Source: Geobacter sp. AOG1
Lineage (GTDB): Bacteria; Desulfobacterota; Desulfuromonadia; Geobacterales; Geobacteraceae
Direction of reading: 5' to 3'
Assembly (NCBI RefSeq): GCF_019972315.1
Contig: NZ_BLIZ01000001.1
Span: 1,624,513-1,688,512 of the forward strand
Length of the DNA: 64,000 nt
The position numbers and the translations under genes are program-made. The notes beneath the pieces were generated by a model that saw only the letters and a program-made list of their open reading frames with translations, did not search any database and was not told the DNA's origin. How positions within the stretch are numbered: position 1 is the first letter of the stretch; each line of letters begins with the position of its first letter. Below are positions 1-64,000 of this stretch, one piece after another.

Positions 1-1285
1 CCTTGGTGACCCTGGCGATGCGGTCCCGGTAGTTTTCCAGGTACCCGGAGGGATAGGCGTAGTATTCGAGCCGTGCCTGCTGGTTGACTATCACGTCCGG
101 CTTGGTGAATCCGAAGAGGAAGGAGTTGACTATGGAATCCTTTGCCAGAGCAAGTTCCTGATCGGTGACCGGGGCCGTGATCATGCCGGTAATGATACTG
201 CGCATGAGGGCGATGGTCTTTGCCGTGGACTCCGATTTGGTCTCGGTTTCGGCAATAAAGAGGCCGGTAAAACGTCGTCCTATATCGAAGTAGCTGTCCA
301 CGTTGTACGCCAGTCCCTGGTTGGAACGGACCTCCGTTACGAGTCGAGAGGTAAAGCCGCCACCAAGGATGTAATCCATAACCCGGATTGCGTAGAGATC
401 CGGATTGTCCTTGTCTATTCCCAGGTGCCCCATCCGGATCGCCGACTGGTTGATTTCCTTGGGAGCCAGCAGGACCTCCGGCTTCACGTCGGGGTTCGGC
501 TGGGCTATCGGCGGCAGGTCGACGGTCTGCCGTTCCCAGCCGGAAAATGCGGCATTGAGTTTGGCCAGCAGCTCGTCCCGTTTGAAGTCACCAGCCACTG
601 CCAGGATCATGTTATTGGGGTGGTAAAACCGGCGATGGAAAGCGACCAGGTCGTCGCGAGAGATTTTTTCCACCGTTGCGATGGTCGGATAGCGCCCCAG
701 TGGGTGTCCTGCGTAAACATCCTTGCGCAGTTCCCGGTCCGCCACCCCTTTCGGGTCGTCGTTCTGCCGGCGCAGCCCCTCGATGCTCCGCTTCTTCGCC
801 AGGGCTACCCGGTCTTCGCGGAAGGCCGGTTGCCGGAGGACCTGGACGAACAGGTCCAGGGTCCGGTCCAGGTTTCTGGCGAGGGTGGCGAGGGAGACAT
901 TCCCCGCATCTGCGCCAATGCTCGACTCGATGGAGGAGGCCATGAATTCCAGTTCGCTGTCCAGCTTTTCCGGCGGGAGAACCGTCGTACCGCCGCTCCG
1001 CATGACTGCGCCCGTAAGGCCGGCCAGTCCGACCTTGTCGGCCGGTTCGTAGATGCTCCCGGTGCGGATAGAGGCGGTCATGTTCACGAGCGGCAGTTCG
1101 TGGTCCTCCAGCAGGTAGACAACCATGCCGTTTGCCAGTTCGACCCGCTCGCTCTTAGGAATGGTGAAGGTAAGGGGGGCATAGGTCAGGGTGCGCGGGT
1201 CTGCCGGTAGCGGTGCCGTTGCGCAACCCGCTGCCAGAGTGCACAGCACGACGATGGGGAGCCAGATTCCTAGACGTTTTCTCAT
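1..1285 (-). CDS. M16 family peptidase-like lipoprotein, non-catalytic subunit (3' end outside window)
   Basis: Partial: 428 codons are visible and the C-terminus lies beyond position 1. The start overlaps the stop of the upstream M16 gene (ATGA), so the two are translationally coupled. The N-terminus has a signal with a lipobox-like LAAGC, suggesting an envelope lipoprotein. The protein follows the M16 (pitrilysin/processing-peptidase) fold, but the place where HXXEH should be reads AGLTGAVMRSGG, so it cannot bind catalytic zinc there. Its second domain keeps the R...GLAY pair (VRSNQGLAYNV) that the neighbouring subunit has lost. I infer it is the partner subunit of a heterodimeric metalloprotease; the substrate is unknown. 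Confidence 0.85.
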   Translation of the reverse strand, partial: MRKRLGIWLPIVVLCTLAAGCATAPLPADPRTLTYAPLTFTIPKSERVELANGMVVYLLEDHELPLVNMTASIRTGSIYEPADKVGLAGLTGAVMRSGGTTVLPPEKLDSELEFMASSIESSIGADAGNVSLATLARNLDRTLDLFVQVLRQPAFREDRVALAKKRSIEGLRRQNDDPKGVADRELRKDVYAGHPLGRYPTIATVEKISRDDLVAFHRRFYHPNNMILAVAGDFKRDELLAKLNAAFSGWERQTVDLPPIAQPNPDVKPEVLLAPKEINQSAIRMGHLGIDKDNPDLYAIRVMDYILGGGFTSRLVTEVRSNQGLAYNVDSYFDIGRRFTGLFIAETETKSESTAKTIALMRSIITGMITAPVTDQELALAKDSIVNSFLFGFTKPDVIVNQQARLEYYAYPSGYLENYRDRIARVTK

Positions 1286-2775
1286 TTCCCCACCTCCTTC
1301 TTGGTGATGAAGCCAACCGTACGGTTTTCCCGGACCAGGTATTTTTTTGCCACCCGCATGACATCGTCGGGGGTGACCTTGGCCACCTTCTGCCGATGCT
1401 CGATGAGGTAGCGCCACGTGCCGGCCACCGCCTCGTATTCGGTGAGGTTTCGAGCCAGACCGCCGTTGGAACCCATCTGGCGGACCTCTTCGTACTCCAG
1501 GCGGTTGAGTATCTGTTGCAGGTCCTGGGCCGCCACCGGCTCCCGCTGCAGTTTCTCTATCTCCGCGTAAATCGCCGTTTCAACTTCGGCAACGGTGTGG
1601 GGGGCGCGGGGAGTGGCTGCAATGATGAACAGGTTCGGGTAGCGGCTGCCGGGGGCGGAGAAGCTGCCGACGTCGGTGGCCAGCTGCTTATCTACCACCA
1701 GCTTCTTGTAGAGTCGCGAAGTCCGGCCGTCGGAAAGGAGCATGTCGATGACGTCGAACACGTAGTCGTCCGCATCGGGGAGGGTCGGTTTGTGGAAGCC
1801 GACCATGAAGTTGGGTTCCGCGTCGGCCAGGATTTCGATCCGTCGCTCCCCGTCCTGGTCCGGTTCCGTCACTGCCACCGGTGTCACTGGCGTGCCGGGG
1901 GGAATGGCACCGAAGTAGCGCTCCACCAGGGCGATGGTCTTGTCGGTATCGATGTCGCCGACAATGGCGATGATGGCGTTGTTGGGGGCGTAATACTTGT
2001 GGAGGAACGCTTCCGCCTTGGTCCGGGAGAGGTTTTCGATGTCCGACATCCAGCCGATGGTCGGCTGTCCGTAGGGGTGGGCATGGTAGGCCGCCGCGAC
2101 AAAATTCTCCCACAGCTGTCCTTCCGGCTCCGTGTCGTAGGAACGGCGCCGTTCCTCCATCACCACATCCCGCTCCGAGTAGAATTCCCGTAGCACCGCG
2201 TTCTGCATCCGGTCGCTCTCGATGGTGGCCCACAGTTCCAGCTTGTTGGCGGGGAGGTTGATGAGGTAGGTGGTGCCGTCCTTGGCCGTGAAGGCGTTGT
2301 AGCCGCTCCCGCCGTTCTTGGCGTAGATCTGGGCGAACTCTTCCTTGACCACATATTTTTCCGCCTCCGCCTCCAGCTTGTCTCGATCCTTCTTCAGGGC
2401 GGCAATACGTGCCGAATCACCTTTTTCCCGCTTGGCCTTCTCGTCCATGAGCTGGATAGCGGTCGCCTCGATCCTGTCAAGGAGCGGTTTCTCCGCTCCG
2501 TAGTCCGTCGTGCCGAGGGTCTTCGTCCCCTTGAAGAGCATGTGCTCCAAAAGGTGGGCGAGTCCCCGTTCGTCGCTCCGCTCGTCCACGCTCCCCACCT
2601 TGAACCTGATCCAGGCGGCGATGGTGGGGGAGCTGTGCCGTTCCACCAGCAGAAGCTTCATGCCGTTCTTCATGGTGTGCTCCCGGACCTTCTCCTCCAG
2701 CCCTGCGGCGTGGGCGGTGACGGCGAGGAGGGCGCACAGCAACATGCTTGTCAAAAACCGGTACAGCCTATTCAT
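1282..2775 (-). CDS. M16 family zinc metallopeptidase, catalytic subunit
   Basis: 497 aa with a clear Sec signal peptide (residues 1-24, cleavage near AHAAG). The zinc motif HLLEH is at residues 74-78, followed by the usual downstream glutamate region (VVMEERR). A long charged insertion follows the first helix (residues about 90-140). In the second M16 domain the usual R...Y substrate-positioning pair is replaced (LVVDKQLATDV), while the downstream subunit retains it. Predicted to act in the periplasm as a heterodimer with the following gene. It is 54 bases downstream of mlaD on the same strand and may be the distal part of that operon. Family assignment is firm; the substrate is not known. 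Confidence 0.92.
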   Translation of the reverse strand: MNRLYRFLTSMLLCALLAVTAHAAGLEEKVREHTMKNGMKLLLVERHSSPTIAAWIRFKVGSVDERSDERGLAHLLEHMLFKGTKTLGTTDYGAEKPLLDRIEATAIQLMDEKAKREKGDSARIAALKKDRDKLEAEAEKYVVKEEFAQIYAKNGGSGYNAFTAKDGTTYLINLPANKLELWATIESDRMQNAVLREFYSERDVVMEERRRSYDTEPEGQLWENFVAAAYHAHPYGQPTIGWMSDIENLSRTKAEAFLHKYYAPNNAIIAIVGDIDTDKTIALVERYFGAIPPGTPVTPVAVTEPDQDGERRIEILADAEPNFMVGFHKPTLPDADDYVFDVIDMLLSDGRTSRLYKKLVVDKQLATDVGSFSAPGSRYPNLFIIAATPRAPHTVAEVETAIYAEIEKLQREPVAAQDLQQILNRLEYEEVRQMGSNGGLARNLTEYEAVAGTWRYLIEHRQKVAKVTPDDVMRVAKKYLVRENRTVGFITKKEVGK

Positions 2776-2829
2776 TATTGTTACCTCTCGGATTCATGGC
2801 CCGTATCTTCGTTTCGGTAATACGGGGGT

Positions 2830-3912
2830 TCAGAACAGCGAAAATTTCACATATCGCTTCGGGTTTTCCTTGATGTCCTTCACCAGGGCGTTGGTGTCGT
2901 CTACCATCCGGTTCAGGCGATCATACAGTTCCTTGTCGTTCAGAATCTTGCCGGCGGTCCCCTCGCCGCGGTTCACCCGGGCGGTGATCTCCTCCATGGA
3001 CTGGACGGACCGGTCGGCCCGCTCCATGAGTTGCATCCCCTTGTCGTAGAATTCCCGGTCACCCAGGAGCTTGCCGACGGTGCTCTCCTTGGAGGTTAGT
3101 TTCTTGTTGAGTTCCCGTACGTCGTCGGCCGCCTGGGCGCTCTTGTCGGCAACCGTCACCAGCTTGTCGTAGAGCTGGCGATCGTGAACGAATTTGTTCA
3201 GCGACCCTTCCGAGGATTGGATGTCCTTCAGCGCCTGGTCTGCGCGATTGAGAACCCCCACCAGCCGGTTGTAAGGCTCACTCTTGCGGGTAAGCTGCCC
3301 CAAGGTCCCTTCTCCCCGGTTGACATGGCCGGCGAAGGTGTTGAGTTCCGCGGAGAGGTGAACCAGGTTGTCATACAGGCGGGGGTCCTTGGCGAACCGC
3401 CCCAGGGTCCCTTCTCCCCGGTCCATGGTGTCCATCATCCGGTTGACGCGGTCGAATGCCGATCCTGCCTTCTGCATGACGTCGTCCAGCTTTGCCACCG
3501 ACGTGCCGTAGAGGCGGGTTTCCGGATTTTCGACCACAAACTGGCTCGGGGTGACGTCCACGTACTTCTCTCCGAGGAGCCCCCTTGTCTTGACGGTGAT
3601 CAGCGAGTCCCGGCCGATCTTTTTCAGGGACTCCCGTTCGACCTCCATGATCACTTCCACCGCGTTGGTCCGGTCGGGGTGTTCGAAGCGGATATCCTTG
3701 ACCAGCCCCACGTCAACCCCTGCCAGCCAGACCGGCGCGCCGACCTTGAGCCCCGCCACGTCGGTCATGATAACCGACAGCTTGCCCTTGGGGATGAAGA
3801 ACTTGGTCTTGTCCCCCATGACCAGTATGCCGCCGCTGAAGAATATCAGTGCGGCCACGATGAAAATACCGACTTTGACCTGGGACCAGGCGACGTTGTC
3901 ACTTCGTTTCAT
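2830..3912 (-). CDS. mlaD: MlaD-family (MCE domain) phospholipid transport protein
   Basis: 360 aa. One N-terminal membrane anchor (residues about 13-32) is followed by an MCE domain (about 38-125), as in the substrate-binding MlaD ring of the Mla phospholipid transporter. The C-terminal two thirds is helical and contains five spaced repeats of the form RGEGTLGxxxxDxxLYDxL, beginning near residues 164, 198, 233, 274 and 313. Much longer than E. coli MlaD (about 180 aa). It lies downstream of mlaE and mlaF on the same strand, separated from mlaF by a dispersed hairpin element. Expected to sit in the inner membrane with its C-terminal part in the periplasm. No mlaC or mlaB is visible nearby. 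Confidence 0.9.
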   Translation of the reverse strand: MKRSDNVAWSQVKVGIFIVAALIFFSGGILVMGDKTKFFIPKGKLSVIMTDVAGLKVGAPVWLAGVDVGLVKDIRFEHPDRTNAVEVIMEVERESLKKIGRDSLITVKTRGLLGEKYVDVTPSQFVVENPETRLYGTSVAKLDDVMQKAGSAFDRVNRMMDTMDRGEGTLGRFAKDPRLYDNLVHLSAELNTFAGHVNRGEGTLGQLTRKSEPYNRLVGVLNRADQALKDIQSSEGSLNKFVHDRQLYDKLVTVADKSAQAADDVRELNKKLTSKESTVGKLLGDREFYDKGMQLMERADRSVQSMEEITARVNRGEGTAGKILNDKELYDRLNRMVDDTNALVKDIKENPKRYVKFSLF

Positions 3913-3933
3913 GGTCGTTCCGATCGAACGCGT

Positions 3934-4053
3934 CTTTTCCGCAAACTCTGCGTAAGTCTTCGGGGGTGTTTGTGCGCCGTAGCGTTGTTCATGCCCGGTT
4001 TGTGGGTACTACGGCTCCGCACATCCCCTTGACAGCCTTGATCTTGCGAAAAA
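3934..4053. repeat. Dispersed hairpin element, family B, copy 1
   Basis: Occupies the gap between mlaF and mlaD. Its reverse complement aligns along its whole length with the copy at 60790-60908. Shared blocks are TTTTTCGCAAGATCAAGGCT at one end, GCGTAG...CTACG forming an internal stem, and CTTACGCAG near the other end. Shortened relatives are at 21852-21924 and 59625-59695. Confidence 0.85.
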
Positions 4054-4110
4054 TACACGTTCTTGTATGGATTTGATAGGTACTTGAAGGAGCCCCCTCC
4101 TGGCCTGCCC

Positions 4111-4884
4111 TTACGATTCCGGCAGATGGTTGTACCTGAACAGCGACTGCTCCGTCGGGGCGAAAAACTCGGTGATCGCGGGCAGGTTGCTGGAGCACAT
4201 CTCTTCCCGGGTCCCCTCGAAAGCCAGCCGTGCCTCGTGGAGGAAGGAAAAACGCTGGGAGACGGCGAAGGCGGTCTCCATGTCGTGGGTCACCATGAGG
4301 GTGGTTTTCCCCTCCTGTTGCAGGCGGTGCATGAGGTTGCGGATGTTGTAGACCCCGATGGGGTCGAGACCCGTGGTCGGTTCGTCGAAGAAGATATACT
4401 CCGGGTCGGAGGCAAGGGCCCGGGCGATGGCGGCCCGTTTTTTCATCCCCCCCGACAGCTCGGCCGGGTAGAGGTCGATGGCCTGTTCCAGTCCGACGAA
4501 GCTGAGCTTTTCCCGGACGATTCCTTCGATTTCCCGCTCCGGAAGTTTCCCTTCCTCGAACAACCGGTAGCCGACGTTCTCACCGACGGTCATGGAGTCG
4601 AACAGTGCCCCCCCCTGGAAGACGATGGCGATGTGCTTGCGCACCCTTACCAGTTGGCTCTCTCTGAGCCCCGCCAGGGGTGTTCCGTCGATGCTGACCC
4701 GGCCGCTGTCCGGCGTGAGCAGCCCCAGCAGGAGCTTGAGGATGGTGGTCTTGCCGGCGCCGGAGACCCCCAGGATGGTCCGGTTCACCCCCCGTTCTAG
4801 GAAGAGATCGAAATCCTCCAGGATCTTCCGTCCGCCGAAGCCGAAGCAGACCTTTTCCATCCGTATGCCGCTTTCTGGTGCCAA
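4111..4884 (-). CDS. mlaF: MlaF-type ABC transporter ATP-binding protein
   Basis: 257 aa from a TTG start at 4884, chosen because AAGGAG lies 8 bases upstream and the frame further upstream is only the translated repeat element. An ATG eight codons downstream (4860) is the alternative start. It shows Walker A (GVSGAGKTTILK), the signature LSGGMKKRAAIARAL and Walker B YIFFDEPTTGLD. The LSGGM form is characteristic of Mla/TTG2-type importers. It supplies ATP-driven energy to the MlaE permease for phospholipid movement between the membranes. The downstream neighbour is mlaD and the upstream neighbour mlaE. A translation reaching back to 5064 would run through repeat A and is rejected. Confidence 0.93.
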   Translation of the reverse strand: MAPESGIRMEKVCFGFGGRKILEDFDLFLERGVNRTILGVSGAGKTTILKLLLGLLTPDSGRVSIDGTPLAGLRESQLVRVRKHIAIVFQGGALFDSMTVGENVGYRLFEEGKLPEREIEGIVREKLSFVGLEQAIDLYPAELSGGMKKRAAIARALASDPEYIFFDEPTTGLDPIGVYNIRNLMHRLQQEGKTTLMVTHDMETAFAVSQRFSFLHEARLAFEGTREEMCSSNLPAITEFFAPTEQSLFRYNHLPES

Positions 4885-4923
4885 CGTACCTGCTCCTTTA
4901 TTGTGTCTTCGACGTGAATCCGG

Positions 4924-5062
4924 GAGAGGTGAGTGTCCCGTTCTGCTCAGATACCCTCGTCCCACCGCTGTACGGCTTATTTCGCGCCGGGCCGGCTCTG
5001 CTCCATTTCGCCTACAGCGGCTGGCACTCGGGCACATTCGCTCCACGGGAGACTCACCCCTC
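4924..5062. repeat. Dispersed hairpin element, family A, copy 1
   Basis: Lies between mlaE and mlaF. The ends are imperfect inverted repeats (GAGAGGTGAGTGTCCCG and CGGGAGACTCACCCCTC). The interior forms a second stem (CCGCTGTACGGC with GCCTACAGCGG). A clearly homologous 147-base copy lies at 55601-55747 between the L,D-transpeptidase and polA. Confidence 0.9.
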
Positions 5063-5085
5063 ACTGACGCAAGTTTGAATCTGTC

Positions 5086-5856
5086 TTAGCGGAAGACGAT
5101 GAAGATCTTGGTCAGAAAAAAGTCCGATACCAGGATGAGGACCGACGCAAGCACCACGGCACGCTTGGCCGAATTTCCCACCCCCGCGGCCCCACCGCTG
5201 GTGTTGAGCCCCACGTAGCAGCTGATCATGGCGATGATCCCGCCGAAAAAGGCGGGCTTGAACACCCCCTCGATCAGGTCCTGGAACACCATGAACTGAG
5301 GGATGGATTTCCAGTACATGATCGGATTGATGCCGTAGCCGAAGGACATGATGTAGCCGCCGATCAGTGATATCGCATCGGTGACCACCGCCAGGAGGGG
5401 CATGGCTACAAGGAGTGCCTTGAGGCGCGTGGTGACGAGGCGCTTGACGATGTCAGTCCCCTCCACCCGCATGGCATCCACCTGTTCGGTGACTACCATG
5501 GTGCCGAGTTCGGCCGATATCGCGGAACCGACCCGACCTGATACCATCAGGGCGGAGAGGACCGGTCCCAATTCCTTGACCATGGTGACCGCCACCATTC
5601 CCCCCACATAGCTCGTGGCGGCGAAGGGTTTGAGCTGGATAAGGGCCTGCAGCGCCATGACCATGCCGGTGAAGAGGCCGGTCAGGGAGATGATGAAGAG
5701 GGAGCCGACGCCGATCTTGTCCATCTGGGTGGTGAATTCCCGGTAATAGAAGGGATGCCGGAAGATGTTGAGAAGCGCGCGCCAGGTAAGGGCGAAAAGC
5801 GCCTGGATTTCGAGGAAGAACAGTTTCAGCGTATTTTCGGCAAGCTTGAGGGGCAT
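5086..5856 (-). CDS. mlaE: MlaE-type phospholipid ABC transporter permease
   Basis: 256 aa integral membrane protein with five or six hydrophobic segments and the conserved MlaE core: GLFTGMVMALQ, a following KELGPVLSALMVSGRVGSA stretch, and ISAELGTMVVTEQVDAM. It forms the inner-membrane channel of the Mla lipid transporter with MlaF and MlaD. First gene of the minus-strand mla unit. Directly upstream of its ATG is a fourfold heptanucleotide repeat (5864-5891), and the ribosome binding site is weak (GGA). A hairpin element separates it from mlaF. Confidence 0.93.
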   Translation of the reverse strand: MPLKLAENTLKLFFLEIQALFALTWRALLNIFRHPFYYREFTTQMDKIGVGSLFIISLTGLFTGMVMALQALIQLKPFAATSYVGGMVAVTMVKELGPVLSALMVSGRVGSAISAELGTMVVTEQVDAMRVEGTDIVKRLVTTRLKALLVAMPLLAVVTDAISLIGGYIMSFGYGINPIMYWKSIPQFMVFQDLIEGVFKPAFFGGIIAMISCYVGLNTSGGAAGVGNSAKRAVVLASVLILVSDFFLTKIFIVFR

Positions 5857-5863
5857 AGGTTCC

Positions 5864-5891
5864 GGCTATGGGCTATGGGCTATGGGCTATG
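5864..5891. repeat. Heptanucleotide tandem repeat (GGCTATG)x4 in the mlaE leader
   Basis: Four perfect GGCTATG units plus a partial fifth (GGCT). They sit 8 bases upstream of the mlaE start codon on the minus strand, in the short gap to lon. Confidence 0.95.
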
Positions 5892-5936
5892 GGCTGATTT
5901 CCTCGTGCCCCTTGCCAATTGCCTCGCGCCTGGTTT

Positions 5937-8255
5937 TTATTGGAGCGCCTGGGTGATGGCTTCCCGCACGTCTTCCACAAAGACGAATTCCAGTTCGTTC
6001 CTGACGTCGTCGGGGACATCTTCCAGGTCCTGGCGGTTGCGGGCTGGCAGAACGATCTTTTTCACACCGGCCCGACGCGCAGCCAGCACCTTCTCCTTGA
6101 CGCCGCCGATGGCGAGCACCCGGCCGGTAAGGCTGATTTCGCCGGTCATGGCCACATCCCGGCGGGCGGGGCGGCCGGTCATGAGCGAGACGATGGCGGT
6201 GACCATAGTGATGCCGGCCGAAGGGCCGTCCTTGGGGATGCTCCCGGCCGGGACGTGGATGTGGATGTTGGCGTCGTCGAATGATGTGTCTGCAACATCC
6301 CACTCGCTGCCGTTTGCCTGCACGAAGGAGAGGGCGGCCCGGGCCGATTCCTTCATGACATCCCCGAGCGACCCGGTCAGGATCAGGTCCCCCTTCCCCT
6401 TCATCCGGGTCGCCTCGACGAAGATGATGTCGCCGCCGGCCTCGGTCCAGGCAAGCCCCGTTACCACCCCGGTCCGGTCCTTTTCCGCCGCCACCTCGTT
6501 GAAAAACCGGCGCGGGCCGAGAAACTCCTCCACCACCTCCGGTGTAACGGTCTGCCGGGCTTCCTTCCCTTGGGTGACTTCCTTTGCCACCTTGCGGCAG
6601 ATGGTGGCGATGTTCCGCTGCAGGTTGCGGACCCCTGCTTCGCGGGTGTAGTCGCCGATTATTCTGGCGACTGCCGCCGGTTCGAAAGCTGGCGGGACAT
6701 CGTGGAGACCGTTCTCTTCGATCTCTTTCGGGATGAGAAAGCGGGCGGCGATCATCTCCTTCTCTTCGGTTGTGTAACCGGCGAGGGGGAGCACCTCCAT
6801 CCGATCCCTGAGGGGTGGCGGGATCGGGTCGAGCTGGTTCGCCGTGGTGATGAACATGACGTTGGTGAGATCGAAGGGGACATCCAGGTAGTGGTCGGTG
6901 AAGGAAAAATTCTGCTCCGGATCGAGCACCTCCAGAAGGGCGCTGGCCGGGTCGCCGCGGAAGTCAAGACCGACTTTGTCCACCTCGTCCAGCATGAAGA
7001 CCGGATTGTTGCTGCCGGCCCGGTAGATTTCCTGGATGATCCGGCCGGGGAGGGCGCCGATGTAGGTACGGCGGTGACCGCGGATCTCCGCCTCGTCCCG
7101 CATCCCGCCGAGGGAGATGCGGATGAACTTGCGCCCCAGTGCGCGGGCGATGGATTTGCCGAGGCTGGTCTTCCCCACCCCCGGAGGGCCCACGAAGCAG
7201 AGGATCGGCCCCTTCATCTTTTCACGGAGGGAGCGGACCGCCAGATATTCGAGGATGCGTTCCTTCACCTTCTTCAGGTTGTAGTGGTCCTCGTTGAGGA
7301 CCTCTTCGGCCTGGTTGATGTCCCGGTTGTCGGTGGTGCCGCTCTGCCAGGGCATGCCGGTCAGGTAGTCCATATAGGTGCGGGAGACGGTGTACTCGGG
7401 GGATGCGGGGTTGATCCGTTCCAGTCGCTTGAGTTCCTTATCGGCGATCTTCTTCACCTCGTCCGGCATCCGCGCGGAATCCAGCTTGCGGCGCAGGTCG
7501 GTGAGCTCGGCGGAACGGGAGTCCTCCTCTCCCAGCTCTTCCTGGATCTGTTTCATCTGCTCCCGGAGGATGAATTCCTTCTGGGTCTTGCCGACCCGCT
7601 TGGTCACTTCGGCCTGCACCTCTCCCTTGACCTGCAGTCGCTGGACCTCGGCGGTCAGCTGCATGTAGACCTTCTTCAGCCGCTCCAGGGGATCGACGGT
7701 CTCAAGCAACGTCTGTTGCTCTTCCAGGGGGAGATTGATGTAGAGGGCCACCAGGTCCGACAGACGGGCCGGGTTGTCGATGTAGTCGATCATCTTCATC
7801 ACGTCGTCGGGAAGGGGCCGGCCGTAGGAGAGGGCGATCTTGAGGAGGGCGTTGAGGCTCGAAACGAGGGCTTCGGAGACCATAGTTTTTTCGGAGAACT
7901 CACGAATCTGTTCAACCCGGGCCAGCGTTACCGGCTTGTCCTCGATGGTGCCGGTCAGGCGGATGCGCGACAGGCCTTCAAGGGTCGCCTTGCCACCTCC
8001 ATCCGGAAGCCGCTGGATCTGGGTGACCCGGCATGCGGTGCCGACCTCGTGCAGCGACGATAGCAGATCGCCGGCCGGCTCCGGCCGGAGCATCGCCAGG
8101 GCCACCATGTTGTCATGCCAGGTGGCTTCCTCGAAAATGGCGACCTCCTCCTGTTTGAGAAAGAGGGGGAAGATCATGTAGGGGAACGCCACCATCTCCC
8201 GCAGAGGGTAGAGGGGGATGACCTCCGGTACGGTGATTGTCGAGTGGTCCGGCAT
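5937..8255 (-). CDS. lon: ATP-dependent protease Lon
   Basis: 772 aa from the ATG at 8255, which has AAGGA 8 bases upstream; codons further upstream look like leader. Order of parts: N-terminal LON substrate-binding domain (about 10-205), coiled-coil region, AAA+ module with Walker A GPPGVGKTSLGK and Walker B MLDEVDK, and C-terminal S16 protease domain with catalytic Ser in DGPSAGITMV and the paired Lys in GGVKEKVLAA. Length fits bacterial LonA (about 780 aa). A cytosolic quality-control and regulatory protease. It lies downstream of the ABC-F gene with a 68-base gap and reads in the same direction. A second, different Lon-family protease is encoded at 28915-31341. Confidence 0.97.
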   Translation of the reverse strand: MPDHSTITVPEVIPLYPLREMVAFPYMIFPLFLKQEEVAIFEEATWHDNMVALAMLRPEPAGDLLSSLHEVGTACRVTQIQRLPDGGGKATLEGLSRIRLTGTIEDKPVTLARVEQIREFSEKTMVSEALVSSLNALLKIALSYGRPLPDDVMKMIDYIDNPARLSDLVALYINLPLEEQQTLLETVDPLERLKKVYMQLTAEVQRLQVKGEVQAEVTKRVGKTQKEFILREQMKQIQEELGEEDSRSAELTDLRRKLDSARMPDEVKKIADKELKRLERINPASPEYTVSRTYMDYLTGMPWQSGTTDNRDINQAEEVLNEDHYNLKKVKERILEYLAVRSLREKMKGPILCFVGPPGVGKTSLGKSIARALGRKFIRISLGGMRDEAEIRGHRRTYIGALPGRIIQEIYRAGSNNPVFMLDEVDKVGLDFRGDPASALLEVLDPEQNFSFTDHYLDVPFDLTNVMFITTANQLDPIPPPLRDRMEVLPLAGYTTEEKEMIAARFLIPKEIEENGLHDVPPAFEPAAVARIIGDYTREAGVRNLQRNIATICRKVAKEVTQGKEARQTVTPEVVEEFLGPRRFFNEVAAEKDRTGVVTGLAWTEAGGDIIFVEATRMKGKGDLILTGSLGDVMKESARAALSFVQANGSEWDVADTSFDDANIHIHVPAGSIPKDGPSAGITMVTAIVSLMTGRPARRDVAMTGEISLTGRVLAIGGVKEKVLAARRAGVKKIVLPARNRQDLEDVPDDVRNELEFVFVEDVREAITQALQ

Positions 8256-8323
8256 GGTTTGCATCCTTGTATTCGGGGTACGCTGCCGGTGCAGGGGCTC
8301 GCGGGTCTTTAAAGAGTAACCAG

Positions 8324-10279
8324 TTACGGCTCTCCTGTCAAGGCAGAGAGCTCTTCCCATTCCCCGTAGAGTGCGGCAATCCGTGCGGTCAGGGCAGCAT
8401 GGTCATCGCCGCCGCGCCTGGCCTGCTCGGGGTCGGTAAAGAAGGACGGGTCGGCCATGCGGGTTTCCAACGCCGCAAGCTGGCTCTCCTCATGCTCGAT
8501 GGTGGTTTCCAGTTCGGCCAGCCGCTTTGCCCGGCGCTGGGCTTCGCGCTGACGTTGTTTCTCCGTTTCCCGAAGCTGCTGGCGTTCTTCCTTGGAAGCC
8601 GGGACCCGGGATCCGGGACCGGTGCTGGAGAGCGATGCAGGAATGAGTGGCGAAGACGGAGCCTCGCCAGTATCTGACACTTCAGCTTTCTTCGCCAGGT
8701 AGTATTCGTAGTCGCCGTGATAGGAGGCGAGGGCGCCGTCAGCCACTTCCACCACCCGCGTTGCGAGACCGTCGATGAAATGGCGATCGTGGGAGACGAA
8801 CACCACCGTGCCGGTGAAACCTTTCAAGGCGTCCAGCAGAACCTCTTTGCTGAACAGGTCCAGATGGTTGGTCGGCTCGTCCATGAGGAGGAGATTGGCG
8901 GGCTTGAGGAGCATCCTGGCCAGGGCCAGCCGGTTCCGCTCACCGCCGGAGAGGACCGCCACCTTCTTGTGGATGTCGTCGCCGGAGAAGAGGAAGGCGC
9001 CGAGGAGGTCGCGCAGTTGCGGCACCACGTCGTAGGGGGCGCCGGCCAGCAATTCCTCGTAGGCGGAGCGGGTGGGGTCGAGTTCGGCCGCCTGGTCCTG
9101 GGCGAAGTAATCGAGAACGACGTTGTGTCCCACTATCCGTTCACCTCCCTGGAAATCCCCCCCTGCAAGAATCCGCATGAGGGTGGACTTGCCGGCGCCG
9201 TTGTGGCCGACCAGGGCGATTCGCTCCCCCTTTTCCACGGTCAGGTCGATGGTGTCCAGCACCACCCGCTCGCCGTAGGCTTTGCGCGTCCCTTTCAGCT
9301 CCATGACGACCCGGCCGCTCTTGGGGGGCTCGGGGAAACTGAAGCGGATCCGTTTCCGTTCGGGGGGGAGAGTTATCCGTTCGATCTTTTCCAGCTGTTT
9401 GATCCGGGACTGGACCAGGGCCGCCTTGTCCGCCTTGTAGCGGAAGCGGCTGATGAAATCCTCCAGCTTGCCGATTTCCTCGTCCTGGCGCCGCTTCGCC
9501 TCCCGCAGGGCCATCACCCGCTCGTCCCGCTGGATGAGGTAGGCGGAGTAGTTGCAGTGGTAGTCGGTGAGGGTGTGGTTCCAGACCTCGGTGATCCGGC
9601 TGCAGACCTGGTCGAGGAAGAAGCGGTCGTGGGAGACCAGGATGACCGAATAGGGGTAGGCCTGCAGGTACCCCTCCAGCCAGTTGCGGGCCTCGATGTC
9701 CAGGTGGTTGGTCGGCTCGTCCAGGAGGAGCACGTTCGGTTTCATCAGGAGCAGTCGGGCCAAGGCGATCCGCATCTGCCAGCCGCCGGAAAATTCGCCG
9801 CAGTCCCTCTCCCAGTCGGAAGGGAGGAAGCCGAGGCCGGTCAGGACGTTCCCCACCTCCGCCTCCATGGCGTATCCCCCCTTGAGACGGAACTCCTCCT
9901 GCAGGTGGCCGAGCCGTTCCAGGAGCCCCGTGTGGGTTGGATCGTCATGGGGGACCACCCCGAGCCGGGCGGTCAGTTCCTCCATTTCCCGTGCAATCCC
10001 CTGGAGTTCGGCGAGGGCCGACATGGTTTCGGCGAAAAGGGTCCGACCACGGGTGACGATGCCGTCCTGGGGGAGGTAGCCGACAGTCCCTCCACGGGCG
10101 AGTTGGATGGAGCCGTCGGTCGGTTCCACCTGGCCGGCGATGATCCGCATGAGGGTGGATTTGCCGGCGCCGTTTTCGCCGACCAGGCCGACCCGCTCAC
10201 CCTTCTTCAGGTGCCAGCCGATGTCGGTGAACAGCGGTTTGCCCGCGAAATCCTTGGAGAGGTGGTGGAGGTGGAGCAT
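8324..10279 (-). CDS. ABC-F family ATP-binding protein (Uup/YheS-like)
   Basis: 651 aa from ATG 10279 with GAAGGA upstream. Two complete ABC ATPase domains lie in one chain: Walker A GENGAGKSTLMRIIAG and GHNGAGKSTLMRILAG, signatures FSGGWQMRIALARLLL and LSGGERNRLALARMLL, and Walker B LLLDEPTNHLD and LLMDEPTNHLD. There are no membrane segments. A long charged linker separates the domains, as in ABC-F proteins that act at the ribosome. The C-terminal 90 residues are a coiled coil rich in R, E and Q, as in Uup/YheS. The likely role is ribosome-associated translation relief; the exact subtype is uncertain. It is divergent from the RNase E/G gene. Confidence 0.9.
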   Translation of the reverse strand: MLHLHHLSKDFAGKPLFTDIGWHLKKGERVGLVGENGAGKSTLMRIIAGQVEPTDGSIQLARGGTVGYLPQDGIVTRGRTLFAETMSALAELQGIAREMEELTARLGVVPHDDPTHTGLLERLGHLQEEFRLKGGYAMEAEVGNVLTGLGFLPSDWERDCGEFSGGWQMRIALARLLLMKPNVLLLDEPTNHLDIEARNWLEGYLQAYPYSVILVSHDRFFLDQVCSRITEVWNHTLTDYHCNYSAYLIQRDERVMALREAKRRQDEEIGKLEDFISRFRYKADKAALVQSRIKQLEKIERITLPPERKRIRFSFPEPPKSGRVVMELKGTRKAYGERVVLDTIDLTVEKGERIALVGHNGAGKSTLMRILAGGDFQGGERIVGHNVVLDYFAQDQAAELDPTRSAYEELLAGAPYDVVPQLRDLLGAFLFSGDDIHKKVAVLSGGERNRLALARMLLKPANLLLMDEPTNHLDLFSKEVLLDALKGFTGTVVFVSHDRHFIDGLATRVVEVADGALASYHGDYEYYLAKKAEVSDTGEAPSSPLIPASLSSTGPGSRVPASKEERQQLRETEKQRQREAQRRAKRLAELETTIEHEESQLAALETRMADPSFFTDPEQARRGGDDHAALTARIAALYGEWEELSALTGEP

Positions 10280-10333
10280 GGGGTTCCTTCGTTGGCAGAT
10301 GGAAGCTATCGGCGAAAAAACGATTCTCAAATA

Positions 10334-10446
10334 GGACACGGAAAAGGCGGAAAAATCTGATAACGGCGGATTAACCTTTGAAACGTATGAAATCGAGTGG
10401 TCTCAAAAATCCGCCGTGATCCGCTTTTTCCGATTGTACCGTGTCC
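10334..10446. repeat. Long inverted repeat (39-base arms) between the ABC-F and RNase E/G genes
   Basis: Arms 10334-10372 and 10408-10446 align without gaps at 32 of 39 positions. Both start with GGACACGG at the outer end and finish with ACGGCGGATT at the inner end, with a 35-base loop. No other copy was seen in this window. Confidence 0.9.
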
Positions 10447-10541
10447 CATTCGTTTTTAAGGGTGGAGCCCATTGTAGGGTTTGAGGGGGAGGTTTGTCAA
10501 ACGGTTGCTGGGGTAACGGCAGGTCTGGTAGCAGTTTTTTC

Positions 10542-10570
10542 TTAGTGCGGTGAATAAACTCTGTTATACT
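10542..10570 (+). promoter_or_regulatory. Candidate promoter for the RNase E/G gene
   Basis: A good -10 hexamer TATACT (10565-10570) lies 17 bases after a weak -35 (TTAGTG). It would give a leader of about 150 bases before the start codon. That leader is GC-rich and able to fold. Confidence 0.4.
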
Positions 10571-10729
10571 CTCAAGGTTTGATGCGCTGCAGGCCTCCCC
10601 GCCCGGGTAGAGGCCGCTGGCAGTTGCACTGACAAGGATTTCGCCGCGCGGGAAGCCTCCCGCTGCCGGCCAACAAACTTGCGGTACCGGGCGAAGCCTG
10701 GGCACCGCCACGAAAGGATTTACACCACT

Positions 10730-13060
10730 ATGTCGAAAAAGATGCTGATTAATGCAATGCATCCGGAAGAGGCGCGGGTCGCTATTGTCGAGGACGGTCA
10801 CCTGGTCGAACTGGATATCGAAATCGAGGGGAGCGAACAGACCCGCGGCAACGTCTACAAAGGAGTGGTGGTGCGTGTCGAGCCGGGGCTGCAGGCTGCC
10901 TTTGTGGACATCGGGCTGAAAAAGCTCGGGTTTCTCCAGATGGGGGAACTTCACCCTGACTATTGGCAGTGGCGCGACGATGTCCCGGAAGAAAACCGGA
11001 ACCGGCGGCCGCGCATCCAGGAAGTGCTGCGGCGCGGCCAGGAACTTGTCGTCCAGGTGGAAAAGGGGGAGCGGGACATGAAGGGGGCGGCCCTCACCAG
11101 CTTCCTGTCGCTGCCGGGACGGTACATGGTCCTCATGCCGGGAAGTGACTCGGCTGGTGTCTCCCGCAAGGTGGAAAGCGACAGCGAGCGCAAAAAGCTC
11201 AAGGAGATGGTTGCGGAGTTGGATATCCCCGAGGGGATTGGCTATATCATGCGGACCGAGGCGCTTGGCAAGACGAAGACGGACCTCAAAAAGGACATCC
11301 AGTCGCTCGTCAAGCTCCACAAGGATATCCTCGCCAAGGCGAAAAAGGCCAAGGCGCCGGCCCTCATCTACCAGGAGTCGAACCTGGTGATCCGCACCAT
11401 TCGTGACTATTTTACCGCCGAGATCGACGAAGTGCTGGTGGACAACGCCGAGGTGTACACGCAGGCGCGGGAATTTTTCAAAGTGAACATGCCGAAGTAC
11501 GAAAACCTCGTCAAGCTCCACCAGGAGAAGCGGCCGATCTTCTCCCGCTACCAGCTCGAAGAGCAGATCGACCAGATCTACGAGAAGAAGGTGCCGCTCA
11601 AATCGGGGGGCTCCCTCGTCATAGAGCCGACGGAGGCGCTTGTCTCCATCGATGTCAACTCCGGCAAGTCCACGGGGGAAAGGGGGGTGGAGGATACCGC
11701 CTTCAAGACCAACATGGAAGCGGCCGAGGAAGCGGCCCGTCAACTCCGGCTGCGCGACCTGGGGGGGCTGATCGTCATCGACTTCATCGACATGCGCGAT
11801 AAGAAACATATGGCGGAAGTGGAGAAGACCCTCAAGAACGCCCTGAAGGCCGACAAGGCCCGGGTTACCGTGGGAAGGATCTCCCAGTTCGGCATGCTTG
11901 AAATGTCCCGCCAGCGGATCAAGCAGACCCTGGAACAGGCGAGCTACCTGGAATGCCCCCATTGCGGCGGTCGCGGCAAGGTCAAGTCGGTGGAGAACAT
12001 GGCCCTTTCCTTCCTGCGCAAGGTCCATGCCGCAGCAGCCAAGGGAACCGGCGCCGAAGTGCGGGGCGGCCTTCCGCTTGAAGTGGCCTACTATCTCCTT
12101 AACCGTAAGAAGCGCGAGCTTGCCCAGGTTGAGACCGATTACGACATCGAGGTGACCATCAAGGGGAAACCCACGTTCCTCATGAACCAGCTGGAACTGG
12201 AAGTCATCAAGCGGGAGAAGCCGGCGGTGGAGGAGGGACATGCGGAACCGGTTGCCGCCAAGTCCGCTGTCAAGGCTGCTGGGGGAGAGGCCGCGGCTGG
12301 CGAAGGGGCTGTGGTCGAGGACGGCAAGGGGAAGAAAAAACGGCGGCGCCGGAAAAAGGGGCGTGGCGAAGGGGTGGAAGCGCCGACAGGAGAGCAGTTG
12401 CCGATGGAAACCTCTTCTGAGGAACCGCCGGTTACCGTTGAGACGCCGGTTGTCGTTGAGGCGCCAGCCGACGTGTCTGCTGAGGAGGGTCACGTCGATG
12501 AAGCCAAAAAGAAACGGCGGCGTCGGCGCCGGCGCGGTAAGGGACATGGCCCGGAAGGTGTTGCCGAAGAGGCAGCTGCTGCCGTGGAATCGGCTGAAGC
12601 CCTGCCTGCGGATGCCGAAGAAGAGCCGGTGACTGGTGCCGCTGAGGAAGAGCACGGCGATGAGCAAAAGAAGAAACGGCGCCGTCGTCGGCGGCGTGGC
12701 GGCAAGAAAACGGAAGAGCTGGCTGTGTCCGGAAGCGATGAGGCTTCGTCGGATACCGGCAGCGAGCCTGCTGAAGCTCCTGCACCTGCGGTGCCATCGG
12801 CAGAGCCTGACGAGAAAAAGCCGGCCAAGCCCCGTGCTCCCCGGAAGAAGAAGGAACCCGCTGCTTCCCCGGCTGGCGTGGCCGAGACTCCGGCAGTGGA
12901 GAAGCCTGCCGCCGTCCCTAAGCCGCGGAGTCGCGCAAAAAAGGCCGTAGCTACCGAAGAGACTCCCGTGGCGGTTGCCGGGCAGGTGGGCGAGCCGGCT
13001 GCCAAGCCGAAAGCAAAACGGGCACCCCGCAAGAAGAAAGAAGAGCCGGCGGGGGAATAG
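10730..13060 (+). CDS. rne: Ribonuclease E/G family endoribonuclease with basic repeat tail
   Basis: 776 aa from ATG 10730, with GAAAGGA 10 bases upstream. The N-terminal part holds an S1-type RNA-binding domain (about 35-120). The catalytic DNase-I-like region follows, with both acidic metal-ligand motifs (SIDVNSGKST and LIVIDFIDM) and the zinc-link CPHCGGRGK. The last 280 residues are low-complexity and acidic/Ala/Pro-rich. They contain three arginine-lysine blocks (KKKRRRRKKGRG, KKKRRRRRRRGKG, KKKRRRRRRRGGKK) separated by about 50 residues. A further Lys/Pro-rich stretch ends in RAPRKKKEE. Such tails in RNase E bind RNA and partner proteins. Likely cytosolic mRNA decay and rRNA processing. 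RNase G naming is also possible. Confidence 0.93.
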   Translation: MSKKMLINAMHPEEARVAIVEDGHLVELDIEIEGSEQTRGNVYKGVVVRVEPGLQAAFVDIGLKKLGFLQMGELHPDYWQWRDDVPEENRNRRPRIQEVLRRGQELVVQVEKGERDMKGAALTSFLSLPGRYMVLMPGSDSAGVSRKVESDSERKKLKEMVAELDIPEGIGYIMRTEALGKTKTDLKKDIQSLVKLHKDILAKAKKAKAPALIYQESNLVIRTIRDYFTAEIDEVLVDNAEVYTQAREFFKVNMPKYENLVKLHQEKRPIFSRYQLEEQIDQIYEKKVPLKSGGSLVIEPTEALVSIDVNSGKSTGERGVEDTAFKTNMEAAEEAARQLRLRDLGGLIVIDFIDMRDKKHMAEVEKTLKNALKADKARVTVGRISQFGMLEMSRQRIKQTLEQASYLECPHCGGRGKVKSVENMALSFLRKVHAAAAKGTGAEVRGGLPLEVAYYLLNRKKRELAQVETDYDIEVTIKGKPTFLMNQLELEVIKREKPAVEEGHAEPVAAKSAVKAAGGEAAAGEGAVVEDGKGKKKRRRRKKGRGEGVEAPTGEQLPMETSSEEPPVTVETPVVVEAPADVSAEEGHVDEAKKKRRRRRRRGKGHGPEGVAEEAAAAVESAEALPADAEEEPVTGAAEEEHGDEQKKKRRRRRRRGGKKTEELAVSGSDEASSDTGSEPAEAPAPAVPSAEPDEKKPAKPRAPRKKKEPAASPAGVAETPAVEKPAAVPKPRSRAKKAVATEETPVAVAGQVGEPAAKPKAKRAPRKKKEEPAGE

Positions 13061-13079
13061 CCGGCAGCAGGGAGAAGCC

Positions 13080-13937
13080 ATGAAAGTCGTCGCTGTTGCC
13101 CTGGTCGTCTGGTTCATCAGTGTCGTTCCTGCGGGGGCCGCCCGTTTCGGCGGCGTGGAGGAGCTCTACTTCGGCCCGTCGGTGGATTATTTCCAGTGGA
13201 AGGAATTCCTGGGGGGGACACAGGTCGTCAAGGAGAGCGGTCCCCTGTTCGGGGTCGATGCCACTGTGGACTTGAACCTGCTCCAGACGGACGATGCGGG
13301 TGCCCTCAAACTGAAGGGGAAGCTCGGCCTGTTCGGCGGTGACGTGGACTACGACGGCAGCATCACCTCCACCAACCCCGCCTATGACGGCCTGCCGGTC
13401 AAAAGCGACGTGGTCCACTTCGGCGTGCGGCAGGAGGTGGACCTGGGCTGGCGGTTGCCCCTCCAGGAGGTTGCCGTCGAGCCCTTTGGCGGCATCGGTT
13501 ACCGGTGGTGGCTGCGGGACATCGACAATTCCACGACCCGGGACCTGGCCGGCCAGCCCCTTGGGGTCCAGGGGTATACGGAGTACTGGCAGACCGTCTA
13601 CGCCCGGGTCGGTGCCCGCGGGCGGTACGACGTGAACGGAGACCTACGGTTCTTTGTCGAGGGGGGTGCCAGGTACCCCTTTTACACCGAAAACGAGGCG
13701 GACTTCCCGGGGGTGGGCACGGTGACGGTCAAGCCGGGAGGCGCATGGTCCGCCTTCGCCGAAGCCGGTTTCCGGTACCGGAATTTCCGCACCGGTATCC
13801 ACTATGAGGGGTTCCGCTTTGCCCAGTCGCCGGGAGTGAAGGGGTACAGCGTTTCCGCGGGGAAATACGTCACCATCTACCAGCCCCGGTCGGAATCGGA
13901 CGTGGTAGGGATCAATTTCTCCTGGGCCATCAAGTAG
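13080..13937 (+). CDS. Outer-membrane beta-barrel protein of unknown function
   Basis: 285 aa. A signal peptide ends near residue 20 (VPAGAA). The mature protein alternates polar and aromatic residues with glycine, as in small outer-membrane barrels, and ends in FSWAIK. It begins 19 bases after the RNase E/G stop with GGGAGAA upstream, so it may be co-transcribed. No specific family was recognised. Function unknown; it may be a structural or porin-like protein. Confidence 0.7.
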   Translation: MKVVAVALVVWFISVVPAGAARFGGVEELYFGPSVDYFQWKEFLGGTQVVKESGPLFGVDATVDLNLLQTDDAGALKLKGKLGLFGGDVDYDGSITSTNPAYDGLPVKSDVVHFGVRQEVDLGWRLPLQEVAVEPFGGIGYRWWLRDIDNSTTRDLAGQPLGVQGYTEYWQTVYARVGARGRYDVNGDLRFFVEGGARYPFYTENEADFPGVGTVTVKPGGAWSAFAEAGFRYRNFRTGIHYEGFRFAQSPGVKGYSVSAGKYVTIYQPRSESDVVGINFSWAIK

Positions 13938-13939
13938 CA

Positions 13940-14050
13940 CAACGCCATATTTCAGCGTTCACTTCGTTGCTTTTTCGTCGGTCTCCTCAGCGTACTATCT
14001 GTACGCTTCCGGGGCCTCCATCATCTGAAATCTGACGTTGAACGGCATTG
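13940..14050. repeat. Dispersed hairpin element, family C, copy 1
   Basis: Begins two bases after the stop codon of the barrel protein. The core, CTCCTCAGCGTACTATCTGT followed by ACGC, matches copy 2 (33327-33454) and the reverse complement of copy 3 (59808-59927). The outer ends CAACGCC/CAATGCC form a short inverted repeat. Confidence 0.75.
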
Positions 14051-14135
14051 TACTATCGGGCGGATAGGGAAAAAGGCCGGAAATGGCGAGTGTATTAATC
14101 AGTTGCCGACATTGCATTGGCAGTCGAGGGAATCG

Positions 14136-14510
14136 ATGGAGATGGTCTGCTACATAGCCCTGTTTGGCGCTCTGGGGTGTGCGACCCGCTACTTCCTGTC
14201 GGGGTGGGTCTACCGCCTCTGCGGCCCGTCCTTTCCTACCGGAACCCTGGCGGTCAATATCGTCGGAGCGTTCTGCATCGGCCTCATTATGGAGTTCAGC
14301 CTGCGCAGCACGCTCATCTCCCCCGCCCTGCGCATTGGCCTCACCGTCGGCTTCCTCGGCGGTCTCACCACCTTTTCCACGTTCAGCTATGAGACGTTCC
14401 GACTCCTGGAGGACGGCGAATTTATCATCGCCGCCGCCAACGTTTTGACGAGTGTGCTGCTCTGTCTTTTTTTCACCTGGGCCGGCATCATAACCGCCCG
14501 GGCGCTGTGA
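14136..14510 (+). CDS. crcB: Fluoride ion channel/exporter CrcB (FluC)
   Basis: 124 aa, the normal FluC length, with four hydrophobic segments. Diagnostic motifs are present: GALGCATRYFL near the N-terminus, GTLAVNIVGAFCIG, and GFLGGLTTFSTFSYE. Chosen start is ATG 14136 after GAGGGA; an upstream in-frame start at 14103 would add residues unlike the family. Exports fluoride across the inner membrane as a dual-topology dimer. Directly followed by a DUF190 gene, a frequent partner of crcB. I saw no fluoride riboswitch in the preceding 200 bases. Confidence 0.93.
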   Translation: MEMVCYIALFGALGCATRYFLSGWVYRLCGPSFPTGTLAVNIVGAFCIGLIMEFSLRSTLISPALRIGLTVGFLGGLTTFSTFSYETFRLLEDGEFIIAAANVLTSVLLCLFFTWAGIITARAL

Positions 14511-14528
14511 CATTCGGAGGGATTGCCC

Positions 14529-14879
14529 ATGACCAGGATCAGCGGAGAAATGGTACTGATGCGGATTTTCATCGGCGAGAGCGACAAGTGCGGCCGGCTC
14601 CCCCTCTACGAGGCGCTGGTCGAGCTGTTTCGCAGGGAGGGGTTTGCCGGCGCCACGGTGTTGCGGGGGGTGGCCGGATTCGGCGCCCACAGCGTCTATC
14701 ACACCGACAAACTGCTCCGCCTCTCCAGAGACCTGCCGATGGTCATTGAGGTCGTTGACCGCCAGGAGCGGTTCGACGCCATCATGCCCCGGATCGATGC
14801 CATGATGGTGGGGGGGATGATTACCCTGGAAAAGGCGACGGTCATCCGTTACACCCACCAGCACGAAACCGGCACGTAG
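14529..14879 (+). CDS. DUF190 family protein, fluoride-module partner of CrcB
   Basis: 116 aa from ATG 14529 with GGAGGG upstream, 18 bases after crcB. It carries the DUF190 pattern (FIGESDKCGRLPLYEALVE, GFAGATVLRGVAGFG, LSRDLPMVIEVVD), a small PII-like alpha/beta fold. Known from genomic association with CrcB. Its biochemical role is not established; regulation of the channel is an inference. Confidence 0.88.
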   Translation: MTRISGEMVLMRIFIGESDKCGRLPLYEALVELFRREGFAGATVLRGVAGFGAHSVYHTDKLLRLSRDLPMVIEVVDRQERFDAIMPRIDAMMVGGMITLEKATVIRYTHQHETGT

Positions 14880-15009
14880 GCGTTTTTACCGTACTACCAT
14901 TCTTTTATTCTCCATGCAGCAACCGATTGCAGCCACGCATGGCCTGTCTGTCGCTTTTGGCGCACTCCTGCCCTCCTTTAAGTACCTGAAAGTCCCTGCC
15001 ACTGTCGTC

Positions 15010-15037
15010 TTGTAACATCTCCCCTCTCTGTTATAAT
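15010..15037 (+). promoter_or_regulatory. Promoter of the sucA operon
   Basis: TTGTAA (15010-15015), a 16-base spacer and a perfect TATAAT (15032-15037), 36 bases before the sucA start. This is the best sigma-70-type promoter seen in the window. Confidence 0.75.
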
Positions 15038-15073
15038 CTCATCTGGCAACTTTTTTCCGATACGCGAGGCGGC

Positions 15074-17806
15074 ATGAGCTCTACCGACAACATCAGCCCT
15101 GAATGGGTCGAAGCCCAGTACCTGCGCTGGCGGGAAAACCCCGAAGAGATGAGCCCCGAGTGGCAGGCCTTCTTCCGCGGTTTCGAACTGGGAGATTCCG
15201 GTCGTGAACCTGTTACAGGCGGGGAGTTTCTCGATCCTGCCATGGCACGCAAGCAGTCGGGCGTCCAGTCCCTCATCTACCGATACCGGGACATCGGCCA
15301 CCTCCTTGCCTGCACCGATCCCCTCTCCCCTTGCAGGATCGACCATCCCCTCCTTTCCCTGTCCGCCTTCGACCTGGACGAGTCGGACCTGGACACCACC
15401 TTCTATGTCAGGAGGTTCAGACCGGTTCGCACTGCCATCTCTGCCACAACGGCTGAGCCGTCTGCCGCCACCCTGCGGGAGATACTGTCGGTCATGCGGG
15501 AGACCTACTGCCGTTCCATCGGCGCGGAGTTCATGCATATCCAGGACCCGACCGAACGGCAGTGGTTCATGGACCGGATGGAGCCGGTGCGCAACCGGCC
15601 GGCTTTCACCGTTGACGAACGGCTGGCGATCCTCGGCAAGCTCCAGGAGGCAGCCCTGTTTGAAGGGTTCCTCAATCGGAAGTTCATGGGGCAGACCCGC
15701 TTTTCCTTGGAAGGTGGGGAGACTCTCATCCCGGTGCTCGATGCCGCAGTCAACCATGCCGCTAACGTGGGAGTTGCCGACCTGATCGTCGGCATGCCCC
15801 ACCGGGGGCGGCTCAACGTGCTTGCCACCATTTTCCGCAAGCCCCTCTCTGTCATCTTTGCCGAGTTTGCCGACAACCTTGAGCACAATGAGGTGGGGGA
15901 GGGGGACGTCAAATACCACAAGGGGTTTTCCGTCGATGTGGCAACCTCCGGGGGGAAGAGCATTCACCTTGCTCTGGCGGCCAATCCGAGCCACCTGGAG
16001 GCGGTCAATCCTGTGGTGGAAGGGAAATGCCGGGCACGCCAGGACCGCTATGAGGATGGCCGTGGAGAGCGGGTCCTGCCGGTACTCATCCACGGCGATG
16101 CGGCTTTCGCCGGCCAGGGGATGGTGGCCGAGACCCTCAATCTCTCCCAGCTGCCGGGATACCGTACCGGCGGCACTCTGCATATCGTCGTCAACAACCA
16201 GATCGGTTTTACCACTCCGCCGGAAGCCGCCCGATCCAGTTACTATGCCACCGACGTCGCCAAGATGATCATGGCTCCCATCCTCCATGTTCACGGCGAG
16301 GACCCGGAGGCGGCCGTCCATGCCGTCCGGCTCGCCCTCGATTACCGGCAGGCCTTCGGCCGGGACGTGGTGGTGGAGATCATCTGTTATCGGCGCTACG
16401 GTCACAACGAGGGGGACGAGCCCTATTTCACCCAGCCCCTCATGTACGGGAAGATCAAGGGACGCCCCTCCGTGCACCTCCTCTATGCCGATCTCCTGCG
16501 GGAGGCGGGGATAGCGGAGGTGCAGATAACGGCGCCGGCCGCCGCCTATACCGCCCGCCTGGAACAGGCTGTCGAAGAGCGTGTCGATGGTGCGGACCCG
16601 GGCTTCCAGGGGGCGTGGAGCGGGGTGCAAAGGGAATACTCCCCCGCCAAGGTGGAGACGGGTGTTGCGCGGGACGCCCTGGTGGCGGTGGCCGAGGTGA
16701 TGTCTGCCATTCCCGCCGGTTTTACCCCCCATCCCAAGGTGGCCACTCTGCTCCAACGGCGGCGCGATGCGGTGACGAAAGGGGAGGGGATCGACTGGGG
16801 GACCGGTGAGAGTCTGGCCTTCGCGAGTCTGCTCCGAGAGGGGCATTCCATAAGACTTTCCGGTCAGGACGTCCGGCGTGGTACTTTCAGCAGCCGTCAC
16901 GGCGTCCTTATTGACATGGGATCCGAGGATACCTGGATCCCTCTTTCTGCCGTGGCCACCCAAGGGGCGGCGTTCATGGCCTTCGACAGCATGCTGTCGG
17001 AAAATGCGGTGCTCGGCTTCGAGTACGGCTATTCCCTGGAAACCCCCGCCGGTCTCACCATCTGGGAGGCCCAGTACGGGGACTTCGCCAACGGCGCCCA
17101 AGTGATCATCGACCAGTTCATCTCTAGCGGCGAGACCAAGTGGGACCGGGTGAGCGGCCTCGTCATGCTCCTCCCCCACGGCTACGAGGGGCAGGGAGCG
17201 GAGCATTCCAGCGCCCGTATCGAGCGTTTTCTCCAGCTCTGTGCCGATGCCAACCTGCAGGTAGCCTACCCCTCCACCCCGGCCCAGTATTTTCACCTGT
17301 TGCGCAGACAGGTCTGGCAGCCGTTCCGCAAGCCACTCATCGTCTTTACCCCCAAGAGCCTCCTGCGCCACCCTCTCTGCGTCTCCCGGCTTGAGGAGTT
17401 GTCGGAGGGGTGGTTCCGGGAGGTCATCCCCGGCTCCGATTCCCCCGATCACGTCACGACGGTGCTCTTCTGTACCGGCAAGATATATTTCGAACTGCTG
17501 GAGCGGAAGAACCGCGACGGGAGGGAGGATGTGGCGCTGGTACGAATCGAACAGCTCTACCCTTTGCGCACCGATCTTGTCCGGGAAGCCCTGGCCCCGT
17601 TCCGGGGAGCCGTGACCTTCCGCTGGGTCCAGGAAGAGCCGCGCAACATGGGGGCGTGGGGGTTCGTCCGGCCGCACCTGGCGGATATCTTGGGGGCGGA
17701 GCCGGCATACATCGGCCGGCCCGACGCTGCTGCACCGGCGGTCGGTTCCCATCGGGAGCACAAGGTGGAGCAGGAAAGGGTCATGGCGGCGGCCTTTCAG
17801 TTGTGA
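15074..17806 (+). CDS. sucA: 2-oxoglutarate dehydrogenase E1 component
   Basis: 910 aa, close to E. coli SucA (933). The N-terminal segment SPEWVEAQYLRWRENPE is typical of E1o and docks the E2 core. The thiamine-diphosphate region (HGDAAFAGQGMVAETLNLS) and transketolase-like C-terminal domain (GYEGQGAEHSSARIERFLQL) are complete. Decarboxylates 2-oxoglutarate and transfers succinyl to SucB lipoyl groups in the TCA cycle. Start ATG 15074 after GAGGCGGC. First gene of the block ending with lipB. Confidence 0.97.
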   Translation: MSSTDNISPEWVEAQYLRWRENPEEMSPEWQAFFRGFELGDSGREPVTGGEFLDPAMARKQSGVQSLIYRYRDIGHLLACTDPLSPCRIDHPLLSLSAFDLDESDLDTTFYVRRFRPVRTAISATTAEPSAATLREILSVMRETYCRSIGAEFMHIQDPTERQWFMDRMEPVRNRPAFTVDERLAILGKLQEAALFEGFLNRKFMGQTRFSLEGGETLIPVLDAAVNHAANVGVADLIVGMPHRGRLNVLATIFRKPLSVIFAEFADNLEHNEVGEGDVKYHKGFSVDVATSGGKSIHLALAANPSHLEAVNPVVEGKCRARQDRYEDGRGERVLPVLIHGDAAFAGQGMVAETLNLSQLPGYRTGGTLHIVVNNQIGFTTPPEAARSSYYATDVAKMIMAPILHVHGEDPEAAVHAVRLALDYRQAFGRDVVVEIICYRRYGHNEGDEPYFTQPLMYGKIKGRPSVHLLYADLLREAGIAEVQITAPAAAYTARLEQAVEERVDGADPGFQGAWSGVQREYSPAKVETGVARDALVAVAEVMSAIPAGFTPHPKVATLLQRRRDAVTKGEGIDWGTGESLAFASLLREGHSIRLSGQDVRRGTFSSRHGVLIDMGSEDTWIPLSAVATQGAAFMAFDSMLSENAVLGFEYGYSLETPAGLTIWEAQYGDFANGAQVIIDQFISSGETKWDRVSGLVMLLPHGYEGQGAEHSSARIERFLQLCADANLQVAYPSTPAQYFHLLRRQVWQPFRKPLIVFTPKSLLRHPLCVSRLEELSEGWFREVIPGSDSPDHVTTVLFCTGKIYFELLERKNRDGREDVALVRIEQLYPLRTDLVREALAPFRGAVTFRWVQEEPRNMGAWGFVRPHLADILGAEPAYIGRPDAAAPAVGSHREHKVEQERVMAAAFQL

Positions 17807-17842
17807 AAATCTGATCTAATTAATGTATTCAGGAGTTTTACC

Positions 17843-19081
17843 ATGGAAATCACAGTTCCCGCGGTGGGTGAATCGGTTACCGAGGCGCTGATTGCCAAAT
17901 GGCACAAGCAGGACGGTGAACGGGTGGAGAAGGACGAGCCTCTCTGCGAGATCGAGACCGACAAGATCACCATGGAGATCAACGCCGAGGCGGCCGGAAC
18001 CCTGTTCATAACCGTCCGGGAGGGGACGACGGTCGCCATAGGGACGGTCATCGGCGTCATCAAGGAGGGTGCGGTGCCGAAGGAGGCTCCTACGCCGCTG
18101 CGCCGGGAAGCACCGGCGTCGACCACTGCCGGTCCAACTCCCTTCCTCTCCCCGGCGGTGCGCAAGATGGCCCAGGAGAAGGGAATCACGCCGGAAACCC
18201 TCCAGGGGACCGGCCGGGGTGGACGGGTAACGGTGGATGACCTGTTGAATGCAGGGGTGGGTGACCAGGGACCAGGGACCGGGAAACCCGGAGAGGCCAA
18301 AGTCGCGGTGCAGGAAACTCTTTTCCCCCCGGTCCCCGATCCTTCAGGCCCGCAGTCTGGGTCCCGGTCCCCGGTTTCCGAAGGCCGAATCACCCGCATC
18401 CCCATGACCCCGATCCGGCGACGCATTGCCGAGCGTCTCCTGGCTGCACGGCAGCAGACCGCCATGCTCACCACCTTCAACGAGGCGGATATGGGGGCCA
18501 TCATTGAACTGCGGAAGAAGCACAACGAGCACTTCCAGAAAAAATTCGGCGTGAAGCTCGGCTACATGCCGTTCTTCGTCAAGGCTTGCGTAGAAGCCCT
18601 CAAGGAGTTTCCAATGGCCAACTCCCGCATCGACGGCAACGATATCGTTACCCACCATTTTCATGACATCGGCATCGCCGTCAGTGGCGAGAAAGGGCTT
18701 GTGGTTCCGGTGCTGCGCGATGCCGACCGGCTCCATTTCGCGGATATCGAAAAGGGGATCGCCACCTATGCCGAGAAGGTCCGAACCAACCGGCTGGAAC
18801 TGGCCGACCTGGAGGGGGGGACTTTCACCATCAGCAACGGCGGCATCTACGGTTCGCTCCTCTCAACCCCCATCATTAACCCGCCCCAGAGCGCCGTGCT
18901 CGGGATGCATGCCGTCCAGGACCGCCCGGTGGCGCGGAACGGCGAGGTGGTGATCCGTCCCATGATGTATCTCGCACTTTCCTACGACCATAGGATCATA
19001 GATGGCCGGGAGGCGGTGGGATTCCTGAAGAAAGTGAAGGAGTACGTGGAAGAGCCGGAAGAGATGTTGCTGGAGGGGTAG
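17843..19081 (+). CDS. sucB: 2-oxoglutarate dehydrogenase E2, dihydrolipoyl succinyltransferase
   Basis: 412 aa. One lipoyl domain with the modified lysine at about K41 in ETDKITMEI. After a Pro/Ala linker comes a peripheral-subunit-binding domain ([13 protein letters not shown]). The C-terminal acyltransferase domain carries the active-site motif [17 protein letters not shown] lies 8 bases before the ATG. It takes succinyl from SucA to CoA. It needs lipoylation, consistent with lipB later in the same block. Confidence 0.97.
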
Positions 19082-19089
19082 GAGAGTTC

Positions 19090-20298
19090 ATGGGTAAATG
19101 GCACCAAATACTGCTGGTTGCGGGAGTTGCGGCAGTGATGCTGACCGCGGTGGCGTCGCCTGTTTCGGCGGACGATTTTGCTGGCAGGTCGGCGTACCGG
19201 AAGGGGAACTACGACCTGGCCCGGACTGAATTCGGGGCCGAAACGACGTCGGTTTCCCGGTTCTTCCTGGCGCTCATGGACCTTCGCGGCGAAGGGGGCC
19301 AGGACCTCGCCCGGGGAGTGAACTTCCTCCGCGAGTCTGCCGAGCAGAACTATTTCGCCGCCCAATACCTGCTGGGGACCCGTTATCTTTACGGGGTCGG
19401 GATACCTGCCGATCCGGTACGGGCAAAAAAGCTGCTTGCCGCGGCGGCGGCACAGCGTGACTACCGAGCGGTTGCCCTTTTGGAAATTATCGGTCGGGGG
19501 AGCCGTGGCGAGAAGCAGGACCTGAAAGGTATTGTGAATGCCGTGCGCAAGGCGGCCAATCGTGGTAATGCCGCGGCCCGGAATACCCTCGGGCTCATGT
19601 ACCTCATCGGAGACGGCGTGCCGAAGGATCCCGCCCAGGAAATTCGCTGGTACCGGGCAGCGGCTGCAGGTGGCGATTCCCGGGCAAGTTTCATGCTCTC
19701 CCTCATGTATTACCACGGGGACGGCCTGCCGCGGGACCTGGGAGAAGCGGCGCGTCTCATGCAGGTAGCCGCGGAGCGTGGGGGAGCCCGGGCCGAGTTT
19801 TTCCTTGGTACCTTCTATTACCATGGCACCGGGATTCCCCAGGACAAAGGGCAAGCGGCTTTCTGGATCGGAAAGGCGGCGGAAAAGGGGTATGCGGAAG
19901 CCCAGCATGCCTATGGCATGATGCTTCTTGCCGGAGATGGTGTGCCGGTCGATAAGACCAAGGCGGTGGGTTGGCTCGTAAAGGCTGCAAAACAGGGAGA
20001 CATGGGGGCTCAGGCGGTGCTCCGGGAACTCGTGGCTCTCCGGACCGCACCGGCGGGAACTCCTGCCATGGACCTGGGCCTGCCCCGTAGCGGTGGAGAA
20101 GCGTACGACACGGCAGTCGGCGGCACGTACCTCCAGGGGAAAGGGGTCGTGCTGGACCAGGGGGATTACAGCCTCAAGTTTTCCCTTCCCGATCTCACCG
20201 ACGCCTATGCCCCCCCTCCCACCCCCGGCGCTCCCTCCGATCTGAGGTCCCGGCTCCAGGGGGGGAAATTCGAGATCATCTTCCGAACGGGGAAGTGA
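19090..20298 (+). CDS. Secreted Sel1-repeat (TPR-like) protein
   Basis: 402 aa. Signal peptide of about 28 residues (cleavage near PVSADD). The body contains about seven Sel1 repeats, visible as recurring GxGVPxDPxxAxxWxxxAA patterns (for example LMYLIGDGVPKDPAQEIRWY and GMMLLAGDGVPVDKTKAV). The C-terminal 80 residues, after the repeats, are not recognised. It begins 8 bases after sucB and is followed by lpd, so it is embedded in the dehydrogenase operon. Sel1 proteins scaffold protein complexes. A periplasmic location argues against direct contact with the cytosolic enzyme, so its role here is unexplained. Confidence 0.85.
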   Translation: MGKWHQILLVAGVAAVMLTAVASPVSADDFAGRSAYRKGNYDLARTEFGAETTSVSRFFLALMDLRGEGGQDLARGVNFLRESAEQNYFAAQYLLGTRYLYGVGIPADPVRAKKLLAAAAAQRDYRAVALLEIIGRGSRGEKQDLKGIVNAVRKAANRGNAAARNTLGLMYLIGDGVPKDPAQEIRWYRAAAAGGDSRASFMLSLMYYHGDGLPRDLGEAARLMQVAAERGGARAEFFLGTFYYHGTGIPQDKGQAAFWIGKAAEKGYAEAQHAYGMMLLAGDGVPVDKTKAVGWLVKAAKQGDMGAQAVLRELVALRTAPAGTPAMDLGLPRSGGEAYDTAVGGTYLQGKGVVLDQGDYSLKFSLPDLTDAYAPPPTPGAPSDLRSRLQGGKFEIIFRTGK

Positions 20299-20402
20299 GC
20301 AGTTCGGTGCTTTTTTGCGGGACTCTTTTTTCCAGGAGAGCCCCCACCCCGACTTTGGGTACGTGATGTAACGAGCAAAAGATTTAAGGAGGTTCTGGCG
20401 CT

Positions 20403-21842
20403 ATGGCCGAACAAGTATATGACCTGATCGTTATCGGTGGTGGGCCGGGCGGCTATGTTGCCGCCATCCGTGCCGCCCAGCTCGGTATGGGAGTGGCGGT
20501 GGTGGAACGGCGGGAGCGCCTGGGGGGGGTCTGTCTCAACGAGGGGTGCATCCCGAGCAAGGCTCTCCTCGATTCGTCGGAGCTGTTCGCCCTGGCGCGG
20601 GACAGGTTCGCCGGCCATGGCATCGATATCCCTGCTCCCACCCTGAATCTCTCCCGGATGCTGGCCCGCAAGGACGAAGTGGTGACCAAGCTGACGGACG
20701 GGATAGCTTTCCTGTTCAAGAAGAACAAGATTGCCCTCTTCATCGGCACCGCCAGACTGGCGGGAAAGGACGGAGATACTCATCAGGTGGAAGTTGAATT
20801 CTCGCGGGATTCGGGATCCGGGAGCCGGGACCAGGAAAAGCAGACCCTTTTGGGCAAGAGGTTCCTGCTTGCCACGGGGAGTACGCCGGCCGAGCTTCCC
20901 GGGCTTCCCTTCGACGGCGATCTGGTGGTCAGCGCCCGGGAGGCGCTCGCCTTCGATCGGGTACCGGAGCACCTGCTGGTAGTAGGGGGAGGGTATATCG
21001 GCCTGGAGCTCGGGTCGGTCTGGCGAAGGCTGGGGGCAAAAGTTACGGTGGTGGAAGTGCTCCCCAAGGTCTTGCCGAATATGGACCGGCAGGTCGCCGA
21101 CACCCTCGTCCGTTCCCTGAAGAAGCAGGGGTTCACCTTCCGTCTGGAAACCCGGGTGACCGAGCTAGAACGTCGGGATGGCACGGCGATGGTGACCCTG
21201 AAGAGCGGTGACGTCACCGAACAGCTGGCGTGCGACAAGATTCTCGTGGCGGCCGGCCGGCATCCACTCACTGCCGGCCTCGGGCTGGAAGAAGCAGGGG
21301 TGGCCCTCGAATCGGGTGGGAGAATAGGGGTGAACGGCAACTACGAGACCTCCGTGCCGGGCATTTTCGCCATTGGGGACCTGGTGCATGGGCCGATGCT
21401 TGCCCACAAGGCGATGGAAGAGGGGGTGGTGTTCGCCGAGCGTCAGGCAGGGCAGGCCTCCCAGGTTGACTACGAATTCATTCCCGGTATCATTTATACT
21501 TGGCCGGAAGTGGCGTCGGTTGGGAAGACCGAAGAGGATCTCACCCGGGATGCCGTCCCCTATGCGACGGGGCGCTTCCCCTTTTCGGCCAATGGCCGTG
21601 CCCGCTGCATGGACGAGGGAGAGGGATTCGTCAAGATTCTCGCCCACCAGTCCACCGGCCGGGTGCTCGGGGTGCATATCATCGGCCCGCGGGCCTCGGA
21701 TATGATCGCCGAGGCGGTGACGGTCATGACCTACGGCGGCAGCGCCCAGGACGTGGCCATGACCTTCCATGCCCATCCGACGTTGTCGGAGGCGATGAAG
21801 GAGGCGGCGCTGGATGTGGACAAGGCAGCGATACATGCGTAG
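20403..21842 (+). CDS. lpd: Dihydrolipoamide dehydrogenase (E3)
   Basis: 479 aa. FAD-binding GGGPGGYVAAIRAAQLG, redox-active disulfide GGVCLNEGCIPSK (Cys44/Cys49), NAD-binding GGGYIGLELGSVW, second FAD motif GIFAIGDLVHGPMLAHKA, and the catalytic His-Glu pair in HAHPTLSEA. A good AAGGAGG precedes the ATG. Reoxidises dihydrolipoyl groups. It lies between the 2-oxoglutarate and pyruvate dehydrogenase genes and is the only E3 in the window, so it probably serves both complexes. Confidence 0.97.
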   Translation: MAEQVYDLIVIGGGPGGYVAAIRAAQLGMGVAVVERRERLGGVCLNEGCIPSKALLDSSELFALARDRFAGHGIDIPAPTLNLSRMLARKDEVVTKLTDGIAFLFKKNKIALFIGTARLAGKDGDTHQVEVEFSRDSGSGSRDQEKQTLLGKRFLLATGSTPAELPGLPFDGDLVVSAREALAFDRVPEHLLVVGGGYIGLELGSVWRRLGAKVTVVEVLPKVLPNMDRQVADTLVRSLKKQGFTFRLETRVTELERRDGTAMVTLKSGDVTEQLACDKILVAAGRHPLTAGLGLEEAGVALESGGRIGVNGNYETSVPGIFAIGDLVHGPMLAHKAMEEGVVFAERQAGQASQVDYEFIPGIIYTWPEVASVGKTEEDLTRDAVPYATGRFPFSANGRARCMDEGEGFVKILAHQSTGRVLGVHIIGPRASDMIAEAVTVMTYGGSAQDVAMTFHAHPTLSEAMKEAALDVDKAAIHA

Positions 21843-21851
21843 GAACGGTCG

Positions 21852-21924
21852 TTTTTTCGCGATATCTGCGTCAGATTCCACGGCGCACAAGAGCGCCGTC
21901 ATCTTCCTTGATCTCACAAAAAAT
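21852..21924. repeat. Dispersed element, family B, short copy 2
   Basis: Lies in the lpd-aconitase gap. TTTTTTCGCGATATCTGCGT at the left and CTTGATCT...CAAAAAAT at the right match the two ends of the full family B copies. The interior hairpin is replaced by GGCGC...GCGCC. It is flanked by GGAACGG and CCGTTCC. Confidence 0.65.
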
Positions 21925-21947
21925 CGGCCGTTCCGGAGGAGAAGAAC

Positions 21948-23882
21948 ATGAGCTCTAAGAATCTCGCAACCAAGATCCTCGAAGCCCACCTGGTGAAGGG
22001 TGAGCTGGTCCCGGGGACGGAAATAGCCATCAGGGTCGACCATACCCTGCTGCAGGATGCGACCGGGACCATGGCCATGCTGGAGTTCATCGCCATGGGT
22101 GTGCCGCGGGTGAAGGTGGAGCTGGCGGCCCAGTACATCGACCACAACCTGCTCCAGACTGACAACAAGAACGCCGACGACCATGTCTTTCTCATGACCG
22201 CCGCCCAGAAGTTCGGCATCCACCTCTCCAAGCCGGGAAACGGCGTTTCCCACCAGGTCCACCTGGAGCGCTTCGGCGTACCGGGCAAGGTGATGCTGGG
22301 AGCCGATTCCCATACACCCACTGCAGCCGGCCTTTCCATGCTCGCCATCGGCGCCGGTGGTTTGGATGTTGCCCTGGCCATGGCGGGACATCCGTTCAGT
22401 CTCCCCTGCCCGCGCATCATGGGGGTCAAGCTGACCGGCCAGCTTCCGCCGTGGGTCTCCGGCAAGGACGTGATTCTGGAGATGCTCCGCCGCCACACGG
22501 TGAAGGGAGGAGTGGGAAAGATCATCGAATACTACGGCCCCGGCGTGGCTAGTCTGTCGGTGACGGATCGGGGGACCATCGGCAACATGGGCGCGGAACT
22601 GGGGGCCACCACGTCGGTCTTCCCTTCCGACCATCGGACCCGGGAGTTCCTGGAGTCCCAGGGGCGAGGGGATTCATGGGTGGAGCTGGCCGCTGATCCC
22701 GACTGCAGCTACGACGACTACGACGAGATCGACCTGTCACAGGTGGAGCCGCTCATTGCCTGTCCGTCGTCGCCGGATAACGTATCGCGGGTGAAGGACG
22801 TGGAAGGGATCAGGGTGGACCAGGTGATCGTCGGAAGCTCGGTCAACTCTTCCTTCCGCGACCTCATGACTGTCTGCCGCATCCTGGACGGCCGGCGGGT
22901 GGCGCCCCATGTCTCCTTCAACATCAATCCCGGCAGCCGTCAGGTGCTGGAGAACGTGGCGGCCCAGGGGGGCTTCATGTCGCTGCTCCTGTCGGGCGCC
23001 CAGGTCCATCAGCCGGGATGTCTCGGCTGCATCGGGATGGGGCAGGCGCCGGGGACCAACCAGGTCTCGCTCCGTACTTTTCCCCGCAATTTCCCGGGGA
23101 GAAGCGGCACCAAGAACGACAAGGTCTACCTCTGCTCGCCGGAGACCGCCGCCGCCGCCGGCATCTACGGAGTCATCACCGACCCGCGCAAGCTGGGGGA
23201 GCTGATGGAATGGCCTGCCGTCCGGAATCCGGAGAAGTACATGGTAGATGACTCCAGCATCATCTATCCCCTCACGGACACGGGCGGGGTCGAGATCGTC
23301 ACCGGCCCGAATATCGTGCCGTTCCCCGACTTCGACGAACTCCCCGTAGAACTGGCGGTCGAGGTGATCATCAAGGTGGGGGACAATATCTCCACCGATA
23401 CCATCATGCCGGCCGGGAACAAGGTGCTTCCCTTCCGGAGCAACATACCGGCCATCAGCCAGTTCGTCTTCGAGCAGATCGATCCGGAATTCCCGCGGCG
23501 GGCCATGGAGAAGGGGAGCGGTGTGGTGGTCGGCGGCGAGAACTACGGCCAGGGTTCAAGCCGGGAACACGCTGCACTGGCGCCGCGCTACCTCGGCATC
23601 CGGGTGAAGCTGGCCAAGAGTTTCGCCCGCATCCATAAGGCGAATCTGATCAATTTTGGCATTCTTCCCCTCATCTTCAAGGACCCGGCGGACTACGGAA
23701 CCCTTGCCCAGGGTGACACGCTCACCTTCAAAAGACTCCGGGGCCTGGTCGCCGACGGTGCAACGGAAATACCGGTACAGGTGAACGGGAGGGAGATCGT
23801 CACCCTCCTGGAAGTATCCGATCGTGAGCGGCAGGAACTTCTTGCCGGAGGAACTCTCAACCTTGTGAGGAACCATGCTTGA
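21948..23882 (+). CDS. acnA: Aconitate hydratase
   Basis: 644 aa, shorter than E. coli AcnA (891) and typical of the compact aconitase found in this bacterial group. The large-domain substrate motif LGADSHTPTAAGLSM is followed by the iron-sulfur cysteines (IACPSSPDN and PGCLGCIGMGQAPG). A fused C-terminal swivel domain carries GENYGQGSSREHAAL. Isomerises citrate to isocitrate in the TCA cycle. GGAGGAG precedes ATG 21948. Its last codons overlap the start of the diguanylate cyclase gene by 8 bases. Confidence 0.95.
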   Translation: MSSKNLATKILEAHLVKGELVPGTEIAIRVDHTLLQDATGTMAMLEFIAMGVPRVKVELAAQYIDHNLLQTDNKNADDHVFLMTAAQKFGIHLSKPGNGVSHQVHLERFGVPGKVMLGADSHTPTAAGLSMLAIGAGGLDVALAMAGHPFSLPCPRIMGVKLTGQLPPWVSGKDVILEMLRRHTVKGGVGKIIEYYGPGVASLSVTDRGTIGNMGAELGATTSVFPSDHRTREFLESQGRGDSWVELAADPDCSYDDYDEIDLSQVEPLIACPSSPDNVSRVKDVEGIRVDQVIVGSSVNSSFRDLMTVCRILDGRRVAPHVSFNINPGSRQVLENVAAQGGFMSLLLSGAQVHQPGCLGCIGMGQAPGTNQVSLRTFPRNFPGRSGTKNDKVYLCSPETAAAAGIYGVITDPRKLGELMEWPAVRNPEKYMVDDSSIIYPLTDTGGVEIVTGPNIVPFPDFDELPVELAVEVIIKVGDNISTDTIMPAGNKVLPFRSNIPAISQFVFEQIDPEFPRRAMEKGSGVVVGGENYGQGSSREHAALAPRYLGIRVKLAKSFARIHKANLINFGILPLIFKDPADYGTLAQGDTLTFKRLRGLVADGATEIPVQVNGREIVTLLEVSDRERQELLAGGTLNLVRNHA

Positions 23883-24807
23883 ACAAGATCGCATCTGGCC
23901 GGCCATCGGCCAACACCTGATCGGCGCCCTGCTTCTGGCGATACTCGTGTACCTGGACAGTGAAGTGGCGGATCTCTCCTTCGTGATTTTCTACCTGATA
24001 CCGGTGGCATGGGAAAGCTGGTATTACGGGAGGCGGGCCGGCATGGCAGTGGCATGTCTCTGTGTCCTCCTCTGGGTGGGAGCCAACCATCCCGAAATGT
24101 CCGGGAGAGGCAATCTGTTCCTCGTCTGGAACGTCATGGAGAAGCTGCTCTTCTTCGGTCTGACGAGCCTGTTCGTGGCCAAGCTCAAGAGCAGCATGGA
24201 CCGCACCCAGGAACTGGCACGACTCGATTTTCTCACCAAGACCTACAACAAACGCTATTTCTGCGAACTGGCCGAACGGGAGATATACCGGTTCCAGCGC
24301 TATAATCGCCCCTTCAGCCTTGCCTATATCGATGCCGACAATCTGAAGACGATCAACGACACCTATGGCCACCACGAAGGGGACCAGCTGCTGGTGCTCA
24401 TCGCCCGCACCATGCAGGCCGCCGTCCGGAAGACGGACATCGTGACCCGCCTGGGGGGTGACGAATTTGTCATTCTTCTGGCCGAAAACAACTTCACCCA
24501 GGCCGGCGTGGCCATTGGCAAGGTCAAGGCTCAGTTGGACGCCGCCATGGCGGCCCACCGCTATGGTGTTACGTTCAGCATCGGTCTGGTGAGTTTTCTG
24601 GACCCTCCCGTCTCTGTCGACCAGATGCTCCGTTTGAGCGACGGCCTCATGTACCGGGTAAAGGCGAGCGGCAAGAACGCCATCTGTCACGAAAAATTCG
24701 GTCTGGAACTGACCGGCGACTATGAAGACGTCACCGCGAAGGGAATCGAGCGCAGGAGTGCACCACATGAAAGAGACGAGTCTCCGGGCGATTTTGCCCG
24801 ACCATGA
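23875..24807 (+). CDS. Membrane-bound diguanylate cyclase (GGDEF)
   Basis: 310 aa. N-terminal hydrophobic region (residues about 14-105) with three or four membrane segments of the type common in diguanylate cyclases (VIFYLIPVAWESWYYGRRAG). The GGDEF domain covers about 112-275: metal ligand in YIDADN (Asp153), N161 and D170 in the guanine-contacting segment INDTYGHHEGD, intact GGDEF at 194-198 and an RKTD inhibitory site five residues before it. All features predict an active, product-inhibited c-di-GMP synthase rather than a cGAMP-type variant. It overlaps aconitase by 8 bases and E1-alpha by 41 bases, so expression is tied to central metabolism genes. Confidence 0.93.
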   Translation: MLEQDRIWPAIGQHLIGALLLAILVYLDSEVADLSFVIFYLIPVAWESWYYGRRAGMAVACLCVLLWVGANHPEMSGRGNLFLVWNVMEKLLFFGLTSLFVAKLKSSMDRTQELARLDFLTKTYNKRYFCELAEREIYRFQRYNRPFSLAYIDADNLKTINDTYGHHEGDQLLVLIARTMQAAVRKTDIVTRLGGDEFVILLAENNFTQAGVAIGKVKAQLDAAMAAHRYGVTFSIGLVSFLDPPVSVDQMLRLSDGLMYRVKASGKNAICHEKFGLELTGDYEDVTAKGIERRSAPHERDESPGDFARP

Positions 24808-25747
24808 ACTGGTCAGGATGTACGAGCAGATGGTGCTCTGCCGTGAGTTCGAGGAGTCGTGCGCCGAGCAGTACACCAAGGGGCACATCACCGGTTTCCT
24901 CCATCTCTACAGCGGCCAGGAGGCGGTGGCGGTCGGCTCCACCCACGCTCTCCACAAGGACGACTACATCCTTTCCGCCTACCGGGAGCATGCCCAGGCA
25001 ATCGTCCGGGGGGCGGAACCGCGGCGGGTCATGGCCGAGCTGTTCGGCAAGGCAACCGGTATCTGCAAGGGGAAGGGGGGCTCCATGCACCTGTTCGCCC
25101 CCGAGCTCGCCTTCATGGGGGGATACGCCATTGTCGGCGGCCAGTTCCCCATCGCCGTCGGGCTTGCCTTCGCTTCCAAGTTCCGGAAAGAAGGGCGGAT
25201 CGCCGCCTGCTTCTTCGGCGACGGGGCGGTGAACCAGGGAACCTTCCACGAATCCCTTAACTGGGCGCGGCTCTGGGAGTTGCCGGTGCTCTTCGTTTGC
25301 GAGAACAACGCCTATGGCATCGGTACCTCCGTTGAGCGGTCATCGGCCCTGGCGGATATCCACAAGCGGACCTGCGGCTACGACATCCCGTCGGTGCGAG
25401 TGGACGGGATGGACGTCATGGCGGTCCACGCGGCGGTGAAGTGGGGAGCAGAATGGGTCAGGGAGCAGAACCGCCCCTACCTCATCGAGGCGCTCACCTA
25501 CCGGTTCCGTGGCCACTCCATGGCCGATCCCGGCAAGTACCGCTCAGCCGCCGAGGTGGAGCTCTGGAAGGCCCGGGATCCGCTCCCCGCTTTTGCCATT
25601 CGCCTCATCGAAGAGGGGATCGTCACCCAGGCCGAGTTGGGTGCCATCAAACAGGAGTCGATCGCTATCGTGCAGGAGGCGGTTACCTTCGCTGAGGAGT
25701 CGCCGTGGCCGGAAGATGGGTCGGTCTGGGAGGATATCTATGCCTGA
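24767..25747 (+). CDS. pdhA: Pyruvate (or acetoin) dehydrogenase E1 component, alpha subunit
   Basis: 326 aa from ATG 24767, preceded by AGGAG at 8 bases spacing inside the end of the cyclase gene. It has the thiamine-diphosphate motif GDGAVNQGTFHESLN...CENN, the phosphorylation-loop-type sequence RFRGHSMADPGKYR, and GKGGSMHLF. It pairs with the beta subunit starting 8 bases before its stop codon. Substrate is inferred to be pyruvate because lipB, E2 and TCA genes are adjacent. Acetoin-dehydrogenase family members (AcoA) look the same, so the name is provisional. Confidence 0.9.
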   Translation: MKETSLRAILPDHELVRMYEQMVLCREFEESCAEQYTKGHITGFLHLYSGQEAVAVGSTHALHKDDYILSAYREHAQAIVRGAEPRRVMAELFGKATGICKGKGGSMHLFAPELAFMGGYAIVGGQFPIAVGLAFASKFRKEGRIAACFFGDGAVNQGTFHESLNWARLWELPVLFVCENNAYGIGTSVERSSALADIHKRTCGYDIPSVRVDGMDVMAVHAAVKWGAEWVREQNRPYLIEALTYRFRGHSMADPGKYRSAAEVELWKARDPLPAFAIRLIEEGIVTQAELGAIKQESIAIVQEAVTFAEESPWPEDGSVWEDIYA

Positions 25748-26726
25748 AATGACCTACCGTGATGCCCTCAACCTGGCCCTGAAGGAGGAGATGCGCCGCG
25801 ACCCGTCCATTGTCGTCTGGGGGGAGGACGTGGCGCTGTACGAAGGGTCGTTCAAGGTGAGCAGGGGGCTGCTGGCGGAGTTCGGCGAGGAGCGGGTACT
25901 GGATACCCCCATCTCGGAGAACACTATCATCGGCGTCGCAGTCGGGGCCGCCATGGGAGGGCTGCGCCCCGTTGCGGAGCTGATGACAGTGAATTTCGCC
26001 TTGCTTGCCATGGACCAGATTATCGACCATATGACCAAGATCCGGTACATGTTCGGCGGCCAGGTGAACCTTCCCATGGTGATCCGTGCGCCCGGCGGCG
26101 GCGGGAGCCAGCTGGCGGCCCAGCACTCCCAGTCCCTGGAGACCTATTTCATGCATGCACCGGGGATGCGCGTGGCCTATCCCGCCACCCCCGCCGATGC
26201 CAAGGGGCTCTTGAAGACCGCCATCCGCGACAACAACCCGGTCATGTTCCTGGAGCACGAGCTCCTCTACAACAGCAAGGGTGAGGTCCCCGACGATCCG
26301 GAGTCCCTTGTCCCTTTCGGCAAGTGTGACGTAAAGAGATCCGGGACTGACATCACCATCGTTGCCTACGCGCGGATGACCATCCTGGCGCTCCAGGCGG
26401 CGGAGGAGCTGGCGAAGGAAAATATCTCCTGCGAGGTGGTGGACCTCCGGACGCTGGCGCCGCTGGATGCAGAGACTTTCGTGGCGTCGGTAAAAAAGAC
26501 CGGCCGAGCGGTGGTGGTGGAGGAATGCTGGAAAACCTGCGGCCTTGGGGGGGAGATCGCCACCCGTATCTACGACGGTTGCTTCGATTCACTCCGGGCG
26601 CCCGTCAGGCGGGTGTCGGGTCTGGACGTCCCTATGCCCTACTCGCGCAAGCTGGAGAAACTCTGTATTCCCCAGGTGGCGGACATCGTCGCGGTGGTGA
26701 AGGAAACGATGGCGGCAAAATATTGA
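25740..26726 (+). CDS. pdhB: Pyruvate (or acetoin) dehydrogenase E1 component, beta subunit
   Basis: 328 aa from ATG 25740, overlapping the alpha-subunit stop by 8 bases. Typical E1-beta features: MTYRDALNLALKEEM, GEDVALYEGSFKVSRGL, RAPGGGGSQLAAQHSQS, and a C-terminal transketolase domain with VVDLRTLAPLDAETF. It forms an alpha2-beta2 decarboxylase with the preceding gene and feeds acyl groups to the E2 encoded next. Confidence 0.92.
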   Translation: MPEMTYRDALNLALKEEMRRDPSIVVWGEDVALYEGSFKVSRGLLAEFGEERVLDTPISENTIIGVAVGAAMGGLRPVAELMTVNFALLAMDQIIDHMTKIRYMFGGQVNLPMVIRAPGGGGSQLAAQHSQSLETYFMHAPGMRVAYPATPADAKGLLKTAIRDNNPVMFLEHELLYNSKGEVPDDPESLVPFGKCDVKRSGTDITIVAYARMTILALQAAEELAKENISCEVVDLRTLAPLDAETFVASVKKTGRAVVVEECWKTCGLGGEIATRIYDGCFDSLRAPVRRVSGLDVPMPYSRKLEKLCIPQVADIVAVVKETMAAKY

Positions 26727-26741
26727 GTGACCACCCCCTAT

Positions 26742-26764
26742 CCCCCTCCTGATTCAGGAGGGGG
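26742..26764. repeat. Strong GC hairpin between E1-beta and E2 genes
   Basis: Arms CCCCTCCTGA and TCAGGAGGGG are adjacent and complementary with almost no loop, and the wider CCACCCCCT/AGGGGGTGG flanks can extend the stem. No T-run follows, so it is more likely an mRNA processing or stability element than a terminator. Confidence 0.6.
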
Positions 26765-26829
26765 TGGCCGTGAAGGCGGGGGAGCTTGGCGTGTGTTGTC
26801 AAAATCGAATCGATATATATGAGGCAAAC

Positions 26830-28131
26830 ATGGCAACCGAAATCACCATGCCGAAGCTTTCCGATACCATGACCGAAGGGCGACTCGTGGTCTGGAAGAA
26901 GTCCCTTGGCGACAGGGTGGAGCGTGGGGACATAATCGCCGAGGTGGAGACCGACAAGGCGACCATGGAGTTGGAGGCGTTCGCTGCCGGGGTATTGACG
27001 GAGATACGGGTAAAGCCGGGGGAGATGGTGGCCGTTGGGACGGTGATAGGTTTAGTGGGGGAAGGGGGAGAGCAGCCTGCCTCAGTCGCTGCTCCACCGT
27101 CCGAGGCTGCACCCGTCCCTGACAACTGGCAGCCGCCACCTGAACTGCCGCCGGCCGAACCTATGGCAGCTGGGGATGTGCCGGAGCGCCTGCTGGAAGT
27201 CCCCCCCGATGCTGGTTCTTCTCCGGAGCCTCTCCTTCAGCCTGCTGGCAACGGAGAGAAGGCTTCCCCCCTGGTGCGACGCCTGGCGAGGGAAAAGGGG
27301 ATCGTCCTGCGGGAAGTAAAGGGGAGCGGGCCGGAGGGACGCATCCTTCAGGAAGACCTGGAAAAGGCGGGGGTCGGGGACCGGACTCAAGAATCGGGCC
27401 TGAAGGGACAGGTGACCGGCAAAGAAGCAGTTGCAGAATCCGGAAGTAAAGAAGCGGCGGGAAGTGCTCAGCCCCTCTCCCGGATGCGGGCTGCCATCGC
27501 CCGTACGGTTGCCGAGGCGTGGCGGACCATCCCCCACTTCACGGTGACCGTTGCCGTGGATATGAGGGAGGCGGAGGAGGTGCGCCGGGAGTTGAAGGAG
27601 GCGGGGAGCCCCGTTTCGGTCAACGACCTGGTCGTGAAGGCCTGCGCCCTCGTCCTGGCAAAGTTCCCCTTGGCAAACGCCTCCTACACGGACGACGGCA
27701 TCATCTTTCACGACGGGATCAACATAGGCATTGCCGTCAGCCTGGACGACGGGCTGCTGGTGCCGGTAATCGGCGGCTGCCAGGCCCTTACCGTCAGGGA
27801 TGTGGCGGCGCGGAGCCGTGAACTGGTGGAACGGGCGCGGAGTGGCAGGATCAGTGAGCGCGAATTGTCCGGCGGGACCTTCACCATCTCCAACCTGGGG
27901 ATGTACGGAATAGAGGAGTTCATGGCGGTTATCCATCCACCGCAGGGGGCGATCCTGGCGGTCGGGGCAATCATGGACGAGGTGGTGGTGCGCGACGGGC
28001 AGGTGACGGCAGGGCGGATGATGCGGATGACACTCTCCGCCGACCACCGGCTCCTGGATGGCGCCTACGGGGCTAAGTTTCTCCAGGAGTTGAAGAGAGT
28101 TCTGGAGAATCCCGTGGTCATGCTGGTGTGA
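26830..28131 (+). CDS. pdhC: Dihydrolipoamide acyltransferase E2 (pyruvate dehydrogenase type)
   Basis: 433 aa from ATG 26830. One lipoyl domain with K43 in ETDKATMELEA, a Pro/Ala-rich linker, a peripheral-subunit-binding domain (SPLVRRLAREKGIVLREVKGSGPEGR is spread over about residues 143-168), then the catalytic domain with ADHRLLDGAYGA. Distinct from sucB in its motifs. It transfers acetyl to CoA. lipB starts 6 bases downstream, giving a direct link to lipoylation. Confidence 0.93.
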   Translation: MATEITMPKLSDTMTEGRLVVWKKSLGDRVERGDIIAEVETDKATMELEAFAAGVLTEIRVKPGEMVAVGTVIGLVGEGGEQPASVAAPPSEAAPVPDNWQPPPELPPAEPMAAGDVPERLLEVPPDAGSSPEPLLQPAGNGEKASPLVRRLAREKGIVLREVKGSGPEGRILQEDLEKAGVGDRTQESGLKGQVTGKEAVAESGSKEAAGSAQPLSRMRAAIARTVAEAWRTIPHFTVTVAVDMREAEEVRRELKEAGSPVSVNDLVVKACALVLAKFPLANASYTDDGIIFHDGINIGIAVSLDDGLLVPVIGGCQALTVRDVAARSRELVERARSGRISERELSGGTFTISNLGMYGIEEFMAVIHPPQGAILAVGAIMDEVVVRDGQVTAGRMMRMTLSADHRLLDGAYGAKFLQELKRVLENPVVMLV

Positions 28132-28137
28132 TAAAAC

Positions 28138-28818
28138 ATGCCTTATGGGGATATGGAAGTCACTGACCTTGGCATGATAGGGTTCGACACCGCCTACGCC
28201 CTCCAGGAACGGCTGGTCGCAGGGATAGCCGCCGGTACCGAGCCGGAGACGCTGCTCCTTCTGGAGCATCCGGCGGTCTATACCATCGGCAGCGGAGGGG
28301 ATGGGGCAAATGTCCTCGATTCTTCGGTGGAGGTCCGGCGCATCAACCGGGGGGGGGACGTCACCTGGCACGGTCCGGGTCAACTGGTGGGGTACCCCCT
28401 CATCTCCCTCGACCGGCGGGGACGGGACCTGCACCGCTATCTCCGCTTCCTGGAAGAACTCCTCATCCGGGTGGCGGCGGAATTCAGCGTCGCAGCAAGG
28501 CGGGTGCCGGGGCGGACCGGTGTCTGGACCGGCGCGGGGAAGCTCGCCTCCATCGGGGTCGGGGTCCGCCGCTGGGTAACCATGCACGGTTTCGCCGTCA
28601 ACGTGGTCCCCGACCTGGCGGCTTTCGACCTGATCAACCCCTGCGGCATCGCCGGCTGTCCCGTGACGTCGCTGGCGCGAGAATGTGGTGCGGCTGTCTC
28701 TATGGCAGATGTACGGAAAACGGCGGTGAAGTTGTTCGCGCCGCTTCTGGCGGACTGGATGCCGGAAAAACCGACAGAGAGAGATCCCATCGCAGATGTA
28801 GTTTGTCCCCTTAGATAA
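28138..28818 (+). CDS. lipB: Octanoyltransferase LipB
   Basis: 226 aa. RRINRGGDVTWHGPGQLVGY is the LipB signature. The catalytic Lys lies in GKLASIG and the catalytic Cys in NPCGI. Transfers octanoyl from acyl carrier protein to lipoyl domains, the first step of lipoate synthesis. It is 6 bases after the E2 gene, so it is made together with the proteins it modifies. No lipA is present nearby. The start could also be an ATG at 28153; neither has a strong ribosome binding site. Confidence 0.95.
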   Translation: MPYGDMEVTDLGMIGFDTAYALQERLVAGIAAGTEPETLLLLEHPAVYTIGSGGDGANVLDSSVEVRRINRGGDVTWHGPGQLVGYPLISLDRRGRDLHRYLRFLEELLIRVAAEFSVAARRVPGRTGVWTGAGKLASIGVGVRRWVTMHGFAVNVVPDLAAFDLINPCGIAGCPVTSLARECGAAVSMADVRKTAVKLFAPLLADWMPEKPTERDPIADVVCPLR

Positions 28819-28914
28819 GAGCTTGTTGCGTGGCCGCCCAACGCAAGGCAGTCGCACAGGAGCGCCCCTACGAAACATGCTATTCCATTTCCCTATCTGA
28901 TGAAGGAGGCCACC

Positions 28915-31341
28915 GTGTCACGCGAAAACTTCAAGGTACCTGTCGCACAACTGAGATGGGAGTGCGATCCGAGCCAGTTTGACTTTAACACCACTGCCGA
29001 CCTGAACGAACTGGAGGGGTCCATCGGTCAGGAACGGGCCCTCAAGTCCATCGATTTCGGCCTCGACATGCGTGATGGCGGGTTCAATCTCTTTCTGGCA
29101 GGGGAGGCGGGGACCGGGCGCAGTTCCACCATCAAGAACCTGCTGAAGAAGCGGGCCAAGGCCGAGCCGCCTCCACAGGACTGGTGCTATGTCTATAACT
29201 TCAAGAATCCCGATCTCCCCTTGGCGCTGGCTCTTTCCGCCGGACTGGGAAGCGAACTGGCCGGGGATATGAAAGAGCTTTTGGAGAACATGCGCAATGT
29301 CATACCCAAGGCCCTGGACAGCAAGGAGTACGAAACCAACAAGTCTGCCATCGTCGAGGAGTATCAGGAAAAGAACGGTGAATTGTTCGGCCGTTTGGAG
29401 CAGGAAGCGGAATCGAAGGGGTTCGCCCTGCAGAGGACCGTCTCGGGTTTGGTGATGGTTCCCCAGAAGGAAGGGCGCAACTACACCCAGGAAGAGTACG
29501 AAGCGCTGGAGAAAGTGGAGCGGGACAAGATCGACGAGGCGGGGAAGGAGTTGACCGAGAAGCTCAACGATGTACTCCGCCAGGTGCGGGAGAACGAAAA
29601 GGCGACCAAGGATACCCTGTCACAGCTCGACCGGGACCTGGGGCTGGCCGCCGTCGGCCACCACATCGAGCCACTCAGGGAGAAATATGCTTCCTACGAA
29701 AAGGTCATTGCCTACCTGGAGTCGGTGCAGGAGGATATTCTCCTCAACCTGGAGGACTTCAAGGAGCAGCAGCCCCAGCAATCCCCCATTCCCGGTCTCA
29801 AGCTGCCGCGCCAGGAGCCTTCCTTCGAACGTTACCAGGTGAACGTCTTCGTCGATAACAAGGGGGCGGAGGGGGCGCCGGTGATCTTTGAGGCGAACCC
29901 CACCTATAACAACCTGTTCGGCCGGATCGAGCACATCATGCAGATGGGAGGAGTGGCCACCACCAACTTCACCCTGGCTAAACCCGGGGCGCTCCACCGG
30001 GCCAACGGCGGTTACCTCATCGTCGATGCCCGGGAGGTGCTCATCAACCCGTTTGCCTGGGATGCGCTGAAACGCTGCATCCGCAGTGGCGAGATCAGGA
30101 TCGAGGACGTGCTTGAGCAGTACCGTTTCATGTCCATCGCTTCCCTGAAACCCGAGCCGATCCCGCTCCAGACCAAGATTATCATGATCGGTTCCCCCTG
30201 GATCTACTATCTCCTTTTCTACATGGAACCGGACTACCGGAAGTTTTTCAAGGTGAAGGCGGACTTCGACAGCCGCATTGCCCGGACGCCGGAAATCATG
30301 CGGGATTACGCCCTGTTCGTTGCCACTCACTGCAGGAGCGAGAATCTCCTTCACTTCGACCGGAGCGGGGTGGCAGGGCTGCTCGAATACTCGTCACGGC
30401 TGGTGGAGGACCAGGAACGGCTCTCTTCCCAGTTCATGGAGATTGCCGACCTGATCCGGGAGGCGAGCTACTGGGCCGGGCAGCAACAAAGCTCCGTCGT
30501 GACTCGTGAGCACGTGCGAAAGGCGATCGATGAAAAGATCTACCGGAGCAACCGGATCGAGGAGCGGATGCAGGAGATGTTCGATGACGGCACCATCCTC
30601 TGCGACACCGAAGGGAGCGAGGTGGGGCAGATCAACGGCCTGTCGGTCCTCACCATCGGGGACTACATGTTCGGTCGTCCGTCCCGGGTCACCGTCCGCA
30701 CCTATATCGGCCGGGGAGGGATGGTCAACATCGAACGGGAGGTGAAACTCTCCGGGCCGATTCACGACAAGGGGGTACTCATCCTCACCGGCTACCTGGG
30801 TGGGAAGTTTGCCCACGACAAACCCCTCTCCTTCTCTGCCTCCATCTGCTTCGAGCAGTCCTACGAGGGAGTGGAGGGGGACAGTGCCTCGTCCACCGAG
30901 CTTTACGCCCTCCTGTCGGCCCTTTCCGGAGTTCCGATCCGCCAGGGCATCGCCGTGACCGGCAGCGTTAACCAATTGGGAAAAGTGCAGCCCATCGGCG
31001 GAGTGAACTACAAGATCGAGGGCTTCTATGCGGTCTGCAAGGCCAAAGGGCTTACCGGCGAGCAGGGGGTGATGATTCCGGCCAGCAACCTGCGCCATCT
31101 CATGCTTAAGGACGAAGTGCTCGAGGCGGTTAAAGAAGGCAAGTTCCACATCTGGAGCGTGGCCACCATCGATCAGGGGATCGAGATACTGACCGGTGTT
31201 CCGGCAGGAGAATGGCAGCCGGATGGCGGTTATCCGGAGGGGAGCATCAACTATCTGGTGGATGCGCGGCTGCGGGAAATGCTTGAGAGTATGAAGAAAT
31301 TCACTGCTCCGGCGGAAAAGGAAGAAAAGAAAGAGCGGTGA
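28915..31341 (+). CDS. Lon-family AAA/S16 ATP-dependent protease (non-LonA type)
   Basis: 808 aa from GTG 28915, preceded by AAGGAGG at 5 bases; an ATG at 28900 includes that site and is less likely. The N-terminal ATPase part has a Walker A-like GEAGTGRSSTIKNLL, a long coiled-coil insertion (about 130-280), and an AAA core with ANGGYLIVDAREVL. The C-terminal S16 protease domain has Ser in EGDSASSTELYALLSALSG and Lys in NYKIEGFYAVCK. There is no LON N-terminal domain, which sets it apart from the lon gene at 5937-8255. Substrates unknown. Isolated by 96 bases from lipB. Confidence 0.9.
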   Translation: MSRENFKVPVAQLRWECDPSQFDFNTTADLNELEGSIGQERALKSIDFGLDMRDGGFNLFLAGEAGTGRSSTIKNLLKKRAKAEPPPQDWCYVYNFKNPDLPLALALSAGLGSELAGDMKELLENMRNVIPKALDSKEYETNKSAIVEEYQEKNGELFGRLEQEAESKGFALQRTVSGLVMVPQKEGRNYTQEEYEALEKVERDKIDEAGKELTEKLNDVLRQVRENEKATKDTLSQLDRDLGLAAVGHHIEPLREKYASYEKVIAYLESVQEDILLNLEDFKEQQPQQSPIPGLKLPRQEPSFERYQVNVFVDNKGAEGAPVIFEANPTYNNLFGRIEHIMQMGGVATTNFTLAKPGALHRANGGYLIVDAREVLINPFAWDALKRCIRSGEIRIEDVLEQYRFMSIASLKPEPIPLQTKIIMIGSPWIYYLLFYMEPDYRKFFKVKADFDSRIARTPEIMRDYALFVATHCRSENLLHFDRSGVAGLLEYSSRLVEDQERLSSQFMEIADLIREASYWAGQQQSSVVTREHVRKAIDEKIYRSNRIEERMQEMFDDGTILCDTEGSEVGQINGLSVLTIGDYMFGRPSRVTVRTYIGRGGMVNIEREVKLSGPIHDKGVLILTGYLGGKFAHDKPLSFSASICFEQSYEGVEGDSASSTELYALLSALSGVPIRQGIAVTGSVNQLGKVQPIGGVNYKIEGFYAVCKAKGLTGEQGVMIPASNLRHLMLKDEVLEAVKEGKFHIWSVATIDQGIEILTGVPAGEWQPDGGYPEGSINYLVDARLREMLESMKKFTAPAEKEEKKER

Positions 31342-31438
31342 GTATGGTTTTTGCATTCATTAGAATAGAGGCGATTCGGCTTCGACACGGGTAGATGTTT
31401 GCAGTGATTTCTCAGGATGGAAGATGGGGAGGGGCCGC

Positions 31439-32149
31439 ATGGCCGCACCGAAGATTCTGCTGGTGGACGACGTCAAGCTGTTCATAGAACTGGAAAAAAG
31501 CTTTCTTACCAACTCGGACGTCTCCATCCTCACCGCCGAGGATGGGGAGGAAGCGCTGGAGATCGTCCGGCGGGAGCGGCCGGATCTGGTCTTCCTCGAT
31601 CTGCACATGCCGAAGATGAACGGTGTGGCGTGCTGCACCGCCATCAAGTCGGATCCCGACCTCCTCTTCATCCCGGTCATCATGGTGACCACCGCGGGGC
31701 ATGATGAGGAGATCGAACTGTGCAACAAGGCGGGGTGTGACGATTATCTTACCAAGCCGGTGGAGAGGAAGGCCTTTCTGGAAAAGGCTCGTTCCTACCT
31801 GCCGGACATCGAGCGGCGTGAGCCGCGACTCCAGCTCAAAACCCCGGCCCTCTTCAGGGATGGGAAGGGGGTTTGTACGGCTGCAGTTGCCGACATCAGC
31901 AGTGGCGGTATCTATCTGACGACGGATTATGCGGTTACTCAGAACGATGAGATGGAACTGGCGTTTTTTCTCTCCGACAGCGAGGTCGGCCTGATCGCCA
32001 TCAAGGGGCGGGTGGCCTGGCTCAACAGCGGCAAATCCCGCAAGAAGTGGGACATGCCGGTCGGTTTCGGGGTAGAGTACACCAGTATCAGCGATGAAGC
32101 CCGTCAGGCGATCCAGGAGATGATCGACAACAGCGAGCAGGAGGAGTAG
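31439..32149 (+). CDS. Response regulator receiver domain fused to PilZ domain
   Basis: 236 aa from ATG 31439 after GGGGAGGGG. The receiver domain (about 1-120) has LVDD, phospho-acceptor Asp in VFLDLHMPKMNG, and Lys in DDYLTKPVER. The C-terminal part (about 130-230) resembles PilZ, with the DISSGGIYLTTD motif and NSGKSRKKWDMPVGFGVEYT. The RxxxR half of a canonical PilZ c-di-GMP site is not obvious (only RREPR is present near 127-131). No partner kinase is next to it. It probably combines phosphorylation and c-di-GMP inputs; the output is unknown. Confidence 0.87.
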   Translation: MAAPKILLVDDVKLFIELEKSFLTNSDVSILTAEDGEEALEIVRRERPDLVFLDLHMPKMNGVACCTAIKSDPDLLFIPVIMVTTAGHDEEIELCNKAGCDDYLTKPVERKAFLEKARSYLPDIERREPRLQLKTPALFRDGKGVCTAAVADISSGGIYLTTDYAVTQNDEMELAFFLSDSEVGLIAIKGRVAWLNSGKSRKKWDMPVGFGVEYTSISDEARQAIQEMIDNSEQEE

Positions 32150-32200
32150 GGGGGGCCTGCTCGCCACCCAGTAAGGCAGTGATGCCGCCCAGCCGACCTG

Positions 32201-33292
32201 CTACAGCAGGGCGTCGATGGCGGCGAAGTCCAGGTAGGTTTCGGCGGTCGACTGGAGGAGTTCCAACTTCTCATGGTCGTCCGCCGTTATTTTTGAGACG
32301 TGGTCCAGAAGCTTGGTGAAGACCTGGGCAGTGGTTTCCTGGATGCGGATGTAGGGAACGCCGCTTTCATCCAGGATCTTCTGGGTGACGGGAGAGATGG
32401 CAGTATGCCCCGGAATCACCAGCCCGGCGATCTTCTCGCGGTACGTCGGTATGTGGTAGAGGGATGCGGTGGTGACGAGCAGTTCGTCCCGGGAACTGGT
32501 GGTGATGAGAAGGGTCGAATGCTGCAGCCCGTCGATCACCACCTGTGACGAGGCGGCTCCCAGCTGGATGTGGTGGGCTATCCGGTGCTGCTGGGTCGCG
32601 TCCCCCTTGAGCGGCTGGCCGAGACGTCGCGCCAGATTGTGGAGGGTCGGATTGGCCAGAACCGGCGAATAGTCGAAGGCCCCGGCAACCTGGATGCCGC
32701 TTCCGGCAAAGGCTTTCTGCAGGTATCCCAGTGACGACGCCCGCTTCTCCGGGATGAGCTTGTTGACGAGCAGCATCCGCAGCTCGGCCCCTTCACGTTC
32801 ATAGAGTCCCATGTTCAGCCGGACCGAATCGATTACGTTGCCGATTCCTCCTCCCGCGACCATCACCACCGGCGCATCCAGCAGTTTCGCCACCTGGGCG
32901 TTGTTCAGCCCGATCACCGAACCGACCCCGCCGTGCCCCGCCCCCTCGATGATGAGAAAGTCGTTCTTTGCCTCCAGCTCGTTGCATGCCTCCCGGAGTT
33001 TTTCGATGGCGGTAGCGGGGGCCAGTTCGCCATCGATGAAGCGCTTGGTGGACCCTTTCGTCAGAACCACCGGCGACATGAGGCGGCGGTCCTCGGCCAG
33101 TCCGTAGATTTGCGCCATGAGCACCGCATCCTTGTCCATCGGTACGTCGTTGAAGGTGACACACTTGGGGCCGATGGCCTTCATGAAACCGACCCGGCCG
33201 TACTTCCGGCGGGCGAGATGCATGAGGGAGACGCTTATGGTTGTTTTACCGCAGTTCTGGCCGGTGGCGGCCACGAAGAGTTTTCTGCACAT
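32201..33292 (-). CDS. P-loop BioD/CbiA-like protein with DRTGG domain
   Basis: 363 aa. N-terminal P-loop domain (AATGQNCGKTTISVSLMHL, DFLIIEGAGHGGVGSVI) like BioD/CobQ enzymes and the N-terminal part of Pta. The C-terminal part (about 215-340) resembles a DRTGG regulatory domain. It has no phosphate acetyltransferase catalytic domain. Often labelled a cobyrinic-acid-synthase-like or phosphotransacetylase-like protein; the true function is unknown. Minus strand, convergent with the receiver-PilZ gene. Confidence 0.75.
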   Translation of the reverse strand: MCRKLFVAATGQNCGKTTISVSLMHLARRKYGRVGFMKAIGPKCVTFNDVPMDKDAVLMAQIYGLAEDRRLMSPVVLTKGSTKRFIDGELAPATAIEKLREACNELEAKNDFLIIEGAGHGGVGSVIGLNNAQVAKLLDAPVVMVAGGGIGNVIDSVRLNMGLYEREGAELRMLLVNKLIPEKRASSLGYLQKAFAGSGIQVAGAFDYSPVLANPTLHNLARRLGQPLKGDATQQHRIAHHIQLGAASSQVVIDGLQHSTLLITTSSRDELLVTTASLYHIPTYREKIAGLVIPGHTAISPVTQKILDESGVPYIRIQETTAQVFTKLLDHVSKITADDHEKLELLQSTAETYLDFAAIDALL

Positions 33293-33326
33293 GACGCAAT
33301 GCTCCCTTAAGTACGATCTGCTTGCC

Positions 33327-33454
33327 TAATACCAATTCCACATCAAGGCCCTATCTGCGTTGGCTCGTCTTCGGCTCCTCAACGTACTGTCTGTACGCCT
33401 GCGTCGCCTAAATCCTCGCCGCTTGATTTCATCCTTGATCTGAAATTGGCATAA
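33327..33454. repeat. Dispersed hairpin element, family C, copy 2
   Basis: Lies in the divergent gap between the BioD-like gene and the small cytochrome gene. Terminal inverted repeats TAATACCAATTCCA / TTATGCCAATTTCA (reading inward) flank the family core CTCCTCAACGTACTGTCTGT plus ACGCC. Confidence 0.9.
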
Positions 33455-33495
33455 CTATAGGGCAGTGGCGGCCGACCGGGCAACTGTGTATACTC

Positions 33496-33501
33496 TATAA
33501 T
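33496..33501 (+). promoter_or_regulatory. Candidate -10 box of the small cytochrome gene
   Basis: A perfect TATAAT lies 27 bases before the ATG at 33529. No convincing -35 is present at the expected distance. Confidence 0.35.
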
Positions 33502-33528
33502 GCGTATACGGTGAAAGAAGGAGAGGTT

Positions 33529-33852
33529 ATGGCGCGGGGAGTGGTCATCGTGGTGCTAACGATAGGTCTGGCGGCATGCAGCGGCGAGGCGGGCCGGAGC
33601 GGAAGCGGCCTGCCGGGGGGAGAGCTCTTTCTTCGTCACTGCAGCGGCTGCCACCCGGACGGCGGGAACAGCAAGTATCCCCCCAAGAGCCTCGACCGCT
33701 TCACCCTGGCGGCAAACGGCATTCGCACCGCCGACGACATCGTGGACAAGATGCGCAACCCCGGACAGGGGATGACCCGCTTCGACCGGCAGGCCATTGG
33801 CGATGCCGATGCCCGGAAGATCGCCGATTATATCCTTGCCACGTTCAGGTAG
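33529..33852 (+). CDS. Small monohaem c-type cytochrome lipoprotein
   Basis: 107 aa from ATG 33529 with GGAGAGG upstream. The lipoprotein signal ends LAAC (Cys17). One haem motif CSGCH (38-42) is followed by a typical class I cytochrome c ending with a distal Met region (MRNPGQGMTRF) and a C-terminal helix (DADARKIADYILATF). Expected in the periplasm, anchored to a membrane, carrying single electrons. Stands alone downstream of a family C element. Confidence 0.88.
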   Translation: MARGVVIVVLTIGLAACSGEAGRSGSGLPGGELFLRHCSGCHPDGGNSKYPPKSLDRFTLAANGIRTADDIVDKMRNPGQGMTRFDRQAIGDADARKIADYILATFR

Positions 33853-33878
33853 CCAGATCCCGTCGTTGCATCTTCGCG

Positions 33879-34940
33879 TCAGTGAATTCCCCACCAGAGC
33901 CACATCCGTGCCAGCAGGGCTGCCAGCCAGCGACCGGCGGCGTTGTCGGTGATCCGGTCCAGGTGGCGGTCATAGATGTCGAGGCAGGTGGTCGTCCCCG
34001 TGCCGGGAGCGAGGTTGCAGTGGAAGTTGCGGCGCACGTCCAGGGCAAAGGCGAGCTGCCAGGCATTATCCCTGATATAGCGTCCGGTGCCCTGCCACAG
34101 TGCCCGACGCTCTTGAGGGGTGAGGCTGCATATCAATTCCCCGAGCCGCTCCAGGATGGGGCGGAGTTGCAGTCTTTCCGTCCGGTCCTGGTGCCGGTAA
34201 AGACGGGGAAGATCGCGGAAGAACGGCTCCCACCCCTGGTTGGCGAAGTTCATGATGATGGCATTCAGTGCCTGGCGTGCCGCCAGCCCTTCCGTTTCGA
34301 AGCGGCGAGCCGACGTCCCGATTTCGGCGGGGAGGAGGAGCAGTCTCCCCCGGCGCCGGACGGTGTCGGCGAAACGGGTCTCGGCCAGCATAGAAAGGGT
34401 CTCGTCGAACGGGCCGACGTCAGCGAATGTTTCCCGTCCCACAAGGAGCCCCTGGTCACCGTGGCTGCATTCCGGGCGGTCGAGGCATGCCTTGCACTCG
34501 TAGTAGTAGTAGGGGAGGGAGGGGGCTGTTTCCGTGCGCCTGAAGCGGAGCGCAAACCGCCCGGCCAGGAGTGCGCCGGGGTCTGCCGACCGAGCGGTGG
34601 CAAGATGGAGCAGGCTCCGACGAAGAGCGAAGGGGTCGGAGAAATGTGAGTCGGCATGGAGAAAGAGGAAGCAGGGGGCCGCCGCCGCTGCGGCGCCGAC
34701 GTTGAGCTGGAGTCCCCGCGCCGATTCCGTCTCCACGATGGTGACTGGGAAGGGGACCGTCGCTGTCAGCCGCCGGGCCAGTTCCGGCGTCCCGTCGACG
34801 GAATCTCCATCGCAAAGCACCAGTTCCAGCTCCACCTCACGCTGGTCGGCCAGGCTACGGAACAGGTCGGCCAGGCCGGCCGCTTCGTTGCGGGCGGGGA
34901 CGATAACGGCAAGTTCGGGGTGGCAAGAGGAGTGGGGCAT
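33879..34940 (-). CDS. Family 2 glycosyltransferase, TIGR04283-like
   Basis: 353 aa from ATG 34940. The GT-A N-terminal fold has AVIVPARNEAAGL, LCDGDSVDGT, the ESARGLQLNVGAAAA stretch and FLHADSHF in place of a classical DXD. This pattern matches the TIGR04283 group. The C-terminal 140 residues (after about 215) are extra and have no recognised domain. It lies 34 bases downstream of the molybdopterin oxidoreductase gene on the same strand. Acceptor and donor are unknown. A longer reading reaching 35102 would overlap that gene in another frame and is rejected. Confidence 0.8.
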   Translation of the reverse strand: MPHSSCHPELAVIVPARNEAAGLADLFRSLADQREVELELVLCDGDSVDGTPELARRLTATVPFPVTIVETESARGLQLNVGAAAAAAPCFLFLHADSHFSDPFALRRSLLHLATARSADPGALLAGRFALRFRRTETAPSLPYYYYECKACLDRPECSHGDQGLLVGRETFADVGPFDETLSMLAETRFADTVRRRGRLLLLPAEIGTSARRFETEGLAARQALNAIIMNFANQGWEPFFRDLPRLYRHQDRTERLQLRPILERLGELICSLTPQERRALWQGTGRYIRDNAWQLAFALDVRRNFHCNLAPGTGTTTCLDIYDRHLDRITDNAAGRWLAALLARMWLWWGIH

Positions 34941-34974
34941 GGGGGACCTGTGGTGGGGAGGTGGGGAGGATGCG

Positions 34975-36987
34975 TCAACGGCCTCCCCGTACCTCCACCC
35001 GGTTGTCGTAGAAAGTGCTCCCTTCTCCCCGATCGGTAAGGCGCTGGGAGACGAGGGCGTTGACCGACCGGGGGCCGGGGGTGTGGGCGAGCCACCAGAC
35101 ACCTTCCGCCACCACTACCCCTGCCGGGACTCCGGGGGTTACCTTCAGGGAGAAGACCACCTCCCCCAGACGATTGAAGGCGGTCACCTCCCTGCCGTCC
35201 GCAAGCCCGCGCGCCGCCGCGTCGGCCGGGTTCATCTGGAGACGCATCCCCCCCTGCTTGATACGCAGTTCCTCCTGCTCGTAGAAGGAGGCGTTGAGGG
35301 CGAATGGGGTGGGTGCGGTCATGAGCCGCAGGGGGTGTTCCCCCTTCTCCTCGTGGGTGGGGAGGTAGCGGGGAAAGGGCTCCGGTTCACGTGGATTGAA
35401 TATCTCCACCTTTCCCGATGGAGTAGCGAAGGGGGGGGCGACCGCGGGCAGCCGCAATTCCACCCCTTTCCCCTCTGCCAGTCGGGCGGTGTCGATCCCC
35501 TCCCGCAGCGACCGGGGGATGGCGAGGAGATGGTCGATGAGGTTGTCCGCACTCTGGCGGAAGAACGGCTCATCGAACCCCATGGCCCGGGCCAGGAGGG
35601 CGAATACCTCCCAGTTGGTCTTGCTCCCCCCCACAGGAGGGATAACCGGCCGGGCGCGCTGGATGCAGTAAGTGCCATAGGATCGGTAGATGTCGCTCTG
35701 CTCCAGGGACGAGGTGGCGGGGAGGACGATGTCGGCGAAAGCGGCCGTGTCGGTCATGAATCGCTCGTGAACCACGGTGAAGAGGTCGTCCCGGCCAAGT
35801 CCCCTGAGGACGGAGTTCTGGTCCGGGGTGACGGCGGCCGGGTTGGAGTGGTAGACGTAGAGACCCATGACCGGCGGGCCGGATAGCTCGGTGAGGGCAT
35901 GGCCGAGCCGGTTCATGTTGACGATACGGGTCGGTTTCGTCATGAAGTCCTCACGGGTCACCTCGGCCAGGGCAAAGGCGCTGCCGGTGCTGACACCGCA
36001 AAAACAGCCGGCTCCGGGTCTCCCGTAGGCGCCGACCAGCGCGGGAAGGGTGGCGATGGTCCGGACAGTCATGGCGCCATTGCCGTAGCGGGAGAGCCCG
36101 CTTCCCAGGCGGATGAAGGGCGCGTTCGCTCTGCCGTAGGACGCGGCCATCTCCTCGATGAGGATGACGGGGAGGCCGGTGAGCAGGCTCACCTGTTCCG
36201 GCGGGTAGAGGGGAAGAATGCGGGATGCGAACTCCTCGAACCCCTGGACGTGGGCGGCGATGAATTCCCGGTCGAGTTGTTCGTCGCGGGCGAGCAGATG
36301 CATCAAGCCGAGGGCTAAAGCCCCGTCACTGCCGGGATGGACCAGGATGGTCCGGTCAGCCGCGGCGGCGGTCGGGGTCTCATAGGTATCGATGAGCCAG
36401 ACGGTGGCGCCCCGCTTTTTCGCCTCCCGGACACCGTGGAGGAAGTGGATACTCGTTGCCGCGGCGTTGATCCCCCAGAGAATGACCAGGTCGCTGTCCG
36501 CCACCGTGTCCGGGTGGGGTGCCGGCGTTTCCCCCATAACTGCCTGCCAGCCGGCGTCCTTGGCGGGAGAGCAGATGGTCCGGGCCAGCCGGGAGGCCCC
36601 GAGGCGGTGGAAGAAGGGGTGGCCGCTGTTTCTCTGGACGAGTCCCATGGTCCCGGCATAGGAGTAGGGAAGGATCGCCTCCGCCCCAAAGGAGGCGATG
36701 ATGTTCCCCCAGCGGGCTGCGACCCGTTCGATGGCCTCGTCCCAGTCGGCGGGGCGAAACTGGCCGCTTCCCTTGGGTCCGGTGCGAATGAGCGGTGTGG
36801 TGAGGCGGTGGGGTGAGTGGACCGTCCGCTCGTAGTGGAGCATCTTGGGGCAGAGGGTGCCGCGGGTGAAGGGATGTTCCGGGTCGCCGCTCACCCTGGT
36901 TGCCCTGCCATCCTCTACCTCAACCAGCAGGCTGCAGGTGTCGGGGCAGTCGTAGGGGCAGACCGAGCGCATGATGGTACCGGCCAT
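34975..36987 (-). CDS. Molybdopterin-dependent oxidoreductase with N-terminal iron-sulfur cluster
   Basis: 670 aa from ATG 36987 with GAGGAGG at 5 bases. The N-terminal [4Fe-4S] motif CPYDCPDTC...GTLCPK is followed by a complete molybdopterin oxidoreductase domain (WDEAIERVAARWG, VILWGINAAAT, HPGSDGALALG) and a molydopterin-dinucleotide-binding C-terminal domain (MNPADAAARGLADGREV). No twin-arginine signal is seen, so it is probably cytosolic. No electron-transfer subunits are adjacent. The substrate cannot be told; the DMSO reductase superfamily includes formate dehydrogenases and many uncharacterised members. Confidence 0.88.
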   Translation of the reverse strand: MAGTIMRSVCPYDCPDTCSLLVEVEDGRATRVSGDPEHPFTRGTLCPKMLHYERTVHSPHRLTTPLIRTGPKGSGQFRPADWDEAIERVAARWGNIIASFGAEAILPYSYAGTMGLVQRNSGHPFFHRLGASRLARTICSPAKDAGWQAVMGETPAPHPDTVADSDLVILWGINAAATSIHFLHGVREAKKRGATVWLIDTYETPTAAAADRTILVHPGSDGALALGLMHLLARDEQLDREFIAAHVQGFEEFASRILPLYPPEQVSLLTGLPVILIEEMAASYGRANAPFIRLGSGLSRYGNGAMTVRTIATLPALVGAYGRPGAGCFCGVSTGSAFALAEVTREDFMTKPTRIVNMNRLGHALTELSGPPVMGLYVYHSNPAAVTPDQNSVLRGLGRDDLFTVVHERFMTDTAAFADIVLPATSSLEQSDIYRSYGTYCIQRARPVIPPVGGSKTNWEVFALLARAMGFDEPFFRQSADNLIDHLLAIPRSLREGIDTARLAEGKGVELRLPAVAPPFATPSGKVEIFNPREPEPFPRYLPTHEEKGEHPLRLMTAPTPFALNASFYEQEELRIKQGGMRLQMNPADAAARGLADGREVTAFNRLGEVVFSLKVTPGVPAGVVVAEGVWWLAHTPGPRSVNALVSQRLTDRGEGSTFYDNRVEVRGGR

Positions 36988-37134
36988 GGTGCCTCCTCGT
37001 CGTGAAGTGCATACAGCATAACACACCCCGGCAAAAATGCAGAACAGCTTTCCCTGTCGGGCATCCGGGGAAATGTGTCGCCGAAGCGGAGCCAGGTACG
37101 GTACACTATAGATGGAATTGACAAGGAGCTACCG

Positions 37135-37719
37135 GTGAACTACCTCTTCCATCTTTACCTTTCTCCCGACACCCCGGCGGAACTGGTCGGGAGCATCCTC
37201 GGCGATTTCGTCAAGGGGCGGCTCGATGCAACCTACGCGCCGGACGTCACCCGGGGGATCGTACTCCACCGCCGGGTGGACAGTTTTTCCCACGACCATC
37301 CCGCGGTGCGGCGAAGCCGGTTGCGGATAGACGAGTCCTATGGCCATTGCCGGGGGGTGCTCGTGGATGTCTACTATGACCACTTCATGGCCCGGACATG
37401 GAATCGCCACCACCCCGTCCCGCTTCCCGTATTTGCGCGGCATGTCTATGCCGCCCTCCAGTCCCACCTGCCGAGCCTTCCACTCTCCATGCAACAGATG
37501 GCAACCCGGATGATAACCCATGACTGGCTCACCTCCTATCGGGATGAGGCAGTCATTGCCAGGGTGCTGGAACGGCTTTCACTCCGCCTGCGGCGACCGA
37601 ACCCATTGGCATCGGGTGCCAGGGAGTTGCGCCGTAATTATGCCGGGCTCGAAGAGGATTTCGAGGAATTCCGGGAAGCGGCGGTGGCGTACGTGGAAGG
37701 GCTGGCAGGTGAAATCTGA
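37135..37719 (+). CDS. acpH: Acyl carrier protein phosphodiesterase (AcpH family)
   Basis: 194 aa from GTG 37135 with AAGGAG 8 bases upstream, equal to the length of E. coli AcpH. Family features: MNYLFHLYLS-type start, GSILGDFVKG, IVLHRRVDSFSHDHP, VLVDVYYDHFMARTW, which carry HD-type metal ligands. Removes the 4-phosphopantetheine prosthetic group from ACP. Divergent from the molybdopterin enzyme gene; no functional link is evident. Confidence 0.88.
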   Translation: MNYLFHLYLSPDTPAELVGSILGDFVKGRLDATYAPDVTRGIVLHRRVDSFSHDHPAVRRSRLRIDESYGHCRGVLVDVYYDHFMARTWNRHHPVPLPVFARHVYAALQSHLPSLPLSMQQMATRMITHDWLTSYRDEAVIARVLERLSLRLRRPNPLASGARELRRNYAGLEEDFEEFREAAVAYVEGLAGEI

Positions 37720-37854
37720 CGGCTTTCAATCGTTGACGCAGAGGCGCAGTGACGCAACGGGTGTCAGACCCTTGTCTCTATTTCACCATCTTGCCCGGTG
37801 ATGCTGATAAAACGTTCTCTCTGTTTCAAAAGCTAACAAAAGACAATCAGCCAT

Positions 37855-37883
37855 AAAAAAGGGCCTGCAGAAATCTGCAGGCC
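37855..37883 (-). terminator. Rho-independent terminator of the dodecahaem cytochrome gene
   Basis: On the minus strand GGGCCTGCAG-loop-CTGCAGGCCC is followed by six T residues (37860-37855). Confidence 0.9.
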
Positions 37884-37905
37884 CTTCGTGCTCACGATGA
37901 GCGAG

Positions 37906-38850
37906 TTATTTCTTCTTCGCCGGCTTGGCCGGAGCGGCCGGTTTGCCCGGTGCTGCCGTAGACTGGCTCGACCAGTGGTTCAGGTCGTGGGCGATGTTGT
38001 GGCAGTCGCCGCATTTCGGGAACCTGGCCAGCATACCGGCCGGGTGCGGTACGCCGTGGCAATCCTGACACTTGGGTACCATCTTGTGTTTTTCCTGGTG
38101 GCAGTACACGCAGGCCAGGGACTTGTGCTTGGAGGTGCTATTGGTCAGCAGATCGAATGCCTTCTTGTGGCAGGCAGCGCAGTCTTTGGACGGCACGGTG
38201 GAAGCGTACTTCACGTTCTTCGGCTGATGAGCCTTGTGGCACTTGGCGCAGTCGGCCTGAACCATCGTCGGAGCGTGCGGCTTGTGGCACTGGACGCACT
38301 GCGGAATCCTGCCGTGGACGTTGTGGCAGGTGGAGCAGTAGAGTCCCGAGTGCTTGCTCTTGAATTCCTTCAGCTGGGCGATCTGCTGGGTGTGGCAGGT
38401 CACGCAGGGGTCGGTGACGTTGCTGGCGAAGGCGATATCCTTCGGCCTGTGGGGATTCTTGTGGCAGTTTCCGCACTGCCCCTTGAGGGTGTAGTGGGGT
38501 TTGCCTTCGTGGCACTGGTTGCAGTTCGGGATGTTGTTCTTCGAACTGGGGCGGTGCCCTTCATGGCAGTTGTTGCAGCCGACCTTCTTGTGCCAGCCGC
38601 CAGCCGCCTCGATGTCGGCGGGGGGGCCGGCATGGCACTTGACGCAGTCGTCGTTGGTCAGGGCAACCTTTGCTTTAGCCGGTGCGGGCGCTGCAGCTTT
38701 AGCAGCCGGTGCCGCAGCTTTAGCCGGTGTTGCCGCCTTGGCAGGTGCCTTGGCCGGTTCAGCGGCCATTGTCTGGAACGCGGTGCCGACCATGAGCGCG
38801 GTTGCCATGGCCAGACCGATAGCGAGCCTGACGAGTTTCGGTGTTTTCAT
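37906..38850 (-). CDS. Periplasmic dodecahaem c-type cytochrome
   Basis: 314 aa from ATG 38850 after AAGGAGG. Signal peptide of about 30 residues (cleavage near TMAAEP). A low-complexity Ala/Lys/Pro segment follows (about 31-60). Twelve CXXCH motifs lie in the remaining 210 residues: CVKCH, CNNCH, CNQCH, CGNCH, CVTCH, CSTCH, CVQCH, CAKCH, CAACH, CVYCH, CQDCH, CGDCH. The tail is again PAKPAKKK. High haem density (one per about 18 residues) suggests an extended electron wire in the periplasm. The redox partner is not shown by neighbours: a split ChrA is divergent. Confidence 0.93.
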   Translation of the reverse strand: MKTPKLVRLAIGLAMATALMVGTAFQTMAAEPAKAPAKAATPAKAAAPAAKAAAPAPAKAKVALTNDDCVKCHAGPPADIEAAGGWHKKVGCNNCHEGHRPSSKNNIPNCNQCHEGKPHYTLKGQCGNCHKNPHRPKDIAFASNVTDPCVTCHTQQIAQLKEFKSKHSGLYCSTCHNVHGRIPQCVQCHKPHAPTMVQADCAKCHKAHQPKNVKYASTVPSKDCAACHKKAFDLLTNSTSKHKSLACVYCHQEKHKMVPKCQDCHGVPHPAGMLARFPKCGDCHNIAHDLNHWSSQSTAAPGKPAAPAKPAKKK

Positions 38851-39144
38851 CGATTCCTCCTTGTAGTTAATGCTGCACATCAAATTTCACGGCAACACGG
38901 GAAAGTGCTTTCCCTTGATGCGATATTTTCCGGACGAGGGACATCCACAGCCGGCACACATTGTGGGGGATTTTGTCATGTTTTTTGGGGTCAGTCAATG
39001 AGAAATACGTAATCCGTATACAGTATGCAAAACCGGCGGGGATATTATCATACTTGGCGGTGCCTCGCAACCATTCAGGGAGCAGTATTGCCGTGCGGCA
39101 GGTTTTTCCTTGCCGACTGGTGCCGATACTGCTATACATCTGCC

Positions 39145-39699
39145 ATGGAACGGTCACAGCGGGTATCTCTCCTCGAGATTTTCAAGGTGTTTTTTTTCAT
39201 CGGGGCGACCGGCTTCGGCGGCGGCATGGCCATCGTCTCCCTCACCGAGCGGGTCTGTGTTCACGAAAAGAAGTGGATCAGCATGGAAGAGTTCATGCAT
39301 GGGCTCGCCTTCGGCCAGATACTCGGCCCGTTTTCCCTCAACACTTGCACCTTTGTCGGCTATTACCTGCGCGGCCCCGTCGGTGGCATCATTGCGGCGT
39401 CCGCTTTTATCGCCCCCTCGTTCATCCTGATCTGTCTGCTTTCCTGGCTCTACTTCACGTTCCACGAACTGCCCCAGCTCCAGTCGGCTTTGAACGGCAC
39501 CAATCCCGTCATCATCGCCCTCATCATCGTGGCGGCAGTGGGAATGGGACGGTCCAAGGTGAAGGGGAACGAAGCCTGGCTCATGGCCCTGGCTGCCTTC
39601 GCCGCAGCGGCCCTGCTCAACGCGAGTGCTCTCACCATCCTGGTCGCGGCGGCCGTCTGGTCCTTGGGACGGAGCTGGTACCGACGGGAGCACAGCTGA
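39145..39699 (+). CDS. chrA: Chromate transporter, N-terminal half (short-chain ChrA)
   Basis: 184 aa with five or six membrane segments. ChrA signature: VFFFIGATGFGGGMAIV near the start and the LAFGQILGPFSLNTCTFVGY stretch, which corresponds to the usual QxxPGP region with a changed ending (ILGPF). It partners with the next gene, whose start overlaps this stop (TGATG). Such paired short-chain CHR proteins work as heteromers. Substrate chromate or sulfate is inferred from the family only. The start at 39145 has no strong ribosome binding site. Confidence 0.85.
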   Translation: MERSQRVSLLEIFKVFFFIGATGFGGGMAIVSLTERVCVHEKKWISMEEFMHGLAFGQILGPFSLNTCTFVGYYLRGPVGGIIAASAFIAPSFILICLLSWLYFTFHELPQLQSALNGTNPVIIALIIVAAVGMGRSKVKGNEAWLMALAAFAAAALLNASALTILVAAAVWSLGRSWYRREHS

Positions 39700-40223
39700 T
39701 GGGGGGGCTTGTCAAGCTGGCATGGCTGTTTCTGAAGATCGGTGTGATCTTCTTCGGTGGCGGCTACGTCCTGATACCACTCCTCCACCGGATCATGGTG
39801 GATCAACTGCAGTGGCTCACCCTCAAGGAGTTCCTCGACGGGGTCGCCCTCTCCCAACTCACACCCGGTCCCCTTGCCATGCTTGCCACCTTTACCGGAT
39901 ACAAAGCGGCGGGCTTTCCCGGCGCTCTCGTAGGGACGGTCTTCATATTCCTCCCCTGCACGGTGCTCATGCTCGCCATCTCCAGCCGCTACGAGAAGAT
40001 GCGCAACATGGAACTGATCCGCACTACCCTGGACGGACTGTTGCCGGCAGTGGTCGGGCTGGTGGCCGCCGCTGCCTGGAACCTGGGGAAGACCTCCCTC
40101 TCCAGCGGCCGGGATTTCCTCCTCCTCATTGCCGGCCTGCTCATCCTTCAGTTCACCAAGGTCAGCCCCATGTTCGTCATTCTCGGGGCGGCGGCTTTGG
40201 GGCTCGTCTTTCACTTCAGCTGA
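39699..40223 (+). CDS. chrA: Chromate transporter, C-terminal half (short-chain ChrA)
   Basis: 174 aa with about five membrane segments. KIGVIFFGGGYVLIPLL and ALSQLTPGPLAMLATFTGY are the canonical CHR motifs; unlike the first half, the TPGP is intact. Translationally coupled to the preceding gene. Together the two equal one full-length ChrA. Confidence 0.87.
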   Translation: MGGLVKLAWLFLKIGVIFFGGGYVLIPLLHRIMVDQLQWLTLKEFLDGVALSQLTPGPLAMLATFTGYKAAGFPGALVGTVFIFLPCTVLMLAISSRYEKMRNMELIRTTLDGLLPAVVGLVAAAAWNLGKTSLSSGRDFLLLIAGLLILQFTKVSPMFVILGAAALGLVFHFS

Positions 40224-40244
40224 AATCCCCCTACCTCGCGCTAT

Positions 40245-40862
40245 TCAGGTGCGGTCACTCTCCCGGTCGGAACATCCGCGGGAATGGAGGGTCCTCTGCA
40301 CCATCAGGCGGAAGAGTTCTTCCATGCCCGACTGGACGACGGGCGATTCGATGATACCGAAGGCCCTGGCAATGGCTTCGTACGTCGCCAACCCTTCGGA
40401 GTGGAATTCCCGCCGGACACCCCACTCAGTCGGCGGACCTTCGGGAAGCCGGACCATTTCGGCATGGCCGAGACCGGGAAGTCTTCGTCCCATCCTGGAC
40501 GCCTGCCGCCAGTTGCCATCGGGAACCACCAGGGTGATGGGCCGGTCGTCACCCTCCAGAAAGCTTCTGCTGAGGATGGGGGTATCGTCTCCGGGGTAGA
40601 GGAGGAGCGTACGCCGACCGGGAACATCCAGGTCGCTGAAGTCGAGGGGACGGTCCCGATGGCCGTGAATGCGCAATTCGCTGTTGGACAGGGATTCAAG
40701 GGCAAGCGGGCCGGTGGCCGTTGTCTTGATCTGCTCGCGATGGTGCATCACGAGGACTAGCCGGGTGGAGAGGTCATACCGGGGAATCAACGGGCAGAGG
40801 CAGAGATGGAGATGCATTCGGCAACGCTGGCAACGTTCGCTTCGTTTTGACCTGGTACCCAT
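40245..40862 (-). CDS. tapT: DTW-domain tRNA-uridine aminocarboxypropyltransferase
   Basis: 205 aa from ATG 40862. The zinc-type cysteine set CQRCRMHLHLCLC sits at the N-terminus. The DTW-like catalytic segment reads DGNWRQASRM (T to N in DxTW). Family members put the acp modification on uridine of tRNA using S-adenosylmethionine. No clear ribosome binding site precedes the ATG; a GTG a few codons upstream is possible. The longer in-frame reading to 41609 crosses the YkgJ-type gene in another frame and is not real. Confidence 0.82.
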   Translation of the reverse strand: MGTRSKRSERCQRCRMHLHLCLCPLIPRYDLSTRLVLVMHHREQIKTTATGPLALESLSNSELRIHGHRDRPLDFSDLDVPGRRTLLLYPGDDTPILSRSFLEGDDRPITLVVPDGNWRQASRMGRRLPGLGHAEMVRLPEGPPTEWGVRREFHSEGLATYEAIARAFGIIESPVVQSGMEELFRLMVQRTLHSRGCSDRESDRT

Positions 40863-41001
40863 AAAGGCGGAACTCACTAATATCTTCACATTTCTCAGTA
40901 CTGCGGGAGCTGCTAAGTCCGAGCTGCTACTTGTCTCAAAATACTGTGCCGGGCGGGGTGAGTCAAGGACAAAGCAGGTACGGGGGAAGGAGGGGAGTCC
41001 G

Positions 41002-41667
41002 TCAGAGGCTGATCCGTTCGCCGGCGAGAAAATCCGCAACCCGTTCCGGCCGGTCCCGGAACGCCTGCACGGCGGTGTGGAGTTCCATGCTGCGGGAATC
41101 GAGGCCTCGCCGGTCGAGAGCCGTTGCCACGTGCATGAACGCCTCGTCGTAGAAGAATTTCTGTTCCAGGTTGAGCATGACCGGCTCTTCGTCGTCCATC
41201 CAGGTGATTTCCAGTGATTTCCGGCACTGGTCCGGGTCGGTGGCGGCGATGCTGCGGCACATGAGGGGGCGGAGCGGGTGGATGAGGCACCAGCCGCGGT
41301 GGTCGAGGAAGGCGCAGGGAATCCGGAGGCGAATTCGCTCTTCGTCGTCCACCCAGCGGAGGTATCTGGCGAACGTTCCCACGGTTTCCGCAAGTTGGGC
41401 GAAGGCCGGTTCCCGGAGCCAGGCGGCGATGGCGATCGCTTCGGGGAGGAGAACCGCCACGTTGAGACTGCAGCAGGCGGAACAACCGGCGTGGCAGGCG
41501 ACGAGTGCCGCCTGCTCCCGGTCGCTCTCTTCGGCGAGTGTCCGTTCGGTGATCTGGACAGCAGTGTCGAGCATGGCACGCAGGCCCGCGGCATCGGCAG
41601 CTTCCGCAAGCTTTTCGCCGATGGCCTGCTGTAGCGTCGCGGAAAATGCCGTGTGGTCGACTCCCAT
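41002..41667 (-). CDS. YkgJ-family cysteine-cluster protein
   Basis: 221 aa. The cysteine pattern CHAGCSACC near residue 58, then CAFLD, WCLIHPLRPLMCR and QCRKS, is that of the YkgJ/UPF0153 family. This family probably binds a metal or iron-sulfur centre. The function is not known. It lies 9 bases downstream of the cytidylate-kinase-like gene and upstream of the DTW gene on the same strand. Confidence 0.82.
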   Translation of the reverse strand: MGVDHTAFSATLQQAIGEKLAEAADAAGLRAMLDTAVQITERTLAEESDREQAALVACHAGCSACCSLNVAVLLPEAIAIAAWLREPAFAQLAETVGTFARYLRWVDDEERIRLRIPCAFLDHRGWCLIHPLRPLMCRSIAATDPDQCRKSLEITWMDDEEPVMLNLEQKFFYDEAFMHVATALDRRGLDSRSMELHTAVQAFRDRPERVADFLAGERISL

Positions 41668-41676
41668 GGTGCCGTC

Positions 41677-42381
41677 TTACCGCTTGAGCCGCGTCGACAC
41701 GTAATGGGAGATGGTTTCCGCTATCACATCCGCCGGGTTCTTGGCGTTGTTGAAGACGAGGTGATAGAGGGTCGGGTCCGCCACGTCACGGTTGAGAAAA
41801 TCTTTTATGAACTCTTCCCGCTGCCGCTGTTTCTTCCGGATGAGCTTTTCCGCCTCGTCCTCGTCGATACCGAGTCGTTTGGTGATCGACTTCAGTTTGA
41901 ATTCCTGGGACGCGATCATGCGAAAGTGGTAGCAGTGGGGTTTGTCCTGGGTGAGGATCGATGCACCGCGACCGATGATGATGACGTTCCCCTTCTCGCT
42001 GAGGGCGACGATCTGCTTGCAGAGGAGCCGGTAGTAGTCCTTGTCGCTCTTCCAGCGGGAGGAGAAGGTGGAGACCATATCGTCGATGAAGCGGTTCTTC
42101 TCCCCAAGATTGTGCAGGAGTTCTTCCGACAGGTTGTGGTGCTTCGCCACCTCCTCCAGCAGCGCCTTGTCCATGACAGTCCAGTCGTCGCCGGTCTGCT
42201 TTTCCAGAAGTTCCTGCAGCTTCTCCGTTACGGGAAACCCTTCGCAGCCGAACTCGCGGGAGATGGTGATGGTCGGTCGGACCTTGTCGCCGCGCCAGGG
42301 CCCCTTCAGATTCCTCCGGCTGACTTCCAGGAAACTTGCCAGACGTTTTTCGATGGATGGAACCAGCAGTTTTTCAGACAT
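41677..42381 (-). CDS. Cytidylate kinase-like family protein
   Basis: 234 aa. TITISREFGCEGFPVTEKLQ occupies the P-loop position, matching the cytidylate kinase 2 group, where the classical GxxGxGKS is altered. GNVIIIGRGASILT and the Arg-rich LID-like segment (IRKKQRQREEFIKDF) follow. Probably binds a nucleotide, but the substrate is uncertain and cmk itself is a different family. First gene of a probable three-gene minus-strand unit with the YkgJ-type and DTW genes. Confidence 0.8.
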   Translation of the reverse strand: MSEKLLVPSIEKRLASFLEVSRRNLKGPWRGDKVRPTITISREFGCEGFPVTEKLQELLEKQTGDDWTVMDKALLEEVAKHHNLSEELLHNLGEKNRFIDDMVSTFSSRWKSDKDYYRLLCKQIVALSEKGNVIIIGRGASILTQDKPHCYHFRMIASQEFKLKSITKRLGIDEDEAEKLIRKKQRQREEFIKDFLNRDVADPTLYHLVFNNAKNPADVIAETISHYVSTRLKR

Positions 42382-42531
42382 TGTCAGCCTCCTTTGTCGT
42401 CGATGCGGAATTGCCGCCGGCTGCCGGCAGCAACGAACTCTTACTACTAAGTAGGCCGCGCTTTGGACGGTTAGTCAAGGGAGAGAGGAAAAAATTGTGT
42501 CCATTCCGCATCCGTCGTGTAAAGCGGCGGT

Positions 42532-43470
42532 TCACATCTTGCCGAGGAAGAATACCTGCAGGTCCTGGGTCGGCTGATAGTTGCGGAGATGGATCTCGGC
42601 CCGGGTGGGGCCGGTGGTTTTCAGTGGCCTGTCGAAGCAGGCGCTCACCAGTTCTTCCGGGGCCTTGTCGATGGTCAGGTGGAATTCCCCGATGGGGCGT
42701 CGCCAGTTGTTGGCGGTGGTGAGGATGTAGCCGAGCCAGATGGCGCTGCCGAAAACCTCTTTCCCCGGCGGGATGGTTCTGTTCAGCCATGTCTCGGCGT
42801 CTTGGTCAAGGCAGGCCCGCACGGGGATGTCGTCCTCGTCTTCGTTGCGGAAGGCCCGGAACCCAGTGTAGGGTGTGTAACGGTGATGGATGGTGACACG
42901 CGTGCCGGCGGGGAAGGTCTGGGTCCAGTGGCAGGTGATGGCCACCTGCCAGTCGGGCCAGCCGTCACCCCCGATGACCCCCGTCTCCCGGAATTTTTCC
43001 ATGTCGGCGCCGATCTTGGCGGTGAATTGCTCTTCCGTGTCAGGGAGTCCGTCGAAGTCTTTGATGGAGATCTTCCTGGCGGTCAGGAGGTCGGTGACGT
43101 CCTTCCCCCGGGCCTGGGCGCGAATGTCCTTCCGGTAGAGGACCGGAGTGCCGTTCACCTCTACCGTGAAGTCGTCGAAGGAGGGGATACCGCCGGGGGG
43201 GGCGATCCTGAATTCATAGGGAGGAATGGGGAAGGCGACCTCGGTGGTGAGGTCCTGCGTGCCGGTGTTTCTGAAGACGTACGTGACGTCGACCCGTTGT
43301 TTGCCGATCCGGAGGTCTTCCCGCTCAATGACGATGTCTCGCACTTCCTTGAACTGCAGGCCGGTTGGGGTCACTTCCACTGCGGAGTCGTTGGCGTTGG
43401 CCAAAGGAGCGAACAGGAGAACGGAGATGAACAGCAGCGTTCCGGCAAGGATCGTCGGGAAGCGGGACAT
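42532..43470 (-). CDS. Secreted DUF4424-like protein
   Basis: 312 aa from ATG 43470 after GGAGAG. Signal peptide of about 26 residues (cleavage near ANANDS). The mature start NDSAVEVTPTGLQFKEVRDI is characteristic of DUF4424 proteins. The body is beta-rich with TYVFRNTGTQDLTTEVAFP and ends in FFLGKM. Predicted periplasmic, function unknown. Its neighbour upstream is a small DUF4359-like membrane protein, 50 bases away. Confidence 0.75.
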   Translation of the reverse strand: MSRFPTILAGTLLFISVLLFAPLANANDSAVEVTPTGLQFKEVRDIVIEREDLRIGKQRVDVTYVFRNTGTQDLTTEVAFPIPPYEFRIAPPGGIPSFDDFTVEVNGTPVLYRKDIRAQARGKDVTDLLTARKISIKDFDGLPDTEEQFTAKIGADMEKFRETGVIGGDGWPDWQVAITCHWTQTFPAGTRVTIHHRYTPYTGFRAFRNEDEDDIPVRACLDQDAETWLNRTIPPGKEVFGSAIWLGYILTTANNWRRPIGEFHLTIDKAPEELVSACFDRPLKTTGPTRAEIHLRNYQPTQDLQVFFLGKM

Positions 43471-43520
43471 GGCGTGGTCTCTCCTTTCTCCCTGCGTCAG
43501 TGCCGCCCCGCGGCGGCGGG

Positions 43521-43796
43521 TCACTCCGTCGATACGACCACGACCATCCCGAGCACGCCGATAGAGACCAGGCGGGGACGGCTGATTTTGGTAACGGTGG
43601 CGGAACAGAGGAGATAGTTCCGGTAACGGAGGTAGCCGAACTCGTTTCTCAGGGCGCCGACGGCGGCGGAGAGTATACCGCTCTCTTCCCGGGTCCGTTC
43701 GGCAATTTTTTCCTTGTGCCGGTCGAAGCCCGGATTGGTGACGGCGAGAAGAACCAGCGTGGCAAGAAGTATCAAGGGGGTGCGGTAACGTTTCAT
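43521..43796 (-). CDS. Small membrane-anchored DUF4359-like protein
   Basis: 91 aa. An N-terminal membrane anchor or signal (RTPLILLATLVLLAVTNP) is followed by FDRHKEKIAERTREESG and a conserved-looking RNYLLCSATV. The C-terminus has a second hydrophobic stretch (LVSIGVLGMVVVV). The pattern fits DUF4359. Function unknown. Lies 11 bases after the cysteine hydrolase gene. Confidence 0.65.
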   Translation of the reverse strand: MKRYRTPLILLATLVLLAVTNPGFDRHKEKIAERTREESGILSAAVGALRNEFGYLRYRNYLLCSATVTKISRPRLVSIGVLGMVVVVSTE

Positions 43797-43807
43797 GGAA
43801 GCTCCGA

Positions 43808-44365
43808 TTATGGCGTCCAGCCGATGGCCTGCAGCCAGTCGGCGGTGGTCATTACTTTGCTGAAGAGCATCTGCTGGGTCACCAGGATGGCACGGTGGAG
43901 TTCCTCAGCTGTCACCGATCCGGCGGCGTTGCTGATAGAGAGTGTGCCGGTGGCATCGGACAGGAATTCCACGCCGAAACCGAGATGGCATGCCTGACGG
44001 GCGGTGGTGTCGCAGCACATCTGGGTCATGTAGCCGGCGATGGCCACGGTGTCGATCCGTCGCTTGCGCAGCCATGTCTCCAGGGATGTGCCGGTGAAAC
44101 TCCCCGGCCACTCCTTGCCGAGGAGGAGGTCGTGGTGGCGCTCCGCTACGTCGGAAAGGAGTCCCCAGGCGGGCGTTCCCTTCCTGAATACCGTCGCATC
44201 GGCCTGGGGAGAGGCGTGCTGGATCACCACTACCGGGATGTTCCGTCCGGCGGCGGCATCCATCGCCCGCAGGATGTTGGCCAGGCTCCCGGCGGGGTGA
44301 GTGACCGGCAGCTTGCCGGTGAAGTACTCGTTCTGCACGTCGATGATCAGCAATGCCCGCTGCAT
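43808..44365 (-). CDS. Isochorismatase-like cysteine hydrolase
   Basis: 185 aa from ATG 44365 with GGGGAGGAG. The catalytic triad is visible: Asp in [11 protein letters not shown], Lys in [10 protein letters not shown], and Cys in [15 protein letters not shown]. Cytosolic hydrolase of amide or ester bonds; the substrate is unknown. In the same direction as the DUF4359 and DUF4424 genes, which may be co-transcribed. Confidence 0.87.
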
Positions 44366-44479
44366 GGTTATCTCCTCCCCGGCACTACGGCATACTGTCG
44401 TCGTTATAGAGAAAACGTGGGACGATGTCAAACGGAAAGGGTTCTGCCCGGCTGAAGCGACGTTAGCGACCGCATGCGC

Positions 44480-44509
44480 AAAAAAAGCCCCGGCAAGGTG
44501 CCGGGGCTT
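44480..44509 (-). terminator. Rho-independent terminator of the pentahaem cytochrome gene
   Basis: On the minus strand AAGCCCCGGC-loop-GCCGGGGCTT is followed by a T-run (44486-44480). Confidence 0.92.
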
Positions 44510-44536
44510 TCGCGAATGGCATGTAGTGGTGGGAAA

Positions 44537-46000
44537 TTACTGCGAAGTGGCAAAATTTGCCTGCTTGACCACCATGTCCACCACCGGCAGCGCCGGCACC
44601 TTCTCCAGACCGTAGATTGCTTTCAGATCGATGTCCTTCGGCACGGCGCCAAGGAGCGCTTCTGCCACTTTCTGGCCGGCCTGACGGAACCGGAGCCGGG
44701 CCTCGACCGTTACGCTCTTCGCCCCATTGGCGGGGAAGCCGAAATGCACATCCTTGTACCCTTTGGGAGGGATGGTGTCGTGGCGGGAGAAGGCGGTGAC
44801 TTTCCACGGGTCGATGGCGAAGTGGAAATCGTTCCCCATGCCGTCGGAGTTGAGGTTGCGGGCGTCTTCGGGCAGAGTGCCGTCAGGGTTGAGGGAGCCG
44901 CTCGTCATGATGACCTTGCCGCTTTCATCCTTGGCGATGACCTCGAGCCACATCTCCCTGACGTTGGTGAGGGAAGTGGGGAGGTTGTGGCCAGCGCGGA
45001 TGTTCTTCACGCGGACTTTCAGTTCTGCCAGCCGGCCGTCGCGGTAGACGGGGGAGAGTTCCAGGTCGGCCGCCGACTTAAGCCGCTCTACCGCCATGTC
45101 ATACTGCTGCATGAGGCTCTTGGCCAGTTTCTCGTCTCCCCCCTTTTTTGCCGCCCCGGCCGCCAGGTAGGAAAGGAGGAAGTTGGCACCGTTGAAGTAG
45201 TGGCGGTACTCTTCCCGCGTGGGCTTCACGAACTGGTCGGCGGTGCGCTTGAATACTTCCGTCTCCACCATGTGGCAGTCCTGGCAGAGGATCTCCTTCT
45301 GGGCATAGGGTCCGTGTTTCCACTCCAGGTAAGTGGCCTCGATGGGGAAGTGGGAGTCGTAGTGATAGACCTGATGACAGCCGGCGCAGAGGTCGGACTG
45401 GAGGTGGAGGGACGACTCTTCGCACTTGTGAAAGCCGGCGCCGCAGTTGTCGGACGGCTTGAAGGGGCCCCGTTTGATCAGGGTCTGTCCCCCCGTTGTT
45501 TCCACTCCCGGGGTCAGGATGAAAGAGCCGTTCTCCGGTTCGTGGGAGGGGGTCTGCCAGTGGGTGGTGCCGCTAATGGAGTGGCAGATGTCGCAGGATA
45601 CCCCTGCCAGGGCCATGTCGGAAAGCCCCGCGTTCCCCGGACCCTTGATTTCGCCGGTAACTACACCAGCCGGGGAGTGGCACCCCTCGCACTGACGGGC
45701 GATATCATGCCCCACCGCCTTGACCCCCTTGTTAAGCTCTCCCTGATAGACCGGGTCCTTGAAGGCGAGGCTGTGGACCGAGCCGTTCCATTCCCGGTAC
45801 TGCTTGGAGTGGCAGCCGCCGCATTTTTTCGGGTCATTGAAGGGGACGGAGGACTTGTTCCATTTGATGAGGGACGGGTAGTAGGGATAGAACTCCTGGT
45901 CCACGTCGAAGACCTTGGACGTGGCCAACGCAGATCCGACACACAGTGCCAGAAACAGGGCCGCGCAGGCCAGGGTGCGTATCAGGTGAAAGCGGTTCAT
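44537..46000 (-). CDS. Periplasmic multihaem cytochrome c with five CXXCH motifs
   Basis: 487 aa from ATG 46000 after GAGGAGG. Signal peptide of about 26 residues (cleavage near SALATS). Five CXXCH motifs: CGGCH, CEGCH, CDICH, CAGCH and CQDCH, all within residues about 60-235. Between the third and fourth lies CGAGFHKCEESSLH, two more cysteines without a CXXCH. The C-terminal half has no haem and looks like a beta-rich domain (IRAGHNLPTSLTNVREMWLE). This layout matches multihaem cytochromes of the c554/octahaem-related group with an extra domain. Electron partner not indicated. Confidence 0.9.
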   Translation of the reverse strand: MNRFHLIRTLACAALFLALCVGSALATSKVFDVDQEFYPYYPSLIKWNKSSVPFNDPKKCGGCHSKQYREWNGSVHSLAFKDPVYQGELNKGVKAVGHDIARQCEGCHSPAGVVTGEIKGPGNAGLSDMALAGVSCDICHSISGTTHWQTPSHEPENGSFILTPGVETTGGQTLIKRGPFKPSDNCGAGFHKCEESSLHLQSDLCAGCHQVYHYDSHFPIEATYLEWKHGPYAQKEILCQDCHMVETEVFKRTADQFVKPTREEYRHYFNGANFLLSYLAAGAAKKGGDEKLAKSLMQQYDMAVERLKSAADLELSPVYRDGRLAELKVRVKNIRAGHNLPTSLTNVREMWLEVIAKDESGKVIMTSGSLNPDGTLPEDARNLNSDGMGNDFHFAIDPWKVTAFSRHDTIPPKGYKDVHFGFPANGAKSVTVEARLRFRQAGQKVAEALLGAVPKDIDLKAIYGLEKVPALPVVDMVVKQANFATSQ

Positions 46001-46230
46001 CGCTACCTCCTCAGGATTGAATTTCAGTTGTTAAGTCTGTGTTAATGTATCCGATGGTGCTCAGGGTGTCAACCGGGGACGGGAAATTGTACCCTTACAA
46101 TGTGTCGATGCCGGCTTCAAGGGGGCGGATTACGGCGGTCGTCGAAATGGGAAGGACTATGGCGAGTTGTTGGGATTCATGAAGGGGCGATTGGTGGTAT
46201 ACTATAACCAGGAAACAGGAAAAGGATTGC

Positions 46231-46272
46231 ATGACAGAAAACACCGGTGACGCTACGTGCTGCCGGTGGTGA
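46231..46272 (+). CDS. Possible leader peptide upstream of the ferritin-like gene
   Basis: A 13-codon frame (MTENTGDATCCRW) whose ATG has an excellent AAAAGGA at 4-5 bases. It ends 15 bases before the ferritin-like start. The downstream gene has a poorer site, so translational coupling is plausible. It may also be chance. Confidence 0.3.
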   Translation: MTENTGDATCCRW

Positions 46273-46287
46273 AAGGTGGTGGCAAGG

Positions 46288-46773
46288 ATGAACGTGTTCG
46301 ATTTCGCCATGGAAAAAGAAGAGGAAAGCCGGAAGTTTTACGAGAAACTGGCGGCAGCGGCAAGAACGAATGAACTAAAAACAATCTTCAACCTGCTGGC
46401 AGAGTCCGAACGGGAGCATCACGAGCACCTGGCGGCCCTGAAAGCGGGGACCGATTCTCGGCGGGCCGAGTCGGTCGTGCTCGAGCGGGCCAGGGACGAG
46501 TTGGGGAAAATCGTCGGTGAAGCTGTTCCCGAGACGATCCTGGCGGAGGATCAGGATGGATATGGCCATGCCATAAAAGCGGAAGAAGAGAGCATCCGGC
46601 TCTATGAAGAGCTGGCAGAGAAGGAGCAGAACGTGTCGGCAGCCGGAATCCTGAAACGGATCGCCGAGGAAGAGAAGCACCATCTGGAAGTCATGGAGAA
46701 TATCTACGAATTCGTCGAATCTCCCCGTACGTACCTGGCCTGGGGTGAGTTCGGCAATCTCAAGGAATACTGA
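46288..46773 (+). CDS. Ferritin-like (rubrerythrin-type) di-iron protein
   Basis: 161 aa. A four-helix pattern with two repeated di-iron motifs: EEESRKFYEKL...EREHHEHL and EEESIRLYEELA...EEEKHHLEVM. No rubredoxin CXXC tail is present, so it is a ferritin-like/erythrin domain protein rather than classical rubrerythrin. Probably peroxide or iron handling in the cytosol. GTG codons at 46276 and 46279 are alternative starts. A terminator follows at 46822. Confidence 0.85.
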   Translation: MNVFDFAMEKEEESRKFYEKLAAAARTNELKTIFNLLAESEREHHEHLAALKAGTDSRRAESVVLERARDELGKIVGEAVPETILAEDQDGYGHAIKAEEESIRLYEELAEKEQNVSAAGILKRIAEEEKHHLEVMENIYEFVESPRTYLAWGEFGNLKEY

Positions 46774-46821
46774 TTGGCAGATTTATCTGGTCACGTTGCA
46801 TGTGTAAAGGTGCATGTGTGA

Positions 46822-46846
46822 AAGCCCGCAGGAAACGGGCTTTTTT
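46822..46846 (+). terminator. Rho-independent terminator of the ferritin-like gene
   Basis: AAGCCCG-loop-CGGGCTT followed by TTTTTT. Confidence 0.85.
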
Positions 46847-46919
46847 GCGGCTTCAGCAAGCTGATGGAGGTTTACGCGGCCGAAACGTAGCGTAAGAGTG
46901 GTATTTTGAGCATGGCGAT

Positions 46920-47603
46920 TTAAGCCATCCACAAGAGATACGCCCCCACAGTAGCGACAACGAATCCGCCGATCCGTTTTGTCCAGGTGGAGAAGTTGAC
47001 GACCCCTCTTGCCTTTACGAACGACTCGACAAAACCGGTGAACGTCCCGGCTGCCAGGATCAGCAGGCAGTGGCCGATGGCGTAAGTGAACAGCAACGTC
47101 GTTCCGTACAACACCCGCCCCTTGGTGGCCACGTAGGTCAGGATCACCACCAGCACCGGTGTTGCACAGGGGGAAGAGACCACTCCGAAGAACAGGCCGA
47201 GGATGAACGAGCCGACCACACCCCCCTGTTTCGGCTTGAAATCACGCTTAACCGGCAGACGGATTTCGTAGAGCCCCATCATCTGTCCTCCCATCACCAG
47301 CGCCACGATACCGGCGGCAACGTACCACCAGCCGCCGACGGTGCCGAACATGGTCCCCAGCAGCCCCGCGGCAGCACCGAAGGCGGTGAAGGTGAGGGAG
47401 AGCCCCAGGATAAATGCCAGAGAATAGCGGAATGCCTTACAGCGGTTTCCTTCGGCATAGCCGCCGACAAAGCCGACGACCAGCGGGATGGTGGCGAGCA
47501 CGCAGGGGGAAGCCGAGGAGATGACGCCGGCAAGGAAAACGGCGCCAAAGGCCAGCAGCGGATAGGCGGCGACGATCTGCTCGATGTTGTCGAGAAAGGT
47601 CAT
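46920..47603 (-). CDS. ccdA: CcdA-type thiol-disulfide transmembrane protein
   Basis: 227 aa with six membrane segments. The two redox cysteines are in the family positions (SSASPCVLATIP and SSPCATPVLVV). Moves electrons from cytosolic thioredoxin to the periplasm. Its ATG overlaps the stop of the secreted thioredoxin gene by 4 bases, so that protein is the likely electron acceptor. Last gene of the arsenic cluster. Confidence 0.9.
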   Translation of the reverse strand: MTFLDNIEQIVAAYPLLAFGAVFLAGVISSASPCVLATIPLVVGFVGGYAEGNRCKAFRYSLAFILGLSLTFTAFGAAAGLLGTMFGTVGGWWYVAAGIVALVMGGQMMGLYEIRLPVKRDFKPKQGGVVGSFILGLFFGVVSSPCATPVLVVILTYVATKGRVLYGTTLLFTYAIGHCLLILAAGTFTGFVESFVKARGVVNFSTWTKRIGGFVVATVGAYLLWMA

Positions 47604-47983
47604 TTAATCCCCAGCGCCTTCAATTCCCTGGTGATTTCGGCCTTCTCCATGAAGCCGATGTGGCGTTTGACCTCTTTCCCCTTGGCGTCGAAGAATATCT
47701 GGGTCGGGATCAACTGAACCCGGAACTTTTCCGCAGCAGCCTGATTTTCATGGACGTCGATGAACAGCACGCTGGCTTTGCTGCGATACTCGCCGGACAG
47801 GGATTCCAGGATCGGCGCCATCTTCTTGCACGGGATGCAGCTGCGCGCCCCCAGGTCAATAACGGTCGGTTTGCCGGAAGAGAGGGCCTGTTTGACAATC
47901 GCATCGGTGGCGGACGGGAGTTCGGCGCGAGCTACCCCGGCAAGCATCAGGATACAGGAAAGGACTGCTATGCAGCGTTTCAT
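47600..47983 (-). CDS. Periplasmic thioredoxin-like protein
   Basis: 127 aa from ATG 47983 after AAAGGAA. Signal peptide of about 20 residues (VARAEL). Thioredoxin fold with active site GARSCIPCKKMAP and cis-Pro segment LIPTQIFFDAKG. Likely kept reduced by the coupled CcdA protein. Role inside the arsenic cluster is not established. Confidence 0.88.
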   Translation of the reverse strand: MKRCIAVLSCILMLAGVARAELPSATDAIVKQALSSGKPTVIDLGARSCIPCKKMAPILESLSGEYRSKASVLFIDVHENQAAAEKFRVQLIPTQIFFDAKGKEVKRHIGFMEKAEITRELKALGIK

Positions 47984-48018
47984 GGATGTTCCTTTCAGTG
48001 GATTGTGTTGGTGAAGCT

Positions 48019-48246
48019 CTATAGCATCCCCATGATCTCCGCTACGGAAGCGACCTTGCCAGAAAACTTCACCTGACCGTCGATCACCAGCGCCGGCGTG
48101 CTCATGACGCCGTACTTCATGATGGATGGTATGTCTTCCACTTTCACCACCTCGGTGCTTGCGCCGCTTTCTTCCACGGCCTTCTTCACGTTCTCGTAGA
48201 GGGTCTTGCATTTTGCGCAGCCGGTTCCCAGTACCTCGATTTTCAT
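48019..48246 (-). CDS. Small thioredoxin-fold protein (redox-active disulfide protein 2 type)
   Basis: 75 aa from ATG 48246 after AAGGAG. MKIEVLGTGCAKCKTLYENV with CAKC at residues 10-13, and GVMSTPALVIDG, match the MTH895/TM0996 family. Cytosolic. It lies 13 bases after the permease gene. In other genomes this small protein commonly accompanies DUF318/ArsP-type permeases, so a thiol role in arsenical handling is inferred. Confidence 0.88.
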   Translation of the reverse strand: MKIEVLGTGCAKCKTLYENVKKAVEESGASTEVVKVEDIPSIMKYGVMSTPALVIDGQVKFSGKVASVAEIMGML

Positions 48247-48259
48247 GTCATATTCTCCT

Positions 48260-49216
48260 TTACAGTAGTGCGTTGAACAGGTAGCCAACGATGACGATAG
48301 CTATTGCAACGATACCAAAGAAGGTTGCCAGGAGCGGTTTCTTCAGTACGTTGCCGAGAATGATCGCTTCCGGCAGGGAGAGGGCGGTTACCGCCATCAT
48401 GAACGCCAGCACGGTGCCGATGGCCATCCCCTTGGCGGTGAGGGCCTGGACGATGGGAATCACCCCCGCGGCATTGGAGTAGAGTGGCACACCCAAGGCC
48501 ACCGCGACCGGAACAGCGAGGGGGTTGTCCCGTCCTGCCCAGCGGGCCAGGAAATCCTGCGGCACGTAGCCGTGGATAAAAGCGCCGATGCCGATACCCA
48601 CAACAACGTAGGGCCAGATCTTCTTCAACAAACCGAGGGTGTAGCCACGGGCATAGGTGAGCCGTTCCGGCCAGCTCTGCTCGGCGATCTCGGCGTTCCC
48701 CACCCGCATCTCCCAGACATAGTCCTGAACGTACTTTTCCATGTTCAGTTTGCCGATGACGATGCCGGCGACGATGGCCACTGCCAGGCCAGTGCCGATG
48801 TAGATGAGGGCGATTCGCCAGCCGAACATCCCCCAGAGCATGATCAGGGCCACCTCGTTGACCATGGGTGATGAGATAAGAAAGGAAAAGGTCACCCCCA
48901 GGGGCACTCCCGACTCCACAAAGCCGATGAATAGCGGCACCGCCGAACAGGAGCAGAAGGGAGTCACAATCCCCAAAAGGGCGGCCATGACGTTACCAAC
49001 ATACTCCCGTTCATGGGAAAGTATTCGCTTGGTCTTCTCCGGAGGAAACCAGGAGCGGATGATGGCGACAACATAGATGATGGTGGACAGAAGGAGAAAT
49101 ATCTTCACCGTGTCGTAGATAAAGAAATGGAGCGCCCCGCCAAGACGGGTTGTTATATCCAGGCCGAGCCATTGCTTTACAATCAGGTCGGCGAACTGTT
49201 CAAGGAATGAAAACAT
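48260..49216 (-). CDS. ArsP/DUF318-type permease
   Basis: 318 aa with eight or more membrane segments. The cysteine motif VTPFCSCSAVPLFIG and the second conserved GVPLYSNAAGVIPIV mark the UPF0718 (DUF318) permease family. ArsP, a trivalent organoarsenical exporter, belongs to this family. The position directly after acr3 supports an arsenical or metalloid substrate. 80 bases separate it from acr3. Confidence 0.85.
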   Translation of the reverse strand: MFSFLEQFADLIVKQWLGLDITTRLGGALHFFIYDTVKIFLLLSTIIYVVAIIRSWFPPEKTKRILSHEREYVGNVMAALLGIVTPFCSCSAVPLFIGFVESGVPLGVTFSFLISSPMVNEVALIMLWGMFGWRIALIYIGTGLAVAIVAGIVIGKLNMEKYVQDYVWEMRVGNAEIAEQSWPERLTYARGYTLGLLKKIWPYVVVGIGIGAFIHGYVPQDFLARWAGRDNPLAVPVAVALGVPLYSNAAGVIPIVQALTAKGMAIGTVLAFMMAVTALSLPEAIILGNVLKKPLLATFFGIVAIAIVIVGYLFNALL

Positions 49217-49296
49217 GTTGGTATCTCTTCATGGAATGATCAAAGAATGCTGCCATGGTAAAAAAATCATGAATTGCAGCCACATTTTTCTTCTTA

Positions 49297-50349
49297 TTAT
49301 GCGGCAGCGAACCAGTGCCGGGTGCGGTTGCAGAAGGAGCAGACCGACAGCATGACCGGCACCTCCACCAGGACCCCCACCACGCAGGCCAGGGCAGCCC
49401 CTGACTCGGGGCCGAAGATGGTGATGGCGACGGCGACGGCAAGTTCGAAGAAGTTGCTGGCGCCGATCAGTGCCCCCGGAGCGGCAACGTTATGGGGAAT
49501 CTTGAGCCATTTCATCAGTCCATAAGCCAGGGATGAGTTGAAATAGACCTGGATGGTGATTGGTACGGCGATCAGCAGCACGTGGAAGAGTCGGCCGGTG
49601 ATGTTGTCGGCCTGGAAGGCGAAGATCAGCACCAGCGTGGCCAGAAGGGCTCCGATTGCCACCGGGTGAAGTTTGGGCAGGAAGGCGTTGTTGAACCATT
49701 CCGGGCCGTGGGATCTGATCAGCACGTTGCGGGTGATGACCCCGGCGGCCAGCGGGATGACGATGAATACAACCACCGAGGTGAACAGGACGCCGAAGGG
49801 GACGATCAGGTTCGATGCGCCGGATACGAGAAATTTGACGATGGGGGCGAAGAACAGCAGCATCAGCAGGTCGTTCACCGAGACCTGCACCAGGGTGTAG
49901 CCGGGATCACCGTCGGTCAGGTAGCTCCAGACAAAGACCATGGCGGTGCAGGGGGCGGCGGCGAGGATGATACTGCCGGCAATGTACTGATCGGCCTCGG
50001 CCGGGGCGATCCAGGGGCTGAATACCAGCCGGAAAAAGAGCCAGGCGAAAAAGGCCATGCTGAACGGCTTGACGATCCAGTTGACGAACAGGGTGACGAA
50101 GAGCCCTTTCGGATTTTTTCCCACATTGGCCACCGAACCGAAATCGACCTTGAGCATCATCGGGTAGACCATGAGCCAGATCAGGACAGCGATGGGAATG
50201 TTGATCTGGGATCCCTGACCAAACTCAAGCCCACGCAGAGATGCCACCGCCTGGGGGGCCGCCTTGCCCAGCGCCACACCAATCACCATGCAGATGGCGA
50301 CCCAGACGGTCAGGTATTTGTCGAAAAAACTCATCTGCTTTTCCATCAT
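49297..50349 (-). CDS. acr3: Arsenite efflux transporter Acr3
   Basis: 350 aa with ten membrane segments. The catalytic cysteine is in AAPCTAMVFVWSYLTDGDP, as in Acr3 of the bile/arsenite transporter superfamily. The region IVKPFSMAFFAWLF and the C-terminal ALIGASNFFELAVAVAI are typical. Exports arsenite driven by the proton gradient. AGGAGCAGGA precedes ATG 50349. Its own upstream gap contains an inverted repeat shared with the arsR promoter (50401-50422). Confidence 0.93.
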   Translation of the reverse strand: MMEKQMSFFDKYLTVWVAICMVIGVALGKAAPQAVASLRGLEFGQGSQINIPIAVLIWLMVYPMMLKVDFGSVANVGKNPKGLFVTLFVNWIVKPFSMAFFAWLFFRLVFSPWIAPAEADQYIAGSIILAAAPCTAMVFVWSYLTDGDPGYTLVQVSVNDLLMLLFFAPIVKFLVSGASNLIVPFGVLFTSVVVFIVIPLAAGVITRNVLIRSHGPEWFNNAFLPKLHPVAIGALLATLVLIFAFQADNITGRLFHVLLIAVPITIQVYFNSSLAYGLMKWLKIPHNVAAPGALIGASNFFELAVAVAITIFGPESGAALACVVGVLVEVPVMLSVCSFCNRTRHWFAAA

Positions 50350-50400
50350 TCCTGCTCCTATTGAGTACGGCGTACAGCGATTTTTTTGCGATTTCTTTCT

Positions 50401-50422
50401 TTAATCCGGATTTACGGATTAA
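50401..50422. promoter_or_regulatory. Candidate ArsR operator upstream of acr3
   Basis: Perfect inverted repeat TTAATCCG-N6-CGGATTAA, 52 bases before the acr3 start. Its core ATCCG-N6-CGGAT recurs in the arsR promoter at 50872-50887. Confidence 0.6.
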
Positions 50423-50459
50423 TTCGGGCAAAAAAATTGCTCCAAATCGTCGATGTGTG

Positions 50460-50484
50460 GTGGGGGCGGAGACTCCGCCCCCAC
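50460..50484. repeat. Perfect GC-rich hairpin between arsR and acr3
   Basis: Two 12-base arms GTGGGGGCGGAG and CTCCGCCCCCAC around a single A. In the minus direction a T-run occurs only about 20 bases further on, so termination or attenuation after arsR is possible but not clear. Confidence 0.7.
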
Positions 50485-50517
50485 TCCCAGATTTGGGAAC
50501 TCCGATAATTCCACTCG

Positions 50518-50859
50518 TCAGGCGCAGACATTCCCGCGACTCAACCCGCGAAGTCGCTCAATATCTGACTTTGCCACCGTATTGCCGTGAAAGAAGTGGC
50601 GCAGGATGGGCAGCAGCGACTGCTGGAGTGGGCCGAGCTGTTTGAGAATGGAGTAGTAGATCCATACCCCTTCACGGCGGTCGCGCAGCCATCCCGCATT
50701 CCTGAGGTGGGAAAGATGTCGCGACACGGTGGACTGGGGGAGTTGCAGGACCGCCATCAGGTCGCAGACACAGAGCTCTTCTTCTTCCAGGAGCAGGGCC
50801 AGGACGCGGAGACGGGTTTCGTCTTCGAGGGATTGGAAAATCGTGGCAATGGTTTCCAT
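50518..50859 (-). CDS. arsR: ArsR-family arsenic-responsive repressor
   Basis: 113 aa from ATG 50859. Winged-helix fold with the metal-sensing ELCVCDL motif (Cys30, Cys32) in the recognition-helix region and LQLPQSTVSRHLSHLRNAGWL as the DNA-binding helix. A further cysteine is at the C-terminus (NVCA). Controls the downstream acr3, permease, thioredoxin and ccdA genes. No ribosome binding site precedes the ATG, and the predicted transcription start is at about the A of the ATG, suggesting a leaderless mRNA. Confidence 0.92.
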   Translation of the reverse strand: METIATIFQSLEDETRLRVLALLLEEEELCVCDLMAVLQLPQSTVSRHLSHLRNAGWLRDRREGVWIYYSILKQLGPLQQSLLPILRHFFHGNTVAKSDIERLRGLSRGNVCA

Positions 50860-50866
50860 GACTCGG

Positions 50867-50895
50867 AATATATCCGTACAGGCGGATGAAGTAAA
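50867..50895 (-). promoter_or_regulatory. arsR promoter with embedded operator
   Basis: On the minus strand TTTACT (50895-50890), 17 bases, TATATT (50872-50867). The inverted repeat ATCCG-N6-CGGAT (50872-50887) fills most of the spacer, an ideal place for a repressor to block RNA polymerase. Confidence 0.65.
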
Positions 50896-51010
50896 GAGGA
50901 TTTTTTGCATGTACCATGACGCCCTGCTTCAGGGGATTGGTGTGGACGGCGGCGTACGTCTGGTGTAGAATCGCCGTCGCTATCACCACGACTGTTCCGA
51001 GGTACATGAC

Positions 51011-52075
51011 ATGACGCAATTCGTCAAAGGGCGGGGGGCAAAGAGCGGCCTGCCGCCGGGGACCCTGGTCCACATCGGCGAGACGATCGACCGGCCGGTA
51101 ACCATTCACGTAATGGACTACGACGAGGCGGGATGCCGGGAGACCCAACTGCAGTCCGTTTCCCAGTGCATCCCCTACCGGGACACGCGGACGGTTACCT
51201 GGATCAACGTGGACAGTGTCCAGCAAGCAGATATCGTCCAGCAGCTAGGGGAGTGCTTCGGCCTCCATCCCCTGGTGATGGAGGATATCCTCAATACCAC
51301 CCAGCGGCCGAAGATCGAAGTATACGGCGACTATCTCTTCGTCGTCATGAAGATGCTGCACAACAATGGGCACCCCGAGGTCCGCGCGGAACAGGTAAGC
51401 TTCATCCTCGGCCCCACCCATATGCTGTCGTTCCAGGAAGGAATGGCGGGGGACGCGTTCGATCCGGTCCGGATACGGCTCCGGGGGGGGAAGGGGCGCA
51501 TCAGGGCAGCCGGCGCCGATTACCTGCTCTATGCCCTCATCGACGCCATCGTCGACAACTATTTCGTGGTGCTGGAGCATTTGGGGGAGGAGATCGAAGC
51601 GCTGGAGGACGAAGTGGTCTCCCGGCCGACCCCCCATACCGTCCGTCGCATCCATGGCATGAAGCGGCGGATGATCTTCCTGCGCCGGGCCGTCTGGCCC
51701 CTGCGGGAGGTGCTCGCAGCCCTGCAGCGGGGAGAATCGGAACTGGTACAGGACGCAACGCTGATCTACCTGCGCGACGTCTACGACCACACCATCCAGG
51801 TGATGGACTCGATCGACACCTTCCGGGACATGCTCTCCGGCATACTGGACGTCTACCTGTCGAGTCTCTCCAACCGGATGAACGAAATCATGAAGTTCCT
51901 TACCATCATCGGCACCATCTTCATCCCCCTCACCTTCATCGTCGGGGTGTACGGCATGAACTTCCAGAACATACCGGAGCTGAAGTGGCAATGGGGCTAC
52001 TATGCTGTCCTGGCCCTCATGACGGCCATAGCGGGGGGTATGCTTGTCTATTTCAAGCGGAAGCGGTGGCTGTGA
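51011..52075 (+). CDS. corA: Magnesium/cobalt transporter CorA
   Basis: 354 aa. Large cytosolic N-terminal domain, long helix, and two C-terminal membrane segments with the GMN selectivity motif in GVYGMNFQNIPEL. The C-terminus is basic (KRKRWL). Forms a pentameric Mg2+ channel. Divergent from arsR across 151 bases; followed by a bidirectional terminator. Confidence 0.95.
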   Translation: MTQFVKGRGAKSGLPPGTLVHIGETIDRPVTIHVMDYDEAGCRETQLQSVSQCIPYRDTRTVTWINVDSVQQADIVQQLGECFGLHPLVMEDILNTTQRPKIEVYGDYLFVVMKMLHNNGHPEVRAEQVSFILGPTHMLSFQEGMAGDAFDPVRIRLRGGKGRIRAAGADYLLYALIDAIVDNYFVVLEHLGEEIEALEDEVVSRPTPHTVRRIHGMKRRMIFLRRAVWPLREVLAALQRGESELVQDATLIYLRDVYDHTIQVMDSIDTFRDMLSGILDVYLSSLSNRMNEIMKFLTIIGTIFIPLTFIVGVYGMNFQNIPELKWQWGYYAVLALMTAIAGGMLVYFKRKRWL

Positions 52076-52166
52076 GGACTCTGTCGCTTCTGTCAGAATG
52101 AATCGTTCGTCAAATATCCTCCTGATGCGGCAGGAACTCTGCCAGGTCGGGGGAATTCCAGAACGA

Positions 52167-52194
52167 AAAAGGGGACCATCGCCGGTCCCCTTTT
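52167..52194. terminator. Bidirectional terminator between corA and the barrel protein gene
   Basis: AAAAGGGGACC-loop-GGTCCCCTTTT, with A and T tracts on the two sides, between convergent genes. Confidence 0.9.
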
Positions 52195-52220
52195 CGCATT
52201 CAGCCAGGACTATTCCTTTG

Positions 52221-52817
52221 CTACCAGGTTTTGGGCAGGAATAGCCGCACTCCGAACGTTCCGATAAAACTCATCGGATCATATCTCCCTATGGTCGAGC
52301 CGTTCAGTAGAATGTCGCTCTTGCTGCCGGCTACAAACCTGAAGTCGACGGTCGCTACGATGCTTTTGGTGATGAAGTAGTCGGCCCCGAGAGAGGCGTG
52401 TCCTCCGTAGGTCCAATCTATGTCTGAATTCGTTATGTCACCCTTGATGAAATCGGCGCCGGCACCCACGTAGGGGACCAACCGGTGCTCGGGCATGAGC
52501 CGGTACTGGAGGCCGACCGAGATGTCGGTGGTCTGCTGTTCCGCAACTTTGCTCTTGTTGATCTTGATGTCCGTGGCAGGGGCGTGGGTAACGTCAAGTT
52601 CGAGGGCGAAGTTGTCACCCAGACCGTAGATCAGCCCACCACCCCCCGCAAAACCCGTCTCATGTTCACCTATTTCTGCACCTCCCACCTCAAGGTCTTT
52701 GAGCGGCACGGTAAACCCAAGCTTGCCTGTCAAGCCCAGCCTGCCGTTGATGCTTTCGGCCATGGCGGTAGATGTGAGCAGGACCAGGCTCAGGATACAA
52801 GAGATGATGATACGCAT
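52221..52817 (-). CDS. Small outer-membrane beta-barrel protein (OmpA/OmpW-like)
   Basis: 198 aa from ATG 52817 after GGAGGC. Signal peptide of about 20 residues (TAMAES). An eight-strand barrel pattern with GLQYRLMPEHRLVPYVGAGAD and GGHASLGADYFI. The last residues GVRLFLPKTW end in an aromatic, as barrel proteins do. Function unknown. Confidence 0.8.
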   Translation of the reverse strand: MRIIISCILSLVLLTSTAMAESINGRLGLTGKLGFTVPLKDLEVGGAEIGEHETGFAGGGGLIYGLGDNFALELDVTHAPATDIKINKSKVAEQQTTDISVGLQYRLMPEHRLVPYVGAGADFIKGDITNSDIDWTYGGHASLGADYFITKSIVATVDFRFVAGSKSDILLNGSTIGRYDPMSFIGTFGVRLFLPKTW

Positions 52818-52866
52818 AGTGCCTCCTAGAAGAATGAAATCATTTAGCATATAAAACTAGTCAACA

Positions 52867-53787
52867 TTATGGTGTGGTTTCCAGGGTAGCAATAAAACCC
52901 CCATAAGAGTAAACGAACCCCGTAGCATTGTTCGGATCAGCAGCCTCAGCTTTGTATATGACAGAGCACGAATTCTTGGTTACACCAGCTGGGAGAGCTA
53001 CAGTTACCCCGGCATTGAATATGCCTAAACCAGTGTCATCAGTGGTAACTGTTCTTGCACTTGTTTCTGGAGAATCGATGAATACAGGACAATTGCCGAT
53101 TTCGCTGTAAACACTTATTGTCACTGGAACACGCGTGCGTGGGATCCCGTTGTTATCCAGTATCTGAAACGGGACCAGTTGTAGAATTACTCGCGAAGTA
53201 GGTGCTGGGTCCTTGATAGTTACTGCCAATGTGTTCAGTGTGCCGTCGGGATCGGTAGGGTTTTTGGTTGTTAAAAATTTGATGATATTACTTTCGCTAC
53301 GCATGATCTTGAATAAGCCGATTGCGGTGACGAGCTGATTGTTCGCCGAAGTAGACGCCTTGATAATTACATCAACAGCCGACGTGGTTGTTGACCCCGC
53401 CGTGAGGAAGTTTATGGCTTTGCCACTGGAATCAGTGGTAACTATTGCCGGATTTATGGTGACCGGCCCCGTGACAGCCTCGAACTTGATCGGCTGATTG
53501 GCGACAGGGTTACCGCTGGAGTCTTTCAATGTGGCGGTGGCAATGACGATACTGTTGGGTCCCACGGTGGTGCCGGTCCCCGATGGTGCGGTAACGCTCA
53601 GAGCGAGATTGTAGGAAAGCACGGTCCCGCTTCCGGTGGGTGTGGGCGTAGTAGAGGTTGAATCTGCGGTACTGCCAGACCCCGAAGAGAACGGGCTACT
53701 GGTTGAAGACGAACCGCTCCCGCAACCACCTATCGACAGCAACATGAGAGAAACCAGGACCGGCGCGATCATTTTCAGGCTGCGCAT
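52867..53787 (-). CDS. Lipoprotein with bacterial Ig-like domains
   Basis: 306 aa from ATG 53787 after AAAGGAGGAG. The lipoprotein signal ends SIGGC, followed by a Ser/Gly/Thr-rich linker of about 35 residues. Two Ig-like (Big_1 type) repeats follow: NSIVIATATLKDSSGNPVAN...KAINFLT, then a later beta-rich domain. Expected on the cell envelope, perhaps surface exposed, with a structural or adhesive role. GC content is visibly lower than in neighbouring genes, which may indicate more recent acquisition. Confidence 0.75.
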   Translation of the reverse strand: MRSLKMIAPVLVSLMLLSIGGCGSGSSSTSSPFSSGSGSTADSTSTTPTPTGSGTVLSYNLALSVTAPSGTGTTVGPNSIVIATATLKDSSGNPVANQPIKFEAVTGPVTINPAIVTTDSSGKAINFLTAGSTTTSAVDVIIKASTSANNQLVTAIGLFKIMRSESNIIKFLTTKNPTDPDGTLNTLAVTIKDPAPTSRVILQLVPFQILDNNGIPRTRVPVTISVYSEIGNCPVFIDSPETSARTVTTDDTGLGIFNAGVTVALPAGVTKNSCSVIYKAEAADPNNATGFVYSYGGFIATLETTP

Positions 53788-54237
53788 AACTCCTCCTTTG
53801 TATGATGACATTCGGATGATTATTCCGATATCGGGATCGTGTTCTTTGTAAAGGCTGATGTGCCGCGTTGCAAGCCTCGGGCGCGACGGGAAACCCTGGT
53901 TTTGTGAGAATCGGATTATAAATGTACTTTAAGCAACGCAAAAGTCAAGGTTGAAGTTAGAAAAACTTCACTGTGGCAAGGGGTTTCACTGGCTACGTTA
54001 CAGAGAACAGCGTGGAAATGGGGCTTGCGGGTACGGGAAGGAGCGAGTTTTGAACCTGTGGGGTTGTCGTCGGGTGCATGGCCTCGTCCTTCTATGTATC
54101 AAGCCGGGAAGGGGTTTCCGCCGCATAGATGCCCATAGAGACCGGCTACCCTGTTTATCGTCCCATCCCCCCTTGATTACTGTCTGAAAAATTGTATGAT
54201 TTGTGTTAGTTATGCTTAATACTACGGGAGGTGGACT
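53788..54237. other. 450-base intergenic region without a convincing gene
   Basis: Holds the two divergent promoters' territory. On the minus strand a TATAAT (53920-53915) could serve the Ig-like lipoprotein. A stem AGCCGG...CCGGCT (about 54101-54146) could fold. Possible reading frames here lack ribosome binding sites and family resemblance. No known riboswitch was recognised. Confidence 0.5.
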
Positions 54238-54627
54238 ATGAAGGGATTGGGTGTGATGGTGTGTGTGGCGATGCTCTTTGCTGCGGGGTGTGCCACGGAA
54301 AGTTTCGTCAAGGAGCAGACGGACCCCATCAGTAGCCGGATCGACAAGCTCGATTCGCGGCTGACGGGGATTGAAACGAAGCTCAATGACCTGGAGAAGA
54401 AGGTGGGGCAGCCCATGGCCGACCTGGATGCAGCAAAGAGCGAGGTTGCCGCTGCCAAGGCCGATGCCCAGAAGGCGGCGCAGGCGGCACAGGCGGCCGA
54501 AGGAAACTCGGTTGCGGCGGCCAACCGGGCCGAAGCAGCGGCAGCCAAGGCAGAAGACGCGGCCAAGCGGGCCGATACCTCCGCGCAGAAGGCGGAAAAG
54601 GCATTCGAGATGCAGCAGAAAAAGTAA
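54238..54627 (+). CDS. Alanine-rich coiled-coil lipoprotein (Lpp/OprI-like)
   Basis: 129 aa from ATG 54238 after GGGAGGTGG. Lipobox AAGC at residues 15-18. The mature part is a heptad coiled coil: first a DKLDSRLTGIETKLNDLEKK segment, then an alanine-zipper with AAAKAEDAAKRADTSAQKAE. Resembles Braun-type lipoproteins and could tether outer membrane to peptidoglycan; it ends in QQKK. An L,D-transpeptidase gene, the enzyme type that attaches such proteins, is convergent and only 67 bases away. Confidence 0.82.
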   Translation: MKGLGVMVCVAMLFAAGCATESFVKEQTDPISSRIDKLDSRLTGIETKLNDLEKKVGQPMADLDAAKSEVAAAKADAQKAAQAAQAAEGNSVAAANRAEAAAAKAEDAAKRADTSAQKAEKAFEMQQKK

Positions 54628-54649
54628 CGCAGGTAGATGTGAGTGAACG

Positions 54650-54679
54650 GGCCGCGGTGAGAATGCCGCGGCCTTTTTT
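54650..54679 (+). terminator. Rho-independent terminator of the alanine-rich lipoprotein gene
   Basis: GGCCGCGG-loop-CCGCGGCC followed by six T residues. Confidence 0.92.
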
Positions 54680-54694
54680 GTTTACACTGTAGTT

Positions 54695-55573
54695 TCAGTG
54701 GGTGATGTCGGCAGGGATGCCGCTCCGCAAACGGAGCGCCTTGTCGAGGAGGTTCATGTCCACCCGGTCCACGAGCCCGCGCTGGGTCAAAAGCCCCGTT
54801 GCCACCCCCAGATAATCCATATCTTCCTCGCCATCATCATGTGCTTCGATGTAAACTCGTCCCCCTTGCTCACCGACCTTGATCGGTTCCCGGACGATGG
54901 TGACCGGCGTACCGACCCGGACCAGCCGGAAGAGGCGGGGGATATCCTCGGGGTAGAGGCGAATACAGCCGTGGCTCACCTCCCGTCCCGTTCCCCAGGG
55001 GCGGTTGGTGCCGTGGATCAGGATGCCATCGGCGGAGAGCCGCAGGGCATGGCTGCCGAGGGGGTTGTCGGGGCCGGGAGGAATGACGGTGGGGAGTTCC
55101 GGGCGCTCTTTACGGATGGAGGGGGGGACATGCCAGGGGGGATCAACAATCTTCTCCCGAATACGGAAGGTACCGGTTGGGGTTGCGTGTCCCTCGCTGC
55201 CGATGCCGATGGGGAAAGTGGTCACGAGGCTGCTGCCGGCGGCGCGAAACAGGAGATACAGCCGCAGTTCGGAGAGGTTGATCACGATTCCTTCCGTGTT
55301 GGCCACGGCGGGGAGGAGCCAGACGGTGGGGAGCCGTACTTCTTTGTCGCTGCCCGGTACAAAGGGGTCGAGTCCGGGATTGGCAGCGATGATCTCGTTA
55401 TACCCCAAGTCATACCGGCGGGCGATCTCCATGAGCGACTCGCCGGCTACCGTCACACACCGCGACGGGTCGCCGATGAGCGCTTCGCCGCCGGGATAGG
55501 CGGCCCCTGAGGCAGGGGAGTGGAAAACCAGGAGGAGAAGAGACGGCAGAATCAGGCTGATGAAGGCACGCAT
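54695..55573 (-). CDS. LysM-containing L,D-transpeptidase (YkuD family)
   Basis: 292 aa. Signal peptide of about 23 residues (ASGAAY). LysM-like domain (about 38-82: CVTVAGESLMEIARRYDLGY). YkuD catalytic domain (about 94-210) with HGTNRPWGTGREVSHGCIRL containing the active Cys and His. The last 80 residues are an extra tail. Cross-links peptidoglycan or attaches lipoproteins to it in the periplasm. The alanine-rich lipoprotein next door is a plausible substrate. Confidence 0.93.
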   Translation of the reverse strand: MRAFISLILPSLLLLVFHSPASGAAYPGGEALIGDPSRCVTVAGESLMEIARRYDLGYNEIIAANPGLDPFVPGSDKEVRLPTVWLLPAVANTEGIVINLSELRLYLLFRAAGSSLVTTFPIGIGSEGHATPTGTFRIREKIVDPPWHVPPSIRKERPELPTVIPPGPDNPLGSHALRLSADGILIHGTNRPWGTGREVSHGCIRLYPEDIPRLFRLVRVGTPVTIVREPIKVGEQGGRVYIEAHDDGEEDMDYLGVATGLLTQRGLVDRVDMNLLDKALRLRSGIPADITH

Positions 55574-55600
55574 GGGGATCCCGTATTGCGGTTGTTTCGC

Positions 55601-55747
55601 GAGGGGTGAGCGTCCCGTTCCGCTCAGAGTACCCTCGTGCCGCCGCTGTATGGCTTATTTCGCGCCGGCCGATTGGCCGGTTCTGCTTTATTTCGCCTAC
55701 AGCGGCTGGTACTCGGGCACATTCGCTTCACGGGACACTCACCCCTC
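55601..55747. repeat. Dispersed hairpin element, family A, copy 2
   Basis: Terminal inverted repeats GAGGGGTGAGCGTCCCG / CGGGACACTCACCCCTC match at 16 of 17 positions. The inner stem is GAGTACC..CCGCTGTA with TACAGCGGCTGGTACTC, plus a central CCGGCCGATTGGCCGG. Homologous to 4924-5062. Confidence 0.95.
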
Positions 55748-55772
55748 GCGGATGGCGGTGTGTCCTGTAAAA

Positions 55773-58448
55773 TCAGTGGGCTTCGCTCCAGTTCCTACCG
55801 TAGTTGATGTCCACCTTGAGGGGGACCCTTAGCGGGACGGCGTGCTCCATCTCGTGGCGCACCAGTTGCTCCATCACCATCTTTTCAGCTTCCGGCACCT
55901 CGAACACCAGTTCGTCGTGGACCTGCATGATGAGCCGGCTCGCAAGCCCTTCCCGCCGCATACGGTTGAACACCTTCACCATCGCCTGTTTGATGATATC
56001 GGCCGCCGACCCCTGGATCGGGTAGTTGATGGCGTTCCGTTGGGCGAAGGAACGGATGTTGCCGTTGGAACTGGCGATGTCGGGGATGGGGAGACGCCGG
56101 CCGAGGATGGTGGTGACGTATCCCTTCCCCTCAGCCTGCCGCACGCAGCTGTCCAAATAGGCCATGGCCCCCGCGTGCCGTTCCTTGTAATGGGCGATGA
56201 ACTCGTCGGCCACCTTGCGCGCCACGCCGAGCTGTTTGGCGAGGCTGAACGCCCCCTGGCCGTAGATGACGCCGAAGTTGATGGTCTTGGCCTGGCGGCG
56301 CATCTCCGGCGTGACCATTTCGGGGAAGAGGTCGAATACCTCGCTGGCGGTGCGGGTGTGGATGTCCTCGTCCCGGGCGAAGGCGTCGCAGAAGACCCGG
56401 TCCTCCGACAGGTGGGCCAGGACCCGGAGTTCGATCTGGGAATAGTCGGCGGAGAGGAGGAGGTGCCCTTTCTCGGCAATGAAGGCGTGGCGAATCTGGC
56501 GACCCTCCTCGCTCCGGACCGGGATGTTCTGCAGGTTCGGGTCGGAGGAGGAGAGCCGGCCGGTGTTGGTGACTGCCTGGTTGTAGGAGGTATGGACCCG
56601 GCCGGTGGTGGGGTCCACCAGCTTGGGGAGGGCGTCGGTATAGGTGGATTTCAGCTTGGAGAGGCTGCGCCAGGTGAGGATCAGCCGGGCGATCTCGTGC
56701 TCCTCCGCCAGCCGCTCCAGTTCCTCCACGTTGGTGGACCAGCCGGTCTTGGTCTTGGTTTTTTTCCCGGTGGGGAGCTTCAGCTGCTCGAACAGCACTT
56801 CCCCCAGCTGTTTGGGGGAGTTGATGTTGAAGGGGCCCGGCGCCAGGGCATGGATGCGCCCCTCCAGTTCCCCCATCTGCGTCCCGAAACCGGCGGAAAG
56901 CCGGGCGAGGAGCGGCAGGTCAAGCTTCACTCCCGCCAGTTCCATCTCCGCCAGGATCATCACCAGCGGCATCTCCAGCTCGAAGAAGAGCCCCTCCAGT
57001 CCAGCTTCCTTCAGCCGGGGAAGGAAGAGCCGATGGAGGAGGAAGGTGGCATCCGAGTCCTCGCAGGAGTACGTGGTTGCCTTCTCCACCGGCACCTGGG
57101 CGAAGTTGACCTGCTCCTTCCCCTTTCCCGTAACCTCCGTATAGGAGATCATCTTGTGGTCCAGGTGTTCCACCGAGAGGGAGTCCAGGCCGTGGCTGGA
57201 GCGGGCCGGATTGAGGAGGTAGGAGGCGAGCATGGTATCGTACCAGATTCCCTCCATTTCTACGCCGTTCACCCGGAACACCTGGTAATCGTACTTCAGG
57301 TTCTGGCCGATCTTGGGACGGGCCGGGTCGGTGAGAAGTGATGCCAGTTCTGCCAACACCTCCTGCCGGTCCAGCTGGTCCGGCGCGCCGGGGTAGCAGT
57401 GCCCTACCGGGATGTAGGCCGCCTCATGTTCCCGGCAGCTGACGGAGATGCCGACGATCTCCGCTTCCAGGGGGTTGAGGCTCGTGGTCTCCAGATCGAC
57501 GGCGAAGGCGGGGGCTGCCTTCAACTCCGCCATGAGCCGGTCGAATGCAGACGTGTCGAGAATGGCCCGGTACTGCTCGCTGGAAAGGGTGGCGGTGCTC
57601 GTCAGCTCCTTCATGAGGGTGGTGAAGCCGTACTCCTTGAACAGCTCGGCCAACCGCTTGTTGTCGGGAGGGGAAAGGGCGAAGTCGTCCAGGCGGTAGT
57701 GGATGGGAACTTGGCAGTCGATGGTGGCGAGCCGGCGCGACAGCCGGGCCTGCTCGGCAAACACCCGCAGCTTCTCCCCCATCTTCCCCTTCACCTCGCC
57801 TGCCCTTGCCAGCAGCTCGTCCAGGGTTCCGAACTCCTGGATCAGCTTGATGGCAGTCTTCTCGCCGATGCCGGGGACGCCGGGTATGTTGTCCGACGTG
57901 TCCCCCGCCAGCCCCAGGATGTCGATCACCCGGTCCGGCCCGACGCCGAAGCGCTCCTCCACGTCCCTGATCCCCGACGCTTTCTCCTTCATGGTATCCA
58001 GAAGGGTAACCTTGTCGCTGACGATCTGCATAAGGTCCTTGTCCCCGGTCACCACCACGGTGGCGAGCCCTTCCCGCTCGCAGTGCCGGGCAATGGTGCC
58101 GATGATGTCATCCGCCTCGAAGCCGGCAAGTTCCAGCGCCGGGATGTTGAAGGCGCGGACCATCTCCTTGATGGGGGCGATCTGAGGGACCAGATCGTCG
58201 GGCATGGCTGACCGGTTGGCCTTGTACTCCGGGTAGATCTCGGTCCGGAAGGTGACCCGTCCCACGTCGAACACAACCGCTACATGCTCCGGCTTCCGGT
58301 CTTTGAGCACCTTCAGCAGCATCTGGGTGAAGCCGTAGAGGGCGTTGGTGGGAAAGCCCGAGGGGGACGAGAGGTGGCGGATGGCGTAGTAGGCACGGTA
58401 GATGTAGGAGGAGCCGTCGATGAGGTAGAGGGTGGGTTGCTCGGCCAT
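55773..58448 (-). CDS. polA: DNA polymerase I
   Basis: 891 aa. Order: N-terminal 5'-3' exonuclease (about 1-290: LIDGSSYIYRAYYA, GDKDLMQIV, GDTSDNIPGVPGIG), 3'-5' exonuclease (about 310-500) with all acidic motifs present (VDLETTSLNP, GQNLKYDYQV, CEDSDATFLL), and the polymerase domain with LLSADYSQIELRVLAHLSED, RRQAKTINFGVIYGQGAF and MQVHDELVFEV. All three activities therefore look intact. Used in Okazaki fragment maturation and repair. Starts 3 bases after the DUF4177 gene. Confidence 0.97.
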   Translation of the reverse strand: MAEQPTLYLIDGSSYIYRAYYAIRHLSSPSGFPTNALYGFTQMLLKVLKDRKPEHVAVVFDVGRVTFRTEIYPEYKANRSAMPDDLVPQIAPIKEMVRAFNIPALELAGFEADDIIGTIARHCEREGLATVVVTGDKDLMQIVSDKVTLLDTMKEKASGIRDVEERFGVGPDRVIDILGLAGDTSDNIPGVPGIGEKTAIKLIQEFGTLDELLARAGEVKGKMGEKLRVFAEQARLSRRLATIDCQVPIHYRLDDFALSPPDNKRLAELFKEYGFTTLMKELTSTATLSSEQYRAILDTSAFDRLMAELKAAPAFAVDLETTSLNPLEAEIVGISVSCREHEAAYIPVGHCYPGAPDQLDRQEVLAELASLLTDPARPKIGQNLKYDYQVFRVNGVEMEGIWYDTMLASYLLNPARSSHGLDSLSVEHLDHKMISYTEVTGKGKEQVNFAQVPVEKATTYSCEDSDATFLLHRLFLPRLKEAGLEGLFFELEMPLVMILAEMELAGVKLDLPLLARLSAGFGTQMGELEGRIHALAPGPFNINSPKQLGEVLFEQLKLPTGKKTKTKTGWSTNVEELERLAEEHEIARLILTWRSLSKLKSTYTDALPKLVDPTTGRVHTSYNQAVTNTGRLSSSDPNLQNIPVRSEEGRQIRHAFIAEKGHLLLSADYSQIELRVLAHLSEDRVFCDAFARDEDIHTRTASEVFDLFPEMVTPEMRRQAKTINFGVIYGQGAFSLAKQLGVARKVADEFIAHYKERHAGAMAYLDSCVRQAEGKGYVTTILGRRLPIPDIASSNGNIRSFAQRNAINYPIQGSAADIIKQAMVKVFNRMRREGLASRLIMQVHDELVFEVPEAEKMVMEQLVRHEMEHAVPLRVPLKVDINYGRNWSEAH

Positions 58449-58451
58449 GTC

Positions 58452-58625
58452 TTATTCCTCTTCCCGGGTGAAGATGACGAAGGCCATGGAGGGGCGTTTG
58501 CTCGATTCGCGCATGGCGAAGTGGAGGCCGTCGAAGCGCCACCCCTCGCGGGTAAGCTCGTTGAGGGCAGTCTCGATGGTATCCTCAGTGACGGAATTGA
58601 TTTCCACGACCTTGTATTTCAGCAC
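58452..58625 (-). CDS. Small DUF4177-like protein
   Basis: 57 aa from GTG 58625 with AAGGGG upstream (Shine-Dalgarno 7 bases away). Sequence begins VLKYKVVEINSVTEDTIETA, then LTREGWRFDGLHFAM and SMAFVIFTREEE. This fits the short DUF4177 pattern (YKVVEI... GWE). Its stop lies 3 bases before the polA start, so it heads the polA transcript. Function unknown. Confidence 0.75.
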   Translation of the reverse strand: MLKYKVVEINSVTEDTIETALNELTREGWRFDGLHFAMRESSKRPSMAFVIFTREEE

Positions 58626-58865
58626 GGTACACCCCTTGGCTGGATTTACCCGGCATATTAGCCCATCTCCGGCCGCTCTTCAAGGGGAATAACGGGTGGT
58701 GCACCGTCTGGAGGCCTTGCATAAAAATTGAACCATTTTAATAGGTTAACGGTTGCAAGGGAGGGGGAATCTGCTAGACTTGCTGCAAAAGAAAGGAGGC
58801 CCGGAAAAGAACCTGCAATCGGCCTGAACTTGCCATGTCTCAACCTTAACCAAAGGGGTGTCCGT

Positions 58866-59039
58866 ATGACGAAAAAAGATGCTGAAGTGATCGAACGCCT
58901 GGCAAACGAGATGGAACTGGTGCTGGAAACCGACTACGAGAAGAAGGATATGAAGGAAAAACGGGCGGTGACGAAATCGGCCCTGTATGACGGCTCGAAA
59001 AAACTGAAACATAGCATCCCCAAGGGGAAACGGGTTTAG
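58866..59039 (+). CDS. Small conserved-looking protein of unknown function
   Basis: 57 aa, highly charged (MTKKDAEVIERLANEMELVL...KKLKHSIPKGKRV). AAAGGGG precedes ATG 58866, and a strong terminator follows, supporting a real transcription unit. No family recognised. Confidence 0.55.
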   Translation: MTKKDAEVIERLANEMELVLETDYEKKDMKEKRAVTKSALYDGSKKLKHSIPKGKRV

Positions 59040-59072
59040 GCGTACCGCCACCCGTCCTGGGGACGGAGAGAT

Positions 59073-59115
59073 AAAGGGGGGGGGAGAAACTGGTTTTCTC
59101 CCCCCTTGATTTTTT
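59073..59115 (+). terminator. Rho-independent terminator after the small 57-aa gene
   Basis: A long G-run/C-run stem (AAGGGGGGGGAGAAA with TTTTCTCCCCCCTT) followed by GATTTTTT. Confidence 0.85.
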
Positions 59116-59174
59116 GCCAAGGCTGCTTATTTTGGTAGCGATGGTGAAACTAAGCATGCAGGAGGTACCACATC

Positions 59175-59618
59175 ATGGCAATCGTCAAGTACAATCCGTT
59201 TCGTGACCTGAGGACCATGCAGGACCAGATGAACCGTCTCCTCGATATGACCTGGAGCCGGGAGAGCGGCGAGGAACTGCGAGAGGGACTCTGGCAGCCG
59301 GCAGTGGACATCTACGAGGATGAGACGTCGGTGGTCATCAAGGCCGAAGTGCCGGGGATCGATCAGAATGACATCGAGGTGCGGATCGAGGATAACACCC
59401 TCACCCTGCGGGGTGAGCGGAAGCATGACCAGACCGTCCAGAAGGAGAACTACCACCGGGTGGAGCGGTACTATGGCTCGTTCCAGCGCAGTTTTTCCCT
59501 CCCCCACACCATCGACCAGGGGAACGTTCAGGCCACTTGCGAGAAAGGGATACTGACCGTGACGCTGCCGAAGAGGGAGGAGACGAAGCCGAAGCAGATC
59601 AAGGTCGAAGTGAAGTAG
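59175..59618 (+). CDS. Small heat-shock protein (Hsp20/alpha-crystallin)
   Basis: 147 aa. Short N-terminal arm (NPFRDLRTMQDQMNRLLD), alpha-crystallin domain (about 40-130) with VPGIDQNDIEVRIEDNTLTLRG split around residues 62-82 and YGSFQRSFSLP, then CEKGILTVTLPKRE. The C-terminal IKV can fill the oligomer groove. ATP-independent holdase. GGAGGTACCACATC precedes the ATG. Confidence 0.95.
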   Translation: MAIVKYNPFRDLRTMQDQMNRLLDMTWSRESGEELREGLWQPAVDIYEDETSVVIKAEVPGIDQNDIEVRIEDNTLTLRGERKHDQTVQKENYHRVERYYGSFQRSFSLPHTIDQGNVQATCEKGILTVTLPKREETKPKQIKVEVK

Positions 59619-59624
59619 AAACGC

Positions 59625-59695
59625 GGCTTTTCCGCAATCTCTGCGTTGCCCTTCGGGACTCCTTGTGCGCCTCGACCTTGCGACAATTCAAACAG
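59625..59695. repeat. Dispersed element, family B, short copy 3
   Basis: CTTTTCCGCAATCTCTGCGT, then CTTCGGG...CTTGTGCGC and CGACCTTGCGACAATTC, follow the ends of family B copy 1. The internal GCGTAG hairpin is missing. Confidence 0.75.
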
Positions 59696-59772
59696 AATTG
59701 GACAGCGTAGGCTGCCCGGAGGGTGAGGCCGCAGGCCGAATCAAAAATTCACGTTTCTAACTGATACCAATA

Positions 59773-59810
59773 AACAAAGGGGACGGATTTGATCCGCCCC
59801 CTTCTTTGTT
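59773..59810 (+). terminator. Hairpin terminator downstream of hsp20
   Basis: AACAAAGGGG.CGGAT-loop-ATCCG.CCCCTT.TTTGTT. It overlaps the left tip of the following family C copy by three bases. Confidence 0.65.
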
Positions 59811-59927
59811 AGCGTTCAAAAATGTCCAGATGCAAGGCGGCAAGGAGAAGGCGACGGAGGCGTACGTCGGTACGTCGAGGAGCCGCCGACGAGCCAACGC
59901 CGCAGATGGGCGTTTTTCAACGCTAAC
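59808..59927. repeat. Dispersed hairpin element, family C, copy 3
   Basis: Terminal inverted repeats GTTAGCGTTCAAAAATG / CGTTTTTCAACGCTAAC match at 15 of 17 positions. The core GGCGTACGTCGGTACGTCGA then GGAGCC is the reverse complement of the core in copies 1 and 2. Confidence 0.92.
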
Positions 59928-59928
59928 A

Positions 59929-60729
59929 CTATTCGTTCATGCTGCCGGTCCGGTATCCTTGCAAATCCATCGCCACATAGGTAAAGCCGGCCCCCTTGAC
60001 GGCCACCACTACCTCCCGGCGCAGGACCGGGTCGAGCAGTCGGTCGATCTCTTCCTCCCCCAGTTCGATCCGGGCGGTTTCCCCGTGGAATCTGACCCGG
60101 TAGGTCCGAAATCCTTTTTCCTTGAGGAATTCCTCGCAGGCTTCCACCATCCGGAGCCGTTCCGGCGTGATTTCCACCCCGTAGGGGAAGCGGCTGGCGA
60201 GGCAGGCGTAGGGCTGCTTGTCCCAGGTGGTGAGCCCCAGTTCCCGGGAGAGCTGGCGGATATCGGCCTTCGAGAGCCCCGCCTCCAGCAGGGGACTTCG
60301 GATGTTGAGCTCCCCCAGTGCCCGGCGACCCGGCCGGTAGTCCCCAAGGTCGTCGGTGTTGCTCCCGTCCACGATGACGGCAAAACCGAGTTCCCCGGCC
60401 CGGGCCGCGCAGAGCTGGAAAAGCTCTTTCTTGCAGTGGTAACAGCGGTCCTTGGGATTGCCGGCGAAACCGGGTATCTCCAGTTCGTTGGATTCCACCA
60501 CGATCTGCCGTGCGCCGATCTGTCGGGCCAGGTCCGTGGCCGCCCGGAATTCCGACTCCGGGTAGGTGGGGGAGGTGGCGGTGATGGCACCGGCCCGCTC
60601 CCCCAGGAGGTCGTGGGCGACCTTGAGGAGAAAGGTGGAATCCACCCCGCCGGAAAAGGCGACCAGCACCGAACCCATCTTCGTGAGAATCCCCTTCAGC
60701 CGTTCAAATTTTTCGTGCAATTCGTCCAT
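59929..60729 (-). CDS. larE: LarE-type ATP-dependent sacrificial sulfur transferase
   Basis: 266 aa from ATG 60729 after GGAG. PP-loop SGGVDS at residues 26-31. Cys176 is in KQPYACLASRFPYG, the same number as the sulfur-donating cysteine described for Lactobacillus plantarum LarE. An extra CYHC pair lies at 96-99. LarE adenylates and thiolates the nickel-pincer cofactor precursor. No larB, larC or larA is present in this window, so the pathway is incomplete here. It is downstream of cysK, separated by a repeat and a hairpin. Confidence 0.9.
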   Translation of the reverse strand: MDELHEKFERLKGILTKMGSVLVAFSGGVDSTFLLKVAHDLLGERAGAITATSPTYPESEFRAATDLARQIGARQIVVESNELEIPGFAGNPKDRCYHCKKELFQLCAARAGELGFAVIVDGSNTDDLGDYRPGRRALGELNIRSPLLEAGLSKADIRQLSRELGLTTWDKQPYACLASRFPYGVEITPERLRMVEACEEFLKEKGFRTYRVRFHGETARIELGEEEIDRLLDPVLRREVVVAVKGAGFTYVAMDLQGYRTGSMNE

Positions 60730-60744
60730 TATCACTCCGAAAAC

Positions 60745-60766
60745 GAAAAGCCCTTCCGGGCTTTTC
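60745..60766 (-). terminator. Hairpin between cysK and larE
   Basis: Minus strand GAAAAGCCC-GGAA-GGGCTTTTC followed by GTTTTC. Either the end of the rrf2-cysK unit or an attenuator 16 bases before larE. Confidence 0.6.
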
Positions 60767-60789
60767 ATGTGTCTTTTCGGGGACGAGTA

Positions 60790-60908
60790 ATTTTTCGCAA
60801 GATCAAGGCTGTCGAGGGTTTGCGCGGAGGCGTAGTACCCATAATCGGGCATAAACAGCGCTACGCCGCACAAGTGAGCCCGAAGGCTTACGCAGATATT
60901 GCGAAAAA
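60790..60908. repeat. Dispersed hairpin element, family B, copy 4 (full length)
   Basis: Ends TTTTTCGCAA and TTGCGAAAAA are a perfect 10-base inverted repeat; internal stem GGCGTAG/CTACGCC. Homologous along its length to 3934-4053. Confidence 0.92.
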
Positions 60909-60921
60909 GGACCGTTCCCTA

Positions 60922-61845
60922 TTAGTCAAACACTCCGGTGGAGAGGTATCTCTCCCCCGTATCACAGAGAATCGTCACCACGTTCTTCCCCGGTCCAAGC
61001 CGTCTGGCCAGCTGGAGTGCGGCGAAGACGTTGGCGCCGGATGAAATTCCCACCAGAAGCCCTTCCTCGCGGGCGAGCCGGCTGGTGGCGGCGTAGGCGT
61101 CATCGTTGCCTACCTTGATGACTTCATTGTAGACCTTCCGGTTCAGCACGTCGGGAACGAAGCCGGCCCCGATCCCCTGAATCTTGTGGGAACCTGGTTC
61201 ACCGCCGGAGAGGACAGGGGAGGCGGCCGGTTCGACGGCGGCGATGATGATCGCGGGGTTATGCTGCTTCAGTACCTCTCCCACACCGGTGATGGTACCG
61301 CCGGTTCCGACTCCGGCGACGAATCCGTCGATGGTCTGGCCGTCGAGGGCGCAGGTGATCTCCGGGCCGGTAGTCCGCCGGTGCACATCGGGGTTGGCAG
61401 GATTCTTGAACTGCTGCATCATCAGGTGGCCGTGGGCCGTCACCAGCTCTTCCGCCTTCTGCACGGCGCCACGCATCCCCTGGGTGCCGGGGGTGAGGAC
61501 CAGTTCGGCACCGTAGGCGGCTAGCAGCCGCCGCCGCTCGACGGTCATGGTATCGGGCATGGTGAGGACCAGCTTGTATCCCTTGATTGCGCAGATCATG
61601 GAGAGGCCGATACCGGTGTTGCCGCTGGTCGGTTCGACCACCGTGGCGCCGGGCTTGAGATGGCCTGCTTTTTCCGCCGCCTCGATCATGGCGAGGCAAA
61701 TGCGGTCCTTGACGCTGCCGCCGGGGTTGAAAAATTCCGCCTTGGCGTAAATAGCCGCAGACCCGGGCTCTTCAAGGTGTGCCAGGCGTAGCAGCGGGGT
61801 ATTGCCGATCTGCTCCAGGGTGGCGGTGCTGGTAAATAGAGGCAT
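60922..61845 (-). CDS. cysK: Cysteine synthase A (O-acetylserine sulfhydrylase)
   Basis: 307 aa from ATG 61845 after AAAGGAA. PLP lysine K46 in NPGGSVKDR, substrate loop [13 protein letters not shown], phosphate-binding [10 protein letters not shown], and C-terminal [12 protein letters not shown] with [14 protein letters not shown]. Makes cysteine from O-acetylserine and sulfide. It lies 14 bases after an Rrf2 regulator, whose product likely controls it. Confidence 0.96.
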
Positions 61846-61859
61846 GTACGTTCCTTTCG

Positions 61860-62327
61860 TCATATGTAGTAGACGAATCGGTGATCCTGTTCCTTCTTTA
61901 CACCCAAGGCCTGCCCCCGTTCGCAAAGGTCTGTCAGGGTCAGTTTCCCCAGGTAGTCATTGAGCAGGACGCCCGCCTCGTTCCATACGGTCTGGGTGAC
62001 ACAGTGGCCGCTGAAGGTGCAATTCTCTTTCTTCTTCCTCTTGCTAGCGACACATTCCACCAGCATCACATCGCCTTCCGTTGCCTCGATGATCTCCCTG
62101 ACGGTGATCAGTTCCGGACTGCGTGACAGGTAGTATCCCCCCCGGGGTCCTCGTTTGCTCTTCAGGATGCCGTTCTTCTTGAGACTCTGGAATATCTGTT
62201 CCAGGTAGCGGGGGGATATCTCCTGGCGGCGGGAGATGTCCTGGATCTGGGTCGGCAGATTGCCTGAATTGTAGGCGATGTCAAAGAGGGCGCGCAGCCC
62301 GTACCTGCTTTTGGTCGAAAGTCGCAT
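61860..62327 (-). CDS. Rrf2-family transcriptional regulator (IscR/CymR type)
   Basis: 155 aa from ATG 62327. The Rrf2 winged helix [18 protein letters not shown]...[16 protein letters not shown]...[10 protein letters not shown] is followed by three cysteines at 92, 103 and 109. Spacing is CX10CX5C rather than the CX5CX5C of IscR. It may bind an iron-sulfur cluster, or act like CymR through CysK. Co-transcribed with cysK, which suggests control of cysteine or sulfide metabolism. Confidence 0.9.
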
Positions 62328-62664
62328 GGGGTACCTCGTGTACGATTTGCCATTCAATCTACTATACTTTATCACCATTATCAAGAAAATGGCACATGTT
62401 GCGCGCCCATTCACCACAACGGTACTGCTGTATTCTGCCACACCCTTTCCGGGTGACATTCTTTTCCGTGAAACTAAATCGAGCAAATTTTTCGGGGTTT
62501 TCAGCTATTTGGCGGGATGGGTAATTGCTTTCCCCCGGCAAAATCCTCGGGCTTAACGGTTAAACGTCCATTCTGTCTGCTGCTGCGGTTTTTCCTTTCC
62601 GGCTGGCGCGGTTATTGAATATTACTGATTAATAAATTGATTCAACCGGTTAGCGAGGAGAGTC
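62328..62664. other. 337-base divergent promoter region without a gene
   Basis: Lower GC than the flanks. It contains the candidate rrf2 promoter at 62356-62384. I see no coding sequence, known RNA or repeat-family copy here. Confidence 0.6.
62356..62384 (-). promoter_or_regulatory. Candidate rrf2-cysK promoter
   Basis: Minus strand TTGATA (62384-62379), 17-base spacer, TAGATT (62361-62356), 29 bases before the start codon. Confidence 0.45.
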
Positions 62665-63108
62665 ATGCCTGCCGAGGAAGCAACGGAACTTTATGCAAAA
62701 GGACTGGAAGCGCTGGAAAACGGTCATTACTACCTGGCCCGCACCTGCTTCGGACGGGCATACGAACTGGAACAGTCGCCCCGCACCAGCTCCTACCTTG
62801 GGCTCGCACTGGCCAAGTCCACCGGCGGTTTCCCCCAGGCCATCGCCTTCGGCCGCGATGCTACATCCCAAGATCCTGAAAACCCGGTCTACTATCTCAA
62901 TCTCGGCCAGATCTATCTGTTGGCCGAACAGCGCCACGAAGCCCTGATCATGTTCAGGTTGGCGCTCCATCATGGGGCTGACTCATCGGTCGTCTACGAG
63001 CTTGAAGCACTGGGTGAGAGGAAGCCTCCCCTTTTCAGGAACTTGCCGCGGAGCCATCCGCTCAATAGGTATCTCGGCCTGTTGCTGAGCAGGCTCGGGC
63101 TCAGGTGA
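62665..63108 (+). CDS. Tetratricopeptide repeat protein
   Basis: 147 aa. Three TPR-like units (ELYAKGLEALENGHYYLARTCF, SSYLGLALAKSTGGFPQAIA split near residues 42-61, and PVYYLNLGQIYLLAEQRHEA near 74-93). No signal peptide, so cytosolic. AGGAGAG precedes the ATG. Its stop codon lies inside the first unit of a heptanucleotide repeat. Partner proteins unknown; recO follows. Confidence 0.85.
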   Translation: MPAEEATELYAKGLEALENGHYYLARTCFGRAYELEQSPRTSSYLGLALAKSTGGFPQAIAFGRDATSQDPENPVYYLNLGQIYLLAEQRHEALIMFRLALHHGADSSVVYELEALGERKPPLFRNLPRSHPLNRYLGLLLSRLGLR

Positions 63109-63157
63109 AAAGTGAAAAGTGAAAAGTGAAAAGTGAAAAGTGAAAAGTGAAAAGTGA
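63105..63157. repeat. Heptanucleotide tandem repeat (GTGAAAA)x7
   Basis: Seven perfect GTGAAAA units from 63105 to 63153, then GTGA. The TGA stop of the TPR gene (63106-63108) is in the first unit. Confidence 0.97.
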
Positions 63158-63256
63158 GGGCGTCGCGGGACTGGACGCCCTTTACTGTTTGAAAAGGGGA
63201 AGGTGCCGTCGGGCAAGTGATTGACTGCCACCTGCTCCGGTGGTACCTTTGCCCCC

Positions 63257-64000
63257 ATGCGGACGACGGAGTGTGAATCGATTATCCTCGGGGCCACGGA
63301 CTACGGGGAAGCGGACCGTCTCGTGACCTTTTTTTGTCATGAGCATGGCAAGCTGCGGGGGGTCGCTCGAGGAGCGAAACGAAGCCGTCAACGATTTGGC
63401 GGGGCGCTGGAACCATTTGCCCGCCTCCACCTCCAGGTCAGTCTGAAGGAGGGACTGGTGCGGATACAGGGGGCGGACATTCTCACTGTCTTTCCCGGAA
63501 TCCGCACGGACCTGGGCCGCATCGGCTGCGCGGGCTATGCCTGCGAACTGGTAGACCGCCTGCTGCCGGAGGGGGGTGCCAATCCCCGCTTGTTCCGGCT
63601 TCTCGCCGCCTTCCTCGAATTTCTGGATCACTCTCCCTATGCCGAATCGGCCCGTCGTTTTTTCGAGATAAACCTGCTGAACATTCTCGGTTACCGGCCG
63701 GCACTGGAACATTGCGCAGGCTGCGGCGCCGGGCTGGCCGGCCTGGAAAGACTGGGCTTCAGTGCCACTGCCGGTGGGATTCTGTGCCGGAACTGTGGTA
63801 CCGGATCCATGCCGGTTACGGCTGCCACCGTCACCCTTCTCCACCGTTGCCTCTCAACCGGCCGCTTCGGTGCCGTCGATTTCCCGCCTTCGGCGCTGGC
63901 GGAAGCCGGGAAACTCCTCGATGCGAGCATTGCCATTCACCTGAGCCGACCCCTCAATTCTCTCGTTTTTCTCTGCGAACTCAAAGAACAGGCGCCGGGC
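63257..64000 (+). CDS. recO: DNA repair protein RecO (3' end outside window)
   Basis: 248 codons visible, C-terminus cut by the window end. The N-terminal OB-fold (ESIILGATDYGEADRLVTFF...KLRGVARGAKRS) and the zinc site CAGCGAGL...GILCRNCG are typical. RecO helps RecR load RecA on gapped DNA. Start ATG 63257 fits the family, though no good ribosome binding site precedes it. Confidence 0.93.
   Translation, partial: MRTTECESIILGATDYGEADRLVTFFCHEHGKLRGVARGAKRSRQRFGGALEPFARLHLQVSLKEGLVRIQGADILTVFPGIRTDLGRIGCAGYACELVDRLLPEGGANPRLFRLLAAFLEFLDHSPYAESARRFFEINLLNILGYRPALEHCAGCGAGLAGLERLGFSATAGGILCRNCGTGSMPVTAATVTLLHRCLSTGRFGAVDFPPSALAEAGKLLDASIAIHLSRPLNSLVFLCELKEQAPG

Follow-up and report, generated by a model that had tools for sequence, protein, structure and literature searches.

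Why would an arsenic resistance operon carry one and the same inverted repeat both in front of its repressor gene and behind it, when only one of the two copies is embedded in a promoter? The question is raised by a 64,000-nucleotide stretch of the Geobacter sp. AOG1 genome ("the window" from here on, meaning the whole of the DNA analyzed), in which the exact motif ATCCG-N6-CGGAT is found twice, at sites designated op1 and op2, out of three occurrences in the entire 3.68-Mb genome, the third being located inside a histidine-kinase/receiver gene.

The arsenic locus and its two inverted repeats

The genes concerned are all encoded on the minus strand and comprise arsR (50518-50859), the start of which is best set at 50859 (METIATIF...), 28 nt from op1; acr3 (49297-50349), the first gene behind op2, which encodes an arsenite efflux transporter according to its TIGR00832 equivalog score (384 bits versus a cutoff of 282.8); a gene for an ArsP_1-type permease (48260-49216; Pfam PF03773, E 3e-80); two genes for thioredoxin-like proteins, one small and of the MTH895/ArsE family (48019-48249; TIGR00412, above cutoff), the other exported (47600-47983; Pfam PF00085, start inferred at MKRCIAVL); and a gene for a CcdA/DsbD-type membrane protein (46920-47603; Pfam PF02683). 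The arsP-thioredoxins-ccdA module (46920-49216) directly follows acr3 in the window, and in same-genus relatives it is preceded by a separate and more divergent arsR paralogue (37-39%). Two same-genus relatives (L129 and L131) have arsC between op2 and acr3, where the window has none, and a search of the whole of the window's own genome with a single ArsC as the query, run without a positive control, returned no arsC match.

The product of arsR is a 113 aa repressor of the ArsR/SmtB family (NCBIfam NF033788, 89.4 bits against a cutoff of 55; Pfam HTH_5; PF01022, 61.4 bits), which carries a CxC motif at residues 30 and 32 and a C-terminal Cys112. When 113 distinct ArsR homologues from the same class (a sample that includes related sequences) are aligned, the CxC pair (Cys30, Cys32) is invariant (113/113) and Cys112 is kept in 109; this pattern suggests that arsenite is bound by the alpha-3 CxC together with the C-terminal tail. 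Assignment to the type 1 ArsR proteins, with their R773 Cys32/34/37 site, was considered and rejected: the CxC is present, but the third cysteine, three residues further on, is missing, its position in the alignment being taken by Met, Ile, Val or Thr.

The first of the two repeats, op1 (50872-50887, ATCCGTACAGGCGGAT), fills the 17-bp spacer of a minus-strand promoter, ParsR, between TTTACT (-35 box, 50890-50895) and TATATT (-10 box, 50867-50872, sharing one base with op1), just as the preliminary description had it when placing the arsR site inside the spacer of a good promoter. Around op1, a position-weight table of 93 class loci likewise shows pronounced -35 and -10 boxes, with a strong TTGAC at the register of the window's -35 box, the promoter scores at op1 being 9.6 for the class and 9.4 for a Nitrospira-centred sample (see below), and in relatives op1 keeps a fixed 27-29 nt from the arsR start codon. 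Palindromic, with a 6-nt gap and overlapping the promoter, op1 has the form of an ArsR/SmtB-type operator, and ArsR is predicted to bind it. The second candidate operator, op2 (50401-50422), extends its core (50404-50419, ATCCGGATTTACGGAT) to 8-base arms (TTAATCCG-N6-CGGATTAA) and lies between arsR and acr3, at 98 nt from the stop of the former and 54 nt from the latter. Both repeats, with their identical half-sites, their 6-base gaps and the 8-base arms of the acr3 site, had been reported in the preliminary description and were found again by the motif search.

Conservation of the sites and exchange of their half-sites

Could two short palindromes of this kind simply be alike by chance? With 10 fixed bases, ~3.5 random matches per genome are to be expected, and a genome scan for a wider regulon, allowing for one mismatch, gave 26 sites versus 11 for the reversed pattern; among these, the exact 10-base core was seen only at acr3, at arsR and within the kinase gene. 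Chance, however, is refuted by conservation and can be given practically no weight: 40 loci from relatives (~12 kb each, 467 kb altogether) hold 39 exact sites versus 0.45 expected, almost all of them being op1 or op2, and shuffled post-arsR regions produce a match with at most one mismatch in 0.8% of cases. At this tolerance, op1 is present in 93 of the 113 class homologues (56 exact) and op2 in 76 (54 exact; an effective number of 62 after down-weighting), the latter being located just behind the arsR stop and ahead of arsC, acr3 or arsP. The preliminary description had proposed the repeat as a shared operator for this ArsR subtype and had named its absence upstream of orthologous genes as the outcome of a motif scan that would speak against this; within the class, the motif turned out to be retained both in front of arsR and behind it, with an alternative half-site at these positions in samples centred on two other phyla.

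These two samples (which likewise include related sequences, and the phylum labels of which, Nitrospira and Methylomirabilis, rest on loci L016 and L026) carry ATCAA-N6-TTGAT, found at 52/53 op1 and 53/53 op2 positions in the former and at 27/28 op1 and 20/28 op2 positions in the latter, where a few starts are uncertain. The half-site is common to the two sites within each sample: 63 class loci have ATCCG/CGGAT at both and none has a mixed pair, ATCAA/TTGAT is found at both in 52 of the 53 Nitrospira-sample loci, and a class locus with ATTC/GAAT changes (L145) has them at both, these half-site comparisons being between lineages rather than between independent events within one tree. The ATCAA-N6-TTGAT operators of ArsR/SmtB proteins have the same 5-6-5 layout and the same ATC...GAT ends as the window sites, whereas the clade of the window has CG for AA in each half-site and LPQSTVSRHL for QSRLSFHL in the ArsR recognition helix, which differs in step with the half-site, the former helix being that of the class and the latter that of the Nitrospira sample. 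Such a joint change at op1 and op2 points to one protein reading both as DNA, and, since op1 lies upstream of the transcript, the common sequence must be read as DNA. ArsR would be the obvious reader; judging from this comparative evidence, both ATCCG-N6-CGGAT sites are almost certainly real ArsR operators, and op2, taken by itself, is one with very high probability. An RNA hairpin formed by op2 was ruled out as a candidate, given that its half-site is shared with op1, which ParsR does not transcribe.

Several loci elsewhere show other arrangements. In L178, L179, L180, L202 and L234, arsR is followed by a GAPDH-like gene (MSIRIGINGFGRMG), with op1 present and op2 absent, and a Clostridia-type arsR (L066) has ATATGGATTTTCATAT 18 nt after its stop, which hints that this layout may recur with yet another, third type of half-site. 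None of the 80 acr3 loci taken from many phyla contains the exact ATCCG motif, which is accounted for by acr3 moving between operons and by the arsR genes there being of other subtypes; the most similar acr3 (90%, L004) lies behind arsC and lacks a preceding arsR.

A probable operator with a T-tract and no promoter

What, then, could op2 be doing behind arsR? The preliminary description had expected "separate" repression of acr3, that is, two promoters with an ArsR operator each (ParsR with op1 and a Pacr3 with op2), which would suit the common half-site and the location of op2 in the gap before acr3, as well as three exceptional class loci (L197, L188 and L163) where op2 lies within a good promoter and op1 has been lost. 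The second repressed promoter, however, did not materialize, either in the window or generally in its relatives: no sigma-70-like promoter was found on the coding strand of the arsR-acr3 gap of the window (best score of 6/12 versus a shuffled mean of 7.6), no -35 or -10 box overlaps or adjoins op2, and position-weight tables of 76 class and 53 Nitrospira-sample loci lack any -35 and -10 conservation around it. The promoter scores at op2, which presuppose sigma-70-type boxes, are at or below those of shuffled sequences (6.64 versus 6.81 in the class and 6.42 versus 6.99 in the Nitrospira sample), the shuffles here and in the hairpin comparisons below keeping only base composition. Furthermore, in the Nitrospira sample, 34 of 46 loci have the following gene's Shine-Dalgarno sequence starting no more than 10 nt behind op2, leaving no room for a promoter that would have op2 as its spacer and serve that gene, and a Pacr3 of its own is thus deemed unlikely. 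An antisense promoter at op2, prompted by the look of some loci, was likewise dropped, its mean score being below that of shuffled sequences. Retention of op2 with loss of op1 was observed in L188, L197, L163, L160, L154 and L198, some of them having op2 inside a good promoter, an arrangement that would uncouple arsR expression from that of the efflux genes, as in the feedback-uncoupled reporters of PMC3918153.

A feature absent from the preliminary description of the acr3 site is a T7 tract on the minus strand (50430-50436; U7 in RNA reading through from arsR), which stops 10 nt short of op2. T-runs of at least five precede op2 in 57/76 class, 48/53 Nitrospira and 20/20 Methylomirabilis loci, and their ends lie at a mean of -10.2 (sd 0.87), -10.4 (sd 0.84) and -10.2 (sd 0.40) relative to op2, respectively, while runs of this kind are seen in 14/93 of the regions before op1, which served as the control. 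Relative to the arsR stop, by contrast, the position of the tract is variable (class sd, 32); even in the window, where this stop is 98 nt away from op2, the T7 and op2 are again 10 nt apart. Class loci without op2 are mostly without the tract (present in 8/37, versus 57/76 of those with op2; Fisher p 8e-8), several of the 8 showing a decayed op2. The tract is found on one side of op2 only, and its sense strand is predominantly T, which is what would be expected of an element acting on an approaching polymerase. About ten class loci (e.g., L156, L164 and L182), on the other hand, have AAAAAAATTT in place of the T-run, which fits an A/T-rich DNA element better than a U-tract and is a real complication for an RNA-based reading.

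Might the tract be the tail of a classical hairpin-dependent terminator ending arsR, with the adjacent op2 serving another purpose? Some class loci (e.g., L151, L155 and L165) have a GC-rich stem of 6 bp in the final arsR codons, right before U8, class hairpins before the tract are slightly stabler than shuffled ones (-4.5 versus -2.9, p 0.013), and in the window the 98-nt gap between the arsR stop and op2 holds a strong hairpin, the GC-rich perfect inverted repeat GTGGGGGCGGAG-A-CTCCGCCCCCAC (50460-50484), so an ordinary partial terminator is possible there. This hairpin, however, stops 23 nt short of the T-tract, and hairpins in the Nitrospira (p 0.39) and Methylomirabilis (p 0.83) samples equal shuffled ones. 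With only a slight advantage over shuffled sequences in one of the three samples, the hairpins argue against an ordinary terminator, i.e., a GC-rich hairpin directly before a U-tract: the U-tract is there, and the hairpin is inconsistent over the three samples. As the distance of the tract is, moreover, fixed to op2 and not to arsR, and as loci tend to have both the tract and op2 or neither, a classical terminator is considered quite improbable. The 50460-50484 repeat is not conserved (same-genus relatives have a different sequence there); as it occurs in a single copy in the genome, it was rejected as a dispersed repeat.

Cooperative binding of ArsR to op1 and op2, with a DNA loop around arsR and the A/T tract serving as a bend or an accessory contact, would agree with one repressor having two sites a few hundred bp apart and with a tract that is A/T-rich and sometimes A-rich. 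Yet the op1-op2 spacing varies widely within the genus (408, 468, 587 and 617 bp), the tract occurs only on the promoter-facing side of op2, and ArsR/SmtB proteins are generally dimers, all of which makes looping very unlikely.

A possible roadblock behind the repressor gene

The layout of op2, a predicted operator of the same repressor that is promoterless and lies inside the transcribed unit, downstream of its start, is that of a roadblock. The favoured reading, judged reasonably probable, is that op2 is an intercistronic roadblock to readthrough from ParsR until arsenite frees ArsR, perhaps with the aid of the U-tract. ArsR bound in the ParsR spacer, at op1, would block initiation, making arsR autoregulated, and ArsR on the promoterless op2 would be a roadblock for those polymerases that have got past op1 and transcribed arsR. 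Roadblocked E. coli polymerase has its active centre ~14-18 bp upstream of the protein-bound site, and a stall at this distance from op2 would put the active centre on the T-tract, which would thus be the site of the RNA 3' end; the weak rU:dA hybrid, perhaps together with Mfd, Rho or backtracking, may then favour release or arrest. Arsenite on ArsR would free op1 and op2 together and let readthrough reach the efflux genes, the outcome being that, without induction, acr3 would be kept very low while arsR is expressed at a basal level, and the unit under such two-level control would be arsR-acr3-permease-thioredoxins-ccdA. Action of op2 on readthrough appears likely, and the case for the U-tract aiding release is evenly balanced.

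Precedents exist for parts of this scheme. In E. coli reporters, the background falls when an additional ArsR site is placed behind arsR (PMC3918153; PMC5116461), ArsR itself has been named among roadblock proteins (PMC10310618), and in Chlamydia, transcripts reading through from trpR are ended by YtgR bound between trpR and trpB (PMC6504234), all of which favours two-level repression, i.e., initiation being repressed at op1 and elongation at op2. In the engineered E. coli arsR-ABS circuits (Stocker 2003, as represented in the citing papers PMC3918153, PMC10310618 and PMC5116461), a promoterless ArsR site lies, as op2 does, between arsR and the target gene and cuts uninduced expression by roadblocking; as these papers present them, the circuits are man-made, with the E. 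coli operator upstream of its promoter and with no fixed-distance T-tract, whereas the present layout occurs in nature and is conserved in all three of the phylum-level samples. YtgR of the Chlamydia trachomatis trpRBA operon is likewise an intergenic repressor behind a regulator gene that ends transcripts from an upstream promoter, but it is an iron sensor, is not encoded by the gene upstream and has an internal promoter as a further target of repression (PMC6504234), whereas here the operon's own repressor is proposed to act at both levels and no internal promoter was seen. LacI, CcpA, CodY, PurR and GalR, too, stall elongating polymerase from downstream of a promoter, with termination by Mfd, and no conserved U-tract at a set operator distance is described for them in the two papers concerned (PMC10310618, PMC4132739). 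Roadblocked complexes are ended mainly by Mfd, and an influence of the sequence preceding the block is expected (PMC4132739).

No description of the natural op1/op2 arrangement was found in the openly accessible literature, so a prior description is possible; the parts are of known kinds, and it is the conserved combination that would be new. More tentatively, and with doubt prevailing, the T-tract and the operator may together constitute a distinct regulated terminator, i.e., a hairpin-less U-tract for which a ligand-controlled repressor ~10 bp downstream replaces the hairpin, as a module occurring in at least three phyla with its half-site matched to the local repressor.

If the roadblock reading is true, the strict spacing of the T-tract would amount to a simple, testable rule for hairpin-free termination by a DNA-bound repressor, and matched repressor-operator pairs (LPQSTVSRHL/ATCCG and QSRLSFHL/ATCAA) would be supplied, along with ready-made low-leak parts for arsenic sensors. 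It would also serve as a warning that many operators downstream of genes need not mark promoters. Most importantly, nature would then be using the trick of biosensor engineers, in which a second repressor site behind the repressor gene silences a leaky target.
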